From positions 6,820,001 to 6,884,000 of the forward strand of contig NZ_CP092431.1 of assembly GCF_022385335.1 (NCBI RefSeq): 64,000 nucleotides of DNA. The letters are read 5' to 3'. Shown here in pieces: positions 1 through 64,000 of this stretch (positions within the stretch are counted from its first letter, which is position 1; every line of letters starts with the position of its first letter). Under the pieces are notes generated by a model. It saw nothing but the letters and a program-made list of their open reading frames with translations. It did not search any database and was not told where the DNA came from. The translations under genes and the position numbers were made by a program. Origin of the DNA: Streptomyces deccanensis (GTDB lineage: Bacteria > Actinomycetota > Actinomycetes > Streptomycetales > Streptomycetaceae).

Positions 1-119
1 GGAACCTCCCCGGCAGGGACGCACTGGAGCGACTGCTCCTGGAGGAACCCGGTACCGAAGAGGGGCCGGAGACGGTCGTGGACGAACCGCCGGACGAGCA
101 TGTCGGCGCGGGCCGATAG
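1..119 (+). CDS. 3' end of an upstream gene (partial)
   Basis: One forward frame is open from the window edge to a TAG at 117-119 and encodes an acidic C-terminal tail ending in DEPPDEHVGAGR. The composition (LERLLLEEPGTEEGPE) is plausible for a real Streptomyces C-terminus, but 38 residues without a domain cannot be identified. In mycobacteria the matching neighbourhood carries the helicase-nuclease genes adnA-adnB before nudC, so an AdnB-like protein is a guess from gene order only. Confidence 0.3.
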   Translation, partial: NLPGRDALERLLLEEPGTEEGPETVVDEPPDEHVGAGR

Positions 120-129
120 GCTCGTGAGC

Positions 130-1542
130 ATGAGCCAGCCCGTTGACAGCGACGTCAGCGTCGTCCGTACGTACATCGAGAACCACCGTGCCGCCTTCCT
201 CGACGACCTCGTGGAATGGCTGCGCATCCCGTCGGTCTCGGCCCAGCCCGAGCATGCGACGGACGTACGCCGCAGCGCCGACTGGCTGGCCGCCAAGCTC
301 CGGGAGACCGGCTTCCCGACCGCCGAGGTCTGGGAGACGCCGGGAGCCCCCGCAGTCTTCGCGGAATGGCCCTCCACGGACGCCGACGCCCCCACGGTCC
401 TGATCTACGGACACCACGACGTGCAGCCCGCGGCGCGCGAGGACGGCTGGGACACCGAGCCCTTCGACCCGGTGATCCGCGGGAACCGGCTCCACGCGCG
501 CGGGGCGGCCGACGACAAGGGGCAGGTGTTCTTCCACACACTCGGTGTCCGCGCCCACCTCGCCGCCACCGGCCGCACCGCCCCAGCCGTCCACCTCAAG
601 ATGCTGATCGAGGGCGAGGAGGAGTCCGGTTCCCCCCACTTCCGCGCCCTCGTCGAGGAGCACGCCGCACGGCTCGCCGCCGACGCGGTGGTCGTCTCCG
701 ACACCGGGATGTGGGCCGAGGACACCCCCACCGTCTGCACCGGCATGCGCGGCCTCGCCGAGTGCGAGATCCGGCTGTACGGCCCCGACCAGGACATCCA
801 CTCCGGCTCCTTCGGCGGCGCCGTACCGAACCCGGCCACCGAGATCGCCCGTCTCGTCGCCGCCCTGCACGACGAGCACGCGCGCGTGGCGATCCCCGGC
901 TTCTACGACGGCGTCGTCGAACTCACCGACCGCGAGCGCGAACTCTTCGCCGAACTGCCCTTCGACGAGGAGCGATGGCTGCGGACGGCCAGGTCGACCG
1001 CGGCGCACGGTGAAGCCGGTCACACCACCCTGGAGCGCATCTGGGCCCGACCGACCGCCGAGGTCAACGGCATCGGCGGCGGATATCAGGGCGCCGGAAG
1101 CAAGACGATCATCCCGTCCTCGGCCATGGTGAAGCTCTCCTTCCGCCTGGTCGCCGGACAGGACCCGGAGCACATCCAGAAGGCCGTCACCGCCTGGGCG
1201 ACCGAGCGGATCCCCGCCGGGATCCGCCACGAGATCACGTTCAGCGGCTCCACCCGCCCCTGCCTGACCCCCCTGGACCACCCGGCCCTGCGGGCGGTCG
1301 TACGGGCCATGGGCCGCGCCTTCCAGCAGCCGATCCGCCACACGCGCGAGGGCGGCTCCGGTCCCGCCGCCGACCTGCAGGAAGTGCTCGACGCCCCCGT
1401 GCTCTTCCTGGGCATCTCCGTCCCCTCCGACGGCTGGCACGCCCCCAACGAGAAGGTCGAACTCGATCTCCTCCTCAAGGGCGTCGAGACCAGCGCGTAC
1501 CTCTGGGGCGAACTGGCCGAAAGCACCCACGAGGCACACTGA
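130..1542 (+). CDS. M20-family metallopeptidase (dipeptidase)
   Basis: This is a 470-residue cytoplasmic zinc peptidase of the M20 family, expected to cleave dipeptides or related amides. Metal and catalytic motifs are visible in order: GHHDVQP near residue 98, RGAADDKG near 130, and EGEEESGSP near 162, which carries the general base and a metal-bridging Glu. The dimerisation domain lies in the middle (about 200-340) and the last His ligand is probably in GWHAPNE near the C-terminus. I chose the ATG at 130 because a -10-like TAGGCT sits at 117-122, exactly 7 nt before it, and no Shine-Dalgarno is present, which suggests a leaderless message. The substrate is not evident. Confidence 0.9.
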   Translation: MSQPVDSDVSVVRTYIENHRAAFLDDLVEWLRIPSVSAQPEHATDVRRSADWLAAKLRETGFPTAEVWETPGAPAVFAEWPSTDADAPTVLIYGHHDVQPAAREDGWDTEPFDPVIRGNRLHARGAADDKGQVFFHTLGVRAHLAATGRTAPAVHLKMLIEGEEESGSPHFRALVEEHAARLAADAVVVSDTGMWAEDTPTVCTGMRGLAECEIRLYGPDQDIHSGSFGGAVPNPATEIARLVAALHDEHARVAIPGFYDGVVELTDRERELFAELPFDEERWLRTARSTAAHGEAGHTTLERIWARPTAEVNGIGGGYQGAGSKTIIPSSAMVKLSFRLVAGQDPEHIQKAVTAWATERIPAGIRHEITFSGSTRPCLTPLDHPALRAVVRAMGRAFQQPIRHTREGGSGPAADLQEVLDAPVLFLGISVPSDGWHAPNEKVELDLLLKGVETSAYLWGELAESTHEAH

Positions 1543-1637
1543 AGAAGGCCCCGCCCGCCCCAGCGCGCCCGCCCGCCGCACGCCCCGCCGAACCGCCCGC
1601 CCAATCAACCGTTTCACCGGGGGAGTTGGAAGCACCC

Positions 1638-2585
1638 GTGACCACCTGGACCGCCCACACCGCCGACCGCCCCATCGCGCTCACCGCTCCCAGCGGCATC
1701 GACCGGGCCGCCCACCACCGGCTCGACGAGGCCTGGCTCGCGGCGGCCTGGAGCCACCCCACGACCCGCTGCTTCGTGGTCTCCGGCGGTCAGGTCCTCA
1801 TCGACGAGACCCCGGACGGCACCACCGAACTCGTCATGACGCCCTCCTTCGAGGCCCCGCTGACCGAGGCACACCGCTACTTCCTGGGCACCGACGCCGA
1901 CGGTGTGAGCTATTTCGCACTCCAGAAGGACGCGCTGCCCGGCCGCATGGACCAGTCGGCCCGCCCGGCCGGGCTGCGTGAGGCAGGCATGCTGCTCTCG
2001 CCGCGTGACACGGGCCTCATGGTGCACGCGGTCGGCCTGGAGAACTGGCAGCGGACCCACCGCTTCTGCTCCCGTTGCGGCGAGCGCACCGTCATCGCGG
2101 CGGCCGGTCACATCCGGCGCTGCCCGGCCTGCGGTGCCGAGCACTACCCGCGCACCGACCCGGCGGTGATCATGGCGGTCACGGACGACGAGGACCGCAT
2201 CCTGCTCGGCCGCCAGGTGCACTGGCCCGAGGGGCGGTTCTCCACCCTCGCGGGCTTCGTCGAGCCCGGCGAGTCCATCGAGCAGTCCGTGCGGCGCGAG
2301 GTCCAGGAAGAGGTCGGCATCACCGTCGGCCAGGTCGAGTACATCGCCAGCCAGCCCTGGCCCTTTCCCTCCAGCCTGATGCTGGGATTCATGGCCCGGG
2401 CCACCTCCACCACCGTGGACGTCGACGGTGACGAGATACACGAGGCCCGCTGGTTCTCCCGCGAAGAACTGCGGGCCGCGTTCGAGTCCGGGGAGGTGCT
2501 GCCTCCCTACGGCATCTCGATCGCGGCCCGACTGATCGAACTCTGGTACGGCAAGCCCCTGCCGACACGAGGTCACATCGGCTAG
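1638..2585 (+). CDS. nudC: NAD(+)/NADH pyrophosphatase NudC
   Basis: This NUDIX hydrolase (315 aa) cleaves NAD(H) to NMN(H) and AMP, and family members can also remove NAD caps from RNA. The zinc ribbon CSRCG...CPACG lies near residues 143-166. The Nudix box follows: GFVEPGESIEQSVRREV then QEEVG, with all catalytic Glu residues intact. After it comes SQPWPFPSSLM, the signature that separates NADH pyrophosphatases from other Nudix enzymes. The GTG at 1638 has GGAAG five bases upstream; an in-frame TTG at 1626 is less likely. It converges on the mycoredoxin gene with only 13 bp between stop codons. The same pairing occurs in mycobacteria, which supports a shared redox context. Confidence 0.92.
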   Translation: MTTWTAHTADRPIALTAPSGIDRAAHHRLDEAWLAAAWSHPTTRCFVVSGGQVLIDETPDGTTELVMTPSFEAPLTEAHRYFLGTDADGVSYFALQKDALPGRMDQSARPAGLREAGMLLSPRDTGLMVHAVGLENWQRTHRFCSRCGERTVIAAAGHIRRCPACGAEHYPRTDPAVIMAVTDDEDRILLGRQVHWPEGRFSTLAGFVEPGESIEQSVRREVQEEVGITVGQVEYIASQPWPFPSSLMLGFMARATSTTVDVDGDEIHEARWFSREELRAAFESGEVLPPYGISIAARLIELWYGKPLPTRGHIG

Positions 2586-2598
2586 CGCCTGTCCGAGG

Positions 2599-2841
2599 TC
2601 ACGCGCCGATCTTCTGCTTGACCTGCGCCAGCGAAGGGTTCGTGAGCGTCGAACCGTCCGGGAAGAGAACGGTGGGGACCGTCTGGTTCCCACCGTTCGC
2701 CTTCTCCACGAACGCGGCGGACTCCGGGTCCTGCTCGATGTTGATCTCGTTGTACGTGATGCCCTCGCGGTCCATCTGGCTCTTCAGCCGACGGCAGTAG
2801 CCACACCACGTAGTGCTGTACATCGTCACAGTGCCCGGCAT
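2599..2841 (-). CDS. mrx1: mycoredoxin (glutaredoxin-like, Mrx1)
   Basis: This 80-residue thioredoxin-fold protein has an N-terminal CGYC active site (residues 13-16, TTWCGYCRR) and the cis-Pro motif QTVPTV near residue 53. Mycoredoxins use mycothiol to reduce mixed disulfides in actinobacteria, replacing glutaredoxin/glutathione. Length and motif fit Mrx1 rather than a thioredoxin. It is transcribed leftward from the gap shared with uvrD2, where an excellent sigma-R promoter faces it (2891-2918). That ties expression to thiol-oxidative stress and links it to sigR-rsrA about 31 kb away in this window. Confidence 0.92.
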   Translation of the reverse strand: MPGTVTMYSTTWCGYCRRLKSQMDREGITYNEINIEQDPESAAFVEKANGGNQTVPTVLFPDGSTLTNPSLAQVKQKIGA

Positions 2842-2890
2842 GTCCCTGGCGCTCCTTCACGGTCTGAGGGGTGCGTGGTCGCAGTGAGTG

Positions 2891-2918
2891 GAACGTACGC
2901 GACGGGCCCGCCATTCCC
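2891..2918 (-). promoter_or_regulatory. sigma-R type promoter of mrx1
   Basis: On the minus strand the sequence reads GGGAAT (2918-2913), 18 bases, then GTTC (2894-2891). This matches the sigma-R consensus GGGAAT-N18-GTT exactly. The predicted start of transcription lies about 45 bp before the mrx1 ATG. Confidence 0.8.
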
Positions 2919-3056
2919 CTATACGGGTGGCGGACACCACCGCTGCCCCCGCGCCGACGCACGGAACTTAGGGCGCCTGCCGCATTAGTACGACTGCGAG
3001 GGCCTGCCTGTGGACAACTTGCTCGGCAGTCTCCGGCGACCTGGCAGCATGGCCGT

Positions 3057-5279
3057 GTGACAGCAGCAACGCATTCCACCCTCTTCCCGCGGGTCCCCGA
3101 CTCGGCCGACGCGGTGCTCGAAGGGCTCGACCCCGAGCAGCGCGCGGTCGCCACCGCCCTGCACGGCCCGGTGTGCGTGCTGGCCGGCGCCGGTACGGGC
3201 AAGACCCGGGCGATCACCCACCGCATCGCCTACGGAGTGCGGGCCGGAATGCTCCAGCCCGCCAGCGTGCTGGCCGTCACCTTCACCAATCGCGCCGCCG
3301 GAGAGATGCGGGGCCGCCTCCGCCAGCTCGGCGCCGCCGGAGTCCAGGCCCGGACCTTCCACTCGGCCGCACTGCGGCAACTGCAGTACTTCTGGCCGAA
3401 AGCCGTCGGCGGTGGCATGCCTCGCATCGTCGACCGCAAGATCCAGCTCGTCGCGGACGCCGCCGCGGCCTGCCGCATCCGTCTCGATCGCAACGAACTG
3501 CGCGACGCGGCCGCCGAGATCGAGTGGTCCAAGGTCACCCGCACCGTCCCCGCCGACTACGCTGCCGCGACGGCCAAGCACGGCCGCGAGGCCCCCCGTG
3601 ACCCCGCGGAGATCGCCAAGATCTACGCCACGTACGAGGACCTGAAGCGTGAGCGGGTCGTCATCGACTTCGAGGACGTCCTCCTGCTCACGGTCGGTAT
3701 CCTCCAGGACCGCCACGACATCGCCGAACAGGTCCGCTCCCAGTACCAGCACTTCGTGGTCGACGAGTACCAGGACGTCAGCCCCCTCCAGCAGCGCCTG
3801 CTGGAACTGTGGCTCGGCGACCGTGACGACCTGTGCGTCGTGGGCGACGCCAGCCAGACGATCTATTCGTTCACCGGCGCAACTCCCGACCATCTGCTCG
3901 ACTTCCGCCACCGCCACCCCGGGGCCACCGTCGTCAAGCTCGTCCGCGACTACCGCTCCACCCCGCAGGTGGTCCACCTCGCCAACGGCCTGCTCTCCCA
4001 GGCCCGCGGCCGCGCCGCCGATCACCGCCTGGAACTGATCTCCCAGCGCCCCCCGGGCCCCGAACCCCGGTACACCGAGTACGCGGACGAGCCCGCCGAG
4101 GCCGAGGGGGCCGCCCGCCGCATCCGCGACCTCATCGCCTCCGGAGTTCCCGCGAGCGAGATCGCCATCCTGTTCCGCACCAACTCCCAGTCCGAGACCT
4201 ACGAGCAGGCCCTCGCGGACGCCGGAGTGCCGTACCAGCTGCGCGGCGCGGAACGGTTCTTCGACCGGCCCGAGGTGCGCAAGGCGGGGGCCGCGCTGAG
4301 GGCGGCCGCGCGGTTCGGGGGCAACGACACCCTCCTCGAGGAGGCCGTCGACCTGCCCTCACAGGTACGGGCCGTGCTGTCCGGCGAGGGCTGGACCGGC
4401 GAGCCACCGGCCGGCTCCGGAGCGGTCAGGGAACGCTGGGAGTCGCTGGCGGCCCTGGTGAACCTGGCCCACGACTTCGCCGCCGCCAAGCCCGACGCCA
4501 CGCTCGGCGACCTGGTCGCGGAACTCGACGAACGGGCAGGCGCCCAGCACGCCCCGACCGTGCAGGGCGTCACCCTCGCCTCGCTGCACTCCGCGAAGGG
4601 CCTGGAGTGGGACGTCGTCTTCCTCGTCGGGGTCGCCGAGGGCATGATGCCGATCACCTACGCGAGAACGGACGAACAGATCGAGGAGGAGCGACGCCTC
4701 CTCTACGTGGGCGTGACCCGCGCGCGCGAACAGCTCTCCGTCTCCTGGTCCCTGTCCCGCTCACCCGGCAGCCGCCCCAACCGCCGCCCCAGCAGATTCC
4801 TCAACGGCCTGCGTCCAGGATCCACCGCCACCGTGGGCCGCACCGGCACAGGTGGCTCGGGAGGCGTCGAACCGGGCTCCCCGGGCCGTCGGACGGGCGA
4901 CCTCGCGGGCAGCGGCACAGAGGGGGCACCACGCCGCACCAGCCGCACCCCGGCGCGCTGTCGTGTCTGCGGGCGCACCCTGCGGGACGCCGGCGAGATG
5001 AAGCTGATGCGCTGCGAGGACTGCCCCTCCGACATGGACGAGGGCCTCTACGAGCGTTTGCGGGAGTGGCGCGCGGTCCAGGCGCAGCGCAGTGGCCAAC
5101 CCGACTTCTGTGTCTTCACGGACCGGACCCTGATGGCGATCGCGGAAGCGGGGCCGAGCACTCCGGTTGAACTGGGTCGCATCCCGGGCGTCCGAGCCCG
5201 CAAGCTGCAGCGGTACGGCGCCGATGTTCTCGACATCTGCGCAGGTCGGGAGCCTGAGCTCAAGGACGGGAACGACTGA
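3057..5279 (+). CDS. uvrD2: ATP-dependent DNA helicase UvrD2
   Basis: This 740-residue superfamily 1 helicase unwinds DNA in repair. Walker A is AGAGTGKT near residue 43 and the Walker B/DEYQD box (VDEYQDV) lies near 235. Motif III/IV sequences such as GDASQTIYSF and the late LLYVGVTRAREQL are intact. A linker carries a four-cysteine zinc-binding site (CRVCGRTLRD...RCEDCPSD), followed by a C-terminal HRDC domain (from about 680). That architecture is typical of actinobacterial UvrD2 and differs from UvrD1/PcrA. The GTG at 3057 is preceded by CAGCAT at 3045-3050, a possible -10 for a leaderless transcript; no Shine-Dalgarno is visible. wblC and its long leader lie immediately downstream, as whiB7 does in mycobacteria. 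Confidence 0.93.
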   Translation: MTAATHSTLFPRVPDSADAVLEGLDPEQRAVATALHGPVCVLAGAGTGKTRAITHRIAYGVRAGMLQPASVLAVTFTNRAAGEMRGRLRQLGAAGVQARTFHSAALRQLQYFWPKAVGGGMPRIVDRKIQLVADAAAACRIRLDRNELRDAAAEIEWSKVTRTVPADYAAATAKHGREAPRDPAEIAKIYATYEDLKRERVVIDFEDVLLLTVGILQDRHDIAEQVRSQYQHFVVDEYQDVSPLQQRLLELWLGDRDDLCVVGDASQTIYSFTGATPDHLLDFRHRHPGATVVKLVRDYRSTPQVVHLANGLLSQARGRAADHRLELISQRPPGPEPRYTEYADEPAEAEGAARRIRDLIASGVPASEIAILFRTNSQSETYEQALADAGVPYQLRGAERFFDRPEVRKAGAALRAAARFGGNDTLLEEAVDLPSQVRAVLSGEGWTGEPPAGSGAVRERWESLAALVNLAHDFAAAKPDATLGDLVAELDERAGAQHAPTVQGVTLASLHSAKGLEWDVVFLVGVAEGMMPITYARTDEQIEEERRLLYVGVTRAREQLSVSWSLSRSPGSRPNRRPSRFLNGLRPGSTATVGRTGTGGSGGVEPGSPGRRTGDLAGSGTEGAPRRTSRTPARCRVCGRTLRDAGEMKLMRCEDCPSDMDEGLYERLREWRAVQAQRSGQPDFCVFTDRTLMAIAEAGPSTPVELGRIPGVRARKLQRYGADVLDICAGREPELKDGND

Positions 5280-5292
5280 TGCGAACTCGTCG

Positions 5293-5332
5293 AAAAAATA
5301 GTTTGCGCATGCCCCAGCAATCCCCATAGGTT
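5293..5332 (+). promoter_or_regulatory. wblC promoter with AT-rich WhiB7-type upstream tract
   Basis: A run of A/T (AAAAAATA, 5293-5300) directly precedes a -35 hexamer TTGCGC (5303-5308). After an 18-bp spacer comes the -10 TAGGTT (5327-5332). WhiB7/WblC-dependent promoters are known for an AT tract just upstream of -35, contacted by the AT-hook of WhiB7, so the layout predicts positive autoregulation. In such GC-rich DNA the A-tract stands out. Confidence 0.7.
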
Positions 5333-5443
5333 CTTAGGCACGAGAGCAGCGGCCTTCTCGAAGGCCCTGGTTTCGTGATGTACTTCATATCCGTCGGATT
5401 GGTTCGCGCCGGTCCCCCAAGACGCCGAGAGGAGGCGAGTCCA

Positions 5444-5767
5444 GTGATCAGCATCAACACCAGCTACATCAGCACGGTCAAAATGACCGATCGCTCGGCC
5501 GTCTCCCTGTGCATGCTCGGCGTCTCGAACCTGGGCACCGGTCTGTCCGCCATCAGTGGCGGCCGTCCGGCGTCCTCCGTGTCTCTGACGGGTCTCCCCG
5601 TCCGTGAGCGCAATGAGCGACCGACCAAGGCACTGGAAGCAGCAGTAGAGGCACAGGCCCAGGCCTATGTCTTCGCGGCGGCCGGTGCCGGATTCCGGAA
5701 GCAGACGACGCAGCACCACTGGATGTGGGCCTTCCGTGGGCCTGAACCCTGGAGTGATCCAGCCTGA
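5444..5767 (+). CDS. upstream ORF in the wblC leader
   Basis: A 107-codon ORF starts at GTG 5444 behind a strong GAGGAGG (5428-5434 region) and ends at TGA 5765-5767, between the wblC promoter and wblC. The peptide resembles no enzyme. Its end is aromatic (HHWMWAFRGPEPW) and its stop codon lies inside a small hairpin (5763-5779), just before a terminator-like hairpin (5791-5825). Upstream ORFs that sense ribosome stalling are known for whiB7 and wblC leaders, so I read it as the translated sensor of an attenuator rather than a protein with its own job. The length (107 codons, with many internal ATGs in the region) leaves the exact start open. Confidence 0.65.
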   Translation: MISINTSYISTVKMTDRSAVSLCMLGVSNLGTGLSAISGGRPASSVSLTGLPVRERNERPTKALEAAVEAQAQAYVFAAAGAGFRKQTTQHHWMWAFRGPEPWSDPA

Positions 5768-5790
5768 TCGACGATCAGGCCGGCGCCTTC

Positions 5791-5832
5791 AGGGCCGCGG
5801 AACCCCATCCGGGATCCGCGGCCCTTCTGTTT
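5791..5832 (+). terminator. attenuator terminator in the wblC leader
   Basis: An 11-bp stem (AGGGCCGCGGA, 5791-5801, with its complement at 5815-5825) is followed by TCTGTTT. It lies between the upstream ORF and wblC, so read-through is needed for wblC expression. The upstream ORF's last codons contain GGCCTGAA (5739-5746), which can pair with TTCAGGGCC (5788-5796) in the 5' arm and could act as an antiterminator. Confidence 0.7.
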
Positions 5833-5940
5833 GTCCCCGACCGGGGACTACAGAGCGAAGGGGCCTCGGGACAAGAAAAGAACCCGGTACCAGCCGCCAC
5901 CGGCCAACAGGCCGGAACGACCAGACGAGGAAGACGAACC

Positions 5941-6309
5941 GTGCAACTCGAAGCGCACGCCCCGTCCGTACCGCCTTCCGAAACGATCCCCCCGCCCGGC
6001 CTCACGGAGGACTCCACCTTGACCCCGCTCACCGCGCTCACCGCGCTCGACGACGCCATCGAGAACCTCGGCGTACCCGTCCCCTGCCGCTCCTACGACC
6101 CGGAGGTCTTCTTCGCCGAGTCGCCGGCCGATGTCGAGTACGCCAAGTCCCTCTGCCGCACCTGCCCGCTGATGGAGGCCTGCCTCGCCGGCGCCAAGGA
6201 GCGGCGTGAGCCCTGGGGCGTCTGGGGTGGCGAGCTCTTCGTCCAGGGTGTTGTCGTGGCCCGCAAGCGGCCTCGTGGTCGCCCGCGCAAGAACCCGGTC
6301 ACGGCATGA
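5941..6309 (+). CDS. wblC: WhiB-family regulator WblC (WhiB7)
   Basis: This 122-residue iron-sulfur transcription factor activates intrinsic antibiotic-resistance genes together with the principal sigma factor. The four cluster-binding cysteines are C49 (VPCRS) and the C71/C74/C80 set (LCRTCPLMEAC). They are followed by EPWGVWGGE, a signature of the WhiB7 subgroup, and a C-terminal AT-hook RPRGRPRK that binds AT-rich DNA upstream of -35 elements. The GTG at 5941 has GAGGAAG about 7 nt upstream. Expression is probably controlled by the long leader with its upstream ORF and terminator. It overlaps the next small gene by ATGA, so the two are co-translated. Confidence 0.95.
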   Translation: MQLEAHAPSVPPSETIPPPGLTEDSTLTPLTALTALDDAIENLGVPVPCRSYDPEVFFAESPADVEYAKSLCRTCPLMEACLAGAKERREPWGVWGGELFVQGVVVARKRPRGRPRKNPVTA

Positions 6310-6629
6310 ACATCACCGGAACGATCGACCGCCCTCTCACGCACGACCCCAAGAAGCAGGCCCCGATGAAGCCGTCCACGAGCGAGCCCGCAGGCTCCGC
6401 GACACCTGATTTCACCACCACCGGCGCGAACGCCTCGCGTCAGAACAGGACCCGAGAAATGCATCTCATGCCAGAAGCCCTGGCTCGTGCGCATATGCAC
6501 GAGCGCCTGCACCAGGCTGAGCAGGAACGCCGGGCCATGCGCCTGGCGGTCGCTCAGCGGATGCAGCGCAGGGCCGAGCGCGCCTCGCTGCGCGCCCGCC
6601 GTGCGCTCGCCATGGCGGTCATGCAGTAG
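6306..6629 (+). CDS. small basic helical protein translationally coupled to wblC
   Basis: This is a 107-residue protein of unknown function whose ATG overlaps the wblC stop (ATGA, 6306-6309). The first 45 residues look disordered. The rest, from about MHLMPEALARAHMHERLH onward, is a long amphipathic, very Arg/Ala/Met/Gln-rich helix. It could bind nucleic acid or form a coiled coil, but nothing identifies it. The coupling means it should be induced with WblC by ribosome-targeting antibiotics. A 16-bp perfect hairpin after it ends the unit. No other family is recognised. Confidence 0.7.
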   Translation: MNITGTIDRPLTHDPKKQAPMKPSTSEPAGSATPDFTTTGANASRQNRTREMHLMPEALARAHMHERLHQAEQERRAMRLAVAQRMQRRAERASLRARRALAMAVMQ

Positions 6630-6692
6630 CCGCCACGCGGCGACCGGCATGATCCGGCCTTGACAGGCTGTCACCATCACCAGCAGTGGCTC

Positions 6693-6728
6693 CCGCGGGG
6701 GCCGGTCCGAAGGGACCGGCCCCCGCGG
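6693..6728 (+). terminator. intrinsic terminator after the wblC unit
   Basis: A perfect 16-bp stem with a GAAG tetraloop (6709-6712): left arm 6693-6708, right arm 6713-6728. No T-run follows, as is usual for Streptomyces terminators. Confidence 0.75.
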
Positions 6729-6774
6729 TGCGTTGTGCCCACGGATCCGCCGAGGGCGGCGATATCGTCGCCGG

Positions 6775-6984
6775 GTGACGAGTCTTTCCGGGGACAATGA
6801 CCAGGGCGGCCCCGCCGCGGAACCCCAGACCCTCGTGTGCGCCCGCTGCGGCATCACCGCCGAGGCCCCTCGACCTCTGTGGATCTGTTCCGTGGAGAAC
6901 GGCGCTCGGCACTACTTCTGCGAGACCTGCGCCAGGCAGAATCTGCGCGCGATCGAGGGCAGGTTGGACTCGGCCTGGTGGTGA
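6775..6984 (+). CDS. small zinc-ribbon protein
   Basis: This 69-residue protein begins at GTG 6775, with two CxxC pairs, CARCG near residue 22 and CETCA near 51, which should bind one zinc ion. The sequence between them (PRPLWICSVENGARHYFC) resembles small treble-clef or zinc-ribbon proteins that are common and uncharacterised in actinobacteria. It stands alone between the wblC terminator and the converging ABC1 kinase gene, only 47 bp from that gene's stop. No function can be assigned. Confidence 0.65.
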   Translation: MTSLSGDNDQGGPAAEPQTLVCARCGITAEAPRPLWICSVENGARHYFCETCARQNLRAIEGRLDSAWW

Positions 6985-7031
6985 ACCACCCTCGCCGAAC
7001 CCCCTCACCGAACCCGCCCCGGCCGAACCCG

Positions 7032-8387
7032 CTACGCCTCCGCGGCCGACTCGCCCTCCTCCTCTTCGTACAGGAAACCCGGTAGCCACTCCTCCAGCTC
7101 GTCGCGCATACGGACCGTCGCGCCGAGTTGGCACAGGACGCCGATGGTGCTCAGGGTCACCCGGTGGATGAGGAGGTAGGACGGGGGCAGGTTGAGCTGC
7201 TTGCCCAACTGGTGGGCGGGGGAACGCGGGTCGGCGATCCTGGCGGCCTGGCTGCGCATCCAACCGCGGGCGAAGGTGAACTCGTCCGCCCGGACCGGCT
7301 CGATGATGGGGTGCAGGTAGTCGAGGACGGCGTCCGGGTCCAGGTCTATCGACTCCTTCACGAAACCCTCCGTACGAAGCATTTCGTAGACCGCCTCGGC
7401 CTCGCCCTCGATGGTCAGCCGCAGGGCCTCGCCGATCGGGGTCGGCAGGCCGCCCGGCAGTCGGTCCACCGTGCCGAAGTCGAGGACGCCGAGGCGCCAA
7501 CCGCTCTTCTCGTCGGGCAGGAGGCGGAAGTTCCCCGGATGCGGGTCGGCGTGCAGGAGGCCGGTGCGGGCCGGACCCGAGAACAGGAACCGGGTCAGCA
7601 GCTGGCCCGCCCGGTCGCGCTGCTCCTGTGAGCCGTCGGTGATCACCTCGGAGAGAGGGGTGCCCTCCATCCACTCGGTCACCAGCACCTGCTCGCACTG
7701 GTGCACCACGGCCGGGACCACCACGTCCGGGTCGCCCGCGAACTCCTCCGCGTGCGCCTGCTGGGCCTGAGCCTCCAGCCCGTAGTCGAGCTCCTCGGAG
7801 ACACGGTCCCGCAGCTCCGCGATGAGCGGCTTGATGTCCATCCCCGGGATCAGCGGGCCCAACAGACGGGCGAACCGGCTGAGTTGACCGAGGTCGGAGA
7901 GGAGGGCCTCGCCCGCCCCCGGATACTGCACCTTGACCGCGACCTCTCGGCCGTCGTGCCACACCGCCCGGTGCACCTGGCCGATCGAGGCAGCAGCCGC
8001 CGGCTTGTCCTCGAACTCGAGGAACAGCTCCTGCCAGTCCGCTCCGATGCGCTCCTCCAGCACGGCGTGCACCGTGCGCGTCGGCATCGGGGGTGCCGCG
8101 TCCTGGAGCTTCGTCAGAGCCGCGCGGTAGGGGCCCGCGACCTCCTCGGGAAGCGCCGACTCGAAGACGGACAGGGCTTGCCCGAACTTCATCGCGCCAC
8201 CCTTCAGCTCGCCCAGGACCTTGAACAGCTGCTCCGCCGTGCGCTGCTGGAGTTCACGGCCCACGAGCTCCGCCGATTCGCCGACGATCCGCTTGCCGAG
8301 TCCCCAGGTGGCCCGGCCTGCGATGCCGAGCGGAAGCGCGGCGAGCTTGGCGGTCCGGGTGACCGCCTTCCGGGGAAGATCAGACAT
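7032..8387 (-). CDS. ABC1/UbiB-family atypical protein kinase-like ATPase
   Basis: This 451-residue member of the ABC1/ADCK/UbiB family has the family-specific KxGQ-type motif (GGAMKFGQALS, near residue 62), the Ala-rich nucleotide loop AAAASIGQVHRA near 126 and VAVKVQYPG with the conserved Lys. The catalytic-loop equivalent is LLHADPHPGNF near 290 and the metal-binding DFG is in VLDFGTVDRL. Members act in lipid-quinone metabolism as ATPases rather than true protein kinases. The start at 8387 follows GGAGG. It overlaps the end of the E1-like gene by 8 nt, so they form an operon. In mycobacteria the homologue next to whiB7 (Rv3197) has been linked to macrolide resistance, but that role cannot be inferred here. 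Confidence 0.9.
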   Translation of the reverse strand: MSDLPRKAVTRTAKLAALPLGIAGRATWGLGKRIVGESAELVGRELQQRTAEQLFKVLGELKGGAMKFGQALSVFESALPEEVAGPYRAALTKLQDAAPPMPTRTVHAVLEERIGADWQELFLEFEDKPAAAASIGQVHRAVWHDGREVAVKVQYPGAGEALLSDLGQLSRFARLLGPLIPGMDIKPLIAELRDRVSEELDYGLEAQAQQAHAEEFAGDPDVVVPAVVHQCEQVLVTEWMEGTPLSEVITDGSQEQRDRAGQLLTRFLFSGPARTGLLHADPHPGNFRLLPDEKSGWRLGVLDFGTVDRLPGGLPTPIGEALRLTIEGEAEAVYEMLRTEGFVKESIDLDPDAVLDYLHPIIEPVRADEFTFARGWMRSQAARIADPRSPAHQLGKQLNLPPSYLLIHRVTLSTIGVLCQLGATVRMRDELEEWLPGFLYEEEEGESAAEA

Positions 8388-9645
8388 GCGCCCTCCAACT
8401 CTCAGCAGGCCGTGCCGCGTGTGCCTTGCGGGACAACCTCGTTGACCGCTGATGCCCCGCCATTGTCTCGTGCGCCTCCCCCTCCTTTGGGGTGTGTTCC
8501 CCGTTACCTTTCCCGGCGGCCCCTTTTTCAGCGGCCAAGCAGGAACACGCAGGGTGGGGCCACACCGGACGCGAGTGCCAGTCGAGCCCCGGTACCGAGA
8601 CCTCCCAGCGGGCGCCCGCGCTGGACGGCGTCCGCCCGTCGAGGAAGGCGAGCGCGTGCGCCGCGGCCAGTCCGGCGACGGTCGTGGCCAGGGCCAGGTC
8701 GCACGCCTCCACCTGGTGCGGGCGTCCGGACCTCCACTGTGCGACCAGCCGGGGCCACGTCTCGTCGCGGTCGGTACGGCTCTGTTCCAGGCAGCCCGCG
8801 CAACCCGTCTCACCCGGCAGGACCAGAGGGCCGACCACGCCCGTCCCCTCGACCACGCCCGCATAGAGGTGGGGCGTGCCCGAAGCGATGAGCGGCTCGG
8901 CGGCCAGAGGCCGTGGAGCGTGGACGTCGGCCCCGTCGCGAGAGGCGAGGATCACCAGCGAGAAGCCGGCCTCCTCGCGGAGACGGTCCACCGACAGATC
9001 CCCGGGCGGAGCCGCCGGTGGCCGGGAGCCGCGGCGACGTCGGGGCGGGCGATCGGGTGCCGCGTGGCGAGCCGCACGCCGGGCCGCCGAGTCCCTGCGC
9101 TCACCGATCGCTTCGGCCGGCAGCCCACCCGGCGCCACGTCGCCCGGCGCGACCCGGCCGACATCGCGGACGTCGACCTCGCCGACCCCTGCGCCCGACA
9201 ACAGGGACGCGAGCACCGACCCCACGCGCCCCGCGCCGCGCACCTGCACTCTCAGTGACCGGCGCGCGGCCAGACGACTCATGGCGTCCCCGGGCTCGGG
9301 GGCGATCAGTGAGAGCGTGGCGGCGTCGGGACGCAGCCGGTCCAGGACCGCCGATTTGGCGCGCAGCTCGTCGGCGGCCGGACCGCCGCCCGTGGCGTCG
9401 TCCAGCAGGCCGGACCGGGACAGACGGTCCACCAGCCCGTCCACATGACCGTCCGGCAGGCCCATCCGGCGCCCCTCCTCGCGCAGGAGCGGCAACCCGC
9501 GCGTGCCGTCGAGCAGGGCGAGAAAACTGCCTGTCGCCATGTCCATCGGGCCCAGCACCATGGCGTGCGCCGGTGCCAGACCGAACTGCACGGTGTTGAG
9601 ATCCCGCCAGCCGCGCCGTAGCGCGGGCTTCACCATCGGATGCAT
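8380..9645 (-). CDS. E1/ThiF-like adenylyltransferase-fold protein
   Basis: This 421-residue protein carries a nucleotide-binding Rossmann segment of the E1/ThiF type, with GAGRVGSVLASLL around residue 138 followed by an acidic strand end (VDVRD). Paired cysteines CAGC (about 300) and CSC near the C-terminus look like the structural zinc site of E1-like enzymes. The N-terminal 100 residues resemble the winged-helix region seen in RiPP-associated E1-like proteins, although no precursor or cyclodehydratase partner is nearby. ATG 9645 is preceded by a G-rich GGGGGG Shine-Dalgarno. The gene overlaps the ABC1 gene, implying joint action. The catalytic cysteine of true E1 enzymes is not evident, so its activity is uncertain. 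Confidence 0.75.
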   Translation of the reverse strand: MHPMVKPALRRGWRDLNTVQFGLAPAHAMVLGPMDMATGSFLALLDGTRGLPLLREEGRRMGLPDGHVDGLVDRLSRSGLLDDATGGGPAADELRAKSAVLDRLRPDAATLSLIAPEPGDAMSRLAARRSLRVQVRGAGRVGSVLASLLSGAGVGEVDVRDVGRVAPGDVAPGGLPAEAIGERRDSAARRAARHAAPDRPPRRRRGSRPPAAPPGDLSVDRLREEAGFSLVILASRDGADVHAPRPLAAEPLIASGTPHLYAGVVEGTGVVGPLVLPGETGCAGCLEQSRTDRDETWPRLVAQWRSGRPHQVEACDLALATTVAGLAAAHALAFLDGRTPSSAGARWEVSVPGLDWHSRPVWPHPACSCLAAEKGAAGKGNGEHTPKEGEAHETMAGHQRSTRLSRKAHAARPAESWRAHV

Positions 9646-9863
9646 GCTCGGCCCCCCGTAGCCAGAGATCGGTCTCGTCCGCCGACGGTGCGAGTGCCTG
9701 GTCCGCCGACGAGTGCCAGCATGCACGGACAGCGACGAACTCTGTCGAGAGTTGTCCACAGGCGGCGGCATTCGTCGTACAAATCAGGCGCTCGGAGTGC
9801 GGATCGATATCGAACCGTCCCGGAGGCGGGACTTCCCCCGTGTGCAGCGGGTAACGTCGGGGC

Positions 9864-10460
9864 GTGCCCGCCGACCCACTGCACCGCGCCGCAAAGCCAC
9901 CGCGCAGCACGACGAGCCAGCCGCCGAGCGGCTCGGGGGCGAGCGCGATCGAGGTCCGCAGGAGCGCGCGACGGCGCAGAACGGTCTCCGCGTACCGCGA
10001 GGGCGATCGCACCGTCGTGCTCATTCCCGCTCGGATGTCCGAGGCGGAGGAGCAGCGCTGGGTGACCGTCATGCTCGACAAGCTGGCCGCGCAGGAGAGC
10101 AAACGCCGCCTCGGCGACACCGAGCTGGCAGAGCGGGCCGCCCGGCTCTCGGACCAGTACTTCGGTGGTCGCGCCCGGCCCACCTCCGTGCGCTGGGTCA
10201 CCAATCAGAACACCCGCTGGGGCTCGTGCACCCCGGCCGAGGGCAGCATCCGCCTCTCGCACCGGCTGCAGGGCATGCCCGAGTACGTCGTCGACTACGT
10301 CCTCCTCCACGAACTCGCACACCTGCTCGTACCCGGTCACGGTCCCCGCTTCTGGCAGCTGCTGGACGCCTATCCGCGCACCGAGCGTGCTCGCGGCTAC
10401 CTCGAAGGGGTGGTCGCCGCCGACCGGCTGCCCCACCTGCCCATCGCGCGGGACGAGTGA
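9864..10460 (+). CDS. YgjP/DUF45-type zinc metallopeptidase
   Basis: This 198-residue protein of the YgjP-like (M48-related, DUF45) family has a zinc motif HELAHLLVPGHG near residue 150, providing HExxH plus a third His. The conserved NQNTRWGSC lies upstream of it. It has no signal peptide or membrane segment, so it is cytoplasmic. GTG 9864 follows a -10-like TAACGT (9852-9857) by 6 nt, consistent with a leaderless transcript. The physiological substrate of this family is unknown. It is divergent from the E1-like/ABC1 operon. Confidence 0.85.
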   Translation: MPADPLHRAAKPPRSTTSQPPSGSGASAIEVRRSARRRRTVSAYREGDRTVVLIPARMSEAEEQRWVTVMLDKLAAQESKRRLGDTELAERAARLSDQYFGGRARPTSVRWVTNQNTRWGSCTPAEGSIRLSHRLQGMPEYVVDYVLLHELAHLLVPGHGPRFWQLLDAYPRTERARGYLEGVVAADRLPHLPIARDE

Positions 10461-10713
10461 CACCTCGCGTGGCCGGTCGCCGGGAAACGGCCCGCGACCT
10501 GCGACCGGAAGGCGCCGCCCGGCCGGTGCCCCGGGCGTGAGTGCCGAGAAACGGGCGCTTCACGCGCGCGTGTGCGTTTGTGGGAACGGTGACCGAAGTC
10601 GCGCTTTTGTACCGTCTCTGTACCAGCCTCGTACGCCTCAGGACTTTGCGGTTAGCCTGGCGCGACGCACTCGCAGGCGCACGCACTTTCGGGATGGGGG
10701 ACGGTCGTTACGC

Positions 10714-12321
10714 ATGGCCAGGGAATTCCAACGCGGCCACAAGGCCAAGATCAGTGACCTCACCGCGGGTACGGATCTGTACGTAGGCGTACAGATCTCC
10801 GGCCCCGGGCTGACCTTCGACATCAGTTGCTTCGGACTGGACGCCGACGAACGGCTCTCGGACGACCGCTACTTCGTCTTCTTCAACCAGCCGAAGACCC
10901 CCGAGGAGTCGATCCAGCTCCTGGGCGCCCAGTCGGGTGACACCGAGTCCTTCCGCGTCACCCTCGACAAGATCCCGCCGCAGATCCAGAAGCTGTCCTT
11001 CACGGCGACGATCGACGGCAACGGGCAGATGTCGCAGATCGCCCCCGGTTACGTCCGTATCGTCGCGGGCGGCGAGGAGGTGGCCAGGTATCCGTTCGAC
11101 GGCTCGGAGTTCTCCACCGAGCGCGCCGTGATGCTGGGCGACTTCTACCTGAAGGACGTATGGCGGTTCGCGGCCGTCGGACAGGGCTTCGACGGAGGCC
11201 TCGACGCGCTGCTGAAGAACTTCGGCGGCGAGGTCGCCGAGGAGCAGCCGGCGGCCCCGCAGCAGCCGCAGGCCGACGCCGCGCCCGGCTTCGCCCCGCC
11301 CGCGTTCGGGGCCCCCGCGGCTCCCGCCGCCCCGGCGCCCGCTCAGCCGTTCGCGCCCCCGGCGCCCTCGCCCTCCGTGCACGCCGCTCCCACGATCGCC
11401 GCGCCCCTGAACACGCCGCCCGGCGGCACCGTGCCGCCCCCGGCCGCCCCCGCACCTCAGGGCGGGCCCTTCACCCCGCCCGGCGCTCCGCCGCAGGGCG
11501 GACCCTTCACTCCTCCCGGTGCCCCGCCGCAGGGCGGTCCCTTCACCCCTCCGGGTGCGGCTCCGCAAGGCGGCCCGTTCACGCCTCCGGGCGCCCCCGG
11601 TGCCTTCCCCGGCCAGGCGCAGCCCTTCGGCGGCGGCACACAGCTCGCGCCGGTGCCGCCGGAGGCAGGGCTGCGGGTCGTCCTGACGAAGTACTCCGAG
11701 GCCCCCGTCGGGGACCGCTGGACCGAGCAGAACCCGCAGATGGTGCGGGCGACGCTCACCAAGGGCGCCAACATCCTCGCCAAGCAGGGCAGCATGGTCG
11801 CCTACCAGGGCGACATCGACTTCGCCCACAAGGGTTCCGGACTGCTCGGCAAGTTGACGGGCCAGCTCACCGGCCAGGGCATGGCCCTGATGCGGTGTTC
11901 CGGAGACGGTGAGGTGTTCCTCGCCGACGAGGGCAGCCGTCTCTTCGTCATCCGTCTGGAGAACGAGCAGCTCTACACCAGCGCACGCGGCGTCCTCGCC
12001 TTCGACGAGTCCCTGGACACCGAGATCCGCCGTATCGAGGGCGCCGGCCTGCCCGGTGGCGGCCTGTTCAGCATGCTCTTCTCCGGTACGGGAGCGGTCG
12101 TCGTCAAGACGCGCGGGGTTCCCGTCGTGCTGCCCGTCGGCCCGGCCACCTACGTCGACGGCAACGCCGTCATCGCCTGGTCCGCCGGCGCACAGGCCGT
12201 CACCACGACCTCGCTCAGGCTGCGCCGCTCCGGATACGCCCGGCAGACCCAGGAGGCCATCAACCTCCAGTTCCGCGGCGCCCCCGGCAACTTCGTCGTC
12301 GTCCAGCCCTTCGAGGTGTGA
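10714..12321 (+). CDS. TerD-AIM24 fusion protein
   Basis: This is a 535-residue two-domain protein. Residues 1-165 form a TerD domain (tellurite/stress family, calcium binding), with DLYVGVQISGPGLTFDISCF and acidic DLDADERLSDDRY-like loops. Residues 170-310 are a Pro/Ala/Gly-rich linker with four tandem PFTPPGA repeats. Residues about 320-535 are an AIM24 domain (TRAP-like beta-barrel fold). The ATG at 10714 is the first start before the TerD motif; a longer frame upstream has no TerD-like sequence and weak coding signs. It heads a row of three AIM24 genes with gaps of 8 and 27 bp, so the three are co-transcribed. TerD proteins act in stress and membrane-linked complexes; the joint role with AIM24 is unknown. 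Confidence 0.88.
   Translation: MAREFQRGHKAKISDLTAGTDLYVGVQISGPGLTFDISCFGLDADERLSDDRYFVFFNQPKTPEESIQLLGAQSGDTESFRVTLDKIPPQIQKLSFTATIDGNGQMSQIAPGYVRIVAGGEEVARYPFDGSEFSTERAVMLGDFYLKDVWRFAAVGQGFDGGLDALLKNFGGEVAEEQPAAPQQPQADAAPGFAPPAFGAPAAPAAPAPAQPFAPPAPSPSVHAAPTIAAPLNTPPGGTVPPPAAPAPQGGPFTPPGAPPQGGPFTPPGAPPQGGPFTPPGAAPQGGPFTPPGAPGAFPGQAQPFGGGTQLAPVPPEAGLRVVLTKYSEAPVGDRWTEQNPQMVRATLTKGANILAKQGSMVAYQGDIDFAHKGSGLLGKLTGQLTGQGMALMRCSGDGEVFLADEGSRLFVIRLENEQLYTSARGVLAFDESLDTEIRRIEGAGLPGGGLFSMLFSGTGAVVVKTRGVPVVLPVGPATYVDGNAVIAWSAGAQAVTTTSLRLRRSGYARQTQEAINLQFRGAPGNFVVVQPFEV
11457..11600 (+). repeat. tandem QGGPFTPPGA repeats in the TerD-AIM24 linker
   Basis: Four consecutive copies of a 36-bp unit encode QGGPFTPPGA plus PP/AP. 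Copies differ mostly at third positions, so they are kept as protein rather than as recent DNA duplication. They form a flexible, proline-rich spacer. Confidence 0.8.
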
Positions 12322-12329
12322 GGCAGAGC

Positions 12330-13007
12330 ATGGACCTCCAGACACTCAACGCGCACCGCTCCGCCTCCACCGGCGTCCGTATGAGCGTGCACAGCTCCAA
12401 GACGCTCAAGGTCACCATGGTCACCGGCCAGGACCTCCTGGCCAAGGCCGGCTCGATGATCGCGTACGACGGCTACGTACAGTTCGACGGCCCGCCCGCC
12501 ACGCTGCGGCGCAGCGCGGAGGAGATGGTCACCGGAGAGGGCGGCAAGCTGATGCTCTGCCGGGGCGACGGGGACCTGTACCTCGCCGACTACGGCGGCG
12601 ACGTCCTCATCCTCCACCTGAACAACGAGGCGCTGTCGGTCAACGGCCCGACCCTGCTGGCCTGCGACGCCTCCCTCCAGCTCTCCATCGAGCCGGTCAA
12701 GGGCCTCGCCAAGCTCTCCGGCTCCGGCCTCACCAACCTCGTGATCCGGGGCACCGGATGGGTCGCCCTGGTCAGCCGGGGCGTGCCGATCTCCCTCGAC
12801 TGCGCCGAACGGGAGACCTACGTCGACCCGGACGCGCTGATCGCCTGGACCGACGGCCTCGACATGAAAGCCCGTCGCACCATCAAGGCCGGCGCGCTCA
12901 TCGGCCGGGGCAGCGGCGAGGCCTTCCAGATCGGGTTCAAGGGGCAGGGCTTCGTGGTCGTCCAGCCCAGCGAGGACACCGGCGACCGTTTCAAGATCCG
13001 TGGCTGA
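12330..13007 (+). CDS. AIM24-family protein, second copy
   Basis: This 225-residue stand-alone AIM24 domain protein has the family sequences KVTMVTGQDLLAKAGSMIAY, LMLCRGDGDLYLADYG and the late GQGFVVVQPSE. They mirror the C-terminal half of the preceding TerD fusion, so the two are paralogues. No signal peptide or membrane segment is seen. GAGG lies 8 nt before ATG 12330. AIM24 in yeast mitochondria supports inner-membrane organisation; the bacterial role is not known. It is in an operon with its two neighbours. Confidence 0.85.
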   Translation: MDLQTLNAHRSASTGVRMSVHSSKTLKVTMVTGQDLLAKAGSMIAYDGYVQFDGPPATLRRSAEEMVTGEGGKLMLCRGDGDLYLADYGGDVLILHLNNEALSVNGPTLLACDASLQLSIEPVKGLAKLSGSGLTNLVIRGTGWVALVSRGVPISLDCAERETYVDPDALIAWTDGLDMKARRTIKAGALIGRGSGEAFQIGFKGQGFVVVQPSEDTGDRFKIRG

Positions 13008-13034
13008 CCGGGGCTGAGGGGAGAACACCACATC

Positions 13035-13787
13035 ATGCACAGCACACTCTTCGCGCACATCCCGGTGAACCACACCGAGCGCTACACACTGCAGAACCCG
13101 CAGCTGCTCAAGACAGACGTCACCATGGGCAGCAGCCCCGTCCTGGCCCGTCAGGGCGCCATGGTCGCCTTCGAGGGGCAGATCGAGTTCGACAGCCAGT
13201 ACCGCAACCGCAGCTGGCGCAACGCCGAGCGGATGACCGGTGAGCGGCTCGAACTCATGCGCTGCAAGGGCAACGGGATCGTGTATCTCGCCAACTTCGC
13301 GCAGTACCTGCACATCATGGAGGTCGGCAGGGGCATCACCGTCGACTCCTCCGCCGTCCTCGCCTTCGACGGCTCGCTGAACGTCGGCATCGTCGCCGTG
13401 GACAGCGCCGTCGAGGTGGCCTCGGCGGGGGCGTACAACCTGGAGCTGTCCGGTGGCGGCAAGGTCGTCCTGATGACCTCGGGTGAGCCGCTCGCCCTGG
13501 AGGTGACGCCCGAGAAGAACATCTGTGTCGACTCGGACGCCGTCATCGCCTGGTCGACCTCGCTGCGTACACAGCTCCAGGCGCCGACCTCCACGTCCGC
13601 TGTGTGGCGCCGCAGGGGATCGACCGGCGAGGGCTGGGAGATGCACTTCGGTGGCCAGGGGCATGTTCTGGTGCAGCCGAGCGAGCTGCTTCCGCCGCAG
13701 CACCTGCGTACGTCCGGGGTGCTCGGACAGTTCGGCATGGGCGCGGGCGGACTGAGCGGGAACTCCCTCGGGGGCAGCCGCAACTGA
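13035..13787 (+). CDS. AIM24-family protein, third copy
   Basis: This 250-residue protein is the third AIM24 domain in a row. Conserved stretches include PVLARQGAMVAFEGQIEF near residue 37, ELMRCKGNGIVYLANF near 74 and the terminal GQGHVLVQPSE. A short Gly/Ser-rich tail follows (GMGAGGLSGNSLGG). It begins 27 bp after the second copy with a GGGGAG ribosome site. The three paralogues differ enough to suggest different partners or a hetero-oligomer. An imperfect hairpin follows. Confidence 0.85.
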   Translation: MHSTLFAHIPVNHTERYTLQNPQLLKTDVTMGSSPVLARQGAMVAFEGQIEFDSQYRNRSWRNAERMTGERLELMRCKGNGIVYLANFAQYLHIMEVGRGITVDSSAVLAFDGSLNVGIVAVDSAVEVASAGAYNLELSGGGKVVLMTSGEPLALEVTPEKNICVDSDAVIAWSTSLRTQLQAPTSTSAVWRRRGSTGEGWEMHFGGQGHVLVQPSELLPPQHLRTSGVLGQFGMGAGGLSGNSLGGSRN

Positions 13788-13844
13788 TCACGGGTTCCCG
13801 ATGAGCGAGCGGTGACCTGTGCTCATCGGTGAGTGGGCCCATAT

Positions 13845-13878
13845 GTAAGGGGCGTTCCGCCTTGCGGACGCCCCTTAC
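13845..13878. terminator. hairpin between AIM24 and NUDIX genes
   Basis: An 11-bp perfect stem (13845-13855 with 13868-13878) lies between convergent genes and can terminate both strands. It has no U-tract on either side. Confidence 0.65.
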
Positions 13879-13962
13879 CGCGTTCGTGCCCCCGGCGGGG
13901 GCATGCCCACCGCCCGGCGGTCTCATGCCGACGGGCCGCCCACGCCATGCGAAAGAGCGAGG

Positions 13963-14478
13963 TCAGAGCCGCGCCCGGGTGGCCTCCAGCAGGCGCACGA
14001 CCGACTCGTCGGCCACGGTCGGCACCTCGTCGTAGGCGAACCAGCGCAGGTCGAGGGACTCGTCGCTGATCGCTTCCACCGCGTCGGCCGGGGCGAGGGC
14101 CGCGTACTGGACGTCCAGGTGCCAGGCGCACGGGGTGTGGTGGCGGTCGAGGCGGACCGGGCCGCCCGGCAGGAGCGACAGGCCCGCGATGCCGGACTCC
14201 TCCGTGGCCTCACGCAGCGCGGAGTCCGCGAGGGTGCTGTCCCCGGGCTCGCAGTGGCCGCCCATCTGCAGCCACATGCGCAACTTCCTGTGGAGGGTGA
14301 GCAGCACCCGGCCACGCTCGGGGTCGATCACGAGGCCGCTCGCCGTGATGTGCCCGGCGCCGCACGCCTTCCACATGCCGTCCGGGTGGGCCGCGAGATG
14401 CTCGAGGTACGCCTGGCGCAGCTCGGCCTGGTCCTCGTAGCTCTTCAGTACGAGGACCGCGTCGTCGTGCAGGCTCAC
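13963..14478 (-). CDS. NUDIX hydrolase
   Basis: This 171-residue protein has a central Nudix box: GGHCEPGDSTLADSALREAT followed by EESG, keeping the G-x5-E...REx2EE pattern. Its substrate cannot be read from the sequence. The GTG start at 14478 overlaps the stop of the upstream zincin-like gene by 4 nt (GTGA), so the two are translationally coupled. Candidates include a nucleotide-sugar or (deoxy)nucleotide pyrophosphatase. Confidence 0.85.
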   Translation of the reverse strand: MSLHDDAVLVLKSYEDQAELRQAYLEHLAAHPDGMWKACGAGHITASGLVIDPERGRVLLTLHRKLRMWLQMGGHCEPGDSTLADSALREATEESGIAGLSLLPGGPVRLDRHHTPCAWHLDVQYAALAPADAVEAISDESLDLRWFAYDEVPTVADESVVRLLEATRARL

Positions 14479-15920
14479 TCGGTGTCGTCGTCCTTCTTGT
14501 CCAGGTCGGGCTTGTCCAGGTCCGGCTTCTTGAGGTCCGGCTTCTCGGTGGATCCGCCCGCGGCCTCGCCGAGCATCTTGTCCAGCTCGGAGAAGTCCAG
14601 CTGCTCGCGGTGGACGAAGCCGTCCGGGTCGTCCAGGTCGGAGGCGGTGGGCAGCATGTCGGGGTGGGCCCACAGGGCGTCGCGGCCGTCGACCCCGCGT
14701 GCGTCCGTGAGGGACGCCCACAGGCGGGAGGCGTCGCGCAGACGGCGGGGGCGCAGTTCCAGACCGATCAGCGTGGCGAAGGTCTGCTCGGCCGGGCCGC
14801 CGGTGGCACGGCGGCGGCGCAGGGTCTCCCGGAGGGCGTCCGCCGACGACAGGCGCGGCTTCGCGGCCGCGTGCACCACCGCGTCCACCCAGCCCTCCAC
14901 CAGCGCCAGAGCGGTCTCCAGCCGGGCCAGGGCAGCCTTCTGCGCCGGGGTGTCCTCCGGCTGGAACATGCCCTGCTGGAGCGCCTGCTGCAGTTCCTCG
15001 GGGTTCTGCGGGTCGAACTGGCCGACCACGTCCTCCAGCTTGGCCGTGTCGACCTTGATCCCGCGCGCGTAGCCCTCGACAGCGCCGAACAGGTGCGAGC
15101 GCAGCCACGGCACATGCGCGAAGAGGCGCTGGTGGGCGGCCTCGCGCAAGGCCAGGTAGAGCCGCACCTCGTCCTTGCCGACGCCGAGGTCCTTGCCGAA
15201 CGCGTCCACGTTCAGCGGCAGCAGCGCGGCCTTGCCGGCCGGTCCGAGCGGCAGGCCGACGTCGGTGGATCCGACGACCTCGCCCGCGAGCACGCCCACG
15301 GCCTGCCCGATCTGCTGACCGAACATGGCGCCGCCCATCGACTTCATCATGCCGATCAGCGGGCCGGCCATGGCCTGCATCTCCTCCGGCAGGATGTCGC
15401 CCATGGCGCCGCCGACCCGCTCGGCCACCGGATCGACCAGTTCCTTCCAGGCGGGCAGGGTGGCCTCCACCCACTCCGCGCGGCTCCACGCCACGGCGGA
15501 GCCCGCGCCGGACGGCAGGGACGTCGCGTCGTCCAGCCACAGGTCGGCCAGGCGGACGGCCTCCTGGACGGCGGTGCGCTCGGCGGGGCCGACGCTCTCG
15601 TCCTTCGTGCCGTCGGCGGTCCCCTGGGCGACCGTCTGGCGGGCGATCTGCTTGGCCATGTCCCAGTTCACTGGGCCGCCCTCGTACGAGAGCATCTGGC
15701 CCAGCTGCTGGAAGGCGGCGCCCAGGTCGGTGGGGTTCATGGAACCGAACATCGCGGCGAACGGATTGTCGCCGCCGGGGCCCCCGGCCCCGGGGAACCC
15801 GAAACCGAACGGGTTGGCCGGGCCCTGACCACCACCGCTCTGCTGGTCCTTCTTCTTGCCCTCGTCGCCGTCGTCCGGCTCCTCCGGCGGAAGGCCGAAT
15901 CCGAATGGGGTGTCACTCAC
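14475..15920 (-). CDS. zincin-like protein (DUF2342, zinc-dependent metalloprotease family)
   Basis: This 481-residue actinobacterial protein begins with a Gly/Pro-rich disordered segment (PFGFGLPPEEPDDGDEG) and then an all-alpha domain with repeated Met-rich helices (GGAMGDILPEEMQAMAG). The family's zincin-like motif appears as LREAAHQRLFAHVPWL near residue 240, where HxxxH-like spacing replaces a classical HExxH, so proteolytic activity is doubtful. The last 25 residues are a degenerate KPDLDKPDL repeat of alternating charge. The GTG at 15920 has GAGGAA upstream. It is coupled to the NUDIX gene. The mycobacterial equivalent lies in the same whiB7-proximal block. Function unknown. Confidence 0.8.
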   Translation of the reverse strand: MSDTPFGFGLPPEEPDDGDEGKKKDQQSGGGQGPANPFGFGFPGAGGPGGDNPFAAMFGSMNPTDLGAAFQQLGQMLSYEGGPVNWDMAKQIARQTVAQGTADGTKDESVGPAERTAVQEAVRLADLWLDDATSLPSGAGSAVAWSRAEWVEATLPAWKELVDPVAERVGGAMGDILPEEMQAMAGPLIGMMKSMGGAMFGQQIGQAVGVLAGEVVGSTDVGLPLGPAGKAALLPLNVDAFGKDLGVGKDEVRLYLALREAAHQRLFAHVPWLRSHLFGAVEGYARGIKVDTAKLEDVVGQFDPQNPEELQQALQQGMFQPEDTPAQKAALARLETALALVEGWVDAVVHAAAKPRLSSADALRETLRRRRATGGPAEQTFATLIGLELRPRRLRDASRLWASLTDARGVDGRDALWAHPDMLPTASDLDDPDGFVHREQLDFSELDKMLGEAAGGSTEKPDLKKPDLDKPDLDKKDDDTE

Positions 15921-16110
15921 GGGATTCCTCGGCTGATAGGGCCATCGGTTTTCTCCGACGGCACGGCTGCCCGAACACCACCCAGCGTAGACACCACGGC
16001 GGGTTAAGGCCTCGGTGCTCCGCCGACCGAAGGCCTGCGGCAGGATGGATGCCACCTGGTACGTACGCGTCACCCGCGTTCGTACTGAAGACAACCGCTG
16101 GAGACGCCCG

Positions 16111-17223
16111 GTGAGTTCCCCAGATCCGCAGGTTCGCGCAGCGCGAAACCACTCAACCAGTCCCGCCGTGCGCGGGCCCGTCGTCGCGGTCACCGGTGCC
16201 GCGTCCGGCGTAGGAGCGCTGCTCACCGAGCGGCTCGCCGAGTCCGACGAGATCCGGCAGGTCATCGCCATCGACGAGCGGCGCGGCGAGTGCGCGGCCG
16301 CGCAGTGGCACATCCTGGACGTGCGTGACCCGGCGATCGCCGAGAAGCTGCGCGGGGCCGACGTGGTGGTGCACCTCGCCGTCGACCTCGACCTGGGCAC
16401 GGACTCGGCGGCCCGCAGCGCGTACAACGTGCGCGGGACGCAGACCGTGCTCACGGCCGCCGCCGCCGCCGGGGTGCACCGGGTCGTGCTGTGCACGTCG
16501 GCGATGGTCTACGGGGCGCTGCCCGACAACGAGCTGCCGCTCTCGGAGGACGCCGAGCTGCGGGCGACCGCCGAGGCGACGGGGGTCGGCGACCTGCTGG
16601 AGATCGAGCGGCTCGCGCGCCGCGCGCCGCGCGCCCATCCGGGCCTCAATGTCACCGTCGTCCGCCCCGCGACGCTCGTCGGGGGCACGGACACTGCGCT
16701 GACCAGGTACTTCGAGTCGCCTCGGCTGCTGGTGGTGGCCGGTTCGCGGCCCGCCTGGCAGTTCTGTCACGTCGAGGATCTCTGCGGGGCGCTGGAGTAC
16801 GCCGTGCTGGAGAAGGTCGACGGGGAGCTGGCCGTCGGATGCGAGGGGTGGCTGGAGCAGGAGGAGGTCGAGGAGCTCAGCGGGATCCGGCGCATGGAGC
16901 TGCCCTCCGCGGTCGCGCTCGGCGCCGCCGCCCGGCTGCACCGGATCGGGCTCACGCCGTCCCCGGCGGGGGACCTGGCGTACACGATGTACCCGTGGGT
17001 CGTGAGCGGCAGCCGGTTGCACGACGCCGGGTGGCGGCCGCTGTGGACGAACGAGGAAGTGCTCGCGGAGCTGCTGGAGGAGGTCGCCGGACGGCACACC
17101 GTGGCCGGACGTCGGCTGGGTCGCAAGGACGCGACGGCCGCGGGCGCCGCCGGCGCGACGGTCGCGCTGCTGGGTACGGCGGCGCTGGTGCGGCGGGCGC
17201 GGAAGGCTCGGGGCAGACGGTGA
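16111..17223 (+). CDS. NAD-dependent epimerase/dehydratase-like (extended SDR) protein
   Basis: This 370-residue protein has an N-terminal Rossmann fold with the glycine motif VTGAASGVGALL near residue 32 and an acidic strand-2 end (IAIDERR). The extended-SDR sequences CTSAMVYGALPDNELPL and VVRPATLVGG are present. The usual YxxxK active site is not intact (no Lys four residues after the Tyr of VYGA), so enzymatic activity is uncertain. A basic and hydrophobic C-terminus (GAAGATVALLGTAALVRRARKARGRR) could anchor it to the membrane. GTG 16111 follows GGAG. moaE begins 46 bp after its stop. Confidence 0.8.
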   Translation: MSSPDPQVRAARNHSTSPAVRGPVVAVTGAASGVGALLTERLAESDEIRQVIAIDERRGECAAAQWHILDVRDPAIAEKLRGADVVVHLAVDLDLGTDSAARSAYNVRGTQTVLTAAAAAGVHRVVLCTSAMVYGALPDNELPLSEDAELRATAEATGVGDLLEIERLARRAPRAHPGLNVTVVRPATLVGGTDTALTRYFESPRLLVVAGSRPAWQFCHVEDLCGALEYAVLEKVDGELAVGCEGWLEQEEVEELSGIRRMELPSAVALGAAARLHRIGLTPSPAGDLAYTMYPWVVSGSRLHDAGWRPLWTNEEVLAELLEEVAGRHTVAGRRLGRKDATAAGAAGATVALLGTAALVRRARKARGRR

Positions 17224-17269
17224 CGGGTGCCCCGGCTGGTGCGGGGCGCCGGTGAGGCACGATGGGGGT

Positions 17270-17731
17270 ATGGCTGTGAATGATGATCACCCTGGTGAGC
17301 GGGGGGCCGCGGAGCCCATCAAGCTGATCGGGATCCGGGAGACGGCGCTCTCCCTCGACGAGGTGTTCCGGGCCGTCGGGGACGACGCGGCCGGGGGGAC
17401 CGCGCTGTTCGTCGGGACTGTGCGGAACCACGACGGGGGAGCCGATGTCGACGAGCTCGGCTATTCGTGTCACCCCACGGCCGAGGCCGAGATGCGGCGA
17501 ATCGCGGAGAAGGTGGTCGCCGACTACCCGGTCCGGGCGCTCGCGGCCGTGCACCGGGTGGGCAATCTGAAGGTCGGGGACCTGGCCGTGGTCGTGGCCG
17601 TCTCCTGTCCGCACCGGGGCGAGGCCTTCGAGGCGTGCCGGAAACTGATCGACGATCTCAAGCACGAGGTGCCCATCTGGAAGCACCAGAGGTTCTCCGA
17701 CGGTACGGAGGAATGGGTCGGCGCCTGCTAG
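17270..17731 (+). CDS. moaE: molybdopterin synthase catalytic subunit MoaE
   Basis: This 153-residue protein is the large subunit of molybdopterin synthase, which converts precursor Z to molybdopterin with sulfur from MoaD. Conserved parts are GTALFVGTVRNHDGG near residue 38, HRVGNLKVGDLAVVVAVSCPHR (about 92-112) and the C-terminal VPIWKHQRFSDG with the catalytic Lys. A GTG at 17252 is in frame upstream, but ATG 17270 is 6 nt behind CACGAT, a weak -10, which favours the shorter form. No other molybdopterin gene is nearby. Confidence 0.9.
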   Translation: MAVNDDHPGERGAAEPIKLIGIRETALSLDEVFRAVGDDAAGGTALFVGTVRNHDGGADVDELGYSCHPTAEAEMRRIAEKVVADYPVRALAAVHRVGNLKVGDLAVVVAVSCPHRGEAFEACRKLIDDLKHEVPIWKHQRFSDGTEEWVGAC

Positions 17732-17738
17732 GTCGTGA

Positions 17739-17764
17739 CCGGAATGCGCCCGTGCGCGTTCCGG
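17739..17764 (+). terminator. hairpin after moaE
   Basis: An 11-bp stem with a CCGT loop follows the moaE stop by 7 nt. The same bases also spell a GGAAT-N18-GTT sigma-R-like pattern (17741-17766), but the hairpin explains them more simply. Confidence 0.6.
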
Positions 17765-17861
17765 TTGCGTAACCCGCCCCCCGGCGAGAGCGTTGACGGG
17801 ACGGACGGATAATCTGCTGATCAGTCAGTTGTGGTTACTTCATAGGGGTTGGGAGGCCGGA

Positions 17862-18026
17862 ATGGCGGCGCTCGCCTGGTTGCTGATTCCACTGGTGGCC
17901 GCGATCGGTGCCGGACTGTGGGGTGGCTGGGCCAGCCGGAACCGCAGGAGCATCGAGGACGGCTCCGAACTCGCGGGATACTCGCGTTTCCGCGAGGCCA
18001 TGGAGCGGTCCCACACAGGCGGCTGA
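17862..18026 (+). CDS. small single-span membrane protein
   Basis: This is a 54-residue protein from ATG 17862 with GGGAGG 5 nt upstream. One hydrophobic helix (AWLLIPLVAAIGAGLWGGW, residues 4-22) is followed by a basic/acidic tail (SRNRRSIEDGSELAGYSRFREAMERS). It is positioned just before the PDZ protease gene and could be co-transcribed with it or be a separate unit. Short proteins of this design precede protease genes in other Streptomyces, but no function is known to me. Confidence 0.7.
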   Translation: MAALAWLLIPLVAAIGAGLWGGWASRNRRSIEDGSELAGYSRFREAMERSHTGG

Positions 18027-18096
18027 CGCCCCCGCCGTCGCCCCGGACGGACGGCCCCGACGGTGCAGTGACAGGCCTGTCCCGTACTGTCGTTCC

Positions 18097-19194
18097 ATGC
18101 CACGCCGCACCGCGACGATGCTCGCCTCCACCCTGATGCTCATCGCGCTCCTGTGCGCGGGAGTGATCATTCCCGTGCCCTATTCGGAGATGTCACCGGG
18201 GCCGACGGTGAACACGCTCGGGGAGCACGACGGCGAGCCGGTGCTGCAGATCTCGGGACGCAAGACGTACGCGACGACCGGTCACCTGAACATGACCACG
18301 GTCCGGGTGACCAGCGCCGACTACAGGATGAACCTCGTCGAGGCCGTGTACGGCTGGCTGGCCCACGACAACAAGGTCGTCCCGCACGACACGCTCTACC
18401 CGGACGGCAAGACGGAGGAGCAGTCGACCCAGGAGAACGCCGAGGAGTTCAGCCAGTCCCAGGAGAGCGCCAAGGTCGCCGCCCTCAAGGAACTGGACAT
18501 CCCGGTGAAGTCCTGGGTGATCGTCTCCACCGTCCTCAAGGACTCGCCGGCCGAGGGAAAGCTGCACGCCGGTGACGTGATCAAGTCCGTCGACGGCGCG
18601 GCGGTCAAGGCGCCCGAGGACGTCGCGAAGCTGGTCACCAAGCACAAGCCGGGCGAGGACGTCGAGTTCGTCATCGTGCCCGCCAAGGCGCAGGCCGCCG
18701 CGGAGAAGGCGAACCGGACGGCGACCGAGACCGAGAAGGTCACGATCACCACGGCCAAGTCCGACGACACGGGCGAGGAGCGGGCGATCGTCGGGATCTC
18801 CGCCGGGACCGACCACACCTTCCCGTTCACCATCGACATCAAGCTCGCCGACGTCGGCGGCCCGAGCGCCGGACTGATGTTCGCCCTCGGTATCTACGAC
18901 AAGCTGACGCCGGGCAATCTGACGGGCGGCACGTTCGTGGCCGGCACCGGCACGATCGACGACGAGGGCAAGGTCGGCCCCATCGGCGGGATCGAGATGA
19001 AGACGGTCGGCGCGCGGGACAAGGGCGCCGAGTACTTCCTGACGCCCAAGGACAACTGTGCCGCGGCCGCCAAGGACACCCCCGACGGCCTCACCCTCGT
19101 CAAGGTCGACACCATCGAGGACGCGCTCGGGGCCCTGAAGGACATCCGCTCCGGCGACACGGCCGACCTGCCGGAGTGCACCACCAAGGGCTGA
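18097..19194 (+). CDS. PDZ- and Lon-type (S16) membrane-anchored protease
   Basis: This 365-residue YlbL-type protease has an N-terminal membrane anchor (MLASTLMLIALLCAGVIIPV, from about residue 8), then an extracytoplasmic stretch with a PDZ domain (about residues 140-215, VSTVLKDSPAEGKLHAGDVI) and a C-terminal Lon catalytic domain. The dyad is Ser in GGPSAGLMF (about 254) and Lys in GGIEMKTVGA (about 300). The family cleaves membrane-associated and envelope proteins. No Shine-Dalgarno is present and TACTGT (18085-18090) lies 6 nt before ATG 18097, so a leaderless mRNA is likely. It converges on the PPA1309-family gene. Mycobacteria have the same gene next to a UPF0182 gene. Confidence 0.9.
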   Translation: MPRRTATMLASTLMLIALLCAGVIIPVPYSEMSPGPTVNTLGEHDGEPVLQISGRKTYATTGHLNMTTVRVTSADYRMNLVEAVYGWLAHDNKVVPHDTLYPDGKTEEQSTQENAEEFSQSQESAKVAALKELDIPVKSWVIVSTVLKDSPAEGKLHAGDVIKSVDGAAVKAPEDVAKLVTKHKPGEDVEFVIVPAKAQAAAEKANRTATETEKVTITTAKSDDTGEERAIVGISAGTDHTFPFTIDIKLADVGGPSAGLMFALGIYDKLTPGNLTGGTFVAGTGTIDDEGKVGPIGGIEMKTVGARDKGAEYFLTPKDNCAAAAKDTPDGLTLVKVDTIEDALGALKDIRSGDTADLPECTTKG

Positions 19195-19222
19195 CAGGAG
19201 CGAGGGACGGCGCACGCGCGCG

Positions 19223-19255
19223 TGGGGGCGCCCTCCTGGTCGGAGAGCGCCCCCA
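19223..19255. terminator. hairpin between convergent genes
   Basis: A GC stem (19223-19231 with 19247-19255) and a second inner stem (19233-19236 with 19242-19245) form a long hairpin between the PDZ protease and the following minus-strand gene; it can serve both. Confidence 0.6.
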
Positions 19256-19302
19256 GAGTCGTAGATCGGATCGTCGTGGATCCGAAGGTCAGTCCACGGT
19301 GG

Positions 19303-19845
19303 TCAGTCCACGAAGGTCGCGGAGAGGGCTTCCGCCAGGCCCGGGACCAGTTCGGGGCCGGTGAGGACCTCCGTCGGGGTGTCCTTCTCGCGCAGCCGCA
19401 GGGCAGCGTCGCGGGAGCCGTCGCGCAGCACCGCGACCGTCATCCGGACCTCCTGGCGGTCCGGGTGGGAGGCGACCCACTTGGTGAGACGGGCCCCGTC
19501 GAGGTTCTCCGGGACGGACGCCTCGGCGGACGGCGGCAGCATCAGCCGCTCCACGGTCAACGCGCACCCGACCACCGCGTCGGGCCAGGCGATGGTGCCG
19601 AGGAACTCGTCCAGCGCCTTGCCGGCGGGGATCTCGTCCTGCTCGATCGGGGTGAGACCGGCGGCCTCGGGCGCGTCCTGAAGACCGAGCTGGTCCGCGA
19701 GCGCGGGTTCCTGGGCCCGCAGACGCGCGGTATCCACGAGGGCGAAGAGGCGAGCGGGCTGGTCCCAGCCGAGGCCCGAGGCGTACTCGTCGATCTCGAG
19801 CACCGCCCGGGTGAGGGGGTTCGCTGCCATGGGAGTGTTGGACAT
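19303..19845 (-). CDS. PPA1309-family conserved protein
   Basis: This 180-residue cytoplasmic protein is widely conserved next to the UPF0182 gene in actinobacteria. Recognisable stretches are DEYASGLGWDQPARLFALVDT, IAWPDAVVGCALTVERLMLPP and a C-terminal LVPGLAEALSATF. No catalytic motif is visible. ATG 19845 is preferred to GTG 19851 because AGGATTG lies 10-16 nt upstream. It is divergent from the UPF0182 gene, sharing a promoter region of about 150 bp (19846-19996). Confidence 0.75.
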   Translation of the reverse strand: MSNTPMAANPLTRAVLEIDEYASGLGWDQPARLFALVDTARLRAQEPALADQLGLQDAPEAAGLTPIEQDEIPAGKALDEFLGTIAWPDAVVGCALTVERLMLPPSAEASVPENLDGARLTKWVASHPDRQEVRMTVAVLRDGSRDAALRLREKDTPTEVLTGPELVPGLAEALSATFVD

Positions 19846-19996
19846 GGTCACAATCCTGCCTCGTTCGTTCCCGGAAGCGGGAACCGAGTAAAGCGTGAGT
19901 AAGTTGCATAGGTGAGGCCCCTACGATCACGGGGCCCGCTGGAGGGTCCGTAGACGCGGGCCTGACGTATCGACAGCGAACTTCGAGGTGCGCACC

Positions 19997-22942
19997 TTGG
20001 CTTTCCAGATGCCGGACCGCGGCGGAGGCCCGACGGGGCCGCGGATCAGAGTGGGCCGACCGTCCCGACGGGTCCGGACCCTGCTCATGACGCTGGGCGT
20101 CCTTGCCGTCCTCGGCATGGCGTTCGTCATGTTCGCGGGGTTCTGGACGGACTGGCTCTGGTACCGGTCGGTGAAGTACTCGTCCGTCTTCACCACCACG
20201 CTGTGGACGAAGATCGGGCTCTTCTTCGTCTTCGGTCTGCTGATGTCGGCCTCGGTCGGCTTCAACATCTGGCTGGCGCACCGGCTGCGGCCGCCGCTGA
20301 GCGCGATGTCGATGGAGCAGCAGAGCCTCGACAGGTACCGCATGGGCATCGCGCCCTACAAGAAGTGGCTGCTCCTCGGGATCACCTCCCTGGTGGGCCT
20401 CATCGCCGGCGCCTCCGCCTCCGGGCAGTGGCGCACCTGGCTGATGTGGGTGAACGGGGTGTCGTTCGGGCAGAAGGACCCCCAGTTCCACCTGGACGTC
20501 TCCTTCTACGCCTTCGACCTGCCCTGGTACCGCTTCCTGCTCGGCTTCGGCTTCGCCGCGGCCGTGCTCTCGGTGATCGCCGCCGCGCTCACGCACTACC
20601 TGTACGGCGGCCTCAGGGTCACCTCCCCGGGCGCGCGCGCCACCGCCGCGGCCACCGGGCACCTGTCGGTGCTCCTCGGCATCTTCGTCGCCCTGAAGGC
20701 GGTCGCCTACTGGCTCGACCGGTACGGGCTCGCCGTGAAGTCCAGCGACTTCAAGGCGACGGGCAACTGGACGGGCCTGAGGTACGTCGACGCGAACGCG
20801 TACCTGCCGGCCAAGACGATCCTGTTCTGCATCGCCGTGATCTGCGCGCTGCTCTTCTTCGCCACCATCTGGCGGCGCACCTGGCAGCTGCCGGTCATCG
20901 GCTTCGGTCTGATGGTCCTCTCCGCCATCCTCATCGGCGGGCTGTACCCGGCCATCGTGCAGAAGTTCCAGGTCCAGCCGAACGAGCAGGCCAAGGAAGC
21001 GCCGTACGTCGAGAAGAACCTGGCGGCGACCCGGCAGGCCTACGGCATCGACGGGACCGACGTCGAGGAGTACTCGGGTGTGAGCGACACCACGGACAAG
21101 GCCAAGCTCCGCAAGGACGCCGACACCACGGCCAGCATCCGCATGCTCGACCCGAACATCGTCTCGCCGACGTTCCAGCAGCTCCAGCAGATGCGGAACT
21201 ACTACGCGTTCCCCACGAACCTGGACGTCGACCGGTACAGCAATGAGGACGGCGCGGAGCAGGACACGGTCATCGGTCTGCGCGAGCTGAACCTCGCCGG
21301 TATCCCGAAGAACAACTGGATCAACGACCACTTCCGCTACACCCACGGCTACGGCGTGGTCGCCGCCAAGGGCACCGAGGCCACCTCCGGCGGCCGTCCG
21401 GTGTTCACCGAGTCGGACCTGCCGTCCAAGGGCGACCTGGGCGAGTACCAGCAGCGGGTCTACTACGGCGAGAAGACCACCCAGTACTCGATCGTCGGCG
21501 GTCCCCAGGACGAGATCGACTACTCCGACGACAGCGGTGAGAAGACCACCAGCTACAAGGGCAACAGCGGGGTCAACCTCTCCAGCCCGGTCAACCGGGC
21601 CGCGTACGCGGTGGCGTTCAACGAGCCGCAGATCCTCTACTCCGGCGCCATCGGCGAGGGTTCGCGGATCCTGTACAACCGCACGCCCAAGGAGCGCGTC
21701 GAGGCGGTCGCCCCGTGGCTGACCATCGACGGCGACGCCTACCCGGCCGTCGTCGACGGCAAGATCCAGTGGATCGTCGACGCGTACACCACCACCAACG
21801 GCTACCCGTACGCCTCCCGCACAACCCTGGGCGACACCACGGCCGACTCGTTGACCGCGGACAACAGCCAGCGCGCGGTGGTGGCCCAGCAGAACCAGGT
21901 CAACTACATCCGCAACTCGGTGAAGGCGACCGTCGACGCGTACACGGGTCAGGTCAAGCTCTACCAGTGGGACACCCAGGACCCGGTCCTGAAGACCTGG
22001 ATGAAGGCGTTCCCGGGCACGGTCGAGCCGAAGGACGACATCTCCGACTCGCTGCTGGCCCATCTGCGGTACCCGCAGGACCTGTTCAAGGTGCAGCGCG
22101 AACTGCTGACCCGCTACCACGTGAAGGACGCCGAGACGTTCCTCAGCGGCAGCGAGGTGTGGCAGGTCCCGGACGACCCGACCAACACCTCGGGCAACGC
22201 GGTGCCGCCGTACTACCTGAGCATGAAGCTGCCGGGCCAGTCGGAACAGGCGTTCTCGCTGACGACGACACTCACGCCGAACGGCCGGGACAACCTCAGT
22301 GCCTTCGTGGCGGTCAACGCCGAAGCGGGCACCAAGGACTACGGCAAGATCAGAATTCTGAAACTGCCGACCAGCGAACCGATCGACGGACCGAAACAGG
22401 TCCAGAGCCAGTTCAACTCCGAACAGGACATCGCCGAGACGATCAGCCTCCTCAAGAGAGGTGACTCACAGGTCGAGTACGGCAACCTCCTGACGGTCCC
22501 GCTCGACGGCGGCCTGCTCTATGTGGAACCCGTCTATGTGCGAGGCGGCGGGCTCAAGTACCCGCTGCTGCGCAAGGTTTTGGTCACCTACGGCGGCAAC
22601 ACGGCGTTCGAGGACACCCTCGACGAGGCGCTCAACAAGGTGTTCGAGACCGAGGGCGCGCCAACCGAGCCACCGCCGGACGACCCCGACGAGGGCACCG
22701 ACGAGCCACCGACGTCCGGTGATCCGACGGTCCAACAGGCCCTGCAGGAAGCCCAGAAGGCGTTCGACGAGGGCCAGCAGGCACTCAAGGACGGCGACTG
22801 GGAGGCGTACGGCCGGGCCCAACAGGACCTGGAGGACGCGCTGAAGCGGGCCGAGGACGCGCAGTCCAAGGCCGACGGGACCGGCGGCAGCGGCAGTGAG
22901 GAGAGCGACCAGAGCGGCGACGGAGGCTCCGGAAGCGGCTGA
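19997..22942 (+). CDS. UPF0182 family large membrane protein
   Basis: This 981-residue protein has several transmembrane helices in its first 340 residues (for example [20 protein letters not shown] and [19 protein letters not shown]), then a large extracytoplasmic region of mixed alpha/beta sequence, and an acidic, Glu/Gln-rich tail that is probably coiled coil. UPF0182 proteins are very conserved in actinobacteria and have no established function. I set the start at TTG 19997 ([11 protein letters not shown]) because GAGGTG lies about 6 nt upstream; a GTG at 19988 is the alternative. The gene stands directly before an initiator tRNA gene. Confidence 0.88.
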
Positions 22943-22986
22943 TGCAAGGCTCCGTCCCGCGCCGTGGTACGGTTGCAACGCAACGG

Positions 22987-23060
22987 CGCGGGGTGGAGCA
23001 GCTCGGTAGCTCGCTGGGCTCATAACCCAGAGGTCGCAGGTTCAAATCCTGTCCCCGCTA
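22987..23060 (+). tRNA. tRNA-fMet (initiator, CAU), copy 1
   Basis: A 74-nt cloverleaf with anticodon CAT in TGGGCTCATAACCCA. Three GC pairs in the anticodon stem and an unpaired first base (C1 opposite U72) mark the initiator tRNA. No CCA is encoded. The gene is identical to the copy at 25499-25572. Confidence 0.95.
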
Positions 23061-23068
23061 CTGAAGTT

Positions 23069-23102
23069 GAAGGCCCGGATCCTCCAAAGGATCCGGGCCT
23101 TC
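23069..23102 (+). terminator. terminator after tRNA-fMet copy 1
   Basis: Perfect 14-bp stem (23069-23082 and 23089-23102) with a six-base loop, 8 nt after the tRNA. Confidence 0.8.
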
Positions 23103-23231
23103 GACGTGTTGCCTGGGAGGGTCGACACATCTGTGTTTGACTTGTCGCTCTGTGGGCATGTCGACAAAACGCTGTAGTGACCTCAATGGCTGCGGTATAC
23201 CAGGTGTACCCAGGTTGCAGGTGGTGCGACG

Positions 23232-25265
23232 ATGGACGTTATGGGGGACAAGGCAACTCTGTTGGAGACAGGGCGGTTTGCGCAGCCTGCCGACATTGCG
23301 CTGCCTGCCGACTTCGTGGTGCCCGCCGAGTCCGCCTCGTCGGTCGAGTCCGTGCGCGCGGCGGACGAGGACGAGACGGCGGACGCCGTCGAGGAGGCGC
23401 GTCAGCGGCTCGCCGCAGAGGCCGGCGACACCGAGGCGATGAGCGTGCTCGGCGCCATGCTGCTGCGCCGCGGCGACCTCGACGGAGCCGAGCCCTGTCT
23501 GCGGGCTGCCACCGCGGCCGGGGACCGCGCGGCCGCCAACAACCTGGGTGTCCTGCTGCACCAGCGTGGGTACGCCGACGAGGCCGCCGGCTGGTGGCGG
23601 GTCGCGGCCGTCGCCGGTTCCGCCGCGGCCGCGCACGCGCTCGGCCGGCACCACCGCGAGCGCGGGGACGAGCCGGCCGCCGAGTACTGGCTGCGCCAGT
23701 CCGCCGAGCAGGGGCACGCCCTGGGCGCGTACGCCCTCGCGGACCTGCTGGAGCACCGCAGCGACGCCGCCGCCGAGCGGTGGATGAGAGTGGCCGCCGA
23801 GCGCGGGCACCGCGAGGCCGCGTACCGGCTCGCACGGACGCTCGACCAGCGCGCGGAGCAGGAGGAGCGCGTCGCCGTGCGCGAGGGGCGGAGGATCGCG
23901 CGCGCAGCGCTCGAGATCGGGAGCGGCGGCCGCGAGGGCCGAGCTCCCGTGCGGGACGGGCGGGCCGTCGCGCGTGACGGGCGCTCTGCCGTGCGGGACA
24001 ACGTCTCCGCCGTGGGCGCGGGGGAGCGTGGTGCTGACAACGGTGTCGGGGCGGGTGCCGCCGAAGAGGCCGAGCAGTGGTACCGGCAGGCCGCCGCGCG
24101 CGGGCACCGGCGGGCCGCGCTGCACCTCGGGGCGATCCTGGAGCGACGCGGGGAGCTCAAGGAGGCCGGCCGCTGGTACCTGACCTCCGCCAAGGACGGC
24201 GAGCCGCGCGCCGCGTGCGCGCTCGGGTTCCTCCTGCGGGACGCGGGCGACACGGAGAGCGCGGCCGTGTGGTGGCTGCGGGCCGCCCAGGACGGCGACG
24301 GCAACGCGGCGAACGCGCTGGGCGCGCTGCACGCCGAGCGCGGCGAGACGCAGACCGCCGAGCGCTGGTACCGGGCCGCGATGGACGCCGGGGACGTCAA
24401 CGGCGCGTACAACCTCGGGCTGCTCTGCGCCGAGCAGGGGCGGACCGCGCAGGCCGAGCAGTGGTACCGGCGCGCCGCGTACGCCGGGCACCGGGAGGCG
24501 GCGAACGCGCTGGCCATCCTGCTGCTCCAGGTCGGCGACGCGTCCGGTGCGGAGCCGTGGTTCTCCAAGGCCGCGGAGGCCGGGAGCGTCGACGCCGCCT
24601 TCAACCTGGGCATCCTGTTCGCCGGGCGGGGCGACGACGCGACGGCGCTGGTCTGGTACGAGCGGGCGGCTGCCGCCGGGCACACCGAGGCGGCGCTCCA
24701 GGTCGCCATAGCGCGGCTGCGGGACGGCGACGAGCGGGCCGCCGAGCGGCATCTGCGGTGCGCCGCCGGCGGGGGCAGCGCGGAGGCCGCGTACCGGCTG
24801 GCCGCCGTGCTCGACGCGCGCCGTCCGCCCGCGCCCGCGCATGAGCTGGGGGAGCCGGTGCGGGAGAAGAACGAGTGCGAGGAGTGGTACGAGCGGGCCG
24901 CGTCGCAGGGGCACCGGCGGGCGCAGGTGCGGGTCGGCATGCTCGCGGCCGGGCGGGGTGACGTGGTCGAGGCCGCGCGGTGGTACCGGGTCGCGGCGGA
25001 GTCCGGGTCGCGGAACGGGGCGTTCAATCTGGGGCTGCTGCTGGCTCGGGAGGGCAGCGAGCCGGAGGCCGCGGTGTGGTGGGCTCGTGCCGCCGACGCG
25101 GGGCATGGGCGGGCGGCGTTGCGGCTCGCCCTCGTCTACGCGCGTCGGGGCGAGCTGGTGGAGGGGAAGCGGTGGGCCGACCGGGCCGTGGCGCTCGGGC
25201 CGGCGGAGGTGGCCGAGCGGGCGGCGCGGTTGCGGGACGCGTTGCGGGACGAGCTGTCGGCGTAG
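23232..25265 (+). CDS. Sel1/TPR-repeat protein
   Basis: This 677-residue repeat protein is built almost wholly of Sel1-like repeats of about 35 residues, each with patterns such as ANNLGVLLHQRGYADEAAGWW and GAYNLGLLCAEQGRTAQAEQW. About 16-17 repeats are seen. They are interrupted near residues 215-275 by a low-complexity, Arg/Gly/Val-rich insert (REGRRIARAALEIGSGGREG). It has no signal peptide or enzymatic domain, so it is probably a scaffold for protein contacts. The ATG at 23232 has GGTGG about 8 nt upstream. It sits between two identical initiator tRNAs. Repeat-rich DNA here is protein-coding, not CRISPR. Confidence 0.88.
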   Translation: MDVMGDKATLLETGRFAQPADIALPADFVVPAESASSVESVRAADEDETADAVEEARQRLAAEAGDTEAMSVLGAMLLRRGDLDGAEPCLRAATAAGDRAAANNLGVLLHQRGYADEAAGWWRVAAVAGSAAAAHALGRHHRERGDEPAAEYWLRQSAEQGHALGAYALADLLEHRSDAAAERWMRVAAERGHREAAYRLARTLDQRAEQEERVAVREGRRIARAALEIGSGGREGRAPVRDGRAVARDGRSAVRDNVSAVGAGERGADNGVGAGAAEEAEQWYRQAAARGHRRAALHLGAILERRGELKEAGRWYLTSAKDGEPRAACALGFLLRDAGDTESAAVWWLRAAQDGDGNAANALGALHAERGETQTAERWYRAAMDAGDVNGAYNLGLLCAEQGRTAQAEQWYRRAAYAGHREAANALAILLLQVGDASGAEPWFSKAAEAGSVDAAFNLGILFAGRGDDATALVWYERAAAAGHTEAALQVAIARLRDGDERAAERHLRCAAGGGSAEAAYRLAAVLDARRPPAPAHELGEPVREKNECEEWYERAASQGHRRAQVRVGMLAAGRGDVVEAARWYRVAAESGSRNGAFNLGLLLAREGSEPEAAVWWARAADAGHGRAALRLALVYARRGELVEGKRWADRAVALGPAEVAERAARLRDALRDELSA

Positions 25266-25498
25266 GGCGTGTGACGTCGGAGTGGGTGCGTGGGCCCGGG
25301 GCTGCGAGGGTGCCCGGGGGTGGGTGCCGGGCAGGCGGGGTTTCGCTCGCCCGCGCTTGCGGGGTGCCGCTGCGCCCACCCGTGCCGCCCCGCGGCACGA
25401 CTGCCCGCAGGCTGTGGATGGGCAGCGGTGCTGGTCAGAGGGCCGGGGTAATGGATTTGCTCTGGTCGGTCGGGGTGACGTAGTGTTCTGTTCATCGA

Positions 25499-25572
25499 CG
25501 CGGGGTGGAGCAGCTCGGTAGCTCGCTGGGCTCATAACCCAGAGGTCGCAGGTTCAAATCCTGTCCCCGCTA
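25499..25572 (+). tRNA. tRNA-fMet (initiator, CAU), copy 2
   Basis: Identical in sequence to the copy at 22987-23060 (74 nt, CAT anticodon, three GC pairs in the anticodon stem, C1-U72 mismatch). Separate terminators and different upstream flanks make the two independent transcription units. Confidence 0.95.
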
Positions 25573-25579
25573 CTGAAGG

Positions 25580-25616
25580 CCGATGGCTCGGAACCAGTTG
25601 GGTTCCGGGCCATCGG
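25580..25616 (+). terminator. terminator after tRNA-fMet copy 2
   Basis: 16-bp stem (25580-25595 with 25601-25616, one G-T wobble) and a short TGTTTT tract downstream. Confidence 0.8.
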
Positions 25617-25687
25617 TGTTTTCGTGCACGCGTGCAGAAGAGCCCCCGGCGTCGTACAGCCGGGGGCTTCGTCGTGCGGTGGTGGGG

Positions 25688-26104
25688 CTACGCCTTGGTG
25701 CAGGTCGGGCAGACGCCCCGGTAGGTGACCTCCACGTCCGAGACGGTGAAGCCGAAGCGCTCGGAGGTGGGGAGGTCGGCCAGCGGGTTGCCGGTCGGGT
25801 GGACGTCGCGGATCGTGCCGCACCGGGCGCAGACCAGGTGGTGGTGCGGACGGTGCGCGTTCGGGTCGTACCGCTTGGCGCGCCGGTCCGTGGCGACCTC
25901 CAGCACCTCACCGAGGGAGACCAGCTCACCCAGGGTGTTGTAGACGGTCGCCCGGGAGATCTCGGGCAGCTTGGCGACAGCGCGTGCGTGCACCTCGTCG
26001 GCCGTCAGATGGACGTGTTCGCCGTCGAGGACCTCGGCCACGACGCGCCGCTGCGCGGTCATACGCCATCCGCGTCCGCGCAGCCGCTCCAGAAGGTCAC
26101 TCAT
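25688..26104 (-). CDS. Fur-family metalloregulator (CatR/PerR-like)
   Basis: This 138-residue winged-helix regulator has its recognition helix in RATVYNTLGELVSLGEV (about residues 50-66), regulatory histidines in NAHRPHHHLVC, and the structural zinc site CARC (about 93-96) and CPTC at the C-terminus. Family members sense Fe, Zn, Ni or peroxide. From gene order I suspect the Streptomyces CatR peroxide repressor, but the sequence alone does not settle the ligand. ATG 26104 follows a -10-like TACGCT (minus strand 26117-26112) by 7 nt, pointing to leaderless expression; an inverted repeat at 26171-26185 may be its operator. Confidence 0.88.
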   Translation of the reverse strand: MSDLLERLRGRGWRMTAQRRVVAEVLDGEHVHLTADEVHARAVAKLPEISRATVYNTLGELVSLGEVLEVATDRRAKRYDPNAHRPHHHLVCARCGTIRDVHPTGNPLADLPTSERFGFTVSDVEVTYRGVCPTCTKA

Positions 26105-26170
26105 ACCGGTCAGCGTAACAGCAGGCGGAAACAGATTCCGAACGGGTGTGACTTTGGATCGTGACTTGAC

Positions 26171-26185
26171 TTGGATTGTGTCCAA
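26171..26185. promoter_or_regulatory. inverted repeat upstream of the Fur-family gene
   Basis: TTGGA-N5-TCCAA (26171-26185) is a perfect repeat; related half-sites (TTTGGATCGTG at 26153-26163) lie next to it. The position, 67-81 bp before the start codon, suits a repressor or activator site. Assignment to the Fur protein itself is inference. Confidence 0.4.
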
Positions 26186-26264
26186 GGTGGCTCGCCGCTG
26201 CCGTGGGGGCGGGCCGGGGTCTCCGGGGAGACTCCCGGCCCGGTCGTGCGTCCGGGGCCGTGGA

Positions 26265-26657
26265 CTATGCCGGTGCGTGCTGTCGGGCGGGTGCCCAGCA
26301 GCGGATGATGTCGCGGACCGAGACGATGCCGATGGGGGCGCCCTGCTCGAGGACGATCAGATGGCGGAAGCCCCCGTGCGCCATGGCGCGGGCCGCCTCC
26401 TCCAGGGTCCAGGACGGCGTGGCGAACACGACGTCGGTGGTGGTGTGGGCGTGGGCGCGCTCGGCGTCGGGGCTCTGGCCCAGGCCGACGGAGATGAGGA
26501 CGTCTCGTTCGGTCAGGATGCCGAGTCCGCCGGCGTCCGGGTCGAGGACCACGGCCGCGCCGATCCGGCGAGCCGCCATCAGGGCGGCGGCCTGGCGGAG
26601 GGTGTGATCGGGGCCGATGGTGAGGACCACTGTGCTCATGGCGTCGCGGACGAGCAT
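26265..26657 (-). CDS. tandem CBS-domain protein
   Basis: This 130-residue protein consists of two CBS domains (about 1-60 and 68-126), each ending in the family's GIxSxRD-type strand-helix (GILTERDVLISVG and GIVSVRDIIRCW). Such stand-alone pairs bind adenine nucleotides and act as energy sensors or redox-linked regulators. ATG 26657 is separated from AGGAGG by 12 nt, longer than ideal. Upstream lie TGAAC-N5-GTTCA (26687-26701) and a tandem TTCACAAG (26706-26721), which look like regulator sites. Confidence 0.82.
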   Translation of the reverse strand: MLVRDAMSTVVLTIGPDHTLRQAAALMAARRIGAAVVLDPDAGGLGILTERDVLISVGLGQSPDAERAHAHTTTDVVFATPSWTLEEAARAMAHGGFRHLIVLEQGAPIGIVSVRDIIRCWAPARQHAPA

Positions 26658-26809
26658 GGAGTTCAGCCACCTCCTAGGGAATCCGCTGAACCGATTGTTC
26701 AAGGATTCACAAGTTCACAAGTGGGGGGACTCTCAATGTGGCAGGCAAAGCGGAGGTCAACAAGAGGGCGTGCGTGGTCAGTTCGGGGCGCTCCGGATCA
26801 CTCCAGGGC

Positions 26810-27610
26810 TCAGTAGCGCTGGCTCAGATAGCCCAGGAGCTCGTCGTGGAGCAGGCCGTTCGAGGCTGCCGCGTTGCCGCTGTGCGGGCCGGGGCGGCCG
26901 TCGAGGCCGGTGAAGCTGCCGCCCGCCTCCGTGACGATGATCGCGTTGGCGGCCATGTCCCAGAGGGACAGCTCGGGTTCGGCGCAGATGTCCACGGAGC
27001 CCTCGGCGACCATCATGTACGGCCAGAAATCGCCGTACGCGCGGGTGCGCCACACCTCGCGGGTCAGGTCCAGGAAGCCGCCCAGGTGCCCGCGCTCCTC
27101 CCAGCCACTGAGGGAGGAGTACGCGAAGGAGGCGTCCGACAGATCGGCGACGCGGGAGACGTGCAGGCGGGAGGCCGAGCTGAGGCTGCGGCCGGTGAAG
27201 GCGCCGTGGCCCTTCGCGGCCCACCAGCGGCGGCCGAGCGCGGGGGCGGAGACCACGCCGACGACGGGCTGATAGCCGCCCTCCGCCGCCTCCATGAGGG
27301 AGATCAGGGTGGCCCAGACGGGGACGCCCCGGACGTAGTTCTTGGTGCCGTCGATGGGGTCGACGACCCAGCGGCGGGGGCCGGTGCCCTCGACTCCGTA
27401 CTCCTCGCCGAGGATGGCGTCCCGGGGGCGGGCGCGCTGGAGTTGACCGCGGATGAGTTCCTCGGCGGCCCTGTCGGCCTCGCTCACCGGGGTCATGTCG
27501 GGCTTCGTCTCGACCTTCAGGTCCAGGGCCTTGAAGCGGGACATGGTGGTCGCGTCGGCGGCGTCCGCGAGGACGTGGGCGAGGCGGAGGTCGTCGAGGT
27601 AATCGGCCAT
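26810..27610 (-). CDS. hisN: histidinol-phosphatase HisN (IMPase superfamily)
   Basis: This 266-residue Mg-dependent phosphatase of the inositol monophosphatase fold has its metal motifs in GEEYG (about 68), [15 protein letters not shown] (about 80-94) and [15 protein letters not shown] (about 216). HisN removes phosphate from L-histidinol phosphate in histidine synthesis; in Streptomyces the IMPase-type gene at this place was shown to serve the pathway. The histidine operon itself is not in this window. ATG 27610 is 7 nt after a -10-like TACCGT (minus strand 27623-27618), so a leaderless mRNA is likely. IMPase or fructose-1,6-bisphosphatase activity cannot be excluded from motifs alone. Confidence 0.88.
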
Positions 27611-27918
27611 GTGGCGAACGGTATCCGCCGAGGTCGGTGCGTTGCCATAGGGGGCCGGGGGTAGGCGGGGTGCCCAGGGCGCCGCAGGCCGGGTGGAGGG
27701 GCGGGGCGACGGTACGGACGCCCCCAGCCGCGCCGGGCGGTACGTATGGGGATCGTGGTGCTGGGCACACGAGTTGGGGCTGTCACCACGTGCCCGGCGA
27801 GGGGCCGCGCACGTTGGCCGGTGTGCGCCCCTGGGGAGCGCCGTGAACCCTTGACAGTGACCTGATGCGCGTCAAATCTGAGGGCCAGAGCCGCCCGCTC
27901 GCTTTTAGGGAGGCGATG
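27611..27918. other. 308-bp intergenic region between hisN and the TetR gene
   Basis: This divergent gap holds the hisN -10 (27618-27623) and a clear TetR-gene promoter (27851-27879). The middle is GC-rich, without ORF or RNA features I can support. Confidence 0.5.
27851..27879 (+). promoter_or_regulatory. promoter of the TetR-family gene
   Basis: Consensus -35 TTGACA (27851-27856), 17-bp spacer, -10 AAATCT (27874-27879). It overlaps an in-frame ATG at 27865, which therefore cannot be the start codon. Confidence 0.65.
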
Positions 27919-28536
27919 ATGCCTGCAGCGCGGGAAAACTTGTTGGACGCCGCTTACAAGGCGTTGGTGCGTCGGCCGTGGTCCGCCGTGCGCATGGTGG
28001 ACGTGGCGGCGGTGGCCGGAGTGTCACGTCAGACGCTGTACAACGAGTTCGGCAGCAAGGACGGGCTCGCCAGAGCCCTGGTCCGCAGGGAAGCGGACGG
28101 CTATCTGGCGGGCGTCGAGCGGGCGCTGGCCACCCCCGTGGACTCCCGGGACCGGTTGGCCGCGACCGCCGAGTGGACCGTGGCGGCCTCCCGCAACAAC
28201 GCGCTGATTCGCGCCATGCTCACCGGCTGCTGGAGCGAGCGTCTGCCGGCACCGCCGCTCGCCGCCGTGCGCTCCTCCTCCGCGGTGCCCGCACAGCGCC
28301 GCGCGGACGGACCGCTGCCCGCGCCCGCCGACTTCGTGGCCCTGGTGCGCGAGCGGGCCGTGGCCGTGCTGTCCGCGCCCGGCACCCCCAAGTCGGACAC
28401 GGCGGAACTCGCCCGCTCCTGCGAACTCGCGGTACGGCTCGCCCTCTCGTGCGTGGCGGCGCCCCCGGCCGAGGGCGGGGTCACGGATCTCGTACGGACG
28501 GCGCTGCCCCGTCAGCTCAGCCGGACCCTCGGCTAG
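27919..28536 (+). CDS. TetR-family transcriptional regulator
   Basis: This 205-residue regulator has an N-terminal helix-turn-helix (VDVAAVAGVSRQTLYNEFGS, about residues 25-45) of the TetR type and a ligand-binding C-terminal half. The start is ATG 27919 (or 27916), directly after GGGAGG, and downstream of a strong promoter. It converges on the SMR pump gene (gap 31 bp) but is not divergent from it. It is a candidate repressor of that pump, though TetR regulators more often control divergent genes. Ligand unknown. Confidence 0.88.
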   Translation: MPAARENLLDAAYKALVRRPWSAVRMVDVAAVAGVSRQTLYNEFGSKDGLARALVRREADGYLAGVERALATPVDSRDRLAATAEWTVAASRNNALIRAMLTGCWSERLPAPPLAAVRSSSAVPAQRRADGPLPAPADFVALVRERAVAVLSAPGTPKSDTAELARSCELAVRLALSCVAAPPAEGGVTDLVRTALPRQLSRTLG

Positions 28537-28567
28537 CCGCCGCGCCGGAAGCGACACGCGGACCGAA

Positions 28568-28891
28568 CTAGTGGGCCGAGCCCGACAGTTGGAGTCCCAC
28601 GACGCCCACGATCACCAGGGTGATCGAGACGATCTTCAAGGTCGACACGATGTCGCCGAGGAAGATCATCCCGTAGATCGCGGTGCCGGCCGCGCCGATG
28701 CCCGTCCAGACGGCGTAGGCGGGGCCGACGTCGAGCTTCTTCAGGGAGAGGGTCAGCAGGCCGAAGCTGCCGAGGGCGAAGACGCAGAAGGCGACCGTGG
28801 GCCAGAGTCTGGTGAAGCCGTGCGAGAGTTTCAGACAGACGGCGAATCCGGTCTCCAGAAGCCCCGCCACGACCACCAGCAGCCACGCCAT
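28568..28891 (-). CDS. small multidrug resistance (SMR) transporter
   Basis: This 107-residue inner-membrane protein has four transmembrane helices and the essential Glu13 (LLVVVAGLLETGFAVCLKLS). SMR proteins work as antiparallel dimers, exchanging cationic drugs or guanidinium for protons. The sequence GPAYAVWTGIGAAGTAIYG in helix 3 resembles the SugE/Gdx type as much as EmrE; the substrate is not clear. ATG 28891 follows GGGAGGA. It is convergent with the TetR gene. Confidence 0.88.
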   Translation of the reverse strand: MAWLLVVVAGLLETGFAVCLKLSHGFTRLWPTVAFCVFALGSFGLLTLSLKKLDVGPAYAVWTGIGAAGTAIYGMIFLGDIVSTLKIVSITLVIVGVVGLQLSGSAH

Positions 28892-29031
28892 GTCTCGTCC
28901 TCCCGTGTCCCACGTTCCGTGACCGCTTCGTCTGTTCTCGGCTGATCTCGTCTGGTCTGGGTCCGACTCGGTGCGATTATGCACTTACCGGGTGGGCGGG
29001 GGCGCAAACAACGCGGAGGTCAGTGCGGAGG

Positions 29032-30045
29032 TCAGTCGCCTTCCCGCCGTTCGCGTGTCGCGAGGAGCCTGCGCAGGGAGTAGAGCCGGGCCGGGTCCGC
29101 GTGCCCGTCCGCCACCCACTGGTCCAGGGCGCAGTCCTGCTCGTCGTGGCCGCACGCGCGGGGGCAGCCCTCCGTGCCCGGGACCAGGTCCGGGAAGGCG
29201 TTGATCACCCGGGACGGATCGATGTGCGCGAGGCCGAAGGAGCGCACGCCGGGGGTGTCCACGACCCAGCCGCCGTCCGAGTCCGCGAGGGGGAGGGCGA
29301 GCGCGGAGGTCGTGGTGTGCCTGCCCCGGCCCGTCACCGCGTTGACATGGCCCGTCGTGCGGCGGCGGTCCTCGGGGACCAGGGCGTTCACCAAGGTCGT
29401 CTTGCCGACGCCCGAGTGGCCCACGAACGCCGTGACCTTGCCGGCCAGGTGTGCGCGGACGCGGTCGGCGGCGCCTCCCGTCTCCAGCTCCTCGCGGCTC
29501 GTCACGACGTACGGGATGTCGATGTCGCCGTAGAGCTCCAGGAGCTTGTCGGCGGAGGCCAGGTCCGACTTCGTGAGGACGAGGAGGGGCTCCAGGCCGC
29601 CGTCGTAGGCCGCAACGAGGCAGCGGTCGATCAGGCGGGGGCGGGGTTCGGGGTCGGCGAGGGCGGTGACGATGGCGAGTTGGTCGGCGTTGGCGACGAC
29701 GACGCGTTCGTACGGGTCGTCGTCGTCGGCGGTGCGGCGCAGCACCGACGTACGGTCGGCGATGCGGACGATCCGCGCGAGGGTGTCCTTCTTGCCGGAG
29801 AGGTCGCCCACGAGGGCCACGGTGTCGCCGACGACGGCCGCCTTCCGGCCCAGTTCACGGGCCTTCATCGCCATCACCACACGGTCCTCGACCAGACAGG
29901 TCAGCCGGCCGCGGTCGACGGTGAGGACCATGCCCTCGGCGGCGTCCTCGTGCTTCGGGCGGATGTGCGTACGGGGACGGTTGCCCTTGCGGTTCGGGCG
30001 GCTGCGGATGTCGTCCTCGTCGGTGTGCTTGCCGTAACGGCGCAT
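29032..30045 (-). CDS. rsgA: ribosome small-subunit GTPase RsgA
   Basis: This 337-residue circularly permuted GTPase matures the 30S subunit. An N-terminal OB-fold (about 30-110) is followed by the permuted G domain: TKSDL (G4, about 158), P-loop GHSGVGKTTLVNAL (about 210), the switch region TGRGRHTTT and DTPG (G3). The C-terminal zinc module contains CPRACGHDEQDC. It lies 16 bp downstream of aroA and is in the same operon. The basic N-terminus (RSRPNRKGNRPRTHIRPKH) fits rRNA binding. Confidence 0.93.
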   Translation of the reverse strand: MRRYGKHTDEDDIRSRPNRKGNRPRTHIRPKHEDAAEGMVLTVDRGRLTCLVEDRVVMAMKARELGRKAAVVGDTVALVGDLSGKKDTLARIVRIADRTSVLRRTADDDDPYERVVVANADQLAIVTALADPEPRPRLIDRCLVAAYDGGLEPLLVLTKSDLASADKLLELYGDIDIPYVVTSREELETGGAADRVRAHLAGKVTAFVGHSGVGKTTLVNALVPEDRRRTTGHVNAVTGRGRHTTTSALALPLADSDGGWVVDTPGVRSFGLAHIDPSRVINAFPDLVPGTEGCPRACGHDEQDCALDQWVADGHADPARLYSLRRLLATRERREGD

Positions 30046-30061
30046 GATCCCGGTCCGCCCG

Positions 30062-31402
30062 TCAGTTCTTCCCCAGCATCCCGGCCCACATGTCGGGGAA
30101 GTCCGGCAGCGTCTTGGCCGTCGTCGCCACGTTCTCGATCCGCACACCCTCCACGGCCAGGCCGATGATCGCACCGGCGGTGGCCATGCGGTGGTCGTCG
30201 TAGGTGTGGAAGACGCCGCCGTGCAGCGGGCGCGGGCGGATGTGGAGGCCGTCGGCGGTCTCGGTGACGTCACCGCCGAGTTCGTTGATCTCCTTGGTGA
30301 GCGCGGCCAGGCGGTCCGTCTCGTGGAGGCGGAGGTGGGCGACGCCGCGCAGTGTGGAGGGGGAGTCGGCGAGGGCGGCGACCGCCGCGATGCCCGGGGT
30401 CAGTTCGCCCACCTCGCTCAGGTCCACGTCGATGCCGTGGATCGCGCCTGAACCGGTGAACACCAGTCCGTACTCGGTCAGTTCGCAGATGCCGCCCATC
30501 TCCGTGAAGATCTCGCGGAGCTGGTCACCGGGCTGCGTGGTGCGCGCGGGCCAGTCGGGGACGACGACCTTGCCGCCGGTCACCAGGGCCGCCGCCAGGA
30601 ACGGCTGCGCGTTGGAGAGGTCCGGCTCGATCGTCAGGTCGCGGCCCAGCAGAGCGCCCGGTGTGACCCGCCAGACGTTCGGCTCGCCCCCCGACTCCGG
30701 GGTGTCCACCTGCGCGCCCACCGAGCGCAGCATGTCCACGGTCATCCGGATGTGGGGGAGCGAGGGCAGGGTCGCACCCGTGTGGCGGACCTCGACGCCC
30801 TGGTTGAAGCGGGGGGCCGAGAGCAGAAGGGCGCTCACGAACTGCGAGGACGAGGACGCGTCGATCGCCACCGGGCCGCCGTCCAGGGCGCCGCCGCCGT
30901 GGACGGTCAGGGGGAGCGCCCCCCGGCCGTCGTCGTCGATGCGGGCGCCGAGGACGCGCAGGGCGTCGATCACGCCGTTCAGGGGGCGCTCGTAGGAGCG
31001 GGGGTCGCCGTCGAAGCGGACGGGGCCGTCAGCCAGCGCCGCCACCGGGGGGAGGAAGCGCATGACCGTGCCCGCGTTGCCGACGTCGACCGTGGCCGGG
31101 CCGTGCAGCCCGGTGGGCAGGACGCGCCAGGCCTCGCCGGAGCCGGCGGAGGCGTCCGTGGCGGCGGAGCTGGAGGAGACGGTCTCCTCGATGCCGACGC
31201 CCATCGCGCGCAGGGCGCCCGCCATCAGGAGGGTGTCGCGGGAGCGGAGGGGGCGGCGCAGCCAGCCCGGCTCGCTCGCGAGGGCGGCGAGGACGAGGGC
31301 GCGGTTGGTGACCGATTTGGACCCCGGGACGTGGACCGTCGCGTCGACGGCTCCGCTCGCGGTGGGGGCGGGCCAGAGGGCGGGCTGTGCGTTCAGGGCC
31401 AT
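30062..31402 (-). CDS. aroA: 3-phosphoshikimate 1-carboxyvinyltransferase (EPSP synthase)
   Basis: This 446-residue enzyme of the shikimate pathway condenses shikimate-3-phosphate with phosphoenolpyruvate. The N-terminal [17 protein letters not shown] holds the substrate-binding Lys and Ser. Later come [12 protein letters not shown] (about 110), the active-site [12 protein letters not shown] (about 182) and [12 protein letters not shown] near 366, which has the conserved Glu and Arg. The ATG at 31402 is 6 nt after a -10-like TAAAGT (minus strand 31414-31409), suggesting a leaderless start. It is followed by rsgA in one operon, as in many actinobacteria. Confidence 0.95.
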
Positions 31403-31473
31403 GCGGCCACTTTAGTAGGGGTTCGCCCGCGGGGGTGCCTCGTGATCGCCGTGGGCGGCGGCGGTCCGGCGGG

Positions 31474-31500
31474 GGTTCTCGCGCGGTTCCCCGGCGCCTC
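31474..31500. repeat. dispersed intergenic motif, copy 1
   Basis: GGTTCTCGCGCGGTTCCCC-like sequence (31475-31493), related to the motif in 41964-42007, 49488-49587 and 54281-54312. It lies between aroA and the M50 gene; the copy is partial. Confidence 0.5.
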
Positions 31501-31532
31501 CTGGGAACGCCCCGACCTCGGCTCCCAGGTGC

Positions 31533-32255
31533 TCAGAGGTTCAGCAGCCAGCGGCCACCGCCCATCAACGCGCACAGCGACACCACGTGGAACATCACCA
31601 GCCAGACCGTCGCCGGGAGGTGGGTCAGCCGGGAGAGCTGGTCGGCGTCGGAGTCGCCGGCGCCTCCTCGGCGGCGCTTCGCCTGGAGTTCGAAGGCCGG
31701 GCGGACGCCCCCCAGCAGCAGGAACCAGACGACCGCGTAGGCGAAGGCGGCCTGGACCTGGGGGCCCGCCAGCCAGGAGACGACGACGAAGGTGCCGCCG
31801 GTGACGAGGACCGTCAGGGCGCCGTAGGCGTTGCGGATCATGACCAGCATGGCGATCAGCAGGATCGTGGCGAGCCAGAGGAGCAGAGTGATGCGGCCGG
31901 AGCCGAGGAGGGCGGCGCCGCCGAGGCCGAGCAGCGGGGGAGCCGTGTAGCCGGCGGCGGCGGTGAGGATCATGCCGATGCCGGTGGGCTTGCCGCGGCT
32001 GACCGTGAGGCCGCTGGTGTCGGAGTGCAGTCGGATGCCGGTGAGGGTGCGGCCGGTGAGCAGCGCGATCAGTCCGTGCCCGCCCTCGTGCGCGATGGTG
32101 ATGGCGTTGCGCGAGAGCCGCCAGACGCCGTGCGGGACGATCGCGGCGAGCGCGGCGACCGCGGTGGCTATGACGACCCACAGGTCGGGGTCGGGCTGGG
32201 TGCCGAAGACTTCGTCCCACAGGCTGGCCAGCGAGGTGGCTGCGGTGCTTTCCAT
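31533..32255 (-). CDS. M50-type membrane metallopeptidase-like protein
   Basis: This 240-residue multi-spanning membrane protein has HEGGH (in AITIAHEGGHGLIALLTGR, about residue 55), matching the zinc-binding HExxH of site-2-protease-like (M50B) enzymes. A second acid ligand is not obvious, although NAYGALTVLVTGG in a later helix may contribute. Four to six hydrophobic segments follow. The start is uncertain: ATG 32255 has no good Shine-Dalgarno and GTG 32288 is in frame. The substrate is unknown; intramembrane proteases cut anti-sigma factors in other bacteria. Confidence 0.75.
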   Translation of the reverse strand: MESTAATSLASLWDEVFGTQPDPDLWVVIATAVAALAAIVPHGVWRLSRNAITIAHEGGHGLIALLTGRTLTGIRLHSDTSGLTVSRGKPTGIGMILTAAAGYTAPPLLGLGGAALLGSGRITLLLWLATILLIAMLVMIRNAYGALTVLVTGGTFVVVSWLAGPQVQAAFAYAVVWFLLLGGVRPAFELQAKRRRGGAGDSDADQLSRLTHLPATVWLVMFHVVSLCALMGGGRWLLNL

Positions 32256-32358
32256 GTTCTGCGGTGGCTCCTCGGGGTGGCGATCCACAGGGCCGGCGCG
32301 GAGCGCCGTCGTTGGGGGCGGTGGTCGGGTGACGGGTGGGCCTGGCAGTGTGGCACTT

Positions 32359-33174
32359 ATGTGCGGACGGTATGCGTCGAGTCGTGGGCCCGAGGATCTC
32401 GCAGGAATCTTTGAGATCGAGAAGTGGGAGCCGGAGGAAACCCTTGAGCCGGATTACAACGTGGCTCCCACCAAGGAGGTCTACGCGGTCCTCGACCGTC
32501 CTTTGAAGGACGCCGACGACAAGCGGCCGGTTCGCCAGCTGCGGAAGCTGAAGTGGGGGCTGGTCCCCTCCTGGTCCAAGAACCCCGAGGGCGCGGCGCG
32601 GATGATCAACGCCCGCGCGGAGACCGTGCACGAGAAGCCGTCGTACCGCCGTGCCTTCGCCACCCGGCGGTGCATCCTGCCCGCCGACGGCTATTTCGAG
32701 TGGGTCACCGGCACGGGGGAGCGGGAGCTGGAGGTCGAGGGGAAGAAGAAGCGGCCGCGCAAGCAGCCCTACTTCGTGCTCCCGGCCGACGGCTCCGTCT
32801 TCGCGATGGCCGGGCTGTACGAGTTCTGGCGGGACCGGACGCTGCCGGACGACCATCCGGGAGCCTGGTGGGCGACCTGCTCGGTGATCACGACGGAGGC
32901 CGAGACCACCCCGCTGGCGGTCGCGCCGGAGGACGGCCCGCACGCCTTGGCCGAGATCCATCCCCGGATGCCGCTGATGCTGACGCCGGACCGCTGGGAC
33001 AGCTGGCTCGATCCGGCGCGTACGGACCTCGACGACCTGCGCGGGCTGCTCGCACCGCCGCCCGCCGGGCTGATGCGCGCCTACCCCGTCACCACGGCCG
33101 TCAGCAACGTCCGCAACAACGGTCCGGAGCTGCTGAAGGAGCTGGAGGGGCCCGAGGAGGGCACACTCTTCTGA
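32359..33174 (+). CDS. SRAP-domain DNA-protein crosslink protein (YedK/HMCES)
   Basis: This 271-residue protein starts MCGRYAS. Cys2 becomes the N-terminal nucleophile after Met removal, attacks abasic sites in single-stranded DNA and forms a protective thiazolidine crosslink. The other catalytic parts are present: Asn in NVAPT (about 35), Glu in DGYFEWV (about 114) and His in EIHPRMP (about 210). Family length is normal. ATG 32359 is fixed by the Cys2 requirement. No ribosome site is present; CAGTGT (32346-32351) may be a -10 for leaderless expression. The hydrolase gene starts 2 bp after its stop. Confidence 0.92.
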   Translation: MCGRYASSRGPEDLAGIFEIEKWEPEETLEPDYNVAPTKEVYAVLDRPLKDADDKRPVRQLRKLKWGLVPSWSKNPEGAARMINARAETVHEKPSYRRAFATRRCILPADGYFEWVTGTGERELEVEGKKKRPRKQPYFVLPADGSVFAMAGLYEFWRDRTLPDDHPGAWWATCSVITTEAETTPLAVAPEDGPHALAEIHPRMPLMLTPDRWDSWLDPARTDLDDLRGLLAPPPAGLMRAYPVTTAVSNVRNNGPELLKELEGPEEGTLF

Positions 33175-33175
33175 C

Positions 33176-33823
33176 GTGACCGAGATCGAGGCAGCAGCGA
33201 CGGAAGAGATCGACACCGAGGCCGGCACGGGCCGCGTCAGCTGGTACGAGGCCGAGGCGCCGGAATTCGTCCTCGCCGTCAGCCATGGGGCCGGCGGCGG
33301 CATCGAGGCCCGTGATCTGCGGGCCCTCGCCGCCGTGCTTTCTGCGCACGGTGTGACCGTCGCCCTGGTGGAGCAGCCGTGGCGGGTGGCCGGGAAGAAG
33401 CTCGCGCCCGCGCCGAAGACGCTGGACGTGGGCTGGCGGGGCCTGTGGCCCGCGCTGGCGAAGCCGGGACCGCCGGTGATCGCGGGCGGCCGCAGCGCCG
33501 GTGCCCGGGTCGCCTGTCGTACGGCGGCGGAGCTGGGCGCGGCGGCCGTGCTGGCGCTGAGCTTCCCGTTGCATCCGCCGGGGAAGCCGGACAAGTCCCG
33601 GGCCGACGAACTGCTCGGGGCCGGGGTGCCCACCCTCGTCGTCCAGGGCGGCAACGATCCGTTCGGGAGGCCGGAGGAGTTCCCGGAGGGGACGTACGGG
33701 CTCGTGGAGGTGCCCTACGGCGATCACGGGTTCGCCGTGCCGAAGCGGGCGCCCCTCGGGCAGGACGAGGCGCTGACCGTGATCACCGACGGTGTCGTGG
33801 AGTGGATCGCGTCACTTCGCTGA
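33176..33823 (+). CDS. alpha/beta hydrolase (TEX30/KANL3-like)
   Basis: This 215-residue serine hydrolase-fold protein has its nucleophile in GGRSAGAR (about 104), Asp in QGGNDPFG (about 160) and His in YGDHGFAVP (about 181). The family is close to dienelactone hydrolases and TEX30/KANL3. The reaction is unknown. GTG 33176 follows the SRAP stop by one base, so it is translated by re-initiation. The gap to sigR contains the sigma-R promoter. Confidence 0.85.
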
Positions 33824-33840
33824 CCCGTCCGGCGGTGTCC

Positions 33841-33868
33841 GGGAATGCGGAGCGACGGGCCTTGGTTG
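33841..33868 (+). promoter_or_regulatory. sigma-R dependent promoter of sigR (p2 type)
   Basis: GGGAAT (33841-33846), 18 bases, GTTG (33865-33868): a perfect sigma-R promoter. Transcripts would begin near 33875 and include the upstream ATG at 33927, allowing the long isoform under thiol stress. Confidence 0.85.
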
Positions 33869-33926
33869 TGCGGATCAGACAGCGCGAAAGACCGTGCTGA
33901 CCGCCGTAGGAGAGGAAGTCCGCCGC

Positions 33927-34763
33927 ATGGGTTCGACCTATTGCCCGAGCCGCAGCAGCCGCGCTGACCTGGACTGGACGGTGCTGCACGCGGCCAAGAG
34001 CGGCCCTGTTCGGGCGGCGGCGGGCATGGATCGTCGTCTATCCTCCGATTCTGGTGGTACCGGTTTCGGTATCGCACAGACGCTGGAGGAGGTGGGTCCG
34101 GTCACTGGGACCGACGCAGGGACCGAACGGGGCCAGGCGGAGCAGCCCGAGGGCACCGAGACCGCCGCGGAGCGCAGCGCCCGGTTCGAGCGGGACGCTC
34201 TGGAATTCCTCGACCAGATGTACTCGGCCGCGCTGCGCATGACGCGCAACCCGGCCGATGCCGAGGACCTGGTGCAGGAGACGTACGCGAAGGCGTACGC
34301 GTCCTTCCACCAGTTCCGTGAGGGCACCAACCTGAAGGCCTGGCTGTACCGCATCCTCACGAACACCTTCATCAACTCGTACCGCAAGAAGCAGCGCGAA
34401 CCCCAGCGCAGCGCGGCCGAGGAGATCGAGGACTGGCAGCTGGCGCGCGCCGAGTCGCACATGTCGACCGGGCTGCGCTCCGCCGAGTCGCAGGCGCTCG
34501 ACCACCTGCCCGACTCGGACGTGAAGGCGGCGCTGCAGGCGATCCCCGAGGAGTTCCGCATCGCGGTCTATCTCGCCGATGTCGAGGGCTTTGCGTACAA
34601 GGAGATCGCCGACATCATGGGGACACCCATCGGCACGGTGATGTCCCGGCTGCACCGGGGTCGCCGTCAACTGCGCGGCATGCTCGAGGACTACGCCCGT
34701 GACCGTGGGCTGGTTCCGGCCGGGGCCGGGGAGTCGAACGAAGCGAAAGGCTCGGGCTCATGA
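33927..34763 (+). CDS. sigR: thiol-stress ECF sigma factor SigR (long and short forms)
   Basis: This sigma factor of the ECF type directs the oxidative thiol-stress regulon and is held inactive by RsrA. Region 2 ([19 protein letters not shown], about residues 110-130 of the long form) and region 4 ([26 protein letters not shown]) are intact. Two starts fit: ATG 33927, with GGAGAGGAA upstream, gives 278 aa; GTG 34092 gives 223 aa, the normal length. The difference is exactly 55 codons, as reported for the unstable SigR' isoform in S. coelicolor, where the longer form is made from the sigma-R promoter. The gene overlaps rsrA (ATGA), assuring coupled production of the antagonist. Confidence 0.94.
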
Positions 34764-35071
34764 GCTGCGGAGAGCCGCATGAGACGGATTGCAGCGAGAT
34801 CCTCGATCATCTCTACGAGTTCCTCGACCGGGAGATGCCCGACTCCGACTGCACCAAGTTCGAGCACCACTTCGAGGAGTGCTCGCCCTGTCTGGAGAAG
34901 TACGGGCTCGAACAGGCCGTCAAGAAGCTGGTGAAGCGGTGCTGCGGGCAGGACGACGTGCCCACGGATCTGCGCGCCAAGGTGATGGGCAGGATCGATC
35001 TGATCCGATCGGGACAGACCGTTCCCGAGCATGATGTGACGGCCTCGCCGGTCACACCGCAGGAGAGCTGA
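34760..35071 (+). CDS. rsrA: redox-sensing zinc anti-sigma factor RsrA
   Basis: This 103-residue ZAS-family anti-sigma factor has its zinc motif in HHFEECSPC (about residues 34-42, HxxxCxxC). Further cysteines are Cys3, Cys11, Cys31 and the pair CC near residue 61. Reduced zinc-bound RsrA holds SigR; disulfide bond formation between Cys11 and a motif cysteine releases zinc and SigR. All required residues are present, so it should be functional. The ATG overlaps sigR's stop. A strong hairpin follows. Confidence 0.95.
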
Positions 35072-35079
35072 ACCTTCTT

Positions 35080-35129
35080 CTGAGCCCGTTCCGGCAGTGG
35101 CCGTCCGGCCGCCCTCGGAACGGGCTCAG
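35080..35129 (+). terminator. terminator after sigR-rsrA
   Basis: Perfect 14-bp stem (35080-35093 with 35116-35129) with a 22-base loop that may form a smaller inner hairpin. Part of the right arm (GGAACGGGCTCAG) is repeated at 35160-35172. Confidence 0.7.
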
Positions 35130-35169
35130 TCATGTGCGGCGCGCGGTGGTGGAACGGGGTGGAACGGGC

Positions 35170-35535
35170 TCAGACCTCCAGGCCGTTCTCGATGCGCTTC
35201 AGGCCGTGCCGCGCGAGCGCCAGGTTGCTGCGCGAGCGGTCCAGCGCCAGGTAGAGGAAGAGCGATCCCTTGCTGCTGCTCAGCGGGCGGATCAGGTGGT
35301 ACTGCCGGCCCAGGGTGATCAGGATGTCCTCGATCACGTCGTCCATGTCCAGCGAGGCCAGGGTGCGCATCTTGGAGCGCACCACCTCGGTGTTGCCGGC
35401 CGCCGCGAGTTCGAGGTCGAGGTGCTGCCCGCCACCGAGGGTGCCGAGTGACATACCGCTCTCGTAGTCGACGAGCGCGACACCGACCGCGCCGTCGAGG
35501 GCCATGGCTTCCTTGAGCGCCGTCTCGATGTTCAT
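35170..35535 (-). CDS. Roadblock/LC7-like regulatory protein
   Basis: This 121-residue protein has a likely Roadblock/LC7 (MglB-like) alpha/beta fold: an N-terminal helix (NIETALKEAMALDGAVGVAL), strands with conserved GMSLGTLGGG, and the final helical LDRSRSNLALARHGLKRIE. Such proteins form dimers and usually act as GTPase-activating or scaffolding partners of Ras-like GTPases. No GTPase gene is near, which is unusual. ATG 35535 follows a GGGGC site. It is divergent from the next gene over a 152-bp gap, and it converges on rsrA. Confidence 0.78.
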   Translation of the reverse strand: MNIETALKEAMALDGAVGVALVDYESGMSLGTLGGGQHLDLELAAAGNTEVVRSKMRTLASLDMDDVIEDILITLGRQYHLIRPLSSSKGSLFLYLALDRSRSNLALARHGLKRIENGLEV

Positions 35536-35687
35536 TCGCTGCCCCAATTCCTCAGTGCTGCTGACCGGTCACTGTCCGGCCAACTACGATCGACGCGAGT
35601 GACCCACCGGTCACAAACATCAACTTTTCTGTGTGTTACGGAAGTTGGCGTTCAAAGTACTGTGCGGCGCGTCAACGTGGAGGGCGA

Positions 35688-36071
35688 ATGGGGGGACTTG
35701 AGGAAAGGAAGCCCGCGCTCCAGGCCTCCCTGGACCGGCTTCTCGACTCTCCCGGCGTCACCGGCCTCGCCCTGATCGACGCGGTCACGGGCCTCACCTA
35801 CGCCGTCGCCGGCGACGCCGCCCAGGCGGGGACCGGGGCGGAGGGCTCGGATCTCGCCACGCTCATCTCCGATCGGCTCGGCGCGGCCGGGGCCGAGGGC
35901 GAGTTGGAGAGCGTGGTCATGACCAGCAGACGACGCCATCATGTGCTGCTCTCGGTGGACCGGTCGGCCGGTGACCCGCTGCTGCTCGCGGCCGGGCTCG
36001 ACCGTGACCGGGCTAACGTGGCGCTGGCCCTGCGCAGCCTCGGCGACCGGGCACGCGAGGTGCTGGCGTGA
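35688..36071 (+). CDS. Roadblock/LC7-like protein, divergent copy
   Basis: This 127-residue protein looks related to the neighbouring Roadblock-like gene: SPGVTGLALIDAVTGLTYAV resembles its GAVGVALVDYESGMSLG, and both end in a helix of the form LDRDRANVALALRSLGD. This suggests duplication followed by divergence. ATG 35688 has GGAGGG about 5 nt upstream. It overlaps the next gene by GTGA (36068-36071), so the products are made together. Confidence 0.75.
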   Translation: MGGLEERKPALQASLDRLLDSPGVTGLALIDAVTGLTYAVAGDAAQAGTGAEGSDLATLISDRLGAAGAEGELESVVMTSRRRHHVLLSVDRSAGDPLLLAAGLDRDRANVALALRSLGDRAREVLA

Positions 36072-36904
36072 AGACTCCCTCGGCACGCAACGTCCCCGCC
36101 CTGCTGCAGGCACTGCACCAGGAGGGCTACACCGGCACGGTACGGGTCTCCGGGTCCCCCGGTGGCACGATTCACCTGCGGGACGGGCTGATCGGCGCGA
36201 TCGAGACACCGGGCGCGCCGACCGCGACGTCCACGCTGCTCGCCTCCGGCCGGATCGACGACGACGCCTGGCTGGCGGCCTGCGCGGCGGAACCCGACGC
36301 GGACCGGCTCGCTCCGCACCTGATCGGCGCCGGACTGATCGGCGCCGCCGAACTGGAGGTCGTCTGCACGGCGGCCGTGTTCGACGGGGCCTTCGCGATG
36401 GCGCTCAGCCCGCCCGGCGGCTGGGAACTGACCGAACGCCGGCCCACCCTGCTGGCCCGGCCGGGAGTCGAGCCGCGACCGCTGGCCGAGGAGACCACCC
36501 GCCGCATGGCGCTGCTGACCCGGCTCTGGGGTCCCGCGGGCGAACTGGCCCGGGTCCGGCCCCGACCGGTCGGCGATCGTGACACCCCGGAGTCCGACGG
36601 GCGGCTGACCCGACGTCACCGGGACGTCGTCGAGAGCGCCAACGGCCGCCGTACCCCACGGGACATCGCCTTCGCCCGGGGGCGCGGCCTGTACGCGGTG
36701 ATGCTGGACCTCGTCCGGCTGGAAGCGCGCCGGGCCGTCCACTGGGAGACCAGGCCGGCCCCCGACAGCCGGCCCAGCACGGCGCCCCGCGTCCCCCAGG
36801 GGCAGCCGGCACCGGACGAACCGTCACCGAGAGCCGGTCCCCTGCCGAGACGCAGGCCCGGTGGAGGCTCTCCCACCGGAGACCTCGGAGCGAAGGGCGG
36901 GTAG
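36068..36904 (+). CDS. DUF4388/PATAN-like regulatory protein
   Basis: This 278-residue protein has an N-terminal domain of the DUF4388 type (ALLQALHQEGYTGTVRVSG, then GGTIHLRDGLIGAIETPG). This domain is common in bacterial regulators that sit next to Roadblock proteins. A helical middle part (ASGRIDDDAWLAACAAEP) and a likely winged-helix segment (RRHRDVVESANGRRTPRDIAF) follow. The last 55 residues are Pro/Arg-rich and disordered. GTG 36068 overlaps the preceding stop and its own stop overlaps the next start by one base. It is probably a signal-transduction adaptor. Confidence 0.7.
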   Translation: MKTPSARNVPALLQALHQEGYTGTVRVSGSPGGTIHLRDGLIGAIETPGAPTATSTLLASGRIDDDAWLAACAAEPDADRLAPHLIGAGLIGAAELEVVCTAAVFDGAFAMALSPPGGWELTERRPTLLARPGVEPRPLAEETTRRMALLTRLWGPAGELARVRPRPVGDRDTPESDGRLTRRHRDVVESANGRRTPRDIAFARGRGLYAVMLDLVRLEARRAVHWETRPAPDSRPSTAPRVPQGQPAPDEPSPRAGPLPRRRPGGGSPTGDLGAKGG

Positions 36905-37461
36905 TGAGCCCCCACAAGGACCCGGCCCGCAAACGCCGTATACGCAGCAAGGTCGCCCGCCTCCGACGGCGTCCGGGGCCCAGAGCGCCCGCGGACGACC
37001 ACCCGGTCCCGCCCGCCGAAGCCCCGCCGTCCGCCGCGCCCGTCCCCACGAACACCGCCCGACCGCCGTCCGCCGCGCCCGTCCCCACGAACACCGCCCG
37101 ACCGCCGTCCACCGAGCCCGGTGACGGCACATCCGCCGAAGCGCCACCGTCCGGGGGGACGGCGGACGGATCGGCACCGCTCGCCGAGAACGATGCCCCG
37201 GCCGTGGAACGGCCGTCGCGCGCCGAGCCCGGTGAGGTCGCCGCGAAGCCGCCACCGTTACCCGTGCGGGGCGCGTCGCGTCCTCCCGCAGACGCCGGTG
37301 ACGACACGTCGGACAACCCGCCCGTGCCGTCCCCGTTCCCGCCCATGTCCCTGCTGTCGGCCGAGGAACTGCTCGCCGACCAACCCTCCGTCGAAATGCT
37401 GCGGCGTGTCCGCCGCGGGCTGCGGGCTCTCCCCGAGTCCGACCGGCACCTGCCCGAGTAG
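36904..37461 (+). CDS. proline-rich, mostly disordered protein
   Basis: This 185-residue protein is dominated by Pro, Ala, Glu and Thr. It begins with a basic patch (KRRIRSKVARLRRRPG), has a perfect tandem 13-residue repeat (PPSAAPVPTNTAR, twice) and ends with a short helical segment (LLADQPSVEMLRRVRRGLRAL). No domain is recognisable. The GTG overlaps the previous stop by a single base, so it is co-translated with the DUF4388-type protein. It probably acts as a linker or target of the Roadblock proteins, but this is only position-based. Confidence 0.6.
   Translation: MSPHKDPARKRRIRSKVARLRRRPGPRAPADDHPVPPAEAPPSAAPVPTNTARPPSAAPVPTNTARPPSTEPGDGTSAEAPPSGGTADGSAPLAENDAPAVERPSRAEPGEVAAKPPPLPVRGASRPPADAGDDTSDNPPVPSPFPPMSLLSAEELLADQPSVEMLRRVRRGLRALPESDRHLPE
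37024..37101 (+). repeat. 39-bp tandem duplication inside the disordered gene
   Basis: Two consecutive copies of 39 bp that are identical as far as I can read, encoding PPSAAPVPTNTAR twice, with the start of a third copy (CCGCCGTCC). The near-absence of differences points to a recent slippage event. Confidence 0.75.
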
Positions 37462-37545
37462 CGGGCGTCGGGACGTCCCGCAGGCACCCCCTGCCGCTCG
37501 GACCGCACACCCACCGCAGACGTATGGACCAAGGAGCACGTGCCC

Positions 37546-37935
37546 ATGACCGCACACGCATCGACCGAATCGCTGACCGGGATCCTGGCCTCGCTGCGTG
37601 ACAGGGTGATGGGCGTCGCCGAGAGCGTCCTGTCCACCGTGGACGGGCTCCTCGTCGTCGCCGACGTCGACAAGGTCCACCCCGAGTCCGTCGCCGCCCT
37701 CGCCGCGGCCACCCTCGGCGTCAGCCGTCGCATGGCCGACCAGTCCGGGGCCGGAGCACTCCGCGAGGTCGTCGTCCGGTGCGGTGCGGGGCACGTCATC
37801 GTCGTCGCCGTGGGCGAGCGCACGCTGTTGACGGTCATGGGCGACGACGGCCTCGACCTCGCCGCCTTCCAACGTGAGTCCCCGGCGACCGTGGAGCAGC
37901 TCAACAAGGTGCTCGCGGCGGATGTGGCGCACTGA
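37546..37935 (+). CDS. Roadblock/LC7-like protein, third copy
   Basis: This 129-residue protein has the clearest Roadblock-like signal in the cluster: LASLRDRVMGVAESVLSTVD, GLLVVADVDKVHPES with a following Ala-rich helix, the strand GHVIVVAVGERTLLTVMGDD and the final helix ATVEQLNKVLAAD. Such small proteins form dimers that bind GTPases or other partners. AAGGAG (37531-37536) precedes ATG 37546 by 9 nt; a GTG at 37540 is an alternative. It lies 84 bp after the disordered protein and is likely in the same unit. Confidence 0.78.
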   Translation: MTAHASTESLTGILASLRDRVMGVAESVLSTVDGLLVVADVDKVHPESVAALAAATLGVSRRMADQSGAGALREVVVRCGAGHVIVVAVGERTLLTVMGDDGLDLAAFQRESPATVEQLNKVLAADVAH

Positions 37936-38159
37936 CGGGGAGGCTCGGTGACGGCACAGGCCGTCGCCCCCGGGGCTGAGGGAGGCTCTGTGGGTCGGTC
38001 GAGGCTCCGACGGTTCCCCGCTCGGGCCGGGTCGACCCGAGAGTGTCACTTCACTCGAAGGGGTTAATCCGGCCGTCGTGGCGCGATGGATTCGTCCGTA
38101 GCCGTCCCCTCCCGTTCCGGCCCGTCCTAGGCTCCGGAGCCTGAACTCGGGAGGGTGCC

Positions 38160-39668
38160 ATGGGGTCGGTGCCGACAGGGGCACGTGTGTACGTCGCCTG
38201 TGTCGTCCTCGGCGCCCTGGCCTGTCTCGCGGCCCTGCCGGGCAGCCACGTCCCGTGGGGTGCGGTGGCCCTGCTCGCCGGGCTGTACGCCGCGTGCGAG
38301 CAGATCACCCGCTGCCCCTTCATGGGCCACCGCGCGCCCCAGGGCATGGGCACCTTCTTCCCCGTCCTCCTCGCCGGGGCCTTTCTGCTGCCGGTGCCCG
38401 CCGCCGCGCTCGTGGCGGTGCCGGGCGCGTTGGTCTCCCGGGTCGAGCAGCGGCCGCGAGGGCTGCGGCGGATCTGGCGGGCGGGCCGGCTGATGCTCGC
38501 GGTGTGGGCCGCGGCGCACGCGCACGCGGCGCTCGGCGGCCGGGACGCGGTCGCCGGCCCCGACTTCCCGTACGCGCTGCTGCCCGCCGGGGCCGCGGCG
38601 GTGGTGTTCTGCGCGGTGCTCACGCTGCTCGACGGCGGGATCCTGGCGCTCGCCGAACGGGTGCCCGCACGTGCCGCCTGGCGCGGGCTCTTCTGGCGGT
38701 CGCTGGCGCCCGTCATCGTGCACGGGCTCGCCGGGCTGATGATGGCCGTGCTGTGGCGCAGCCCGCACGGGCCCGTCGCCGCGCTGCTCGTGCTGCTGCC
38801 GATGTACGTGTCCTGCTGGGTGTTCGCGCAGTACCACCGGGAGCGGGCGGCGCACCGGGCGACGATCCGCGCGCTCGTCCAGGCCGTCGACATCAAGGAC
38901 GGGTACACGCGCGGGCACAGCGAGCGGGTCGGGCAGGCGTCCCTGCTGATCGCGCGGGAACTGGGCATGGACGACGAACGGGCCGAGGCCCTCCGCTTCG
39001 CCGGGATCCTGCACGACGTGGGGAAGCTGGGGGTGCCCACGCGGCTGCTGCGCAAGGACGGGCCGCTGACGCCCGAGGAGCGACGGGTCGTCGAACTGCA
39101 TCCCGAGTACGGCCACGAGATGGTGCGCGGGATCTCCTTCCTCGGGGAGGCCCGGGCGGCGGTGCTGCACCACCACGAGCGGCTGGACGGCAGCGGGTAC
39201 CGTTCCTGTGGACTGCGTAGGAGTGAGCCTACTCAGCCGCGCGCCCCGAACGGTCTTGGGCGAGCTGGTCCCCGGCGTACTCGACCCCGGGGCAGCGACA
39301 CGCATCCTGTACGTGGTCCGATCCCGGGAGGCCAGTTCCCTCACGACCTGGCCATATGGGTGCAGCCAGAGGCGACGAGGAGGCCCTGAACCATCTCTCC
39401 GGTGGAGCAGGGGCCCCGCACGCTGACACCACACCCGGCGTCCCAGATCGCACGGTCACCGTAGCCTGAACGGCCCAGGACGCCGCAAGCCCGCAAGCCG
39501 ACCATCACACGATCGAGCTAAACGCCTTCGCGTACGCTCCTCGGCGAGCAGTTGGCAACCCCTACGGGCTGGTCGGCGGGCAGATCCCCGAGTTCGCCCG
39601 GATCGTCGCGGTCGCCTTCGGCGCCATGACCTCCACCCGCTCCTACCGCCGGGCCCGCCCCGTCGCCG
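38160..39668 (+). pseudogene. HD-GYP membrane protein, disrupted by insertion
   Basis: The gene begins normally with GGGAGGG before ATG 38160, encodes several N-terminal membrane helices and a cytoplasmic HD domain (HSERVGQASLLIARELG, FAGILHDVGKLG) and reads HHHERLDGSGY, the start of the GYP signature. It should continue with P-Y-G, but the reading frame runs into unrelated sequence and stops at 39389. The missing continuation (PYGLVGGQIPEFARIVAVA) resumes at 39561-39668 in another frame. Removing 39202-39560 restores GSGYPYGL in frame. Downstream, two residues and an Asp of the usual VADAFDAM motif are also missing, and the C-terminus is lost. HD-GYP proteins of this kind are expected to hydrolyse cyclic di-nucleotides; this copy is very probably inactive. 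Confidence 0.82.
39202..39557. mobile_element. 356-bp insertion in the HD-GYP gene (MITE-like)
   Basis: The sequence between GGGTACC and CCTACGGG has no counterpart in HD-GYP proteins. ACC occurs at both borders (39199-39201 and 39558-39560), consistent with a 3-bp target duplication, but three bases prove little. The ends share imperfect inverted sequences: ACTGC...AGGAG (39212-39223) and, on the other strand near the right end, ACTGC...AGGAG. There is no convincing transposase ORF; the two short frames inside match nothing I recognise. A non-autonomous element or IS remnant is the simplest reading. Confidence 0.6.
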
Positions 39669-39674
39669 TTCGGG

Positions 39675-40793
39675 GTGCTCGTGAGCGTGGGGGAGCTGTC
39701 GCGGTGGCGTGGGGCGGAAGGGCGTGACGTGGCACCGCTCGGCGCGGCCGGGGCGCTGGCCTACGCGCTGCTGGGGGAGAACGGCGGGGTGCCGACGGGG
39801 CACGGGGTGCTCCAGGTCGTCGCCGTCGTCGTCGGGGCCGCGCTGCTGGGATGTGTGCCGCATGTGGCCAAGGGGCGCGGTTCGACCGTCGATCACCTCA
39901 CCCGACGCGTCCTCACCGTCGCCTTCGCCGCCCTCTGCTTCCAATCGCTGCGCCACCGGGGCCTGCCGACGGAGTGGAGCGGCCCCTCGTACGCCCTGCT
40001 GCTCGTCGCGCTGCTCGTCCTGACCGCGCTGTGCGACGCGGTGCTGGCGGCGGCCATGGCGCACGCACGGACCCGGTGGCCGTTCGGCCCGCTCCTCGGG
40101 GACGAGCTGCGGGCGCTGGCCGGAATAGGGTCGGCGGTGTGCGCGACGGGAGCCGTCATGGCCCTCGCGGTCGGTGTCGCCGGACTGTGGGCGCTGCCGG
40201 TCTTCTCGCTGCCGCTGCTCCTCACCCAGCTGTCGTTCCGGCGATACGCCCTCGTCCGGACCACCTACCGGCAGACCATCGCCTCGCTCGCCCGCGCCAC
40301 GGAGATCGCCGGCCACACCCCGGCCGGGCATGCCCGGAGGGTGGCCCTGTTGAGCCGCGAGGTGGGCCGTGAGCTGGGGCTCCGCGAATCCCAGCTGACC
40401 GTCGTCGAGTACGCGGCCCTGATGCACGACATCGGGCAGCTCAGCCTCGTCGACCCCGTCCCCGCCGGGGCCACCGCCGGGCTCCCGGTGGCCGAGCAGC
40501 GCCGTATCGCGCTGCTGGGCGGCGCCGTCGTACGGCAGACCGGAGTGGACGCCGACGTCGCTGTGCTGGTGGAGCGGCAGGCGGATCCGTACCGTGAACA
40601 GCCGGTCGGCGCGCGAATCGTGCGGACTGTGAACGCATACGAGGAGAAGGTCAGGGAAGCAGGGCCCGAAGGAACGCTCAGGGCGCTGGAGGAACTACGG
40701 CTGGGCACGGCTCGGGACTATCACCCGGAGGTGGTGGAGTCGCTCGCGCGGGTACTGTCGAGAGACTGTCTGACCTTGCCCGCGGTGGGGTAA
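39675..40793 (+). CDS. HD-domain membrane protein, possibly N-terminally truncated
   Basis: The 372-residue frame begins at GTG 39675 with no Shine-Dalgarno. Four to six hydrophobic segments occur in the first 200 residues (VLQVVAVVVGAALLGCVPHV, YALLLVALLVLTALCDAVLA, GVAGLWALPVFSLPLLLTQL). A C-terminal HD domain (HARRVALLSREVGRELGL, AALMHDIGQLS) lacks a GYP motif. Just upstream the frame continues as SPFGVLVSVGEL, which looks like more of the same protein, and the remnant of the HD-GYP gene ends a few bases earlier. A deletion may have joined the two genes, taking the start of this one. Expression is therefore uncertain. Confidence 0.65.
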   Translation: MLVSVGELSRWRGAEGRDVAPLGAAGALAYALLGENGGVPTGHGVLQVVAVVVGAALLGCVPHVAKGRGSTVDHLTRRVLTVAFAALCFQSLRHRGLPTEWSGPSYALLLVALLVLTALCDAVLAAAMAHARTRWPFGPLLGDELRALAGIGSAVCATGAVMALAVGVAGLWALPVFSLPLLLTQLSFRRYALVRTTYRQTIASLARATEIAGHTPAGHARRVALLSREVGRELGLRESQLTVVEYAALMHDIGQLSLVDPVPAGATAGLPVAEQRRIALLGGAVVRQTGVDADVAVLVERQADPYREQPVGARIVRTVNAYEEKVREAGPEGTLRALEELRLGTARDYHPEVVESLARVLSRDCLTLPAVG

Positions 40794-40882
40794 CCCATGG
40801 GTAATGAGCGCCTCTCCATCCGGTCGTGGTTGGATGCGAGGGAGAGGGTGTACCGGGGGCGACGGCCAGCCCACTCCGACGG

Positions 40883-40922
40883 AACTGGCAGGCGGGAACC
40901 GTAACTGGCAGGCGGGAATCGT
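40883..40922 (+). repeat. 20-bp tandem duplication before the TPR gene
   Basis: AACTGGCAGGCGGGAACCGT (40883-40902) is repeated with one mismatch at 40903-40922. The second copy contains the first two bases of the GTG start codon and duplicates the GGCGGGA that serves as ribosome site. Confidence 0.7.
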
Positions 40923-41928
40923 GAGGATCTTCGGCAAGGGACGGCATCGGCCCTCCGCCTCTTGGCGGCAGGCCACCGATCGTGCGTTCACGCTGATCGG
41001 CGACGGTCGGTACGAGGACGCGGGGGCGCTGCTGACACGTGCCGCGGACCTGGAGCCGTGGCTGTCCGAGTCCTGGTTCAACCTGGCCCTGCTCCACAAG
41101 TTCCGGCACGACTGGGAACAGGCGAGAGCGGCCGGTCTGCGGGCCGTCGCGCTGCTCGACCGCGAGACCGGCGCGCCCGACTGGTGGAACGTGGGCATCG
41201 CCGCCACGGCCCTCCAGGACTGGCCGCTGGCCCGCCGGGCCTGGCAGGCGTACGGGCTGCGGGTGCCCGGGGGCGCGTCCCGGCCGAAACCCGGAAGCGG
41301 ACCCGGAGACTCCGGGGAGCCGGTGGGCATGGACCTCGGCAGCGCGGCCGTACGGCTCTCGCCCGAGGGTGAGGCCGAGGTCGTGTGGGGGCGGCGGCTC
41401 GACCCCGCCCGCATCGAGGTGCTCTCCATCCCGCTGCCGTCCTCCGGGCGGCGCTGGGGCGAGGTCGTCCTGCACGACGGGGTGCCGCACGGGGAGCGGA
41501 CCACGGCTGCGGGGCACGCGTATCCGGTGTTCGACGAGATCGAGTTGTGGGCGCCGTCCCCCGTCCCGACCTGGGTGGTGCTGCTGGAGGCCGCGACCGA
41601 GGCGGACCGGGACGCGCTGGAGCGGCTCGCGGCGGACGCGGGGTTCGCGGCGGAGGACTGGTCGTCCTCGGTGCGCTTGCTGTGCCGGCTGTGCTCGGAG
41701 TCGCGTATGCCGTCCGACGAGGGGGACGGGGAGCATCTCGACCCGCACGATCACAGCGAGCCGGGGCATCCCGGGCCGTTGCAGCACGTGACGGACGGGC
41801 AGTTGTGGGCGCCGGAGCGGGAGTGCGGCATCGCCGCGCCGGCCTCGCTGGTGCGGGGGTTGCTGGACGGGTGGGTCGCCGACAGTCCGGATTCTCGTGA
41901 CTGGCGGGATCTGGAAGAGGTTTGCTAG
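40921..41928 (+). CDS. TPR-like protein
   Basis: This 335-residue protein begins at GTG 40921. Residues 15-110 form two or three TPR-like repeats (DRAFTLIGDGRYEDAGALLTRAA, SESWFNLALLHKFRHDWEQA, WNVGIAATALQDWPLARRAW). The remainder is unfamiliar: it includes VVWGRRLDPARIEVLSIPLP and a late cysteine-rich stretch (LLCRLCSES). No signal peptide is seen. It precedes peptide deformylase on the same strand but the 139-bp gap has its own features, so it is a separate unit. Function unknown. Confidence 0.78.
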   Translation: MRIFGKGRHRPSASWRQATDRAFTLIGDGRYEDAGALLTRAADLEPWLSESWFNLALLHKFRHDWEQARAAGLRAVALLDRETGAPDWWNVGIAATALQDWPLARRAWQAYGLRVPGGASRPKPGSGPGDSGEPVGMDLGSAAVRLSPEGEAEVVWGRRLDPARIEVLSIPLPSSGRRWGEVVLHDGVPHGERTTAAGHAYPVFDEIELWAPSPVPTWVVLLEAATEADRDALERLAADAGFAAEDWSSSVRLLCRLCSESRMPSDEGDGEHLDPHDHSEPGHPGPLQHVTDGQLWAPERECGIAAPASLVRGLLDGWVADSPDSRDWRDLEEVC

Positions 41929-41963
41929 GGGGCGTGTGGTCCGGCTCTCGGCCGCGGGCTCGG

Positions 41964-42007
41964 GGTGGTTGCTCGCGCGGTTCCCCGCGCCCCTGACGGG
42001 GCGCGGT
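41964..42007. repeat. dispersed intergenic motif, copy 2
   Basis: GGTGGTTGCTCGCGCGGTTCCCCGCGCCCCTG-type sequence (in short: TCGCGCGGTTCCCCGCGCCC at 41973-41992), followed by a GGGGCGCGG complement that can form a hairpin. The same motif recurs in three other gaps in this window. Confidence 0.6.
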
Positions 42008-42067
42008 CCCCGTACCCTGTATCAGCAACTTCATCGCTTGTTGTTTTGAGGAAGGCGTACGTCTGTC

Positions 42068-42718
42068 ATGGCCCAGCAGGACACCGATCAGCAGCACGTG
42101 GGCGTGCTCCCCGTCGATGACGAGGGGTTCGTCATCGACACGGAGGACTGCGAGGAGCGCGAGCAGGCCTACCGCGAGCGCGGCACGTCGTTGCCGATCA
42201 CCGTGGTCGGGAACCCGGTGCTGCACAAGGAGTGCAAGGACGTCACGGAGTTCGGCGACGAGCTGGCCAAGCTGGTGGACGACATGTTCGCCAGCCAGCG
42301 CACGGCGGAGGGCGTGGGCCTGGCCGCGAACCAGGTCGGCGTCGATCTGAAGGTGTTCGTGTACGACTGCCCGGACGACGAGGGCAAGCGCCACACCGGT
42401 GTCGTCTGCAACCCGAAGCTGGTCGAACTGCCCGCCGAGAAGCGCCGGTTGGACGACAGCAACGAGGGCTGCCTGTCCGTGCCGACGGCGTACATGCCGC
42501 TCGCCCGCCCCGACTACGCCGAGGTCACCGGGCAGGACGAGAAGGGCAACCCGATCAAGGTGCGCGGCACCGGCTACTTCGCGCGCTGCCTGCAGCACGA
42601 GACCGACCACCTGTACGGCTACCTCTACATCGACCGGCTCTCCAAGCGTGACCGCAAGGACGCGCTGCGGCAGATGGCCGAGAACGAGCCCCGCTACCCC
42701 GTGGTCGCCAACGACTGA
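42068..42718 (+). CDS. def: peptide deformylase
   Basis: This 216-residue enzyme removes the formyl group from nascent proteins. The three diagnostic motifs are intact: [10 protein letters not shown] (about 80), EGCLSVP (about 137, Cys metal ligand) and QHETDHLYG (about 180, HExxH). An N-terminal extension of about 35 acidic residues ([21 protein letters not shown]) is longer than in E. coli Def but common in Streptomyces. ATG 42068 follows GAGGAAGG. Streptomyces genomes usually have several def genes. Confidence 0.93.
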
Positions 42719-42736
42719 GCCGGTCCGGCGTCGCCC

Positions 42737-43699
42737 TCAGGCGGCCTCCGGGCCTCGGAACGTGCGGCGGTAGGCCTGCGGCGTCGTGCCCAGGGACCGG
42801 ACGAACTGATGACGCAGGGCGGCGGCGGTGCCGAAGCCGGTGCGCCAGGCGATGGCGTCCACCGTCTCGTCCGTCGCCTCCAGCAACCGCTGGGCCAGCA
42901 GCACCCGTTGGCGCAGGATCCAGCGGTACGGGGTGGTCCCGGTCTCCTGCTGGAAGCGGCGCGCGAAGGTGCGCGGGGACATGTGCGCGCGGGCGGCGAG
43001 CTGTTCGACGGTGACCTCCTCGTCGAGATGCCGCTCCATCCACACGAGCACCTCGCCGACCGTGTCGCACTGTGAGCGCGGCAGCGGCCGCTCGATGAAC
43101 TGGGCCTGGCCGCCGTCGCGGTGCGGTGGTACCACCATGCGCCGGGCGATCCTGTTCGCCACCTCCGGCCCCTGCTCCTTGCGGACGATGTGCAGACAGG
43201 CGTCGATACCGGCCGCCGTGCCCGCCGAGGTGATCACCGGGTCCGCGTCCACGTACAGCATGTCCGGCTCGACCACCGCGCGCGGATACTGCCGGGCCAG
43301 CTCCTCGGCGTGCCGCCAGTGGACCGTGCAGGGCCGGCCGTCCAGCAGTCCGGCCGCGCCGAGCACGAAGACGCCCGAGCACACGCTCAGCACCCGGGCG
43401 CCCCGGTCGGCGGCCCGGCGGAGCGCGTCCAGCAGCTCGGCCGGGTAGATCCGGTGCACATAGCTGTCGCCCGCCGGTACGACCACCAGGTCGGCCTCTT
43501 CCAGCCGGTCCAGGCCGTGCTCCGTGGAGACGGTGAAGCCCGCGTGCGTCCGCAGGGTCGGGCCCTCCGCCGACGCGACCGCGAAGTCGTACACCGGCAG
43601 GCCCTCGTCGCTGCGGTCGAGGCCGAAGACCTCGCAGACGACGCCCAGTTCGAAAGGATGCACGCCCTCCATGAGGATGGCGGCCACGTTCTTCAGCAT
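42737..43699 (-). CDS. nrdS: AraC-family regulator NrdS (GlxA/AdpA-like)
   Basis: This 320-residue regulator has an N-terminal DJ-1/PfpI-type glutaminase-like domain (LVVVPAGDSYVHR; CSGVFVLGAAGLLDG holds the elbow Cys) and a C-terminal AraC DNA-binding domain of two helix-turn-helix motifs (VEQLAARAHMSPRTFARRF, IAWRTGFGTAAALRHQF). It lies downstream of nrdA and nrdB on the same strand, matching nrdABS of S. coelicolor, although 292 bp and a small forward ORF separate it from nrdB. ATG 43699 was chosen; a longer frame upstream has no better signals. An inverted repeat just upstream (43719-43757) resembles an AdpA-type site. Confidence 0.85.
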   Translation of the reverse strand: MLKNVAAILMEGVHPFELGVVCEVFGLDRSDEGLPVYDFAVASAEGPTLRTHAGFTVSTEHGLDRLEEADLVVVPAGDSYVHRIYPAELLDALRRAADRGARVLSVCSGVFVLGAAGLLDGRPCTVHWRHAEELARQYPRAVVEPDMLYVDADPVITSAGTAAGIDACLHIVRKEQGPEVANRIARRMVVPPHRDGGQAQFIERPLPRSQCDTVGEVLVWMERHLDEEVTVEQLAARAHMSPRTFARRFQQETGTTPYRWILRQRVLLAQRLLEATDETVDAIAWRTGFGTAAALRHQFVRSLGTTPQAYRRTFRGPEAA

Positions 43700-43718
43700 G
43701 CTGCCAGTGTGCCTCGGG

Positions 43719-43757
43719 AGTGGCAGGAATTCGAGGGGGTGCGGCAGTCCTGCCACT
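43719..43757. promoter_or_regulatory. inverted AdpA-like sites upstream of nrdS
   Basis: AGTGGCAGGA (43719-43728) and its exact complement TCCTGCCACT (43748-43757) are spaced about 29 bp centre to centre. Each holds TGGCAGGA(A/C)T, 9 of 10 or close to the AdpA consensus TGGCSNGWWY. NrdS has an AdpA-like architecture, so the site may serve NrdS itself or AdpA. Confidence 0.45.
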
Positions 43758-43792
43758 GTTTGTCAGGAGTGTTCGGCGCGACAGTGGTGTCC

Positions 43793-43966
43793 ATGGATAC
43801 GACACAGCTGCAAGGACTCATCGGAACACTGGCCGTCCTCGGACTCCTCGCCCTGGTGGTACTGCCCGCGATCATCGGCGCCGTGCACGACCGGCGCGTC
43901 GACCGGCAGCTCCAGCGGGCGGCGGAGGCGCGGCGGGCGTCGCACCACGTCGCCCGCCCCGCCTGA
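43793..43966 (+). CDS. small membrane protein between nrdB and nrdS
   Basis: A 57-codon forward ORF from ATG 43793 encodes one transmembrane helix (LIGTLAVLGLLALVVLPAIIGA) followed by a basic tail (VHDRRVDRQLQRAAEARRASHH). It lies divergent from nrdS and convergent with nrdB, leaving only 24 bp to the nrdB stop. The hydrophobic-then-charged design looks real, but a ribosome site is weak (AGGAGT at 43765-43770, far upstream). Its role is unknown. Confidence 0.5.
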   Translation: MDTTQLQGLIGTLAVLGLLALVVLPAIIGAVHDRRVDRQLQRAAEARRASHHVARPA

Positions 43967-43990
43967 CCGCCCAGGAGTTCCGAGGACCCC

Positions 43991-45001
43991 CTAGAAGTCC
44001 TCGTCCAGGTCGACGGTGCCCTCCACCGCGACCTGGTACGCGGACGGACGCCGCTCGAAGAAGTTGGTCAGCTCCTGCACGCCCTGCAACTCCATGAAGG
44101 AGAAGGGGTTCTCCGAGCCGTACACCGGCGCGAAGCCGAGGCGCGTGAGCCGCTGGTCGGCCACGCACTCCAGGTACTGCCGCATCGACTCGGTGTTCAT
44201 GCCCGGCAGACCGTCACCGCACAGGTCGCGCCCGAACTGCAGCTCGGCCTCGACCGCCTCCCTCAGCATGTCCGTGACCTGCTGCTGGAGCTCGTCGTCG
44301 AAGAGCTCCGGCTCCTCCTTGCGGACGGTGTCCACGACCTCGAAGGCGAAGGACATGTGCATCGTCTCGTCGCGGAACACCCAGTTGGTGCCGGTCGCCA
44401 GGCCGTGCAGCAGGCCCCGGCTGCGGAACCAGTAGACGTACGCGAAGGCGCCGTAGAAGAAGAGGCCCTCGATGCACGCCGCGAAGCAGATCAGGTTGAG
44501 CAGGAATCGGCGGCGGTCCGCCCGGGACTCCAGCCGGTCCAGCTTCTCGACCGAGTCCATCCATCGGAAGCAGAACTCCGCCTTCTCCCGGATGGAGGGG
44601 ATGTTCTCCACGGCCGCGAAGGCCGCCGACCGGTCCTCCGGGTCGGGGAGGTAGGTGTCCAGGAGCGTCAGATAGAACTGGACGTGCACGGCCTCCTCGA
44701 AGAGCTGGCGGCTCAGATAGAGCCGGGCCTCCGGGGAGTTGATGTGCTTGTAGAGGGTCAGCACGAGGTTGTTCGCCACGATCGAGTCGCCCGTCGCGAA
44801 GAACGCGACCAGACGGCCGATCAGGTGCTGCTCGGCCGGGGAGAGCTTCGCGAGGTCGGAGACGTCCGAGTGGAGGTCGACCTCCTCGACGGTCCAGGTG
44901 TTCTTGATCGCGTCCCGGTAGCGCTCGTAGAAGTCCGGGTAGCGCATCGGGCGGAGCGTCAGCTCGAAGCCGGGGTCGAGGAGATTCTGGTTGCTGGACA
45001 T
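43991..45001 (-). CDS. nrdB: class Ia ribonucleotide reductase small subunit NrdB
   Basis: This 336-residue di-iron protein generates the tyrosyl radical for NrdA. The Glu-His-Tyr cluster is in FEEAVHVQFYLTLLD (about 98-112), with the E-x2-H-x3-Y spacing that places the radical Tyr; the second metal pair is in CIEGLFFYG and RDETMHMSF. The ATG at 45001 shares one base with the nrdA stop (TGATG), giving translational coupling and matched subunit levels. The C-terminus (VDLDEDF) provides the acidic, aromatic tail that docks to NrdA. Confidence 0.95.
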   Translation of the reverse strand: MSSNQNLLDPGFELTLRPMRYPDFYERYRDAIKNTWTVEEVDLHSDVSDLAKLSPAEQHLIGRLVAFFATGDSIVANNLVLTLYKHINSPEARLYLSRQLFEEAVHVQFYLTLLDTYLPDPEDRSAAFAAVENIPSIREKAEFCFRWMDSVEKLDRLESRADRRRFLLNLICFAACIEGLFFYGAFAYVYWFRSRGLLHGLATGTNWVFRDETMHMSFAFEVVDTVRKEEPELFDDELQQQVTDMLREAVEAELQFGRDLCGDGLPGMNTESMRQYLECVADQRLTRLGFAPVYGSENPFSFMELQGVQELTNFFERRPSAYQVAVEGTVDLDEDF

Positions 45002-47484
45002 CACTGGCAGGCCTCGCAGGACTCGGGGTTCTCAAGAGAGCAGGCGACGGCGTCCGGGTCGGCCGACTGCTGGACGGGGATGGTCTTCTCGGGCTGCTGC
45101 GCCTGGGCCTGCGTCTGGCCCTGTGCCGCGCGGGCGATGCGGGTCGCCGGGCGGGAGCGCAGGTAGTACGTGGTCTTCAGGCCCGACTTCCAGGCGTACG
45201 CGTACATCGAGGAGAGCTTGCCGATGGTCGGCGTCTCCAGGAAGAGGTTGAGCGACTGCGACTGGTCCAGATACGGCGTGCGGGCGGCGGCCATGTCGAT
45301 CAGACCGCGCTGCGGGATCTCCCAGGCCGTGCGGTACAGCGCCCGGACGTCGGCCGGGATCCACGCGAAGTCCTGCACCGAGCCGTTCGACTCGCGCAGC
45401 GCCTCACGGGTGCGCGCGTCCCAGACGCCCAGCTCCTTCAGGTCCTTCACCAGGTACGAGTTGACCTGGAGGAACTCACCGGACAGCGTCTCGCGCTTGA
45501 ACAGGTTCGACACCTGCGGCTCGATGCACTCGTACACCCCGGCGATCGAGGCGATGGTGGCCGTCGGCGCGATGGCGAGGAGCAGGGAGTTGCGCAGGCC
45601 CGTCGTCGCGACGCGCTCACGCAGGGCCGCCCAGCGCTCCGGCCAGGTGGTCTCGACGTCGTAGTGGTCGGGGTGCAGCACCCCGCGTGCCGTACGGGTC
45701 TTCTCCCAGGCCGGCAGCGGGCCGGACCGCTCGGCGAGATCGGCGGATGCCTCGTACGCGGCGAGCATGATCCGCTCGGCGATCCGGGTGGAGAGCGCCT
45801 TCGCCTCGGGGGAGTCGAAGGGCAGCCGCAGCTGGAAGAAGACGTCCTGGAGACCCATCGCGCCGAGCCCGACCGGACGCCACTTGGCGTTGGAGCGGCC
45901 CGCCTGCTCGGTCGGGTAGAAGTTGATGTCGACCACGCGGTCGAGGAAGGTGACGGCGGTGCGGACGGTCGCGTCCAGCCGCGCCCAGTCCATGTCGCCC
46001 GTCGCCCGGTCGACGAACGCGCCCAGGTTCACCGAGCCCAGGTTGCAGACGGCCGTCTCCCCGTCGTTCGTGACCTCCAGGATCTCCGTGCAGAGGTTGG
46101 AGGAGTGGACCACATGGCCCGGCTCGGCCGTCTGGTTCGCCGTGCGGTTGGCGGCGTCCTTGAAGGTCATCCAGCCGTTGCCGGTCTGTGCGAGGGTGCG
46201 CATCATCCGGCCGTACAGGTCACGGGCCGCGATCGTCTTCCTCGCCAGGCCGTCCGCCTCCGCCTTGCGGTACGCGGCCTCGAACTCCGCGCCCCACAGG
46301 TCGACCAGCTCGGGCACGTCGGACGGGGAGAACAGCGACCACTGCTCGTCGGCGGCGACCCGGCGCATGAACTCGTCCGGGATCCAGTGCGCCAGGTTCA
46401 GGTTGTGCGTACGCCGGGCATCCTCGCCGGTGTTGTCGCGCAGCTCCAGGAACTCCTCGATGTCGGAGTGCCAGGTCTCCAGGTAGACCGCGGCCGCGCC
46501 CTTGCGCCGGCCGCCCTGGTTCACGGCGGCGACCGAGGCGTCCAGCGTCTTCAGGAACGGCACGATGCCGTTGGAGTGGCCGTTGGTGCCCCGGATCAGC
46601 GAACCGCGCGAACGGATGCGGGAGTACGACAGACCGATGCCACCGGCGTGCTTCGAGAGGCGGGCCACCTGGTGGTAGCGGTCGTAGAGGGAGTCGAGCT
46701 CGTCCAGCGGGGAGTCGAGGAGGTAGCAGGACGACATCTGGGGGTGTCGCGTACCGGAGTTGAAGAGCGTGGGGGAGGAAGGGAGGTAGTCGAGGCGGCT
46801 CATGAGCCCGTAGAGCGCGGCGACTTCGTCGAGGGCGCGCAGGCCCGCCTCCGTGTCGGCTCCCGTGTCCTCGGCCAGGCCGGCGGCGACCCGCAGCATG
46901 AAGTGCTGGGGGGTCTCGACGACCTTGCGGGTGAGGGGGTGCCGGAGCAGGTAGCGGCTGTGCAGGGTGCGCAGACCGAAGTAGCCGAAGCGGTCGTCTC
47001 CGGCCGGGTCGATCAGGGCGTCGAGACGCTCGGCGTGGGCGCGGACGAACGCGGCCGTACGGTCGGCGACGAGGCCCTCCCGGTGGCCGACGGCGATGGA
47101 CTCGGTGAACGTCGTGACACCCTGCGAGGCCGCCTCGGCACGGATGTCGACGGCCAGCAGCCGGGCGGCCAGTCTCGAATAGGCGGGGTCCTCGGCGATG
47201 AGGCCCGCGGCGGCCTCCGTGGCCAGCTCACGCAGCTCCGCGACCATCTCGGCGGAGGACGCGCGCACCGACCGGCCGCGCAGCGCGGCGGCGGCGACCC
47301 GGCCGGGATCGGCGTCGGGGAGGTCGGCGGTCAGCTCGGTCAGGGTCCGCAGCAACGCGGTACCGGGACCGTCGGTCTCCGACGCCGGGTCGGCTGACAC
47401 CGGGTCGACGGGCACCGGCTCGGCTGAAGCCAGGTCGGCTGAAACCGGATCGGCCGACACCGGATCGGCTGGCGCGATGGTCAC
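45001..47484 (-). CDS. nrdA: class Ia ribonucleotide reductase large subunit NrdA
   Basis: This 827-residue catalytic subunit reduces ribonucleotides to deoxyribonucleotides. Residues 1-40 are an imperfect (PVSAD) repeat rich in Asp, Ala and Pro, absent from most family members. An ATP-cone-like helical region follows (about 45-130), then the ten-stranded barrel with SSCYLL (active-site Cys), NLCTEI with the catalytic Asn-Cys-Glu, and NLGSVNLG. The C-terminal CEACQ holds the redox-shuttle cysteines. The GTG at 47484 has GGGAGAG about 7 nt upstream. It is preceded by a cobalamin riboswitch and two NrdR-type boxes, so expression falls when adenosylcobalamin can feed the class II enzyme. Confidence 0.95.
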   Translation of the reverse strand: MTIAPADPVSADPVSADLASAEPVPVDPVSADPASETDGPGTALLRTLTELTADLPDADPGRVAAAALRGRSVRASSAEMVAELRELATEAAAGLIAEDPAYSRLAARLLAVDIRAEAASQGVTTFTESIAVGHREGLVADRTAAFVRAHAERLDALIDPAGDDRFGYFGLRTLHSRYLLRHPLTRKVVETPQHFMLRVAAGLAEDTGADTEAGLRALDEVAALYGLMSRLDYLPSSPTLFNSGTRHPQMSSCYLLDSPLDELDSLYDRYHQVARLSKHAGGIGLSYSRIRSRGSLIRGTNGHSNGIVPFLKTLDASVAAVNQGGRRKGAAAVYLETWHSDIEEFLELRDNTGEDARRTHNLNLAHWIPDEFMRRVAADEQWSLFSPSDVPELVDLWGAEFEAAYRKAEADGLARKTIAARDLYGRMMRTLAQTGNGWMTFKDAANRTANQTAEPGHVVHSSNLCTEILEVTNDGETAVCNLGSVNLGAFVDRATGDMDWARLDATVRTAVTFLDRVVDINFYPTEQAGRSNAKWRPVGLGAMGLQDVFFQLRLPFDSPEAKALSTRIAERIMLAAYEASADLAERSGPLPAWEKTRTARGVLHPDHYDVETTWPERWAALRERVATTGLRNSLLLAIAPTATIASIAGVYECIEPQVSNLFKRETLSGEFLQVNSYLVKDLKELGVWDARTREALRESNGSVQDFAWIPADVRALYRTAWEIPQRGLIDMAAARTPYLDQSQSLNLFLETPTIGKLSSMYAYAWKSGLKTTYYLRSRPATRIARAAQGQTQAQAQQPEKTIPVQQSADPDAVACSLENPESCEACQ

Positions 47485-47609
47485 GTGGGGCTCTCCCTCG
47501 CTCGGCTGGGGGCCCTGCGGAGGGCAGGCGGCAGCACACGAGCGCACGGGAGCGTCGCGTCCACCGGCCCATTCCACGAGGCCCGGACGTCACGGCACCC
47601 GGACCGGAC

Positions 47610-47725
47610 GGCCGGGCGCACTGTCGGCAGGTGTTCGGACTGAACAGGCGTGCACATATGGCGATGAATGCACGCGAGTACACCGTTGCGGGACAGCTCC
47701 GGATTCACACCGGATTCCCCTGCGG
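47610..47725 (-). ncRNA. cobalamin (B12) riboswitch upstream of nrdA
   Basis: On the minus strand the classic core reads GGGGAATCCGGTG...AATCCGG.GCTG.CCCGCAACGGTG (47720-47681). The B12 box AGTCCGAACACCTGCC (47641-47626) lies 40 nt downstream. The whole sits in the leader of about 250 nt between the promoter and nrdA. Binding of adenosylcobalamin is expected to lower nrdABS expression, as reported for Streptomyces, leaving the B12-dependent class II reductase in use. The exact 3' end and switching helix cannot be fixed by eye. Confidence 0.92.
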
Positions 47726-47739
47726 CGACAGCGAGCATG

Positions 47740-47786
47740 AGCATACATCTAGTGCCGGGGCGCGGTGTCACCCCCACATGTTGTGT
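47740..47786 (-). promoter_or_regulatory. nrdAB promoter with two NrdR-type boxes
   Basis: Two 16-bp sites, AGCATACATCTAGTGC (47740-47755) and CCCCCACATGTTGTGT (47771-47786), each share 10-11 positions with the NrdR box consensus ACACWATATATWGTGT. They are 31 bp apart, the spacing of three helical turns seen in NrdR targets. A weak minus-strand promoter (TGACAC, 19 bp, TATGCT) overlaps them, so NrdR would repress by occlusion. Confidence 0.75.
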
Positions 47787-47807
47787 CGCGTTCGGTTTCG
47801 CAGGGTG

Positions 47808-48314
47808 TCAGAGCGTCAACTCATAGGTGATCAGCGTGATGTCGAGAAGGTCGGGGAGGGGGTTCCAGTCGCGCTCAGGTGTGCGAGTGAAGCCCAGCCG
47901 TCCGTAGATGCGATGGGCCGCGTGCATGCTCCGCTGGGTCGACAGAACGACGCGCACACAGCCCTCGACGGCGCGGGCACGCTCCAGGCAGGCCCGCACG
48001 AGTGCCTCGCCGACACCCCGCCCTCGGGCTTCCGGGGACACCGCGAGCATCCGTATCTCGGCCTCCCCCGCGCGGGCGATGTCGGCCATGGGCCCGCCCG
48101 CGGGGACGAAGGTCACCCCGCCCAGCACCTGCCCGTCCGCGACCGCGACGAGCACCTCGGCCTCGGCCGCCCGCTTCGCCACGTCCCGCAGCTCGTCGAG
48201 GTACCGGTCGCTCTCCCCGAAGTCCAGCAGTCCGTCTCCGAGGTAGGCCTGGGCGGTGATCTCGCCGAGCGCGGCGTACTCGTCGGGAGCCGCCGGCCTG
48301 ATCGTGATGTCCAT
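47808..48314 (-). CDS. GNAT-family N-acetyltransferase
   Basis: This 168-residue protein with the Gcn5-related fold has acetyl-CoA motif A in VSPEARGRGVGEALVRACL (about 94-112) and a C-terminal AHRIYGRLGFTRTPE motif. The acceptor substrate is unknown. It lies upstream of the nrdA promoter and is transcribed in the same direction. No Shine-Dalgarno is seen at ATG 48314; CACACT about 7 nt upstream may be a weak -10. Confidence 0.85.
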   Translation of the reverse strand: MDITIRPAAPDEYAALGEITAQAYLGDGLLDFGESDRYLDELRDVAKRAAEAEVLVAVADGQVLGGVTFVPAGGPMADIARAGEAEIRMLAVSPEARGRGVGEALVRACLERARAVEGCVRVVLSTQRSMHAAHRIYGRLGFTRTPERDWNPLPDLLDITLITYELTL

Positions 48315-48396
48315 GCGTCGCAGTGTGCACGAGGGGCGGCTGCGCGGGTCGGCGGTTTTCCACAGGGGCCGCCGTCCGTCGGACTATCGGATTTTG

Positions 48397-49383
48397 TCAG
48401 GCCGTCGCAGGCCACCTGGGCAGCGTCGTCACGAAGTCCGAGCTGAAGTCGCGGGTGCCCGGCCCGAGCGCGACGCGGCCGGTGGCGCGCAGACGGGCGG
48501 TCAGGGCAGGGGACTCGGAGTAGTAGACGCGCCGGGCGGCGGCCGGCACGAACACGGTCTGGCCGCGCGTGAGTTCGCTCGCGCACTCCACGACGACGGC
48601 ACCCTCGGCCACCTCGACGAACGCCTCGTCACCGCACACGCCCACGGCCAGCGGATCGTGCAGCGGACAGGTGCCGTCCCCGCCGTGGCGGGTGTAGGCG
48701 TCCATGTAGGTCCGCATCAGCCGCGCGGCGAGGGCGGTGCCGGGGCCCGCGGCCTCCAGCGCGGCGAGGTCCTCGGGGCGGAAGAGCCAGCGGTGCGAGG
48801 CGTCCAGGTCGACCATGGTGAACGGGATGCCGGAGGAGAGGACGATCTCGGCGGCGTCCGGGTCTGCCCAGATGTTGAACTCGGCGACGGGGGTGAAGTT
48901 GCCAGGGACCTGGGCGGCGCCGCCCATGAACACGAACCTGCGGACGCGGTGGGCGAAGTGCGGGTCCTCCAGCAGGGCGATGGCCACGTTGGTGAGGGGG
49001 CCGGTGGCGCAGACCGTCAGCTCGCCCTCGTACTCCCTCGACAGGCGGAGCAGGGCCTGGGCGGACGACTCCGTGGGGTGGGGGGCCGTCGAGTCGGGGA
49101 GGGTTTCGCCGCCGAGGCCCGCGGGGCCGTGGAAGGCGGATGCCTCGCGGTAGGGGAGGCGGGAGAGGGGGCGGCCGGCGCCTCTGTGGACCGGGACGTG
49201 GGGGTCGATGCGGAGGGCTCTGGCCAGGGCTCGGGCGTTGGTGTAGGTCGCCTCGGCGGGGAGGTTGCCGCCGACGGAGGTGTATGCCTTGAAATCCCAC
49301 AGGTCGGTGCCCAGGAGGTACTGGAGGGCTACGGCGTCGTCGATGCCGGGGTCGCTGTCCAGGACGATCGGGGGGCGGGTCAC
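48397..49383 (-). CDS. inosine-uridine-type nucleoside hydrolase
   Basis: This 328-residue protein of the IU-nucleoside hydrolase family hydrolyses the N-glycosidic bond of ribonucleosides in purine and pyrimidine salvage. The calcium-binding cluster VLDSDPGIDDAVAL is at residues 7-20; NFTPVAEFNIWADP (about 158) and LHDPLAV (about 240) complete the active site. GTG 49383 lies 6 nt behind a -10-like TACGCT (minus 49395-49390), suggesting a leaderless transcript. Which nucleosides it prefers cannot be told from sequence. Confidence 0.9.
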   Translation of the reverse strand: MTRPPIVLDSDPGIDDAVALQYLLGTDLWDFKAYTSVGGNLPAEATYTNARALARALRIDPHVPVHRGAGRPLSRLPYREASAFHGPAGLGGETLPDSTAPHPTESSAQALLRLSREYEGELTVCATGPLTNVAIALLEDPHFAHRVRRFVFMGGAAQVPGNFTPVAEFNIWADPDAAEIVLSSGIPFTMVDLDASHRWLFRPEDLAALEAAGPGTALAARLMRTYMDAYTRHGGDGTCPLHDPLAVGVCGDEAFVEVAEGAVVVECASELTRGQTVFVPAAARRVYYSESPALTARLRATGRVALGPGTRDFSSDFVTTLPRWPATA

Positions 49384-49487
49384 CGCTTCAGCGTAGCCGG
49401 GTGTTTTGCGCCCCCGCCGCCCCTACCCGTCCCATCCTCCAGGGGCTGCGCCCCTTTGACCCCCATGCGTCCGTCCGGTGGGGCTTC

Positions 49488-49587
49488 TCGCGCAGTTCCC
49501 CGCGCCCCTGAAAAAGCAGGGGCTGCGCCCCGTGCTTTTTCGGGCCGAAAGGCCGTAGGCCTTTCAGGGGCGCGGGGAACTGCGCGA
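49488..49587. repeat. large inverted repeat between symporter and nucleoside hydrolase
   Basis: A perfect 26-bp inverted repeat (49488-49513 with 49562-49587) encloses a second hairpin (AAAAAGCA...TGCTTTTT, 49510-49540). Each arm is the TCGCGCAGTTCCCCGCGCCC motif found in three other gaps. It probably ends symporter transcription and may be a REP-like element of Streptomyces. Confidence 0.8.
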
Positions 49588-49648
49588 CCAGCCCCCACCC
49601 ACCCGCACCCGACAACGCACCGGACGCGGGGTCGGCCGGAGGCCACGC

Positions 49649-51277
49649 CTAGTGGCTCGAGCCCGCCGTCGCCGGAGGCAGTTCGACCTGGACGCCCGGG
49701 TCGCCCGCGTCCGCCGTGTAGTCCTGGGGCCTGGTCTCGTCGATGCCGTCGGGAGCCTTCGCGGCCCGTAGGACGAAGGTGAGGATCACCGTGACCACGA
49801 CGTTGAGGACGAAGGCCGTCAGGCCGATGTAGCCGATCTCGCCGATGCCGGGGATCTCGGCGGACGAGCCGCCGAAGTGCTTCTGGGTCGGCGAGGCCAC
49901 CCCGTACGCGGCGATCGTCCCGTACAGCATGCCGACCGCCCAGCCCGCGATGAGGGCCCAGCGGTGGAACCAGCGGGTGAACAGGCCGCCGACCAGGGCC
50001 GGGAAGGTCTGGAGGATCCAGATGCCGCCCAGGAGCTGGAAGTTGATGGCGACCGTCTTGTCCATGGTGAGCACGAAGGCCAGCGCACCCACCTTCACCA
50101 GCAGGGACACCAGCTTGGAGACCTTGGTCTCCTGCGCGGGCGTGGCGTCCGGCTTGATGAAGTCCTTGTAGATGTTGCGGGTGAAGAGGTTCGCCGCCGC
50201 GATGGACATGATCGCCGCCGGGACCAGGGCGCCGATGCCGATGGCCGCGAAGGCCACACCCGCGAACCAGTCCGGGAACATCGTCTCGAACAGCTGCGGG
50301 ATCGCGAGTTGGCCGTTCTGCACCTGGACCCCGGCCGCGATCGCCATGAACCCCAGCAGGGCCAGCAGGCCCAGCATCAGGGAGTACAGCGGCAGGATCG
50401 TGGTGTTGCGGCGGATGACCTCACGGCTCTTGGACGACAGCGTCGCCGTGATCGAGTGCGGGTACATGAAGAGCGCCAGCGCCGAGCCGAGGGCCAGTGT
50501 CGCGTACGTCCACTGGTTGGCGTCGCCCGGGACGAGCGCGCCGCGCGGCTTGTCCGTCGCCGGGTTGGTCTGGCTGTAGGCCTCGCCCGCCTTGGCGAAG
50601 ATGTCGTCGAAGCCGCCGAGCTTGATCGGGATGTAGATGATCGCCACCGCGATGACGATGTAGATCAGGGTGTCCTTCACGAACGCGATCAGCGCGGGGG
50701 CCCGCAGGCCGGAGGAGTAGGTGTAGGCCGCCAGGACACCGAACGCGATCAGCAGCGGCAGGTCCTTGATGAACCAGTTGGTGTCCTCACCGCCGCCGAC
50801 GCCCATCACGTCCAGGACGGCCTGGATGCCCACGAGTTGCAGGGCGATGTACGGCATCGTCGCGAGGATGCCGGTCAGCGCGACCGCCAGCGACAGGCCC
50901 TTCGAGCCGAAGCGGCCGCGGACGAAGTCCGAGGTCGTCACGTAGCCGTGCTTGTGGGAGACCGACCACAGGCGGGGCAGGAACGTGAAGATCAGCGGGT
51001 ACACGAGGATCGTGTACGGCACCGCGAAGAAGCCCGCCGCGCCCGCCGCGTAGATCGCCGCCGGGACCGCCACGAAGGTGTACGCCGTGTAGAGGTCGCC
51101 GCCCAGCAGGAACCAGGTGATCCAGGTGCCGAACGACCGGCCGCCGAGGCCCCATTCGTCGAGGCTGTGCTCGTTCTCGGCCTTGCGCCAGCGCGCGGCC
51201 AGGAAGCCCATGACCGTGACGGCCAGGAAGAAGAAGATGAAGACGGCGAGTGCCACGCCGTTCACGCCGTCCTTCAC
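49649..51277 (-). CDS. sodium:solute symporter (monocarboxylate-type)
   Basis: This 542-residue membrane transporter of the SSS family has about 13 predicted helices. The N-terminal SLDEWGLGGRSFGTWITWF and the following LLGGDLYTAYTFVAVPAAIY resemble actinobacterial monocarboxylate (MctP-like) transporters. The C-terminal 40 residues are acidic and cytoplasmic. The GTG start overlaps the upstream DUF3311 gene's stop by 4 nt (GTGA, 51274-51277), so the two proteins are co-made. Substrate specificity (pyruvate, lactate, acetate or similar) is inference. Confidence 0.88.
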   Translation of the reverse strand: MKDGVNGVALAVFIFFFLAVTVMGFLAARWRKAENEHSLDEWGLGGRSFGTWITWFLLGGDLYTAYTFVAVPAAIYAAGAAGFFAVPYTILVYPLIFTFLPRLWSVSHKHGYVTTSDFVRGRFGSKGLSLAVALTGILATMPYIALQLVGIQAVLDVMGVGGGEDTNWFIKDLPLLIAFGVLAAYTYSSGLRAPALIAFVKDTLIYIVIAVAIIYIPIKLGGFDDIFAKAGEAYSQTNPATDKPRGALVPGDANQWTYATLALGSALALFMYPHSITATLSSKSREVIRRNTTILPLYSLMLGLLALLGFMAIAAGVQVQNGQLAIPQLFETMFPDWFAGVAFAAIGIGALVPAAIMSIAAANLFTRNIYKDFIKPDATPAQETKVSKLVSLLVKVGALAFVLTMDKTVAINFQLLGGIWILQTFPALVGGLFTRWFHRWALIAGWAVGMLYGTIAAYGVASPTQKHFGGSSAEIPGIGEIGYIGLTAFVLNVVVTVILTFVLRAAKAPDGIDETRPQDYTADAGDPGVQVELPPATAGSSH

Positions 51278-51552
51278 TTCGCGGCACCCCCGCCCTGTGT
51301 CTCGGACCTGCGGGCGCGCTGGTCACGCCGCCACAGGACGTACGCGGTGCCGGTCAGCGCGGTGGAGATGAGCACCCAGGCCATCTGGTACCAGTAGAAG
51401 AAGGGGATGCCGATGAACGCCGGGTCCGTCTTGGCGTACGAGCCGACCCAGAGCATCGCCACGAACGGGGCGATCAGACACACGGCGATGACCACCCTGA
51501 CAGGTGTCACCACCGGGGCCCCCGGTGGTCTCACTTCGGGTGCTTCTGACAT
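51274..51552 (-). CDS. DUF3311 small membrane partner of the symporter
   Basis: This 92-residue protein has two hydrophobic helices (VVIAVCLIAPFVAMLWVGSY, PFFYWYQMAWVLISTALTG), the second with the WYQ-type motif typical of DUF3311. Such proteins almost always precede an SSS symporter and are thought to be accessory subunits. It overlaps the symporter start by 4 nt. ATG 51552 has a weak ribosome site. Confidence 0.88.
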   Translation of the reverse strand: MSEAPEVRPPGAPVVTPVRVVIAVCLIAPFVAMLWVGSYAKTDPAFIGIPFFYWYQMAWVLISTALTGTAYVLWRRDQRARRSETQGGGAAK

Positions 51553-51698
51553 GTCCGACTCCGTCCCCTCGCCTGGTCACCTGCTGAGCGCGCAGGAAAT
51601 CTAAGGGACGCGTTCCGTCGTACGGAACCCCCAGTCCGGATATCGGATGCGGAGGTTGTGTGGAGTGGCGGGTATGAGCGCACCTGGCGCCAGGTGGC

Positions 51699-52616
<918 letters not shown>

Positions 52617-52718
52617 TTATTACATAAAGGTTCCTGCATATGTAGGTCGCATAACGGCTGGTGGGAGGGGGTTCGAGCACCCTTGACACGGCGAATGGTC
52701 TGAGCCAAGCTCCGGCGT

Positions 52719-52734
52719 ACTGGTCTACACCATT
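52719..52734 (+). promoter_or_regulatory. DasR operator upstream of dasA
   Basis: ACTGGTCTACACCATT matches the dre consensus at 13 of 16 positions. A further partial site (AATGGTCTGAGCCAAG, 52694-52709) lies upstream. A likely -35 TTGACA (52683-52688) is close by, so DasR would block the dasA promoter. Confidence 0.8.
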
Positions 52735-52831
52735 GGTCCAGGTCCTGGCCCCATGGGCGGTACGTCTGTCACCGCGGGGAGCAGGGGGGTTTGTGGCATC
52801 CCTGAGCAATGGCATCCCTGAGGAGGGTGGC

Positions 52832-54112
52832 GTGAAGAGGAAGCTGACGACCGCGATCTGTGTCGCGGGCATGATGGTCTCCATCGCGGCGTGCGGGGGC
52901 GGCGAGGACAAGAGCTCGGACACGGGGGCGGACACCAAGGAGCTGACCGTCTGGCTCACGGTCGACGCGCAGAACAACTGGCCGGAACTGGTCAAGGCCG
53001 CCGACGCGGCGATCGAGAAGAAGCACCCCGGCATCACGATCACGCACGAGTACTACGGCTGGCCCGACAAGAACGCCAAGCTCGACGCCGTCCTCGCCAC
53101 CGACAAGGCCCCCGACGTGGTCGAGATGGGCAACACGGAGATGCTCGCCTACATGGTCAAGGGTGCCTTCGCCCCCCTCGACCAGGCGAAGTTCGACAAC
53201 GCGGACGCCTGGCTGGACGGCCTGAAGGCCTCCGTCACCTACGAGGGCAAGACCTACGGCGTCCCGTACTACGCCGGTGGCCGCGTCGCCAACTGGCGCA
53301 AGGACGTCTTCGCCGCCGCGGGCGTCAAGACCCCGCCGAAGACGTACGACGAGCTCACCGCCGCCCTCGACAAGGTCCAGAAGAAGCAGGGCGACAAGTT
53401 CAGCGCCTGGTACCAGCCCACCCGCGACTGGTACGCGGCCATGTCCTTCGTCTACGACGCCGGCGGCTCCATAGCCGTCGAGTCCGGCGGAAAGTGGAAG
53501 GCCAACCTCTCCTCCCCGGAGTCCATCAAGGGCCTGAACGAGTTCAAGAACGTCGTCGACACGTACATGCACGGCGACAAGACCAAGGACGAGTCCGACC
53601 GCTACATCGTCTACGGCCAGGGCAAGTCCGGCATGATCTTCGCCCCCGCCTGGGAGGGCGCGACCGCCGCCGCCAAGGAGAACGACAAGACCGGCAAACT
53701 CGCGGGCAACGTCGAGAACTTCGTGATGCCCGGCCCGTCCGGCAAGAACCTGCCCGTCTTCCTCGGCGGCAGCGACCTCGCCGTCCCGGTGAAGTCCGAC
53801 GCGCAGACCGTCGCAGCCGAGTGGATCAACGCCTTCACCGGGCCCGCCGGACAGAAGGGGCTGATGGAGAAGGGCAACCTGCCCAACAACAAGACCGACC
53901 TCGCCACGCTGAAGGACGACCCGGCGACAGCGGTCCCGGCCACCGCGGCCGAGTCCAACTGGTTCGTGCCGATGGCACCGGGCTGGGGCCAGGTCGAGAA
54001 GGCGCAGATCCTCCAGACGATGCTGCAGTCCATCGGCACCGGCAAGCAGTCGGTCGAGGAGGCCGCGAAGACGGCTGACGCCGAGATCGACAAGGTCATC
54101 AACAACGAGTGA
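52832..54112 (+). CDS. dasA: N,N'-diacetylchitobiose/GlcNAc ABC transporter binding lipoprotein DasA
   Basis: This 426-residue substrate-binding lipoprotein has a signal peptide KRKLTTAICVAGMMVSIAAC with lipobox ending at Cys20, followed by a Gly/Ser/Asp linker. The mature part is a family 1 solute-binding fold with TVWLTVDAQNNWPELVKAAD, DVVEMGNTEMLAYMVKGAFAP and GKSGMIFAPAWEG. DasA brings chitobiose to the DasBC permease, powered by the shared ATPase MsiK (not in this window). GTG 52832 has AGGAGGG upstream. A DasR operator overlaps the promoter. A strong hairpin after the gene may raise its dose over dasBC. Confidence 0.95.
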   Translation: MKRKLTTAICVAGMMVSIAACGGGEDKSSDTGADTKELTVWLTVDAQNNWPELVKAADAAIEKKHPGITITHEYYGWPDKNAKLDAVLATDKAPDVVEMGNTEMLAYMVKGAFAPLDQAKFDNADAWLDGLKASVTYEGKTYGVPYYAGGRVANWRKDVFAAAGVKTPPKTYDELTAALDKVQKKQGDKFSAWYQPTRDWYAAMSFVYDAGGSIAVESGGKWKANLSSPESIKGLNEFKNVVDTYMHGDKTKDESDRYIVYGQGKSGMIFAPAWEGATAAAKENDKTGKLAGNVENFVMPGPSGKNLPVFLGGSDLAVPVKSDAQTVAAEWINAFTGPAGQKGLMEKGNLPNNKTDLATLKDDPATAVPATAAESNWFVPMAPGWGQVEKAQILQTMLQSIGTGKQSVEEAAKTADAEIDKVINNE

Positions 54113-54121
54113 GGTGACCTG

Positions 54122-54158
54122 CCGGTCGGGCCCGGCCGTGGTGGCCGGGCCCGACCGG
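54122..54158 (+). terminator. hairpin between dasA and dasB
   Basis: Perfect 16-bp stem (54122-54137 and 54143-54158) with a GTGGT loop, 10 nt after dasA. It probably reduces read-through to dasB and protects the dasA mRNA end, as with other binding-protein genes. Confidence 0.8.
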
Positions 54159-54280
54159 GGTGCCGCATCGGCTCGACCGGTGGGGCCCCGGGTCCGGCCG
54201 GCGGTGCCGGAGGGCCGGCCGGTGGTCGATTGACGTAAGTGCCGCGATGAGGTGTCGGGTTCGGTGCCGGTGCGTCGTGG

Positions 54281-54312
54281 CTGGTCGCGCAGTTCCCGCG
54301 CCCCTTCGGGGG
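54281..54312. repeat. dispersed intergenic motif, copy 4
   Basis: CTGGTCGCGCAGTTCCCGCG followed by CCCCTTCGGGGGCGC: a version of the motif seen in 41964-42007 and 49488-49587, lacking one C. It lies between the dasA terminator and dasB. Confidence 0.55.
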
Positions 54313-54353
54313 CGCTGCTGCCGGCCCCTCCTTCATCTGCTTAGGAGCGCGCG

Positions 54354-55346
54354 ATGAGTGCCGCAGACACGACAGCCCCCGCGAAGGTGCCGCCCGCGCG
54401 GCCCGGGCCTCCGCCACCGTCGGCGGCGCCGGAACGTCCCGCCAGGAAGCGGACGTCCGGCGGAGCCGCCGTGCCCTGGGCCCTGCTGGCCCCCTGTCTG
54501 CTGATCCTCGCCGTCGTCCTCGGCTACCCGCTCGTCCGTCTCGGCACCCTCTCCTTCCAGGAGTTCGGCCAGTCCCAGCTGTGGGGGTTCAAGCCGGCGG
54601 AGTCGGTCGGCTTCGACAACTTCGCCAAGGTGCTGGGCGACAGCGAGTTCTGGGCGGTCGTCGTCCGGACCGTCGTCTTCGCCGCCGCCTGCGTCGTCTT
54701 CACGATGGTCATCGGCATGGCGATCGCCCTGCTGCTCCAGCGGGTCTCCGGCTGGGTGAAGACACTCGTCAACATCGCGCTCGTGGCGAGTTGGGGCATG
54801 CCGATCATCGTGGCCACCACCGTCTTCAAGTGGCTCTTCGACTCCGACTACGGCATCTTCAACGCGCTCCTCAGCAAACTCCCCGGCGTCGACATGATCG
54901 GCCACAACTGGTTCGCCAGCGGACCCGAGGGACTGGCCGTCATCACGCTGCTGGTCGTCTGGGGCGCGGTGCCGTTCGTCGTCATCACCCTCAGCGCCGG
55001 ACTCACCCAGGTCCCCAAGGAGTTGGAGGAAGCCGCCCGCCTCGACGGCGCCGGCGCCTGGGGCGTCTTCCGCTATGTCACCCTCCCCATCCTCAAGCCC
55101 ATCATCGTGATGCTCACGACCCTCTCCGTCATCTGGGACATGGGCGTCTTCCCTCAGGTCTTCGTGATGCGCAACGGCCACCCGGAGGCCGAGTTCCAGC
55201 TGCTCACGACCTACTCGTACGACAAGGCGTTCGTGGTCAACGACTACGCGCAGGGCTCGGCGATCGCCCTGCTCACCGTGCTGCTGCTGCTCGGCGTGAT
55301 CGGCGTCTACATGCGTCAGATGCTGAAGATCGGAGAGGTCGAATGA
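54354..55346 (+). CDS. dasB: ABC transporter permease DasB
   Basis: This 330-residue inner-membrane permease of the carbohydrate uptake-1 family follows a Pro/Ala-rich cytoplasmic N-terminus of about 35 residues. Six transmembrane helices are visible. The EAA loop that contacts the ATPase is EEAARLDGAGAWGVFRYVTL (about 222-241). ATG 54354 follows TAGGAG. It overlaps dasC by ATGA. It pairs with DasC to import chitobiose delivered by DasA. Confidence 0.94.
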   Translation: MSAADTTAPAKVPPARPGPPPPSAAPERPARKRTSGGAAVPWALLAPCLLILAVVLGYPLVRLGTLSFQEFGQSQLWGFKPAESVGFDNFAKVLGDSEFWAVVVRTVVFAAACVVFTMVIGMAIALLLQRVSGWVKTLVNIALVASWGMPIIVATTVFKWLFDSDYGIFNALLSKLPGVDMIGHNWFASGPEGLAVITLLVVWGAVPFVVITLSAGLTQVPKELEEAARLDGAGAWGVFRYVTLPILKPIIVMLTTLSVIWDMGVFPQVFVMRNGHPEAEFQLLTTYSYDKAFVVNDYAQGSAIALLTVLLLLGVIGVYMRQMLKIGEVE

Positions 55347-56185
55347 GTACCGCCACCGTCCCGGGCCCCCGGAAGTCCAAGCTCGGCTGGAACCTCCTCG
55401 GTCTGTTCGTCTTCGTCACGGCCGGCTTCCCCGTCTACTGGATGCTGAACACGGCGTTCAAACCGGCGAAGGACGCCATCGACCCGGACCCGAGCCTGCT
55501 GCCGACGTCGATCACCTTCTCCAACTTCGGCCGCGCGCTGGACATCGCCGACTTCTGGGGCCCGGTCGGCCGCAGCTTCGTCGTGTCCCTCACGGTCGTC
55601 CTGATCGGCGTCGTCGTCGGCATGCTGGCCGCCCTGGCCATCTCCCGCTTCGCCTTCCGCGGCCGGAAGATCGTCATCGTCGGCATCCTGGCGGTGCAGA
55701 TGGTCCCGCTGGTCGCCATGATCATCCCGGTCTTCCTGCTCCTGAACGACCTCGGTCAGTACGACCGTCTGACCGGCCTGATCATCACGTATCTGACCTT
55801 CATCCTCCCGTTCACCGTGTGGACCCTGCGCGGCTTCATCGTCAACATCCCGCGCGAACTGGAGGAGGCGGCGATGGTCGACGGCTGCTCCCGCACCACC
55901 GCCTTCCTCCGCGTGGTGTTCCCGCTCCTCGCCCCGGGCATGGTGGCGACCTCGGTCTACGGCTTCATCCAGGCCTGGAACGAGTACCTGTACGCCCTGA
56001 TGCTGATGAGCCAGCAGAACCAGACCGCGACCGTCTGGCTCGGCAACTTCACCACCAAGCACGGCACCGAATACGCCCCGATGATGGCCGGTTCCACCAT
56101 GATGGCCGTGCCGATCGTCGTCCTCTTCCTCCTCGTCCAGCGCAAGATGGCCGCGGGCCTCACCGCGGGCGCCGTGAAGGGATAA
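55343..56185 (+). CDS. dasC: ABC transporter permease DasC
   Basis: This 280-residue permease is the MalG-like partner of DasB, with six helices and the EAA motif EEAAMVDGCSRTTAFLRVVFP (residues about 174-193 are enough to identify it). The start overlaps the dasB stop (55343-55346). The short tail (MAAGLTAGAVKG) matches the usual end of this family. Its product joins DasB and, presumably, the ATPase MsiK encoded elsewhere. Confidence 0.94.
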   Translation: MSTATVPGPRKSKLGWNLLGLFVFVTAGFPVYWMLNTAFKPAKDAIDPDPSLLPTSITFSNFGRALDIADFWGPVGRSFVVSLTVVLIGVVVGMLAALAISRFAFRGRKIVIVGILAVQMVPLVAMIIPVFLLLNDLGQYDRLTGLIITYLTFILPFTVWTLRGFIVNIPRELEEAAMVDGCSRTTAFLRVVFPLLAPGMVATSVYGFIQAWNEYLYALMLMSQQNQTATVWLGNFTTKHGTEYAPMMAGSTMMAVPIVVLFLLVQRKMAAGLTAGAVKG

Positions 56186-56193
56186 CCACCCTG

Positions 56194-57747
56194 ATGACGA
56201 CATTCGCCACCGGCTCGCCCGGTTCCCCGTCCGGCCAGGACAGCCTCACGCGGGACGCCCTGACGGTCCTCCAGCCCGGCTTCACGGGCACCACCGCCCC
56301 CGACTGGCTGCTCCGCCGCCTCGGCGAGGGACTCGCCTCCGTCGGCCTCTTCGGCCGCAACATCGCCTCTCCCGATCAGCTGGCCGCTCTCACCGCCCAG
56401 CTGCGCGCCGAGCACGAGGACGTCCTGGTCGCGATCGACGAGGAGGGCGGCGACGTCACCCGCCTGGAGGTCCGCACCGGCTCCTCCTTCCCGGGCAACC
56501 ACGCCCTGGGCGCGGTCGACGACGTGGACCTCACCCGGCAGGTCGCGTTCGCCCTGGGCCGCCGCCTGGCGGAGTGCGGCGTCACCTTCAACTGGGCCCC
56601 GTCGGCCGACGTGAACGCCAACCCGTCCAACCCCGTCATCGGGGTCCGCTCCTTCGGCGCCGACCCCGAACTGGTCGCCCGCCACACGGCCGCCTACGTC
56701 ACCGGCCTCCAGGCCGCCGGGGTCGCCGCCTGCACCAAGCACTTCCCGGGCCACGGCGACACCGCCGTCGACTCCCACCTCTCCCTGCCCCGTATCGACG
56801 CGGACCGCTCGCTCGTGGACACCCGGGACCTGGCCCCCTTCCGGGCCGCCATCGCCGCCGGGTCGCGCGCCATGATGAGCGCCCACATCCTGGTCCCGGC
56901 CCTGGACCCCGACCTCCCGGCAACGTTGTCCCGCGGCATCCTCACCGGCCTCCTCCGCGACGACCTGGGCTACGACGGCCTCATCGTCACCGACGGCATG
57001 GAGATGCAGGCCATCGCCGGCACCTACGGCATCGAACACGGCAGCGTCCTCGCCCTCGCCGCCGGCGCCGACGCGATCTGTGTCGGAGGCGGCCTCGCCG
57101 ACGACGACACCGTCCGCCGCCTCCGCGACGCCCTCGTCGCCGCCGTCCGCACCGGCGAGCTCCCCGAGGAACGCCTGGCGGACGCCGCGAACCGGGTCCG
57201 GGCACTGGCACGGTGGACCCGCTCGGCAGCGGGGGGAGCGGAAGGCGTCGACGGGACCACGCACGGGCCTCTCGGGGAAACCGGCAGCGGTGGAACCGGC
57301 GGGGACATCGGGCTCGTGGCGGCCCGCCGCGCCCTGACGACGACCTTCACGGAGTCCTACGACCCGCCCACCCAACCCGTCTACGTCGCGGCCTTCACCC
57401 CGGTGGCGAACATCGCGGTGGGCGACGAGACCCCCTGGGGAGTCGGCGCGGAACTGGCCCGCCTCCTGCCCGGCACCGAGACCGGCACCTTCGCGGGTGA
57501 CAGCGCCGGTGCCTCCGCCCTGGCGGTCGCCGGCACCCGCCGTATCGTCGCCGTCGTCCGCGACGAACACCGCCACCCGTGGATGACCGCCGCCCTCGAC
57601 GTCCTCCTCAGCACCCGCCCCGACACCGTCGTCGTCGAGATGGGCGTCCCCCAGTCCCCGCCCCGAGCCGCCCTCCACATCGCCACCCACGGCGCGGCGA
57701 GGGTCTGCGGCAGAGCGGCGGCGGAGATCATCGCGGGCGTACGTTAG
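56194..57747 (+). CDS. dasD: family 3 beta-N-acetylglucosaminidase DasD
   Basis: This 517-residue glycoside hydrolase of family 3 cleaves GlcNAc from chitobiose after import. KHFPGHGDTAVDSH (about 187-200) carries the acid/base His-Asp pair typical of NagZ-type enzymes, and LIVTDGMEM (about 263-271) the nucleophile Asp. A further 180-residue C-terminal region (from about 340) follows a Gly/Thr-rich linker. No signal peptide is seen, so the enzyme is cytoplasmic, in line with its place 8 bp after dasC. It supplies GlcNAc that ends, after phosphorylation and deacetylation, as the DasR ligand. Confidence 0.92.
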   Translation: MTTFATGSPGSPSGQDSLTRDALTVLQPGFTGTTAPDWLLRRLGEGLASVGLFGRNIASPDQLAALTAQLRAEHEDVLVAIDEEGGDVTRLEVRTGSSFPGNHALGAVDDVDLTRQVAFALGRRLAECGVTFNWAPSADVNANPSNPVIGVRSFGADPELVARHTAAYVTGLQAAGVAACTKHFPGHGDTAVDSHLSLPRIDADRSLVDTRDLAPFRAAIAAGSRAMMSAHILVPALDPDLPATLSRGILTGLLRDDLGYDGLIVTDGMEMQAIAGTYGIEHGSVLALAAGADAICVGGGLADDDTVRRLRDALVAAVRTGELPEERLADAANRVRALARWTRSAAGGAEGVDGTTHGPLGETGSGGTGGDIGLVAARRALTTTFTESYDPPTQPVYVAAFTPVANIAVGDETPWGVGAELARLLPGTETGTFAGDSAGASALAVAGTRRIVAVVRDEHRHPWMTAALDVLLSTRPDTVVVEMGVPQSPPRAALHIATHGAARVCGRAAAEIIAGVR

Positions 57748-57811
57748 CGGCGGGCCTCGGCGGAAACCCCGAAGCCACGGGTACGGCGACGAGCACCCAC
57801 CCCCGCACGCA

Positions 57812-57853
57812 CGTAGGCGCCACAGCCCTCCTCACCGGGCCGTGGCGCCTACG
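57812..57853. terminator. bidirectional terminator between dasD and nagB
   Basis: Perfect 12-bp stem (57812-57823 with 57842-57853) with an 18-base loop, in the gap between convergent genes. Confidence 0.75.
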
Positions 57854-57907
57854 CACATCTTCCGCCTGCCGGATCCCCTGCCGGATCCACTGGCTGGTTT
57901 CCCTAAC

Positions 57908-58693
57908 CTAGATCCCCTGCCAGTCAGGCTTGTTGTCGTACGTGTGCCGGAAGTAGTCCGCCAGCTTCAGCTTCGACGCGGCGCCCTCGTCCACCACGAC
58001 GGTCGCGTGGCGGTGGAGCTGCAACGCCGACGCGGGGCACACCGCCGCCACCGGCCCCTCCACGGTCGCCGCGACGGCGTCCGCCTTGCCCTCGCCCGTG
58101 GCGAGCAGCACCAGGTGACGGGCCTCCAGGATCGTCCCGATGCCCTGGGTGATGACGTGGTGCGGGACCTGGTCGATGTCGCCGTCGAAGAACCGCGCGT
58201 TGTCGATCCGGGTCTGCTCGGTGAGGGTCTTGATCCGCGTCCGGGAGGCGAGCGACGAGCACGGTTCGTTGAACCCGATGTGCCCGTCGGTGCCTATGCC
58301 GAGCACCTGCAGATCCACACCCCCCGCCTCGGCCAGCGCCCTGTCGTACGCCTCGCTCGCCCCCGCCACGTCCTCGGCGGTGCCGTCGGGCCCCATGAAC
58401 GCGTCCATCCCGAGCCCCAGCGGCTCCAGCACCTCCCGCCGCAGCACCGAGCGGTACGACTCGGGATGGTCGGCCGGCAGCCCCACGTACTCGTCGAGCT
58501 GGGCGACGCGCGCCCGGGAGACGTCCACGGAGCCCGAGCGCACCTTCCGCGCCAGCGCCTCGTAGATGGGCAGCGGGGTCGACCCCGTGGCCACCCCGAG
58601 CAACGCCTCGGGCTTCCGTCGGAGCAACTCCGCCATCGCCTCGGCTATGAGCTCGCCACCCGCCTTGGCATCCGGAACGATGACAACTTCCAC
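57908..58693 (-). CDS. nagB: glucosamine-6-phosphate deaminase NagB
   Basis: This 261-residue enzyme converts glucosamine-6-phosphate to fructose-6-phosphate and ammonia, feeding aminosugar carbon to glycolysis and lowering the DasR effector. Motifs are VATGSTPLPIYEAL (phosphate loop), AQLDEYVGL with the catalytic Asp, and IGTDGHIGFNEP with the active His. Length is normal. GTG 58693 has a GGCAGG site about 9 nt upstream. A DasR-type operator lies just upstream (58767-58782). Confidence 0.95.
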   Translation of the reverse strand: MEVVIVPDAKAGGELIAEAMAELLRRKPEALLGVATGSTPLPIYEALARKVRSGSVDVSRARVAQLDEYVGLPADHPESYRSVLRREVLEPLGLGMDAFMGPDGTAEDVAGASEAYDRALAEAGGVDLQVLGIGTDGHIGFNEPCSSLASRTRIKTLTEQTRIDNARFFDGDIDQVPHHVITQGIGTILEARHLVLLATGEGKADAVAATVEGPVAAVCPASALQLHRHATVVVDEGAASKLKLADYFRHTYDNKPDWQGI

Positions 58694-58766
58694 GCTTGGG
58701 CCTGCCGATCTGGAAAGTAAGGACTCAAGAGGACTCGACCGGAACCCGCGGGGTCAAGTTCCTTCA

Positions 58767-58782
58767 TGTGGTGTAGACCAAT
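58767..58782 (-). promoter_or_regulatory. DasR operator upstream of nagB
   Basis: TGTGGTGTAGACCAAT: matches the dre core (GGT.TAGACCA) and lies 74-89 bp from the nagB start, in promoter range. Confidence 0.75.
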
Positions 58783-58930
58783 CTAGCAGGGGTGGCTCCT
58801 TCTCCACAGGGGCCGATCGACCGGCGTTCCGCCCCGCCCCGGGCCGAAGAGGGCTACGCTGCGAGTGGACCGTCCGGAAGTGACGGACAAGGGAACAACA
58901 ACAAACATCCGCCAACGCATGGACACACGC

Positions 58931-58946
58931 AGTGGTCTAGTCAACA
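58931..58946 (+). promoter_or_regulatory. DasR-like site upstream of the sensor kinase gene
   Basis: AGTGGTCTAGTCAACA matches the consensus at 12 of 16 positions, with the GGTCTAG core intact. It lies about 310 bp before the kinase start, so its effect on either gene is open. Confidence 0.5.
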
Positions 58947-59253
58947 ATGCGTGGTAGAGCATGCGATCGATCAGCGGCCCACCGCCGGAGATCGCCTGCG
59001 ACGACAAGCCTCCGTCTTCCCCGCACAGGAAGGCGGACCGAGGACCCGGGCTCTCTGCCCTGACTGCTCCGGATCCTCATCCTTCGGCCGAACGGGACCG
59101 CACACCCCGCGGCCGATGTTGCTCCGGGCTGCGGTGCCGGGAGGGTTGAGGGTCCCTCTCAGGCGCCGCGGCCCGCGGGTGTTTCCGGGCCCGTACCGGC
59201 CGCCCGAGCAGCTGTTTCCAGTCATGTCCGTACCGCCAGGTACGCTCGCACAT

Positions 59254-60729
59254 GTGCCCTCCATGAACGAACTCGTCCGCCAGCACACCGCCCTCAGCGA
59301 CTCCGATCTGGAGTGGCTGCATCTGCTGGTGTCGGAGTGGCAGTTGCTGTCCGACCTCTCCTTCGCCGACCTGGTCCTCTGGGTCCCCACCCGCGACGGC
59401 ACCCGGTATGTCTCCGTGGCCCAGATGCGCCCCAACACCGGCCCCACCTCGTACCAGGACGACATGGTCGGCCACCTGGTTCCGCGCGGCCGCCGACCCC
59501 TGCTCGACGCCGCGCACGACGAGGGCCGGATCGTGCGCGAGGGCGATCCGGAGTGGCGCGAGGAGGTGCCCGTACGGGTCGAGTCCATCCCCGTGCGCAG
59601 GGAGGGGCGCGTCCTCGGTGTCATCGCGCGCAACACCAATCTGCTGACCGTGCGGACCCCGAGCCGGCTGGAGCTGACGTATCTCCAGAGCGCGTCCGAC
59701 CTGGCCCAGATGATCGCCGCGGGCGCGTTCCCGTTCCCCGACCAGCAGGTCGACATGGACGCCTCACCGCGCGTCGGCGACGGGCTGATCAGGCTCGACG
59801 CCGACGGCATCGTCCAGTACGCCTCCCCGAACGCCCTCTCCGCCTACCACCGCCTCGGCCTCGCCGCCGACCTGGTCGGCTGCCACCTCGGCCGGACGAC
59901 CGCCGAACTCGCCCCCTCCCGGGGCCCGGTGGACGAGGCGCTCGCCAAGGTGGCGAGCGGGTGGGCGCCGCGCGAGTTCGAGATCGAGTCCAGCGAGGGG
60001 GTCATCCAGTTCCGCGCGATCCCCCTCAAGCCCAAGGGCCCGCGCATCGGTTCGCTGGTGCTGCTGCGGGACGTGACCGAACTGCGGCGCCGCGAGCGCG
60101 AGTTGATCACCAAGGACGCGACCATCCGGGAGATCCACCACCGGGTGAAGAACAACCTCCAGACCGTGGCCGCCCTGTTGCGTCTCCAGGCCCGGCGCAT
60201 CGAGTCCGAGCGCGGCCGGGAGGCCCTCGAAGAGGCCGTACGACGGGTCGGGTCGATCGCCATCGTGCATGAGACGCTGTCCCAGAATCTGGACGAGCGG
60301 GTGGAGTTCGACGAGATCGCCGACCGGGTGCTCGCGATGGTCGCCGAGATCTCACCGGGCAAGGTCACGGGCCGGCGCACCGGGCGCTTCGGCATCCTGG
60401 ACGCGGAGGTCGCCACCCCGCTGTCCATGGTCCTGACCGAGATCCTGCAGAACGCTCTCGAACACGGCTTCCGCGAGGGTGACACCGGCACGGTCGAGGT
60501 CTCGGCGGTCCGCGGTGGCAGCTCCAAGGACACCCGGCTGCTCGTCACCGTCCAGGACGACGGCGTCGGCCTCCCCGAGGGCTTCGACCCGCACCGCTCC
60601 GGCAACCTCGGCCTGCAGATCGTACGGACGCTGGTGGAGGGGGAGTTGGGCGGCACCTTCGACATGGTCCCGGCACCGGAGCAGGGCACCCAGGTGATCC
60701 TGGACATCCCGGTGCGCGCCCAGAAGTAG
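59254..60729 (+). CDS. sensor histidine kinase (HisKA_2 type)
   Basis: This 491-residue cytoplasmic sensor kinase has an N-terminal GAF-like sensor (about 1-150: ELVRQHTALSDSDLEWLHLL, FADLVLWVP), a PAS domain (about 170-285, GLIRLDADGIVQYASPNALS), a HisKA_2 dimerisation helix with the phospho-His in IREIHHRVKNNLQTVAALLR (about 290) and a HATPase domain (LTEILQNALEHGF, DDGVGLPEGFD). No response regulator is next to it, so it is an orphan. The start GTG 59254 follows TACGCT (59241-59246) by 7 nt, so the mRNA is probably leaderless. A longer frame upstream lacks homologous sequence. Confidence 0.88.
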   Translation: MPSMNELVRQHTALSDSDLEWLHLLVSEWQLLSDLSFADLVLWVPTRDGTRYVSVAQMRPNTGPTSYQDDMVGHLVPRGRRPLLDAAHDEGRIVREGDPEWREEVPVRVESIPVRREGRVLGVIARNTNLLTVRTPSRLELTYLQSASDLAQMIAAGAFPFPDQQVDMDASPRVGDGLIRLDADGIVQYASPNALSAYHRLGLAADLVGCHLGRTTAELAPSRGPVDEALAKVASGWAPREFEIESSEGVIQFRAIPLKPKGPRIGSLVLLRDVTELRRRERELITKDATIREIHHRVKNNLQTVAALLRLQARRIESERGREALEEAVRRVGSIAIVHETLSQNLDERVEFDEIADRVLAMVAEISPGKVTGRRTGRFGILDAEVATPLSMVLTEILQNALEHGFREGDTGTVEVSAVRGGSSKDTRLLVTVQDDGVGLPEGFDPHRSGNLGLQIVRTLVEGELGGTFDMVPAPEQGTQVILDIPVRAQK

Positions 60730-60752
60730 GTCGTACCGCAAACAGCACCGAT

Positions 60753-60777
60753 CCCCGGACCATCGAGTGGTCCGGGG
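60753..60777 (+). terminator. terminator after the sensor kinase
   Basis: 10-bp stem (60753-60762 with 60768-60777) with a TCGAG loop, 24 nt after the stop codon. Confidence 0.75.
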
Positions 60778-60891
60778 CTCGGGCAAGTGGCTGATTAAGC
60801 GCACCGGGGATACTGCGCGCTGCGGCTCGGGGGCGGGAGAAGCGCACTCGCTGTGCGCGCCGCCAAGCTCAGGCTATTGCTGGGTGGGATG

Positions 60892-61149
60892 TCAGGCGGA
60901 TGCCTGACGGGCCCGGTTGCGGGCGGCGCGGCGCTTCATGGCGCGGCGCTCGTCCTCGCTGAGACCACCCCAGACGCCGGAGTCCTGGCCGGACTCAAGC
61001 GCCCACTGCAGACACTGCTCGATAACCGGGCAGCGACGGCAGACAGCCTTGGCTTCCTCGATCTGCAGCAGCGCAGGACCGGTGTTGCCGATGGGGAAGA
61101 AGAGCTCGGGGTCTTCCTCGCGGCAAACGGCGTTGTGACGCCAGTCCAT
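60892..61149 (-). CDS. wblE: WhiB-family protein WblE
   Basis: This 85-residue iron-sulfur protein has the four cluster cysteines at residue 9 (AVCREEDPELFFP) and in VCRRCPVIEQC, followed by GVWGGLSEDERR and a very basic tail (MKRRAARNRARQ). This short form is the common WblE (WhiB1-type) actinobacterial regulator, likely to bind the principal sigma factor. AGGAGAGG precedes ATG 61149. It is the second WhiB-family gene in the window; unlike WblC it lacks an AT-hook. Confidence 0.93.
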   Translation of the reverse strand: MDWRHNAVCREEDPELFFPIGNTGPALLQIEEAKAVCRRCPVIEQCLQWALESGQDSGVWGGLSEDERRAMKRRAARNRARQASA

Positions 61150-61468
61150 GGCTGCTACCTCTCCTTGGTATTACATGCACGTTAGCTTGTGAATGTGAAC
61201 GCTTTCACGAATCCCTCAACAAGTGAAGGGCCGATCACCAGACGGACTGGTGTGGTCCTGTGGATTGAGGAGGGGTTCTGGCGCTTGCTTGAGCCGGTGT
61301 TGCGGGCTGTCCCGAGCGCCACGTAGAGACTCGCAAACCTCAGCGGCGGATACAACCCCTTCCGGAAAGTTTTTTTTGATTCCTCGGTGTCGACTGTGTC
61401 ACAGCCGTACTTCCATGGGGTGGACCCTGGCCTAAACGTTCGAGTGGAAGGACTTTTGCCCGTTCCGC
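61150..61468. other. 319-bp upstream region of wblE
   Basis: This stretch holds the ribosome site and presumably the promoter of wblE, which lie in the relatively AT-rich 61180-61210. An 8-T run at 61369-61376 follows a short TTCCGGAA palindrome and may weakly end transcription on the plus strand. No gene is supported. Confidence 0.45.
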
Positions 61469-62440
61469 TCACACAATCACACGCAGTGCACGGCGTACGC
61501 CTGTGAACGTCACGCTCGTTCGCAGTCCGAGGTGGTCGCCGTCCATCTGGAGGGGGAGGGGGGCCTTCGAATGCAAGGTGAAGTCGGTCAGATCGTGCAG
61601 GGTGGTGGCGTGCTTGCCCTGGGGTCCCCGCTCGGGGGACGAAGTGAGCAACTGTGTGCCATATCGGGCGAGCGCGGGCGTCGACATACGGCTGAGACCG
61701 AGCACGTCGAGACCCGTATCGAACGAGGCCTTAGGTGACGCGTACACCGGGCGATTACCCAGAAACGTCCACGGCGACGTGTTGCAGACTATGGACAGCA
61801 CAAGATCGGAAATCGGGTCCTCGCCGGCCCGCTCCAAAGTGATCGTGCCGAGTCTGCGGTGAGGCTCTTCCAAAAACTGCCGGAAAGCCTGACGCAGGTA
61901 AAGGGCGTGTGTGGATTTCCGCCCGCGTTCCCGCTGTTGCTCGACCCGGCCGATCACGCCCGCGTCGAATCCGAGGCCGGCGCAGAACGTGAACCAGCGC
62001 GACGGCACCGCCTCGTCCTCCGTGCCCGGGGTGCCCGAGGCCATGCCCAGGCCGACCGTGCGCTCGCGGCTCTCGCGCAGGGCGTCGAGCAGGACGCCGG
62101 TCGCCTCCACGGCGTCGTTGGGCAGGCCCAGGGCGCGGGCGAAGACATTGGTGGAGCCGCCGGGGACCACGGCGAGACGGGGAAGACGGTCGGGGTCGGG
62201 GCCGTGGTGCAGCAGGCCGTTGACGACCTCGTTGACCGTGCCGTCGCCGCCGAGCGCGACGACCAGTTCGATGTCGCCCTTGCCCTCCGCGGCCTGGCGG
62301 GCGAGGTCCCGGGCGTGACCCCGGTACTCGGTGGTCACCGCCTCCAGCTTCATCTCGCTCGCGAGAGCGTGGATGAGCACATCGCGCGTACGTGCGCTTG
62401 TGGTGGTTGCCGCCGGGTTGACCACGAGAAGTGCACGCAT
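61469..62440 (-). CDS. diacylglycerol/sphingosine kinase-like lipid kinase
   Basis: This 323-residue protein of the DgkB/YegS family has the nucleotide motif ALGGDGTVNEVVNGL (about 61-75) and PGGSTNVFARALGLP (about 93-107), with the conserved NPAA at the start (VVNPAAT). The second half has the beta-sandwich of the family. Likely a diacylglycerol or related lipid kinase acting on membrane lipid turnover. ATG 62440 is 7 nt after TACCCT (minus 62453-62448), so a leaderless message is likely. It is divergent from the small membrane protein gene. Confidence 0.88.
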   Translation of the reverse strand: MRALLVVNPAATTTSARTRDVLIHALASEMKLEAVTTEYRGHARDLARQAAEGKGDIELVVALGGDGTVNEVVNGLLHHGPDPDRLPRLAVVPGGSTNVFARALGLPNDAVEATGVLLDALRESRERTVGLGMASGTPGTEDEAVPSRWFTFCAGLGFDAGVIGRVEQQRERGRKSTHALYLRQAFRQFLEEPHRRLGTITLERAGEDPISDLVLSIVCNTSPWTFLGNRPVYASPKASFDTGLDVLGLSRMSTPALARYGTQLLTSSPERGPQGKHATTLHDLTDFTLHSKAPLPLQMDGDHLGLRTSVTFTGVRRALRVIV

Positions 62441-62637
62441 GAGTTGCAGGGTACCTACTGGGTGGTACCCGGCCCATACCGAGGTGCGGATCAAGGGGGA
62501 GATCGGGTAGTGACGATGAGCACGTGGGGGCGCGCGTACCCGGGGTACGTGCCGGACGACGGGGGCGCGGTGACGGCCGGGTACGTGCCGGACACCAGGG
62601 GCGGAGCGGGCGACGGGGCGAGGGCTACCCTTCAGGG

Positions 62638-63090
62638 GTGAGCCCTGAGCAGACCCCCACGCCGGACACCCCCGACGCCGAGCCCCGCCCCGGACGGCTG
62701 ACCGCCGCCGCCGCGCTGGCCGCGCTGGAGGGGGTGGCCCTGCTGGTGGGCGGCGGCGCCATGCTGGTCGTCGGCCTCACCGGCGACTCGGACGACCTGA
62801 GCACCGGCGTCACCGGCGGCATCACCCTGATCGCGCTGGCCCTGCTGCCGCTGATCGCCGCGCGCGGGCTCCTGCTGCGGCGGAGCTGGAGCCGGGGGCC
62901 CGCCGTCATCACCCAGATCATGGCGCTGCCGGTGGCCTACAACCTACTGCGCGCCGACAGCGTGGCGATCCCGGCGGGCATCGCGCTCGCCGTGGTCGCG
63001 GCGACCGCCCTGATCCTGCTGATCAACCCCGCCACGACTCAGGCCCTCGGCATCCAGGGCCCGGGCCGCACGCAGGAGCCGAAGGCGTAA
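62638..63090 (+). CDS. four-helix integral membrane protein
   Basis: This 150-residue protein from GTG 62638 has a short Pro/Asp-rich N-terminus and four hydrophobic helices (LTAAAALAALEGVALLVGGG, LIALALLPLIAARGLLL, AVITQIMALPVAYNLL, IPAGIALAVVAATALILLI). A TACCCT (62626-62631) lies 6 nt before the start, which suggests a leaderless transcript. No known family function is recognised; it is conserved next to the sigma factor gene in Streptomyces as far as I recall. It converges on that gene. Confidence 0.75.
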   Translation: MSPEQTPTPDTPDAEPRPGRLTAAAALAALEGVALLVGGGAMLVVGLTGDSDDLSTGVTGGITLIALALLPLIAARGLLLRRSWSRGPAVITQIMALPVAYNLLRADSVAIPAGIALAVVAATALILLINPATTQALGIQGPGRTQEPKA

Positions 63091-63357
63091 CGGGGGTCGC
63101 TGGACGGGTCGTGCCTTCCTGAAGCCGTCTCCCGCCCGTGGCGGCGTGGCCGGTGAGGCCGACAGCACCTCGGGGTGTATCCGATCATGCGTGCCGCCGA
63201 GGTGCGCGCTGTTCGCGGGGCGGGAGCGGTTCGTCCGGTGCGGTCGAGGCGGCGGCACGGTCGGGCGGAGGCACGGTCGGGTGTCGGTGCGGTCCTCGCT
63301 CGTGCGTGCCCGTGCTCGGCCCTTGCCGTCTTCTCCGTCGCTCCCGGCCGCTCGCCG

Positions 63358-64000
63358 CTACTCCTCGACCAGCAGCTTCTCCCGCAGCTGAGCCAGGGTC
63401 CTCGCCAGGAGCCGGGAGACGTGCATCTGGGAGATGCCGACCTCCTGGGCGATCTGCGACTGGGTCATGTTGCCGAAGAACCGCAGCAACAGGATGCGCT
63501 TCTCGCGCGGCGGCAGATCCTCCAGCAGCGGCTTCAGGGACTCCCGGTACTCGACCCCCTCCAGCGCCTCGTCCTCCGCGCCGAGCGTGTCCGCCACGGC
63601 CGGGGACTCGTCGTCGGTGTCGGGGACGTCCAGGGACAGCGTGGAGTACGCGTTGGCCGACTCCAGGCCCTCCAGGACCTCCTCCTCGGAGATGGCCAGC
63701 TTCTCGGCCAGCTCGTGCACCGTCGGGGAGCGCCCGTGCTGCTGCGACAGCTCGGCCGTCGCCGTGGTCAGCGAGAGCCGCAGCTCCTGCAGCCGACGCG
63801 GCACCCGCACCGCCCAGCCCTTGTCGCGGAAGTGCCGCTTGATCTCGCCGACGACCGTCGGTGTCGCGTACGTGGAGAACTCCACGCCGCGGTCCGGGTC
63901 GAAGCGGTCCACCGACTTGATCAGGCCGATGGTGGCGACCTGGGTCAGGTCGTCCAGCGGCTCGCCGCGGTTGCGGAACCGGCGCGCGAGGTGCTCCACG
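63358..64000 (-). CDS. sigH: SigB/SigF-type stress sigma factor (probably SigH), 5' end missing
   Basis: The right edge cuts this gene within conserved region 2: the visible 213 residues start at EHLARRFRNRGEPLDDLTQV and the true N-terminus lies outside. Region 2.4 (FSTYATPTVVGEIKRHFRDK), region 3 and the region 4 helix-turn-helix (QSQIAQEVGISQMHVSRLL) are intact. The protein belongs to the RpoD-like group 3 stress/sporulation sigma factors. The position after wblE and the lipid kinase matches sigH of S. coelicolor, but paralogues (sigF, sigG, sigB and others) are similar. Its anti-sigma partner would lie beyond the window. Confidence 0.85.
   Translation of the reverse strand, partial: VEHLARRFRNRGEPLDDLTQVATIGLIKSVDRFDPDRGVEFSTYATPTVVGEIKRHFRDKGWAVRVPRRLQELRLSLTTATAELSQQHGRSPTVHELAEKLAISEEEVLEGLESANAYSTLSLDVPDTDDESPAVADTLGAEDEALEGVEYRESLKPLLEDLPPREKRILLLRFFGNMTQSQIAQEVGISQMHVSRLLARTLAQLREKLLVEE

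Follow-up and report, generated by a model that had tools for sequence, protein, structure and literature searches.

A probable translation-coupled transcription attenuator in the wblC leader of Streptomyces deccanensis, with a revised antiterminator pairing

The window analyzed here, a stretch of 64,000 nucleotides of the Streptomyces deccanensis genome (NZ_CP092431.1, positions 6,820,001 to 6,884,000 of the forward strand), carries the gene wblC and its long leader; all positions given are those of the window. We conclude, with a probability of about 0.86, that this leader is a translation-coupled transcription attenuator that senses the progress of the ribosome over the whole of an upstream open reading frame (uORF). 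The reading as an attenuator, already that of the initial annotation, is backed by conservation, by nascent-RNA folding and by a class-wide swap of pairing partners; the analysis drew on anatomy, conservation, predicted nascent folds and the complementarity of each leader's own partners across genera. The mechanism has already been published for relatives; the exact pairing is corrected here and found to be supported in other genera, and a gate at the Shine-Dalgarno (SD) sequence of the uORF is offered as a new suggestion.

The gap in front of wblC, initially given as 660 bp, exists and measures exactly 661 bp, from the end of an upstream UvrD/HRDC-type helicase gene at 5279 (stop codon 5277-5279) to the wblC start at 5941. 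All of the parts annotated in it (promoter, uORF with strong SD, stop-codon hairpin, 11-bp terminator stem and then wblC) were confirmed in that order. The promoter (5294-5332, plus strand) was assigned from sequence motifs and comprises an AT tract with the presumed WblC box AAAAAT (5294-5299), a -35 element TTGCGC (5303-5308) and, after a spacer of 18 bases, a -10 element TAGGTT (5327-5332). The AAAAAT motif sits three bases before the -35 element and is one letter off the WblC box GAAAWY, which is placed 3 nt upstream of -35 in a passage of PMC7157823. The promoter motif AAAATAGTTTGC was found in 127 and CATAGGTTC in 101 of 128 same-genus leaders. The wblC gene itself, a whiB7 orthologue of 122 aa (5941-6309, plus strand), has a GTG start and the SD sequence GAGGA (5927-5931). 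Its product belongs to the WhiB family (Pfam Whib, E 9.9e-15), with an AT-hook match under its cut-off. All 61 genomes searched, the window's own among them, had a match to wblC, and in 59 its E value was 5.7e-24 or lower; in the genome of the window, the second-best WhiB-like match had E 1.2e-9. A second WhiB-like match within the window lies at 60904-61131 on the minus strand (E 1.2e-9).

Leaders were compared at 110 wblC loci, of which 30 came from a genome search (one being the window's own) and 80 from Streptomyces records. The addition of 20 more divergent loci of the same genus gave 130 leaders, 128 of them distinct after removal of L032 and L063 as exact duplicates; L111-L122 and L203-L209 stand outside the leader sets. 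Alignment A1 combined the window with 41 dereplicated members of the 130 (42 leaders in total). A further set of 60 class loci, drawn from within the same order and class, was chosen for spread and similarity, not at random; 53 were kept, and seven were dropped for want of a strong terminator or of an SD-preceded uORF. Kinship among the compared leaders was only partly controlled.

The uORF (5444-5767, plus strand) starts with GTG, has 107 codons and ends with TGA at 5765-5767; its SD sequence is AGGAGG (5430-5435), and GGAGG is present in 128/128 leaders. The annotated uORF with a strong ribosome site was recovered in every same-genus leader examined, an intact SD-preceded frame being found at all 110 loci and at all 20 of the more divergent ones (130/130 leaders, 128 distinct). 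Among the distinct leaders the uORF spans 88-129 codons, starts with GTG in 116 and ATG in 12, and stops with TGA in all 128. Searches of its product against Pfam and NCBIfam gave nothing above a cut-off. Third-position GC was 0.76 in the uORF vs 0.90 in wblC, and rare codons made up 19% vs 8% (108 leaders); rarity was defined by 26 window ORFs picked for third-position GC above 0.85, such that comparison of the uORF with this reference is partly circular but comparison with wblC is not. When random pairs among 88 leaders with ungapped wblC were examined at fourfold sites, third bases were identical in 93% of cases at uORF codons 1-35, 94% at codons 94-107 and 67-88% in between; the corresponding values for wblC were 89% at codons 1-40 and 73% at codons 41-120. 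The high identity at both ends of the uORF indicates that both are constrained as RNA or codons, beyond the peptide. Fourfold-site identity is also high (0.89) at wblC codons 2-40 (5944-6060), which may represent an RNA-level constraint at the start of the gene.

Downstream of the uORF, an 11-bp terminator stem (5791-5801:5815-5825, plus strand) is followed by an A.A mismatch and an inner helix (5803-5805:5811-5813) and ends in a broken U-tract, TTCTGTTT (5825-5832). The stem, annotated from the window, was paired in 99.6% of cells in the 42 leaders of the same genus and in 97.0% of cells in the 53 leaders of other genera, where 5 of 10 pairs had changed on both sides. Its 5' arm begins 20-27 nt after the uORF stop codon in 128/128 distinct leaders, and its 3' arm is followed by TT in 130/130 (duplicates still included). 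The terminator pattern has one exact match in the genome and two other places with 2 mismatches; a simple terminator scan did not list the wblC-leader terminator, probably owing to a loop longer than 8 nt. The small hairpin noted over the uORF stop codon, in which GCCUGAUC (5762-5769) pairs with GAUCAGGC (5773-5780, plus strand) around the UGA at 5765-5767, was likewise kept in the 42 leaders, with 97.9% of cells paired and both-side changes at 4 of its 8 pairs. Across 79 dereplicated leaders it had 17 both-side cells (shuffle mean 3.5, reached in 0/200 shuffles); slid versions had up to 19 but were at most 41% paired. A second hairpin lies right after the terminator at 5826-5854 (UCUGU..GUCCCC-GACC-GGGGAC.ACAGA); its GUCCCC:GGGGAC arm appears to covary in leaders L058 and L065 and is absent from L103 and L109.

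The antiterminator predicted here (5719-5812, plus strand) is formed by four helices, 5719-5725:5806-5812, 5727-5729:5803-5805, 5732-5739:5795-5802 and 5747-5754:5787-5794, and is capped by the stop-codon hairpin 5762-5769:5773-5780, which places the end of the uORF at the apex. For nascent RNA that begins at 5711 and ends at 5800-5820, the antiterminator was the minimum-energy fold (-45.2 to -58.5 kcal/mol), and the fold flipped to the terminator once the RNA reached 5826. From an end at 5800, CCGUGG (5734-5739) paired with 5795-5800 and CCCUGGAG (5747-5754) with CUUCAGGG (5787-5794); UU 5732-5733 with AA 5801-5802 was added from 5806, and GGG 5727-5729 with CCC 5803-5805 together with the outer helix 5719-5725:5806-5812 from ends at 5810-5812. 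In the 42 dereplicated leaders CCCUGGAG:CUUCAGGG was paired in 99.4% of cells, the adjoining helix UUCCGYGG:CCGCGGAA in 95.2% and the whole structure in 97.5%, vs at most 48.4% for slid versions. RNAalifold of 128 leaders, with the RNA carried only up to 5800, returned 5734-5739:5795-5800 and 5747-5754:5787-5794, helices whose pairs can form in 123-128 of these leaders. In leader L126 one position has changed in the uORF and in both arms of the terminator, and the terminator and antiterminator pairs are both kept. Thus, by sequence and folding, a Rho-independent terminator lies between the uORF and wblC, and the last part of the uORF can combine with the 5' arm of that terminator into an antiterminator. 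The hairpins and the uORF end, whose comparison among Streptomyces leaders the initial annotation had proposed, were conserved in the same-genus leaders compared. A candidate GNRA-type hairpin in the WSDPA codons (about 5749-5762, CUGGA-GNGA-UCCAG; 97.1% of cells paired, no both-side change) would compete with the antiterminator.

Several results limit how the same-genus pairing is to be read. When the terminator 3' arm was included, RNAalifold returned the terminator and not the antiterminator on alignments A1 and A2, and on A2 nothing else; in full-length folds with the uORF end left free, the terminator still came out ahead by 5.3 kcal/mol. Thus, the antiterminator would have to persist through kinetic trapping. 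When the uORF end was shuffled synonymously, it paired with the terminator arm as well or better (-33.2 and -31.4 kcal/mol, vs -29.6 for the leaders' own ends), so there is no sign of selection on pairing strength itself within the genus. The antiterminator columns of 79 same-genus leaders contained 1 both-side cell, a value reached in 2/200 shuffles, and their percentage paired equaled that of the shuffles; since these columns hardly vary in the genus, their support is conservation and not covariation.

Support of another kind came from the class set. A candidate SD-preceded ORF ends 14-40 nt before the strong terminator in 53 of the 60 class leaders, a distance that is partly built in because the scan reached only 45 nt from the terminator. 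The antiterminator region varies between families and tends to remain complementary within each. With the tip hairpin excluded, each of the 53 leaders paired with its own partner at a mean of -23.5 kcal/mol, vs -19.8 for permuted partners (sd 0.38; 0/5000 permutations as good), an average cost of 3.7 kcal/mol; with the tip hairpin included the cost was 7.3 (0/2000 as good). The own strand was better than the cross-family mean in 46/53 leaders in one direction and 43/53 in the other. By family, the advantage was present in 14/17 and 12/17 and absent in 3/17 and 5/17, respectively. Relative to dinucleotide shuffles of the uORF arm, the mean z in these other-genus leaders was -1.9, with values below -1 in 42/53. 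On the columns of the class alignment, 71.7% of cells were paired vs 65.2% after shuffling, and 65 cells had changed on both sides vs 37.4 in shuffles and at most 31 in slid versions; the number of pairs with any both-side change was not above the shuffles (234/500). Changes on the terminator side that keep complementarity were found in L144, L145, L147, L148, L151, L153-L155, L196 and L197.

A covariance model (R2) trained only on the 53 other-genus leaders found the window at E 3.8e-17 and recovered each of the 37 same-genus genomes with E values no higher than 6.6e-11. In the full set of 61 genomes, several of them sources of training rows, 59 had a match, the best in each lying just upstream of the wblC match. 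The two genomes missed by R2, G053 and G055, are also those without a close wblC (best E 1.2e-8 and 3.9e-8). Secondary R2 matches were at E 1e-4 or worse, and several overlap the main match on the opposite strand. The element is thus detectable in every same-genus genome searched, although Rfam has no family for it; in an Rfam search of 4500-6800 the best result was a miRNA-family match with 24.3 bits vs a cut-off of 65 (E 0.38).

Based on these structures, the attenuator would operate as follows. A ribosome would follow RNA polymerase closely as the long uORF is transcribed. A ribosome that reaches the stop codon in time would cover the apical hairpin and the 5' strand of the antiterminator; the downstream strand 5787-5802 would then be free to enter the terminator (5791-5825), and transcription would end near 5826-5832. 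If the ribosome never started, or was slowed or stalled roughly before codon 88, the uORF end (5719-5754) would be naked when 5787-5812 emerges. The stop-codon hairpin would form first and join the two strands, the antiterminator would zip up before the terminator 3' arm is made, and the polymerase would continue into wblC, whose product may then boost its own promoter. We infer the kinetic order, the codon-88 boundary, the ribosome state that is sensed and self-activation in this strain. Since a delay anywhere upstream would free the uORF end, the sensor would therefore be overall ribosome progress across the uORF and no special peptide or amino acid. The stop codon at the antiterminator tip, the long sensing zone and the lack of a peptide end shared across genera would fit a device that responds to any delay before about codon 88.

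Several other explanations of the leader were weighed against this reading. Peptides of the ErmCL or TnaC type stall their own ribosome, and the uORF end MWAFRG[PL]EPWSDPA might likewise arrest its ribosome near the stop codon under drugs. Within the genus the peptide end is well conserved: MWAFRG[PL]EPW[SR]DP[AV] is exact in 91/128 leaders, W-A-x-R-G (R for W in one leader) and W-x-x-P-x-stop occur in 128/128, and Pro precedes the last residue also in 41 of the 53 leaders from other genera. The conservation expected of an arrest peptide across orthologues stops at the genus, however. The aromatic end WMWAFRGPEPW of the initial annotation fails as a signal, with W among the last 8 residues in only 21/53 other-genus leaders, and its first W is a variable position even among relatives (L in 43%). 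Other genera carry replacement ends (e.g., RTWSPPV, FRTSGPPG and AWSPPV) with complementarity maintained by terminator-side changes. In addition, a ribosome stalled at this site would be expected to cover the antiterminator 5' strand and favor termination, and the 94% fourfold identity of the last 14 codons, vs 73% in wblC codons 41-120, is unexplained by a peptide alone. We consider an arrest peptide very unlikely. An attenuator specific for charged tRNA-Trp has in its favor the three Trp codons (93, 95 and 103) among the last 15 of the window uORF, as well as trpL-type leaders in Streptomyces lividans, as described in part of PMC8079986. Codon 93 is the variable one, the other two, which are conserved, belong to the antiterminator 5' strand, which a waiting ribosome would presumably hide, and the scarcity of W in the other genera applies here too; no run of control codons placed to free the antiterminator was found, and this explanation is hardly tenable. 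The conserved uORF end is thus read mainly as an RNA element, since it is replaced in other genera with complementarity kept and a Trp-held ribosome would cover the antiterminator strand; the same-genus set alone is no proof of RNA selection there, because synonymous shuffles do not weaken the pairing.

A closer variant retains the attenuator and takes GGCCTGAA:TTCAGG, the pairing proposed in the initial annotation, as the operative antiterminator of this strain. The wider idea, that the terminator 5' arm and the end of the uORF join as an antiterminator, is supported, and this particular pairing is possible in the window; a bare duplex prediction, in which the terminator arm was set against the final codons of the uORF, returned it along with UUCCGUGG:CCGCGGAA. 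In the predicted fold of the continuous nascent strand CCCUGGAG:CUUCAGGG is preferred, and the six pairs (CCTGAA) of the earlier proposal were not conserved: the middle pair is kept in 13/42 leaders and the next but one in 27/42. Variation at codon 100, which reads CTC in 49 and CCA in 46 of the 128 leaders, breaks the pairing in most relatives, and we judge it unlikely to be the one at work. Translational control is established for leaders of the ermC type, and some drug-resistance leaders act in this manner, which raises masking of the wblC start site, with the hairpins as mere spacers, as another explanation. The U-tract after the hairpin and the 115 nt that separate the hairpin end from the wblC start speak against this, as does the predicted accessibility of the wblC SD, which is fairly open (0.52-0.60 at five of six lengths and 0.27 at one); masking appears extremely improbable.

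The translation-coupled attenuator preferred here has parallels in known systems. In the E. coli trp-type attenuator, the position of the ribosome decides between competing antiterminator and terminator, as proposed for the wblC leader, and re-initiation at trpL is also limited by RNA pairing, which resembles the SD gate suggested below. The E. coli leader peptide is short with a run of control codons, whereas the uORF here is 107 codons long and lacks one; the position of its stop codon at the predicted antiterminator tip also sets this leader apart from the E. coli trp type. The 2018 work of Burian and Thompson reportedly concerned the whiB7 5' leader of mycobacteria, and the 2022 work of Lee, Lee and Roe is said to have been done in Streptomyces coelicolor. 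The latter (Mol Microbiol 117:179), as related in portions of PMC11550727, PMC9618640 and PMC10727445, described uORF-mediated attenuation of wblC; these sources give the leader a uORF, a Rho-independent terminator, an antiterminator that overlaps both, and read-through with drugs. To the extent covered there, the S. coelicolor wblC leader has the same arrangement as that found here, and the gene here is the wblC orthologue. PMC13393426 is a further source that cites this work, and between them the citing papers credit it with attenuation of wblC and induction by drugs and amino-acid starvation; the starvation response is given in an extract of PMC12121999. The mycobacterial whiB7 5' leader, according to sections of PMC4128351, similarly has an SD-preceded uORF followed by a T-tailed stem-loop, with attenuation at the uORF 3' end; the experiments differ in having been performed in other species. 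Two ARE-ABCF leaders examined in Streptomyces coelicolor, are5sc and tiaA, share with the wblC leader a uORF, a predicted terminator/antiterminator and a response to ribosome-targeting drugs, based on the portion of PMC12421871 consulted. They differ, by the same portion of that paper, in uORFs of 3-9 residues with stalling at the start codon and in a narrower range of drugs, erythromycin giving no toeprinting response; the tiaA leader failed to act as a transcriptional attenuator in the reporter described there. Stalling of ribosomes by antibiotics inside the whiB7 uORF is called untested in a passage of a 2025 paper (PMC12121999); a sensor that answers to any sufficiently early delay of the ribosome would account for the sensing of many classes of drug by one uORF.

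Folding of the 5' part of the leader suggests that the SD of the uORF may be shut by uORF codons about 20-26 (5501-5521) once about 75 nt of the uORF are made, a possibly new feature. In the RNAalifold structure (plus strand), GCCGAG 5424-5429 pairs with CUCGGC 5516-5521 and the SD (5431-5436) with 5501-5506. Minimum-energy folds that include 120 nt of the uORF paired the SD downstream of the start codon in 128/128 leaders, with a partner that varies in position, mostly 41-71 nt into the uORF and in some leaders 92-99. Mean SD accessibility in 79 dereplicated leaders fell from 0.48 with 35 nt of uORF to 0.12 with 75 nt and 0.09 with 105 nt, and the window's own value went from 0.52 to less than 0.01; ten control genes taken from the window stayed at about 0.4 throughout, with 2/10 below 0.1 at 105 nt. 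Synonymous shuffles left the SD more open (0.21 and 0.19), the leaders' own values being lower in 65 and 61 of 79. The SD-helix duplex, scored on alignment columns in 77/79 leaders (an in-frame CTCGGC version skipped 23/79), was 5.5 kcal/mol stronger than in synonymous shuffles (-27.0 vs -21.5), with z below -1 in 69/77. Covariation of this helix is thin, with 2 both-side cells, a value reached in 1/200 shuffles and exceeded by slid versions (3). In 53 leaders of other genera SD accessibility hardly dropped (0.39 to 0.31), and the gate, if real, is therefore confined to the genus. We tentatively propose, as a possibility that we hold below even odds, that the SD of the same-genus wblC uORF is open for the first 45-60 nt and then shut, such that a single pioneer ribosome, coupled to the polymerase, is the sensor and the decision is made once per transcript. 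A self-closing SD, if true, would explain how one coupled ribosome comes to be the sensor, and the leader would measure the speed of that ribosome relative to the polymerase and not average translation. By title and opening of the abstract, no literature on an SD-closing helix in whiB7 leaders was found, a search too shallow for a firm claim of absence.

Further hairpins were predicted in the leader by RNAalifold. In the 5' UTR, hairpin P1 (5339-5357:5361-5377, plus strand; 128 leaders) was paired in 89.0% of cells in the 79 dereplicated leaders, with 64 both-side cells (shuffle mean 19.9, 0/200); slid versions had up to 50 but were at most 52.5% paired. Hairpin P2 (5396-5402:5409-5415, plus strand) had 25 both-side cells (shuffle mean 8.2, 0/200; slid, at most 16). 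Two candidates were dropped: a hairpin at 5485-5500, which had no both-side change, and pairing of GGCACCGG (5534-5541) with CCGGTGCC (5682-5689), for which RNAalifold prefers 5629-5636 as the partner. The resulting mid-uORF hairpin (5629-5636:5682-5689 and 5642-5658:5663-5679, plus strand) is weak, its two helices having 16 and 20 both-side cells in the 75/79 leaders on which the shuffle test ran (shuffle means 3.7 and 11.1), with slid versions at up to 24 and 34. The rare codons GCA, GTA and CGA cluster in the same region (5629-5689), and hairpin and codons together could pause the ribosome or the polymerase. Just upstream, the codon pair CGA-CCG (5618-5623) is nearly frozen, with CGA in 107/108 and CCG in 108/108 leaders, and CGA is a rare codon (0.046 of Arg codons).
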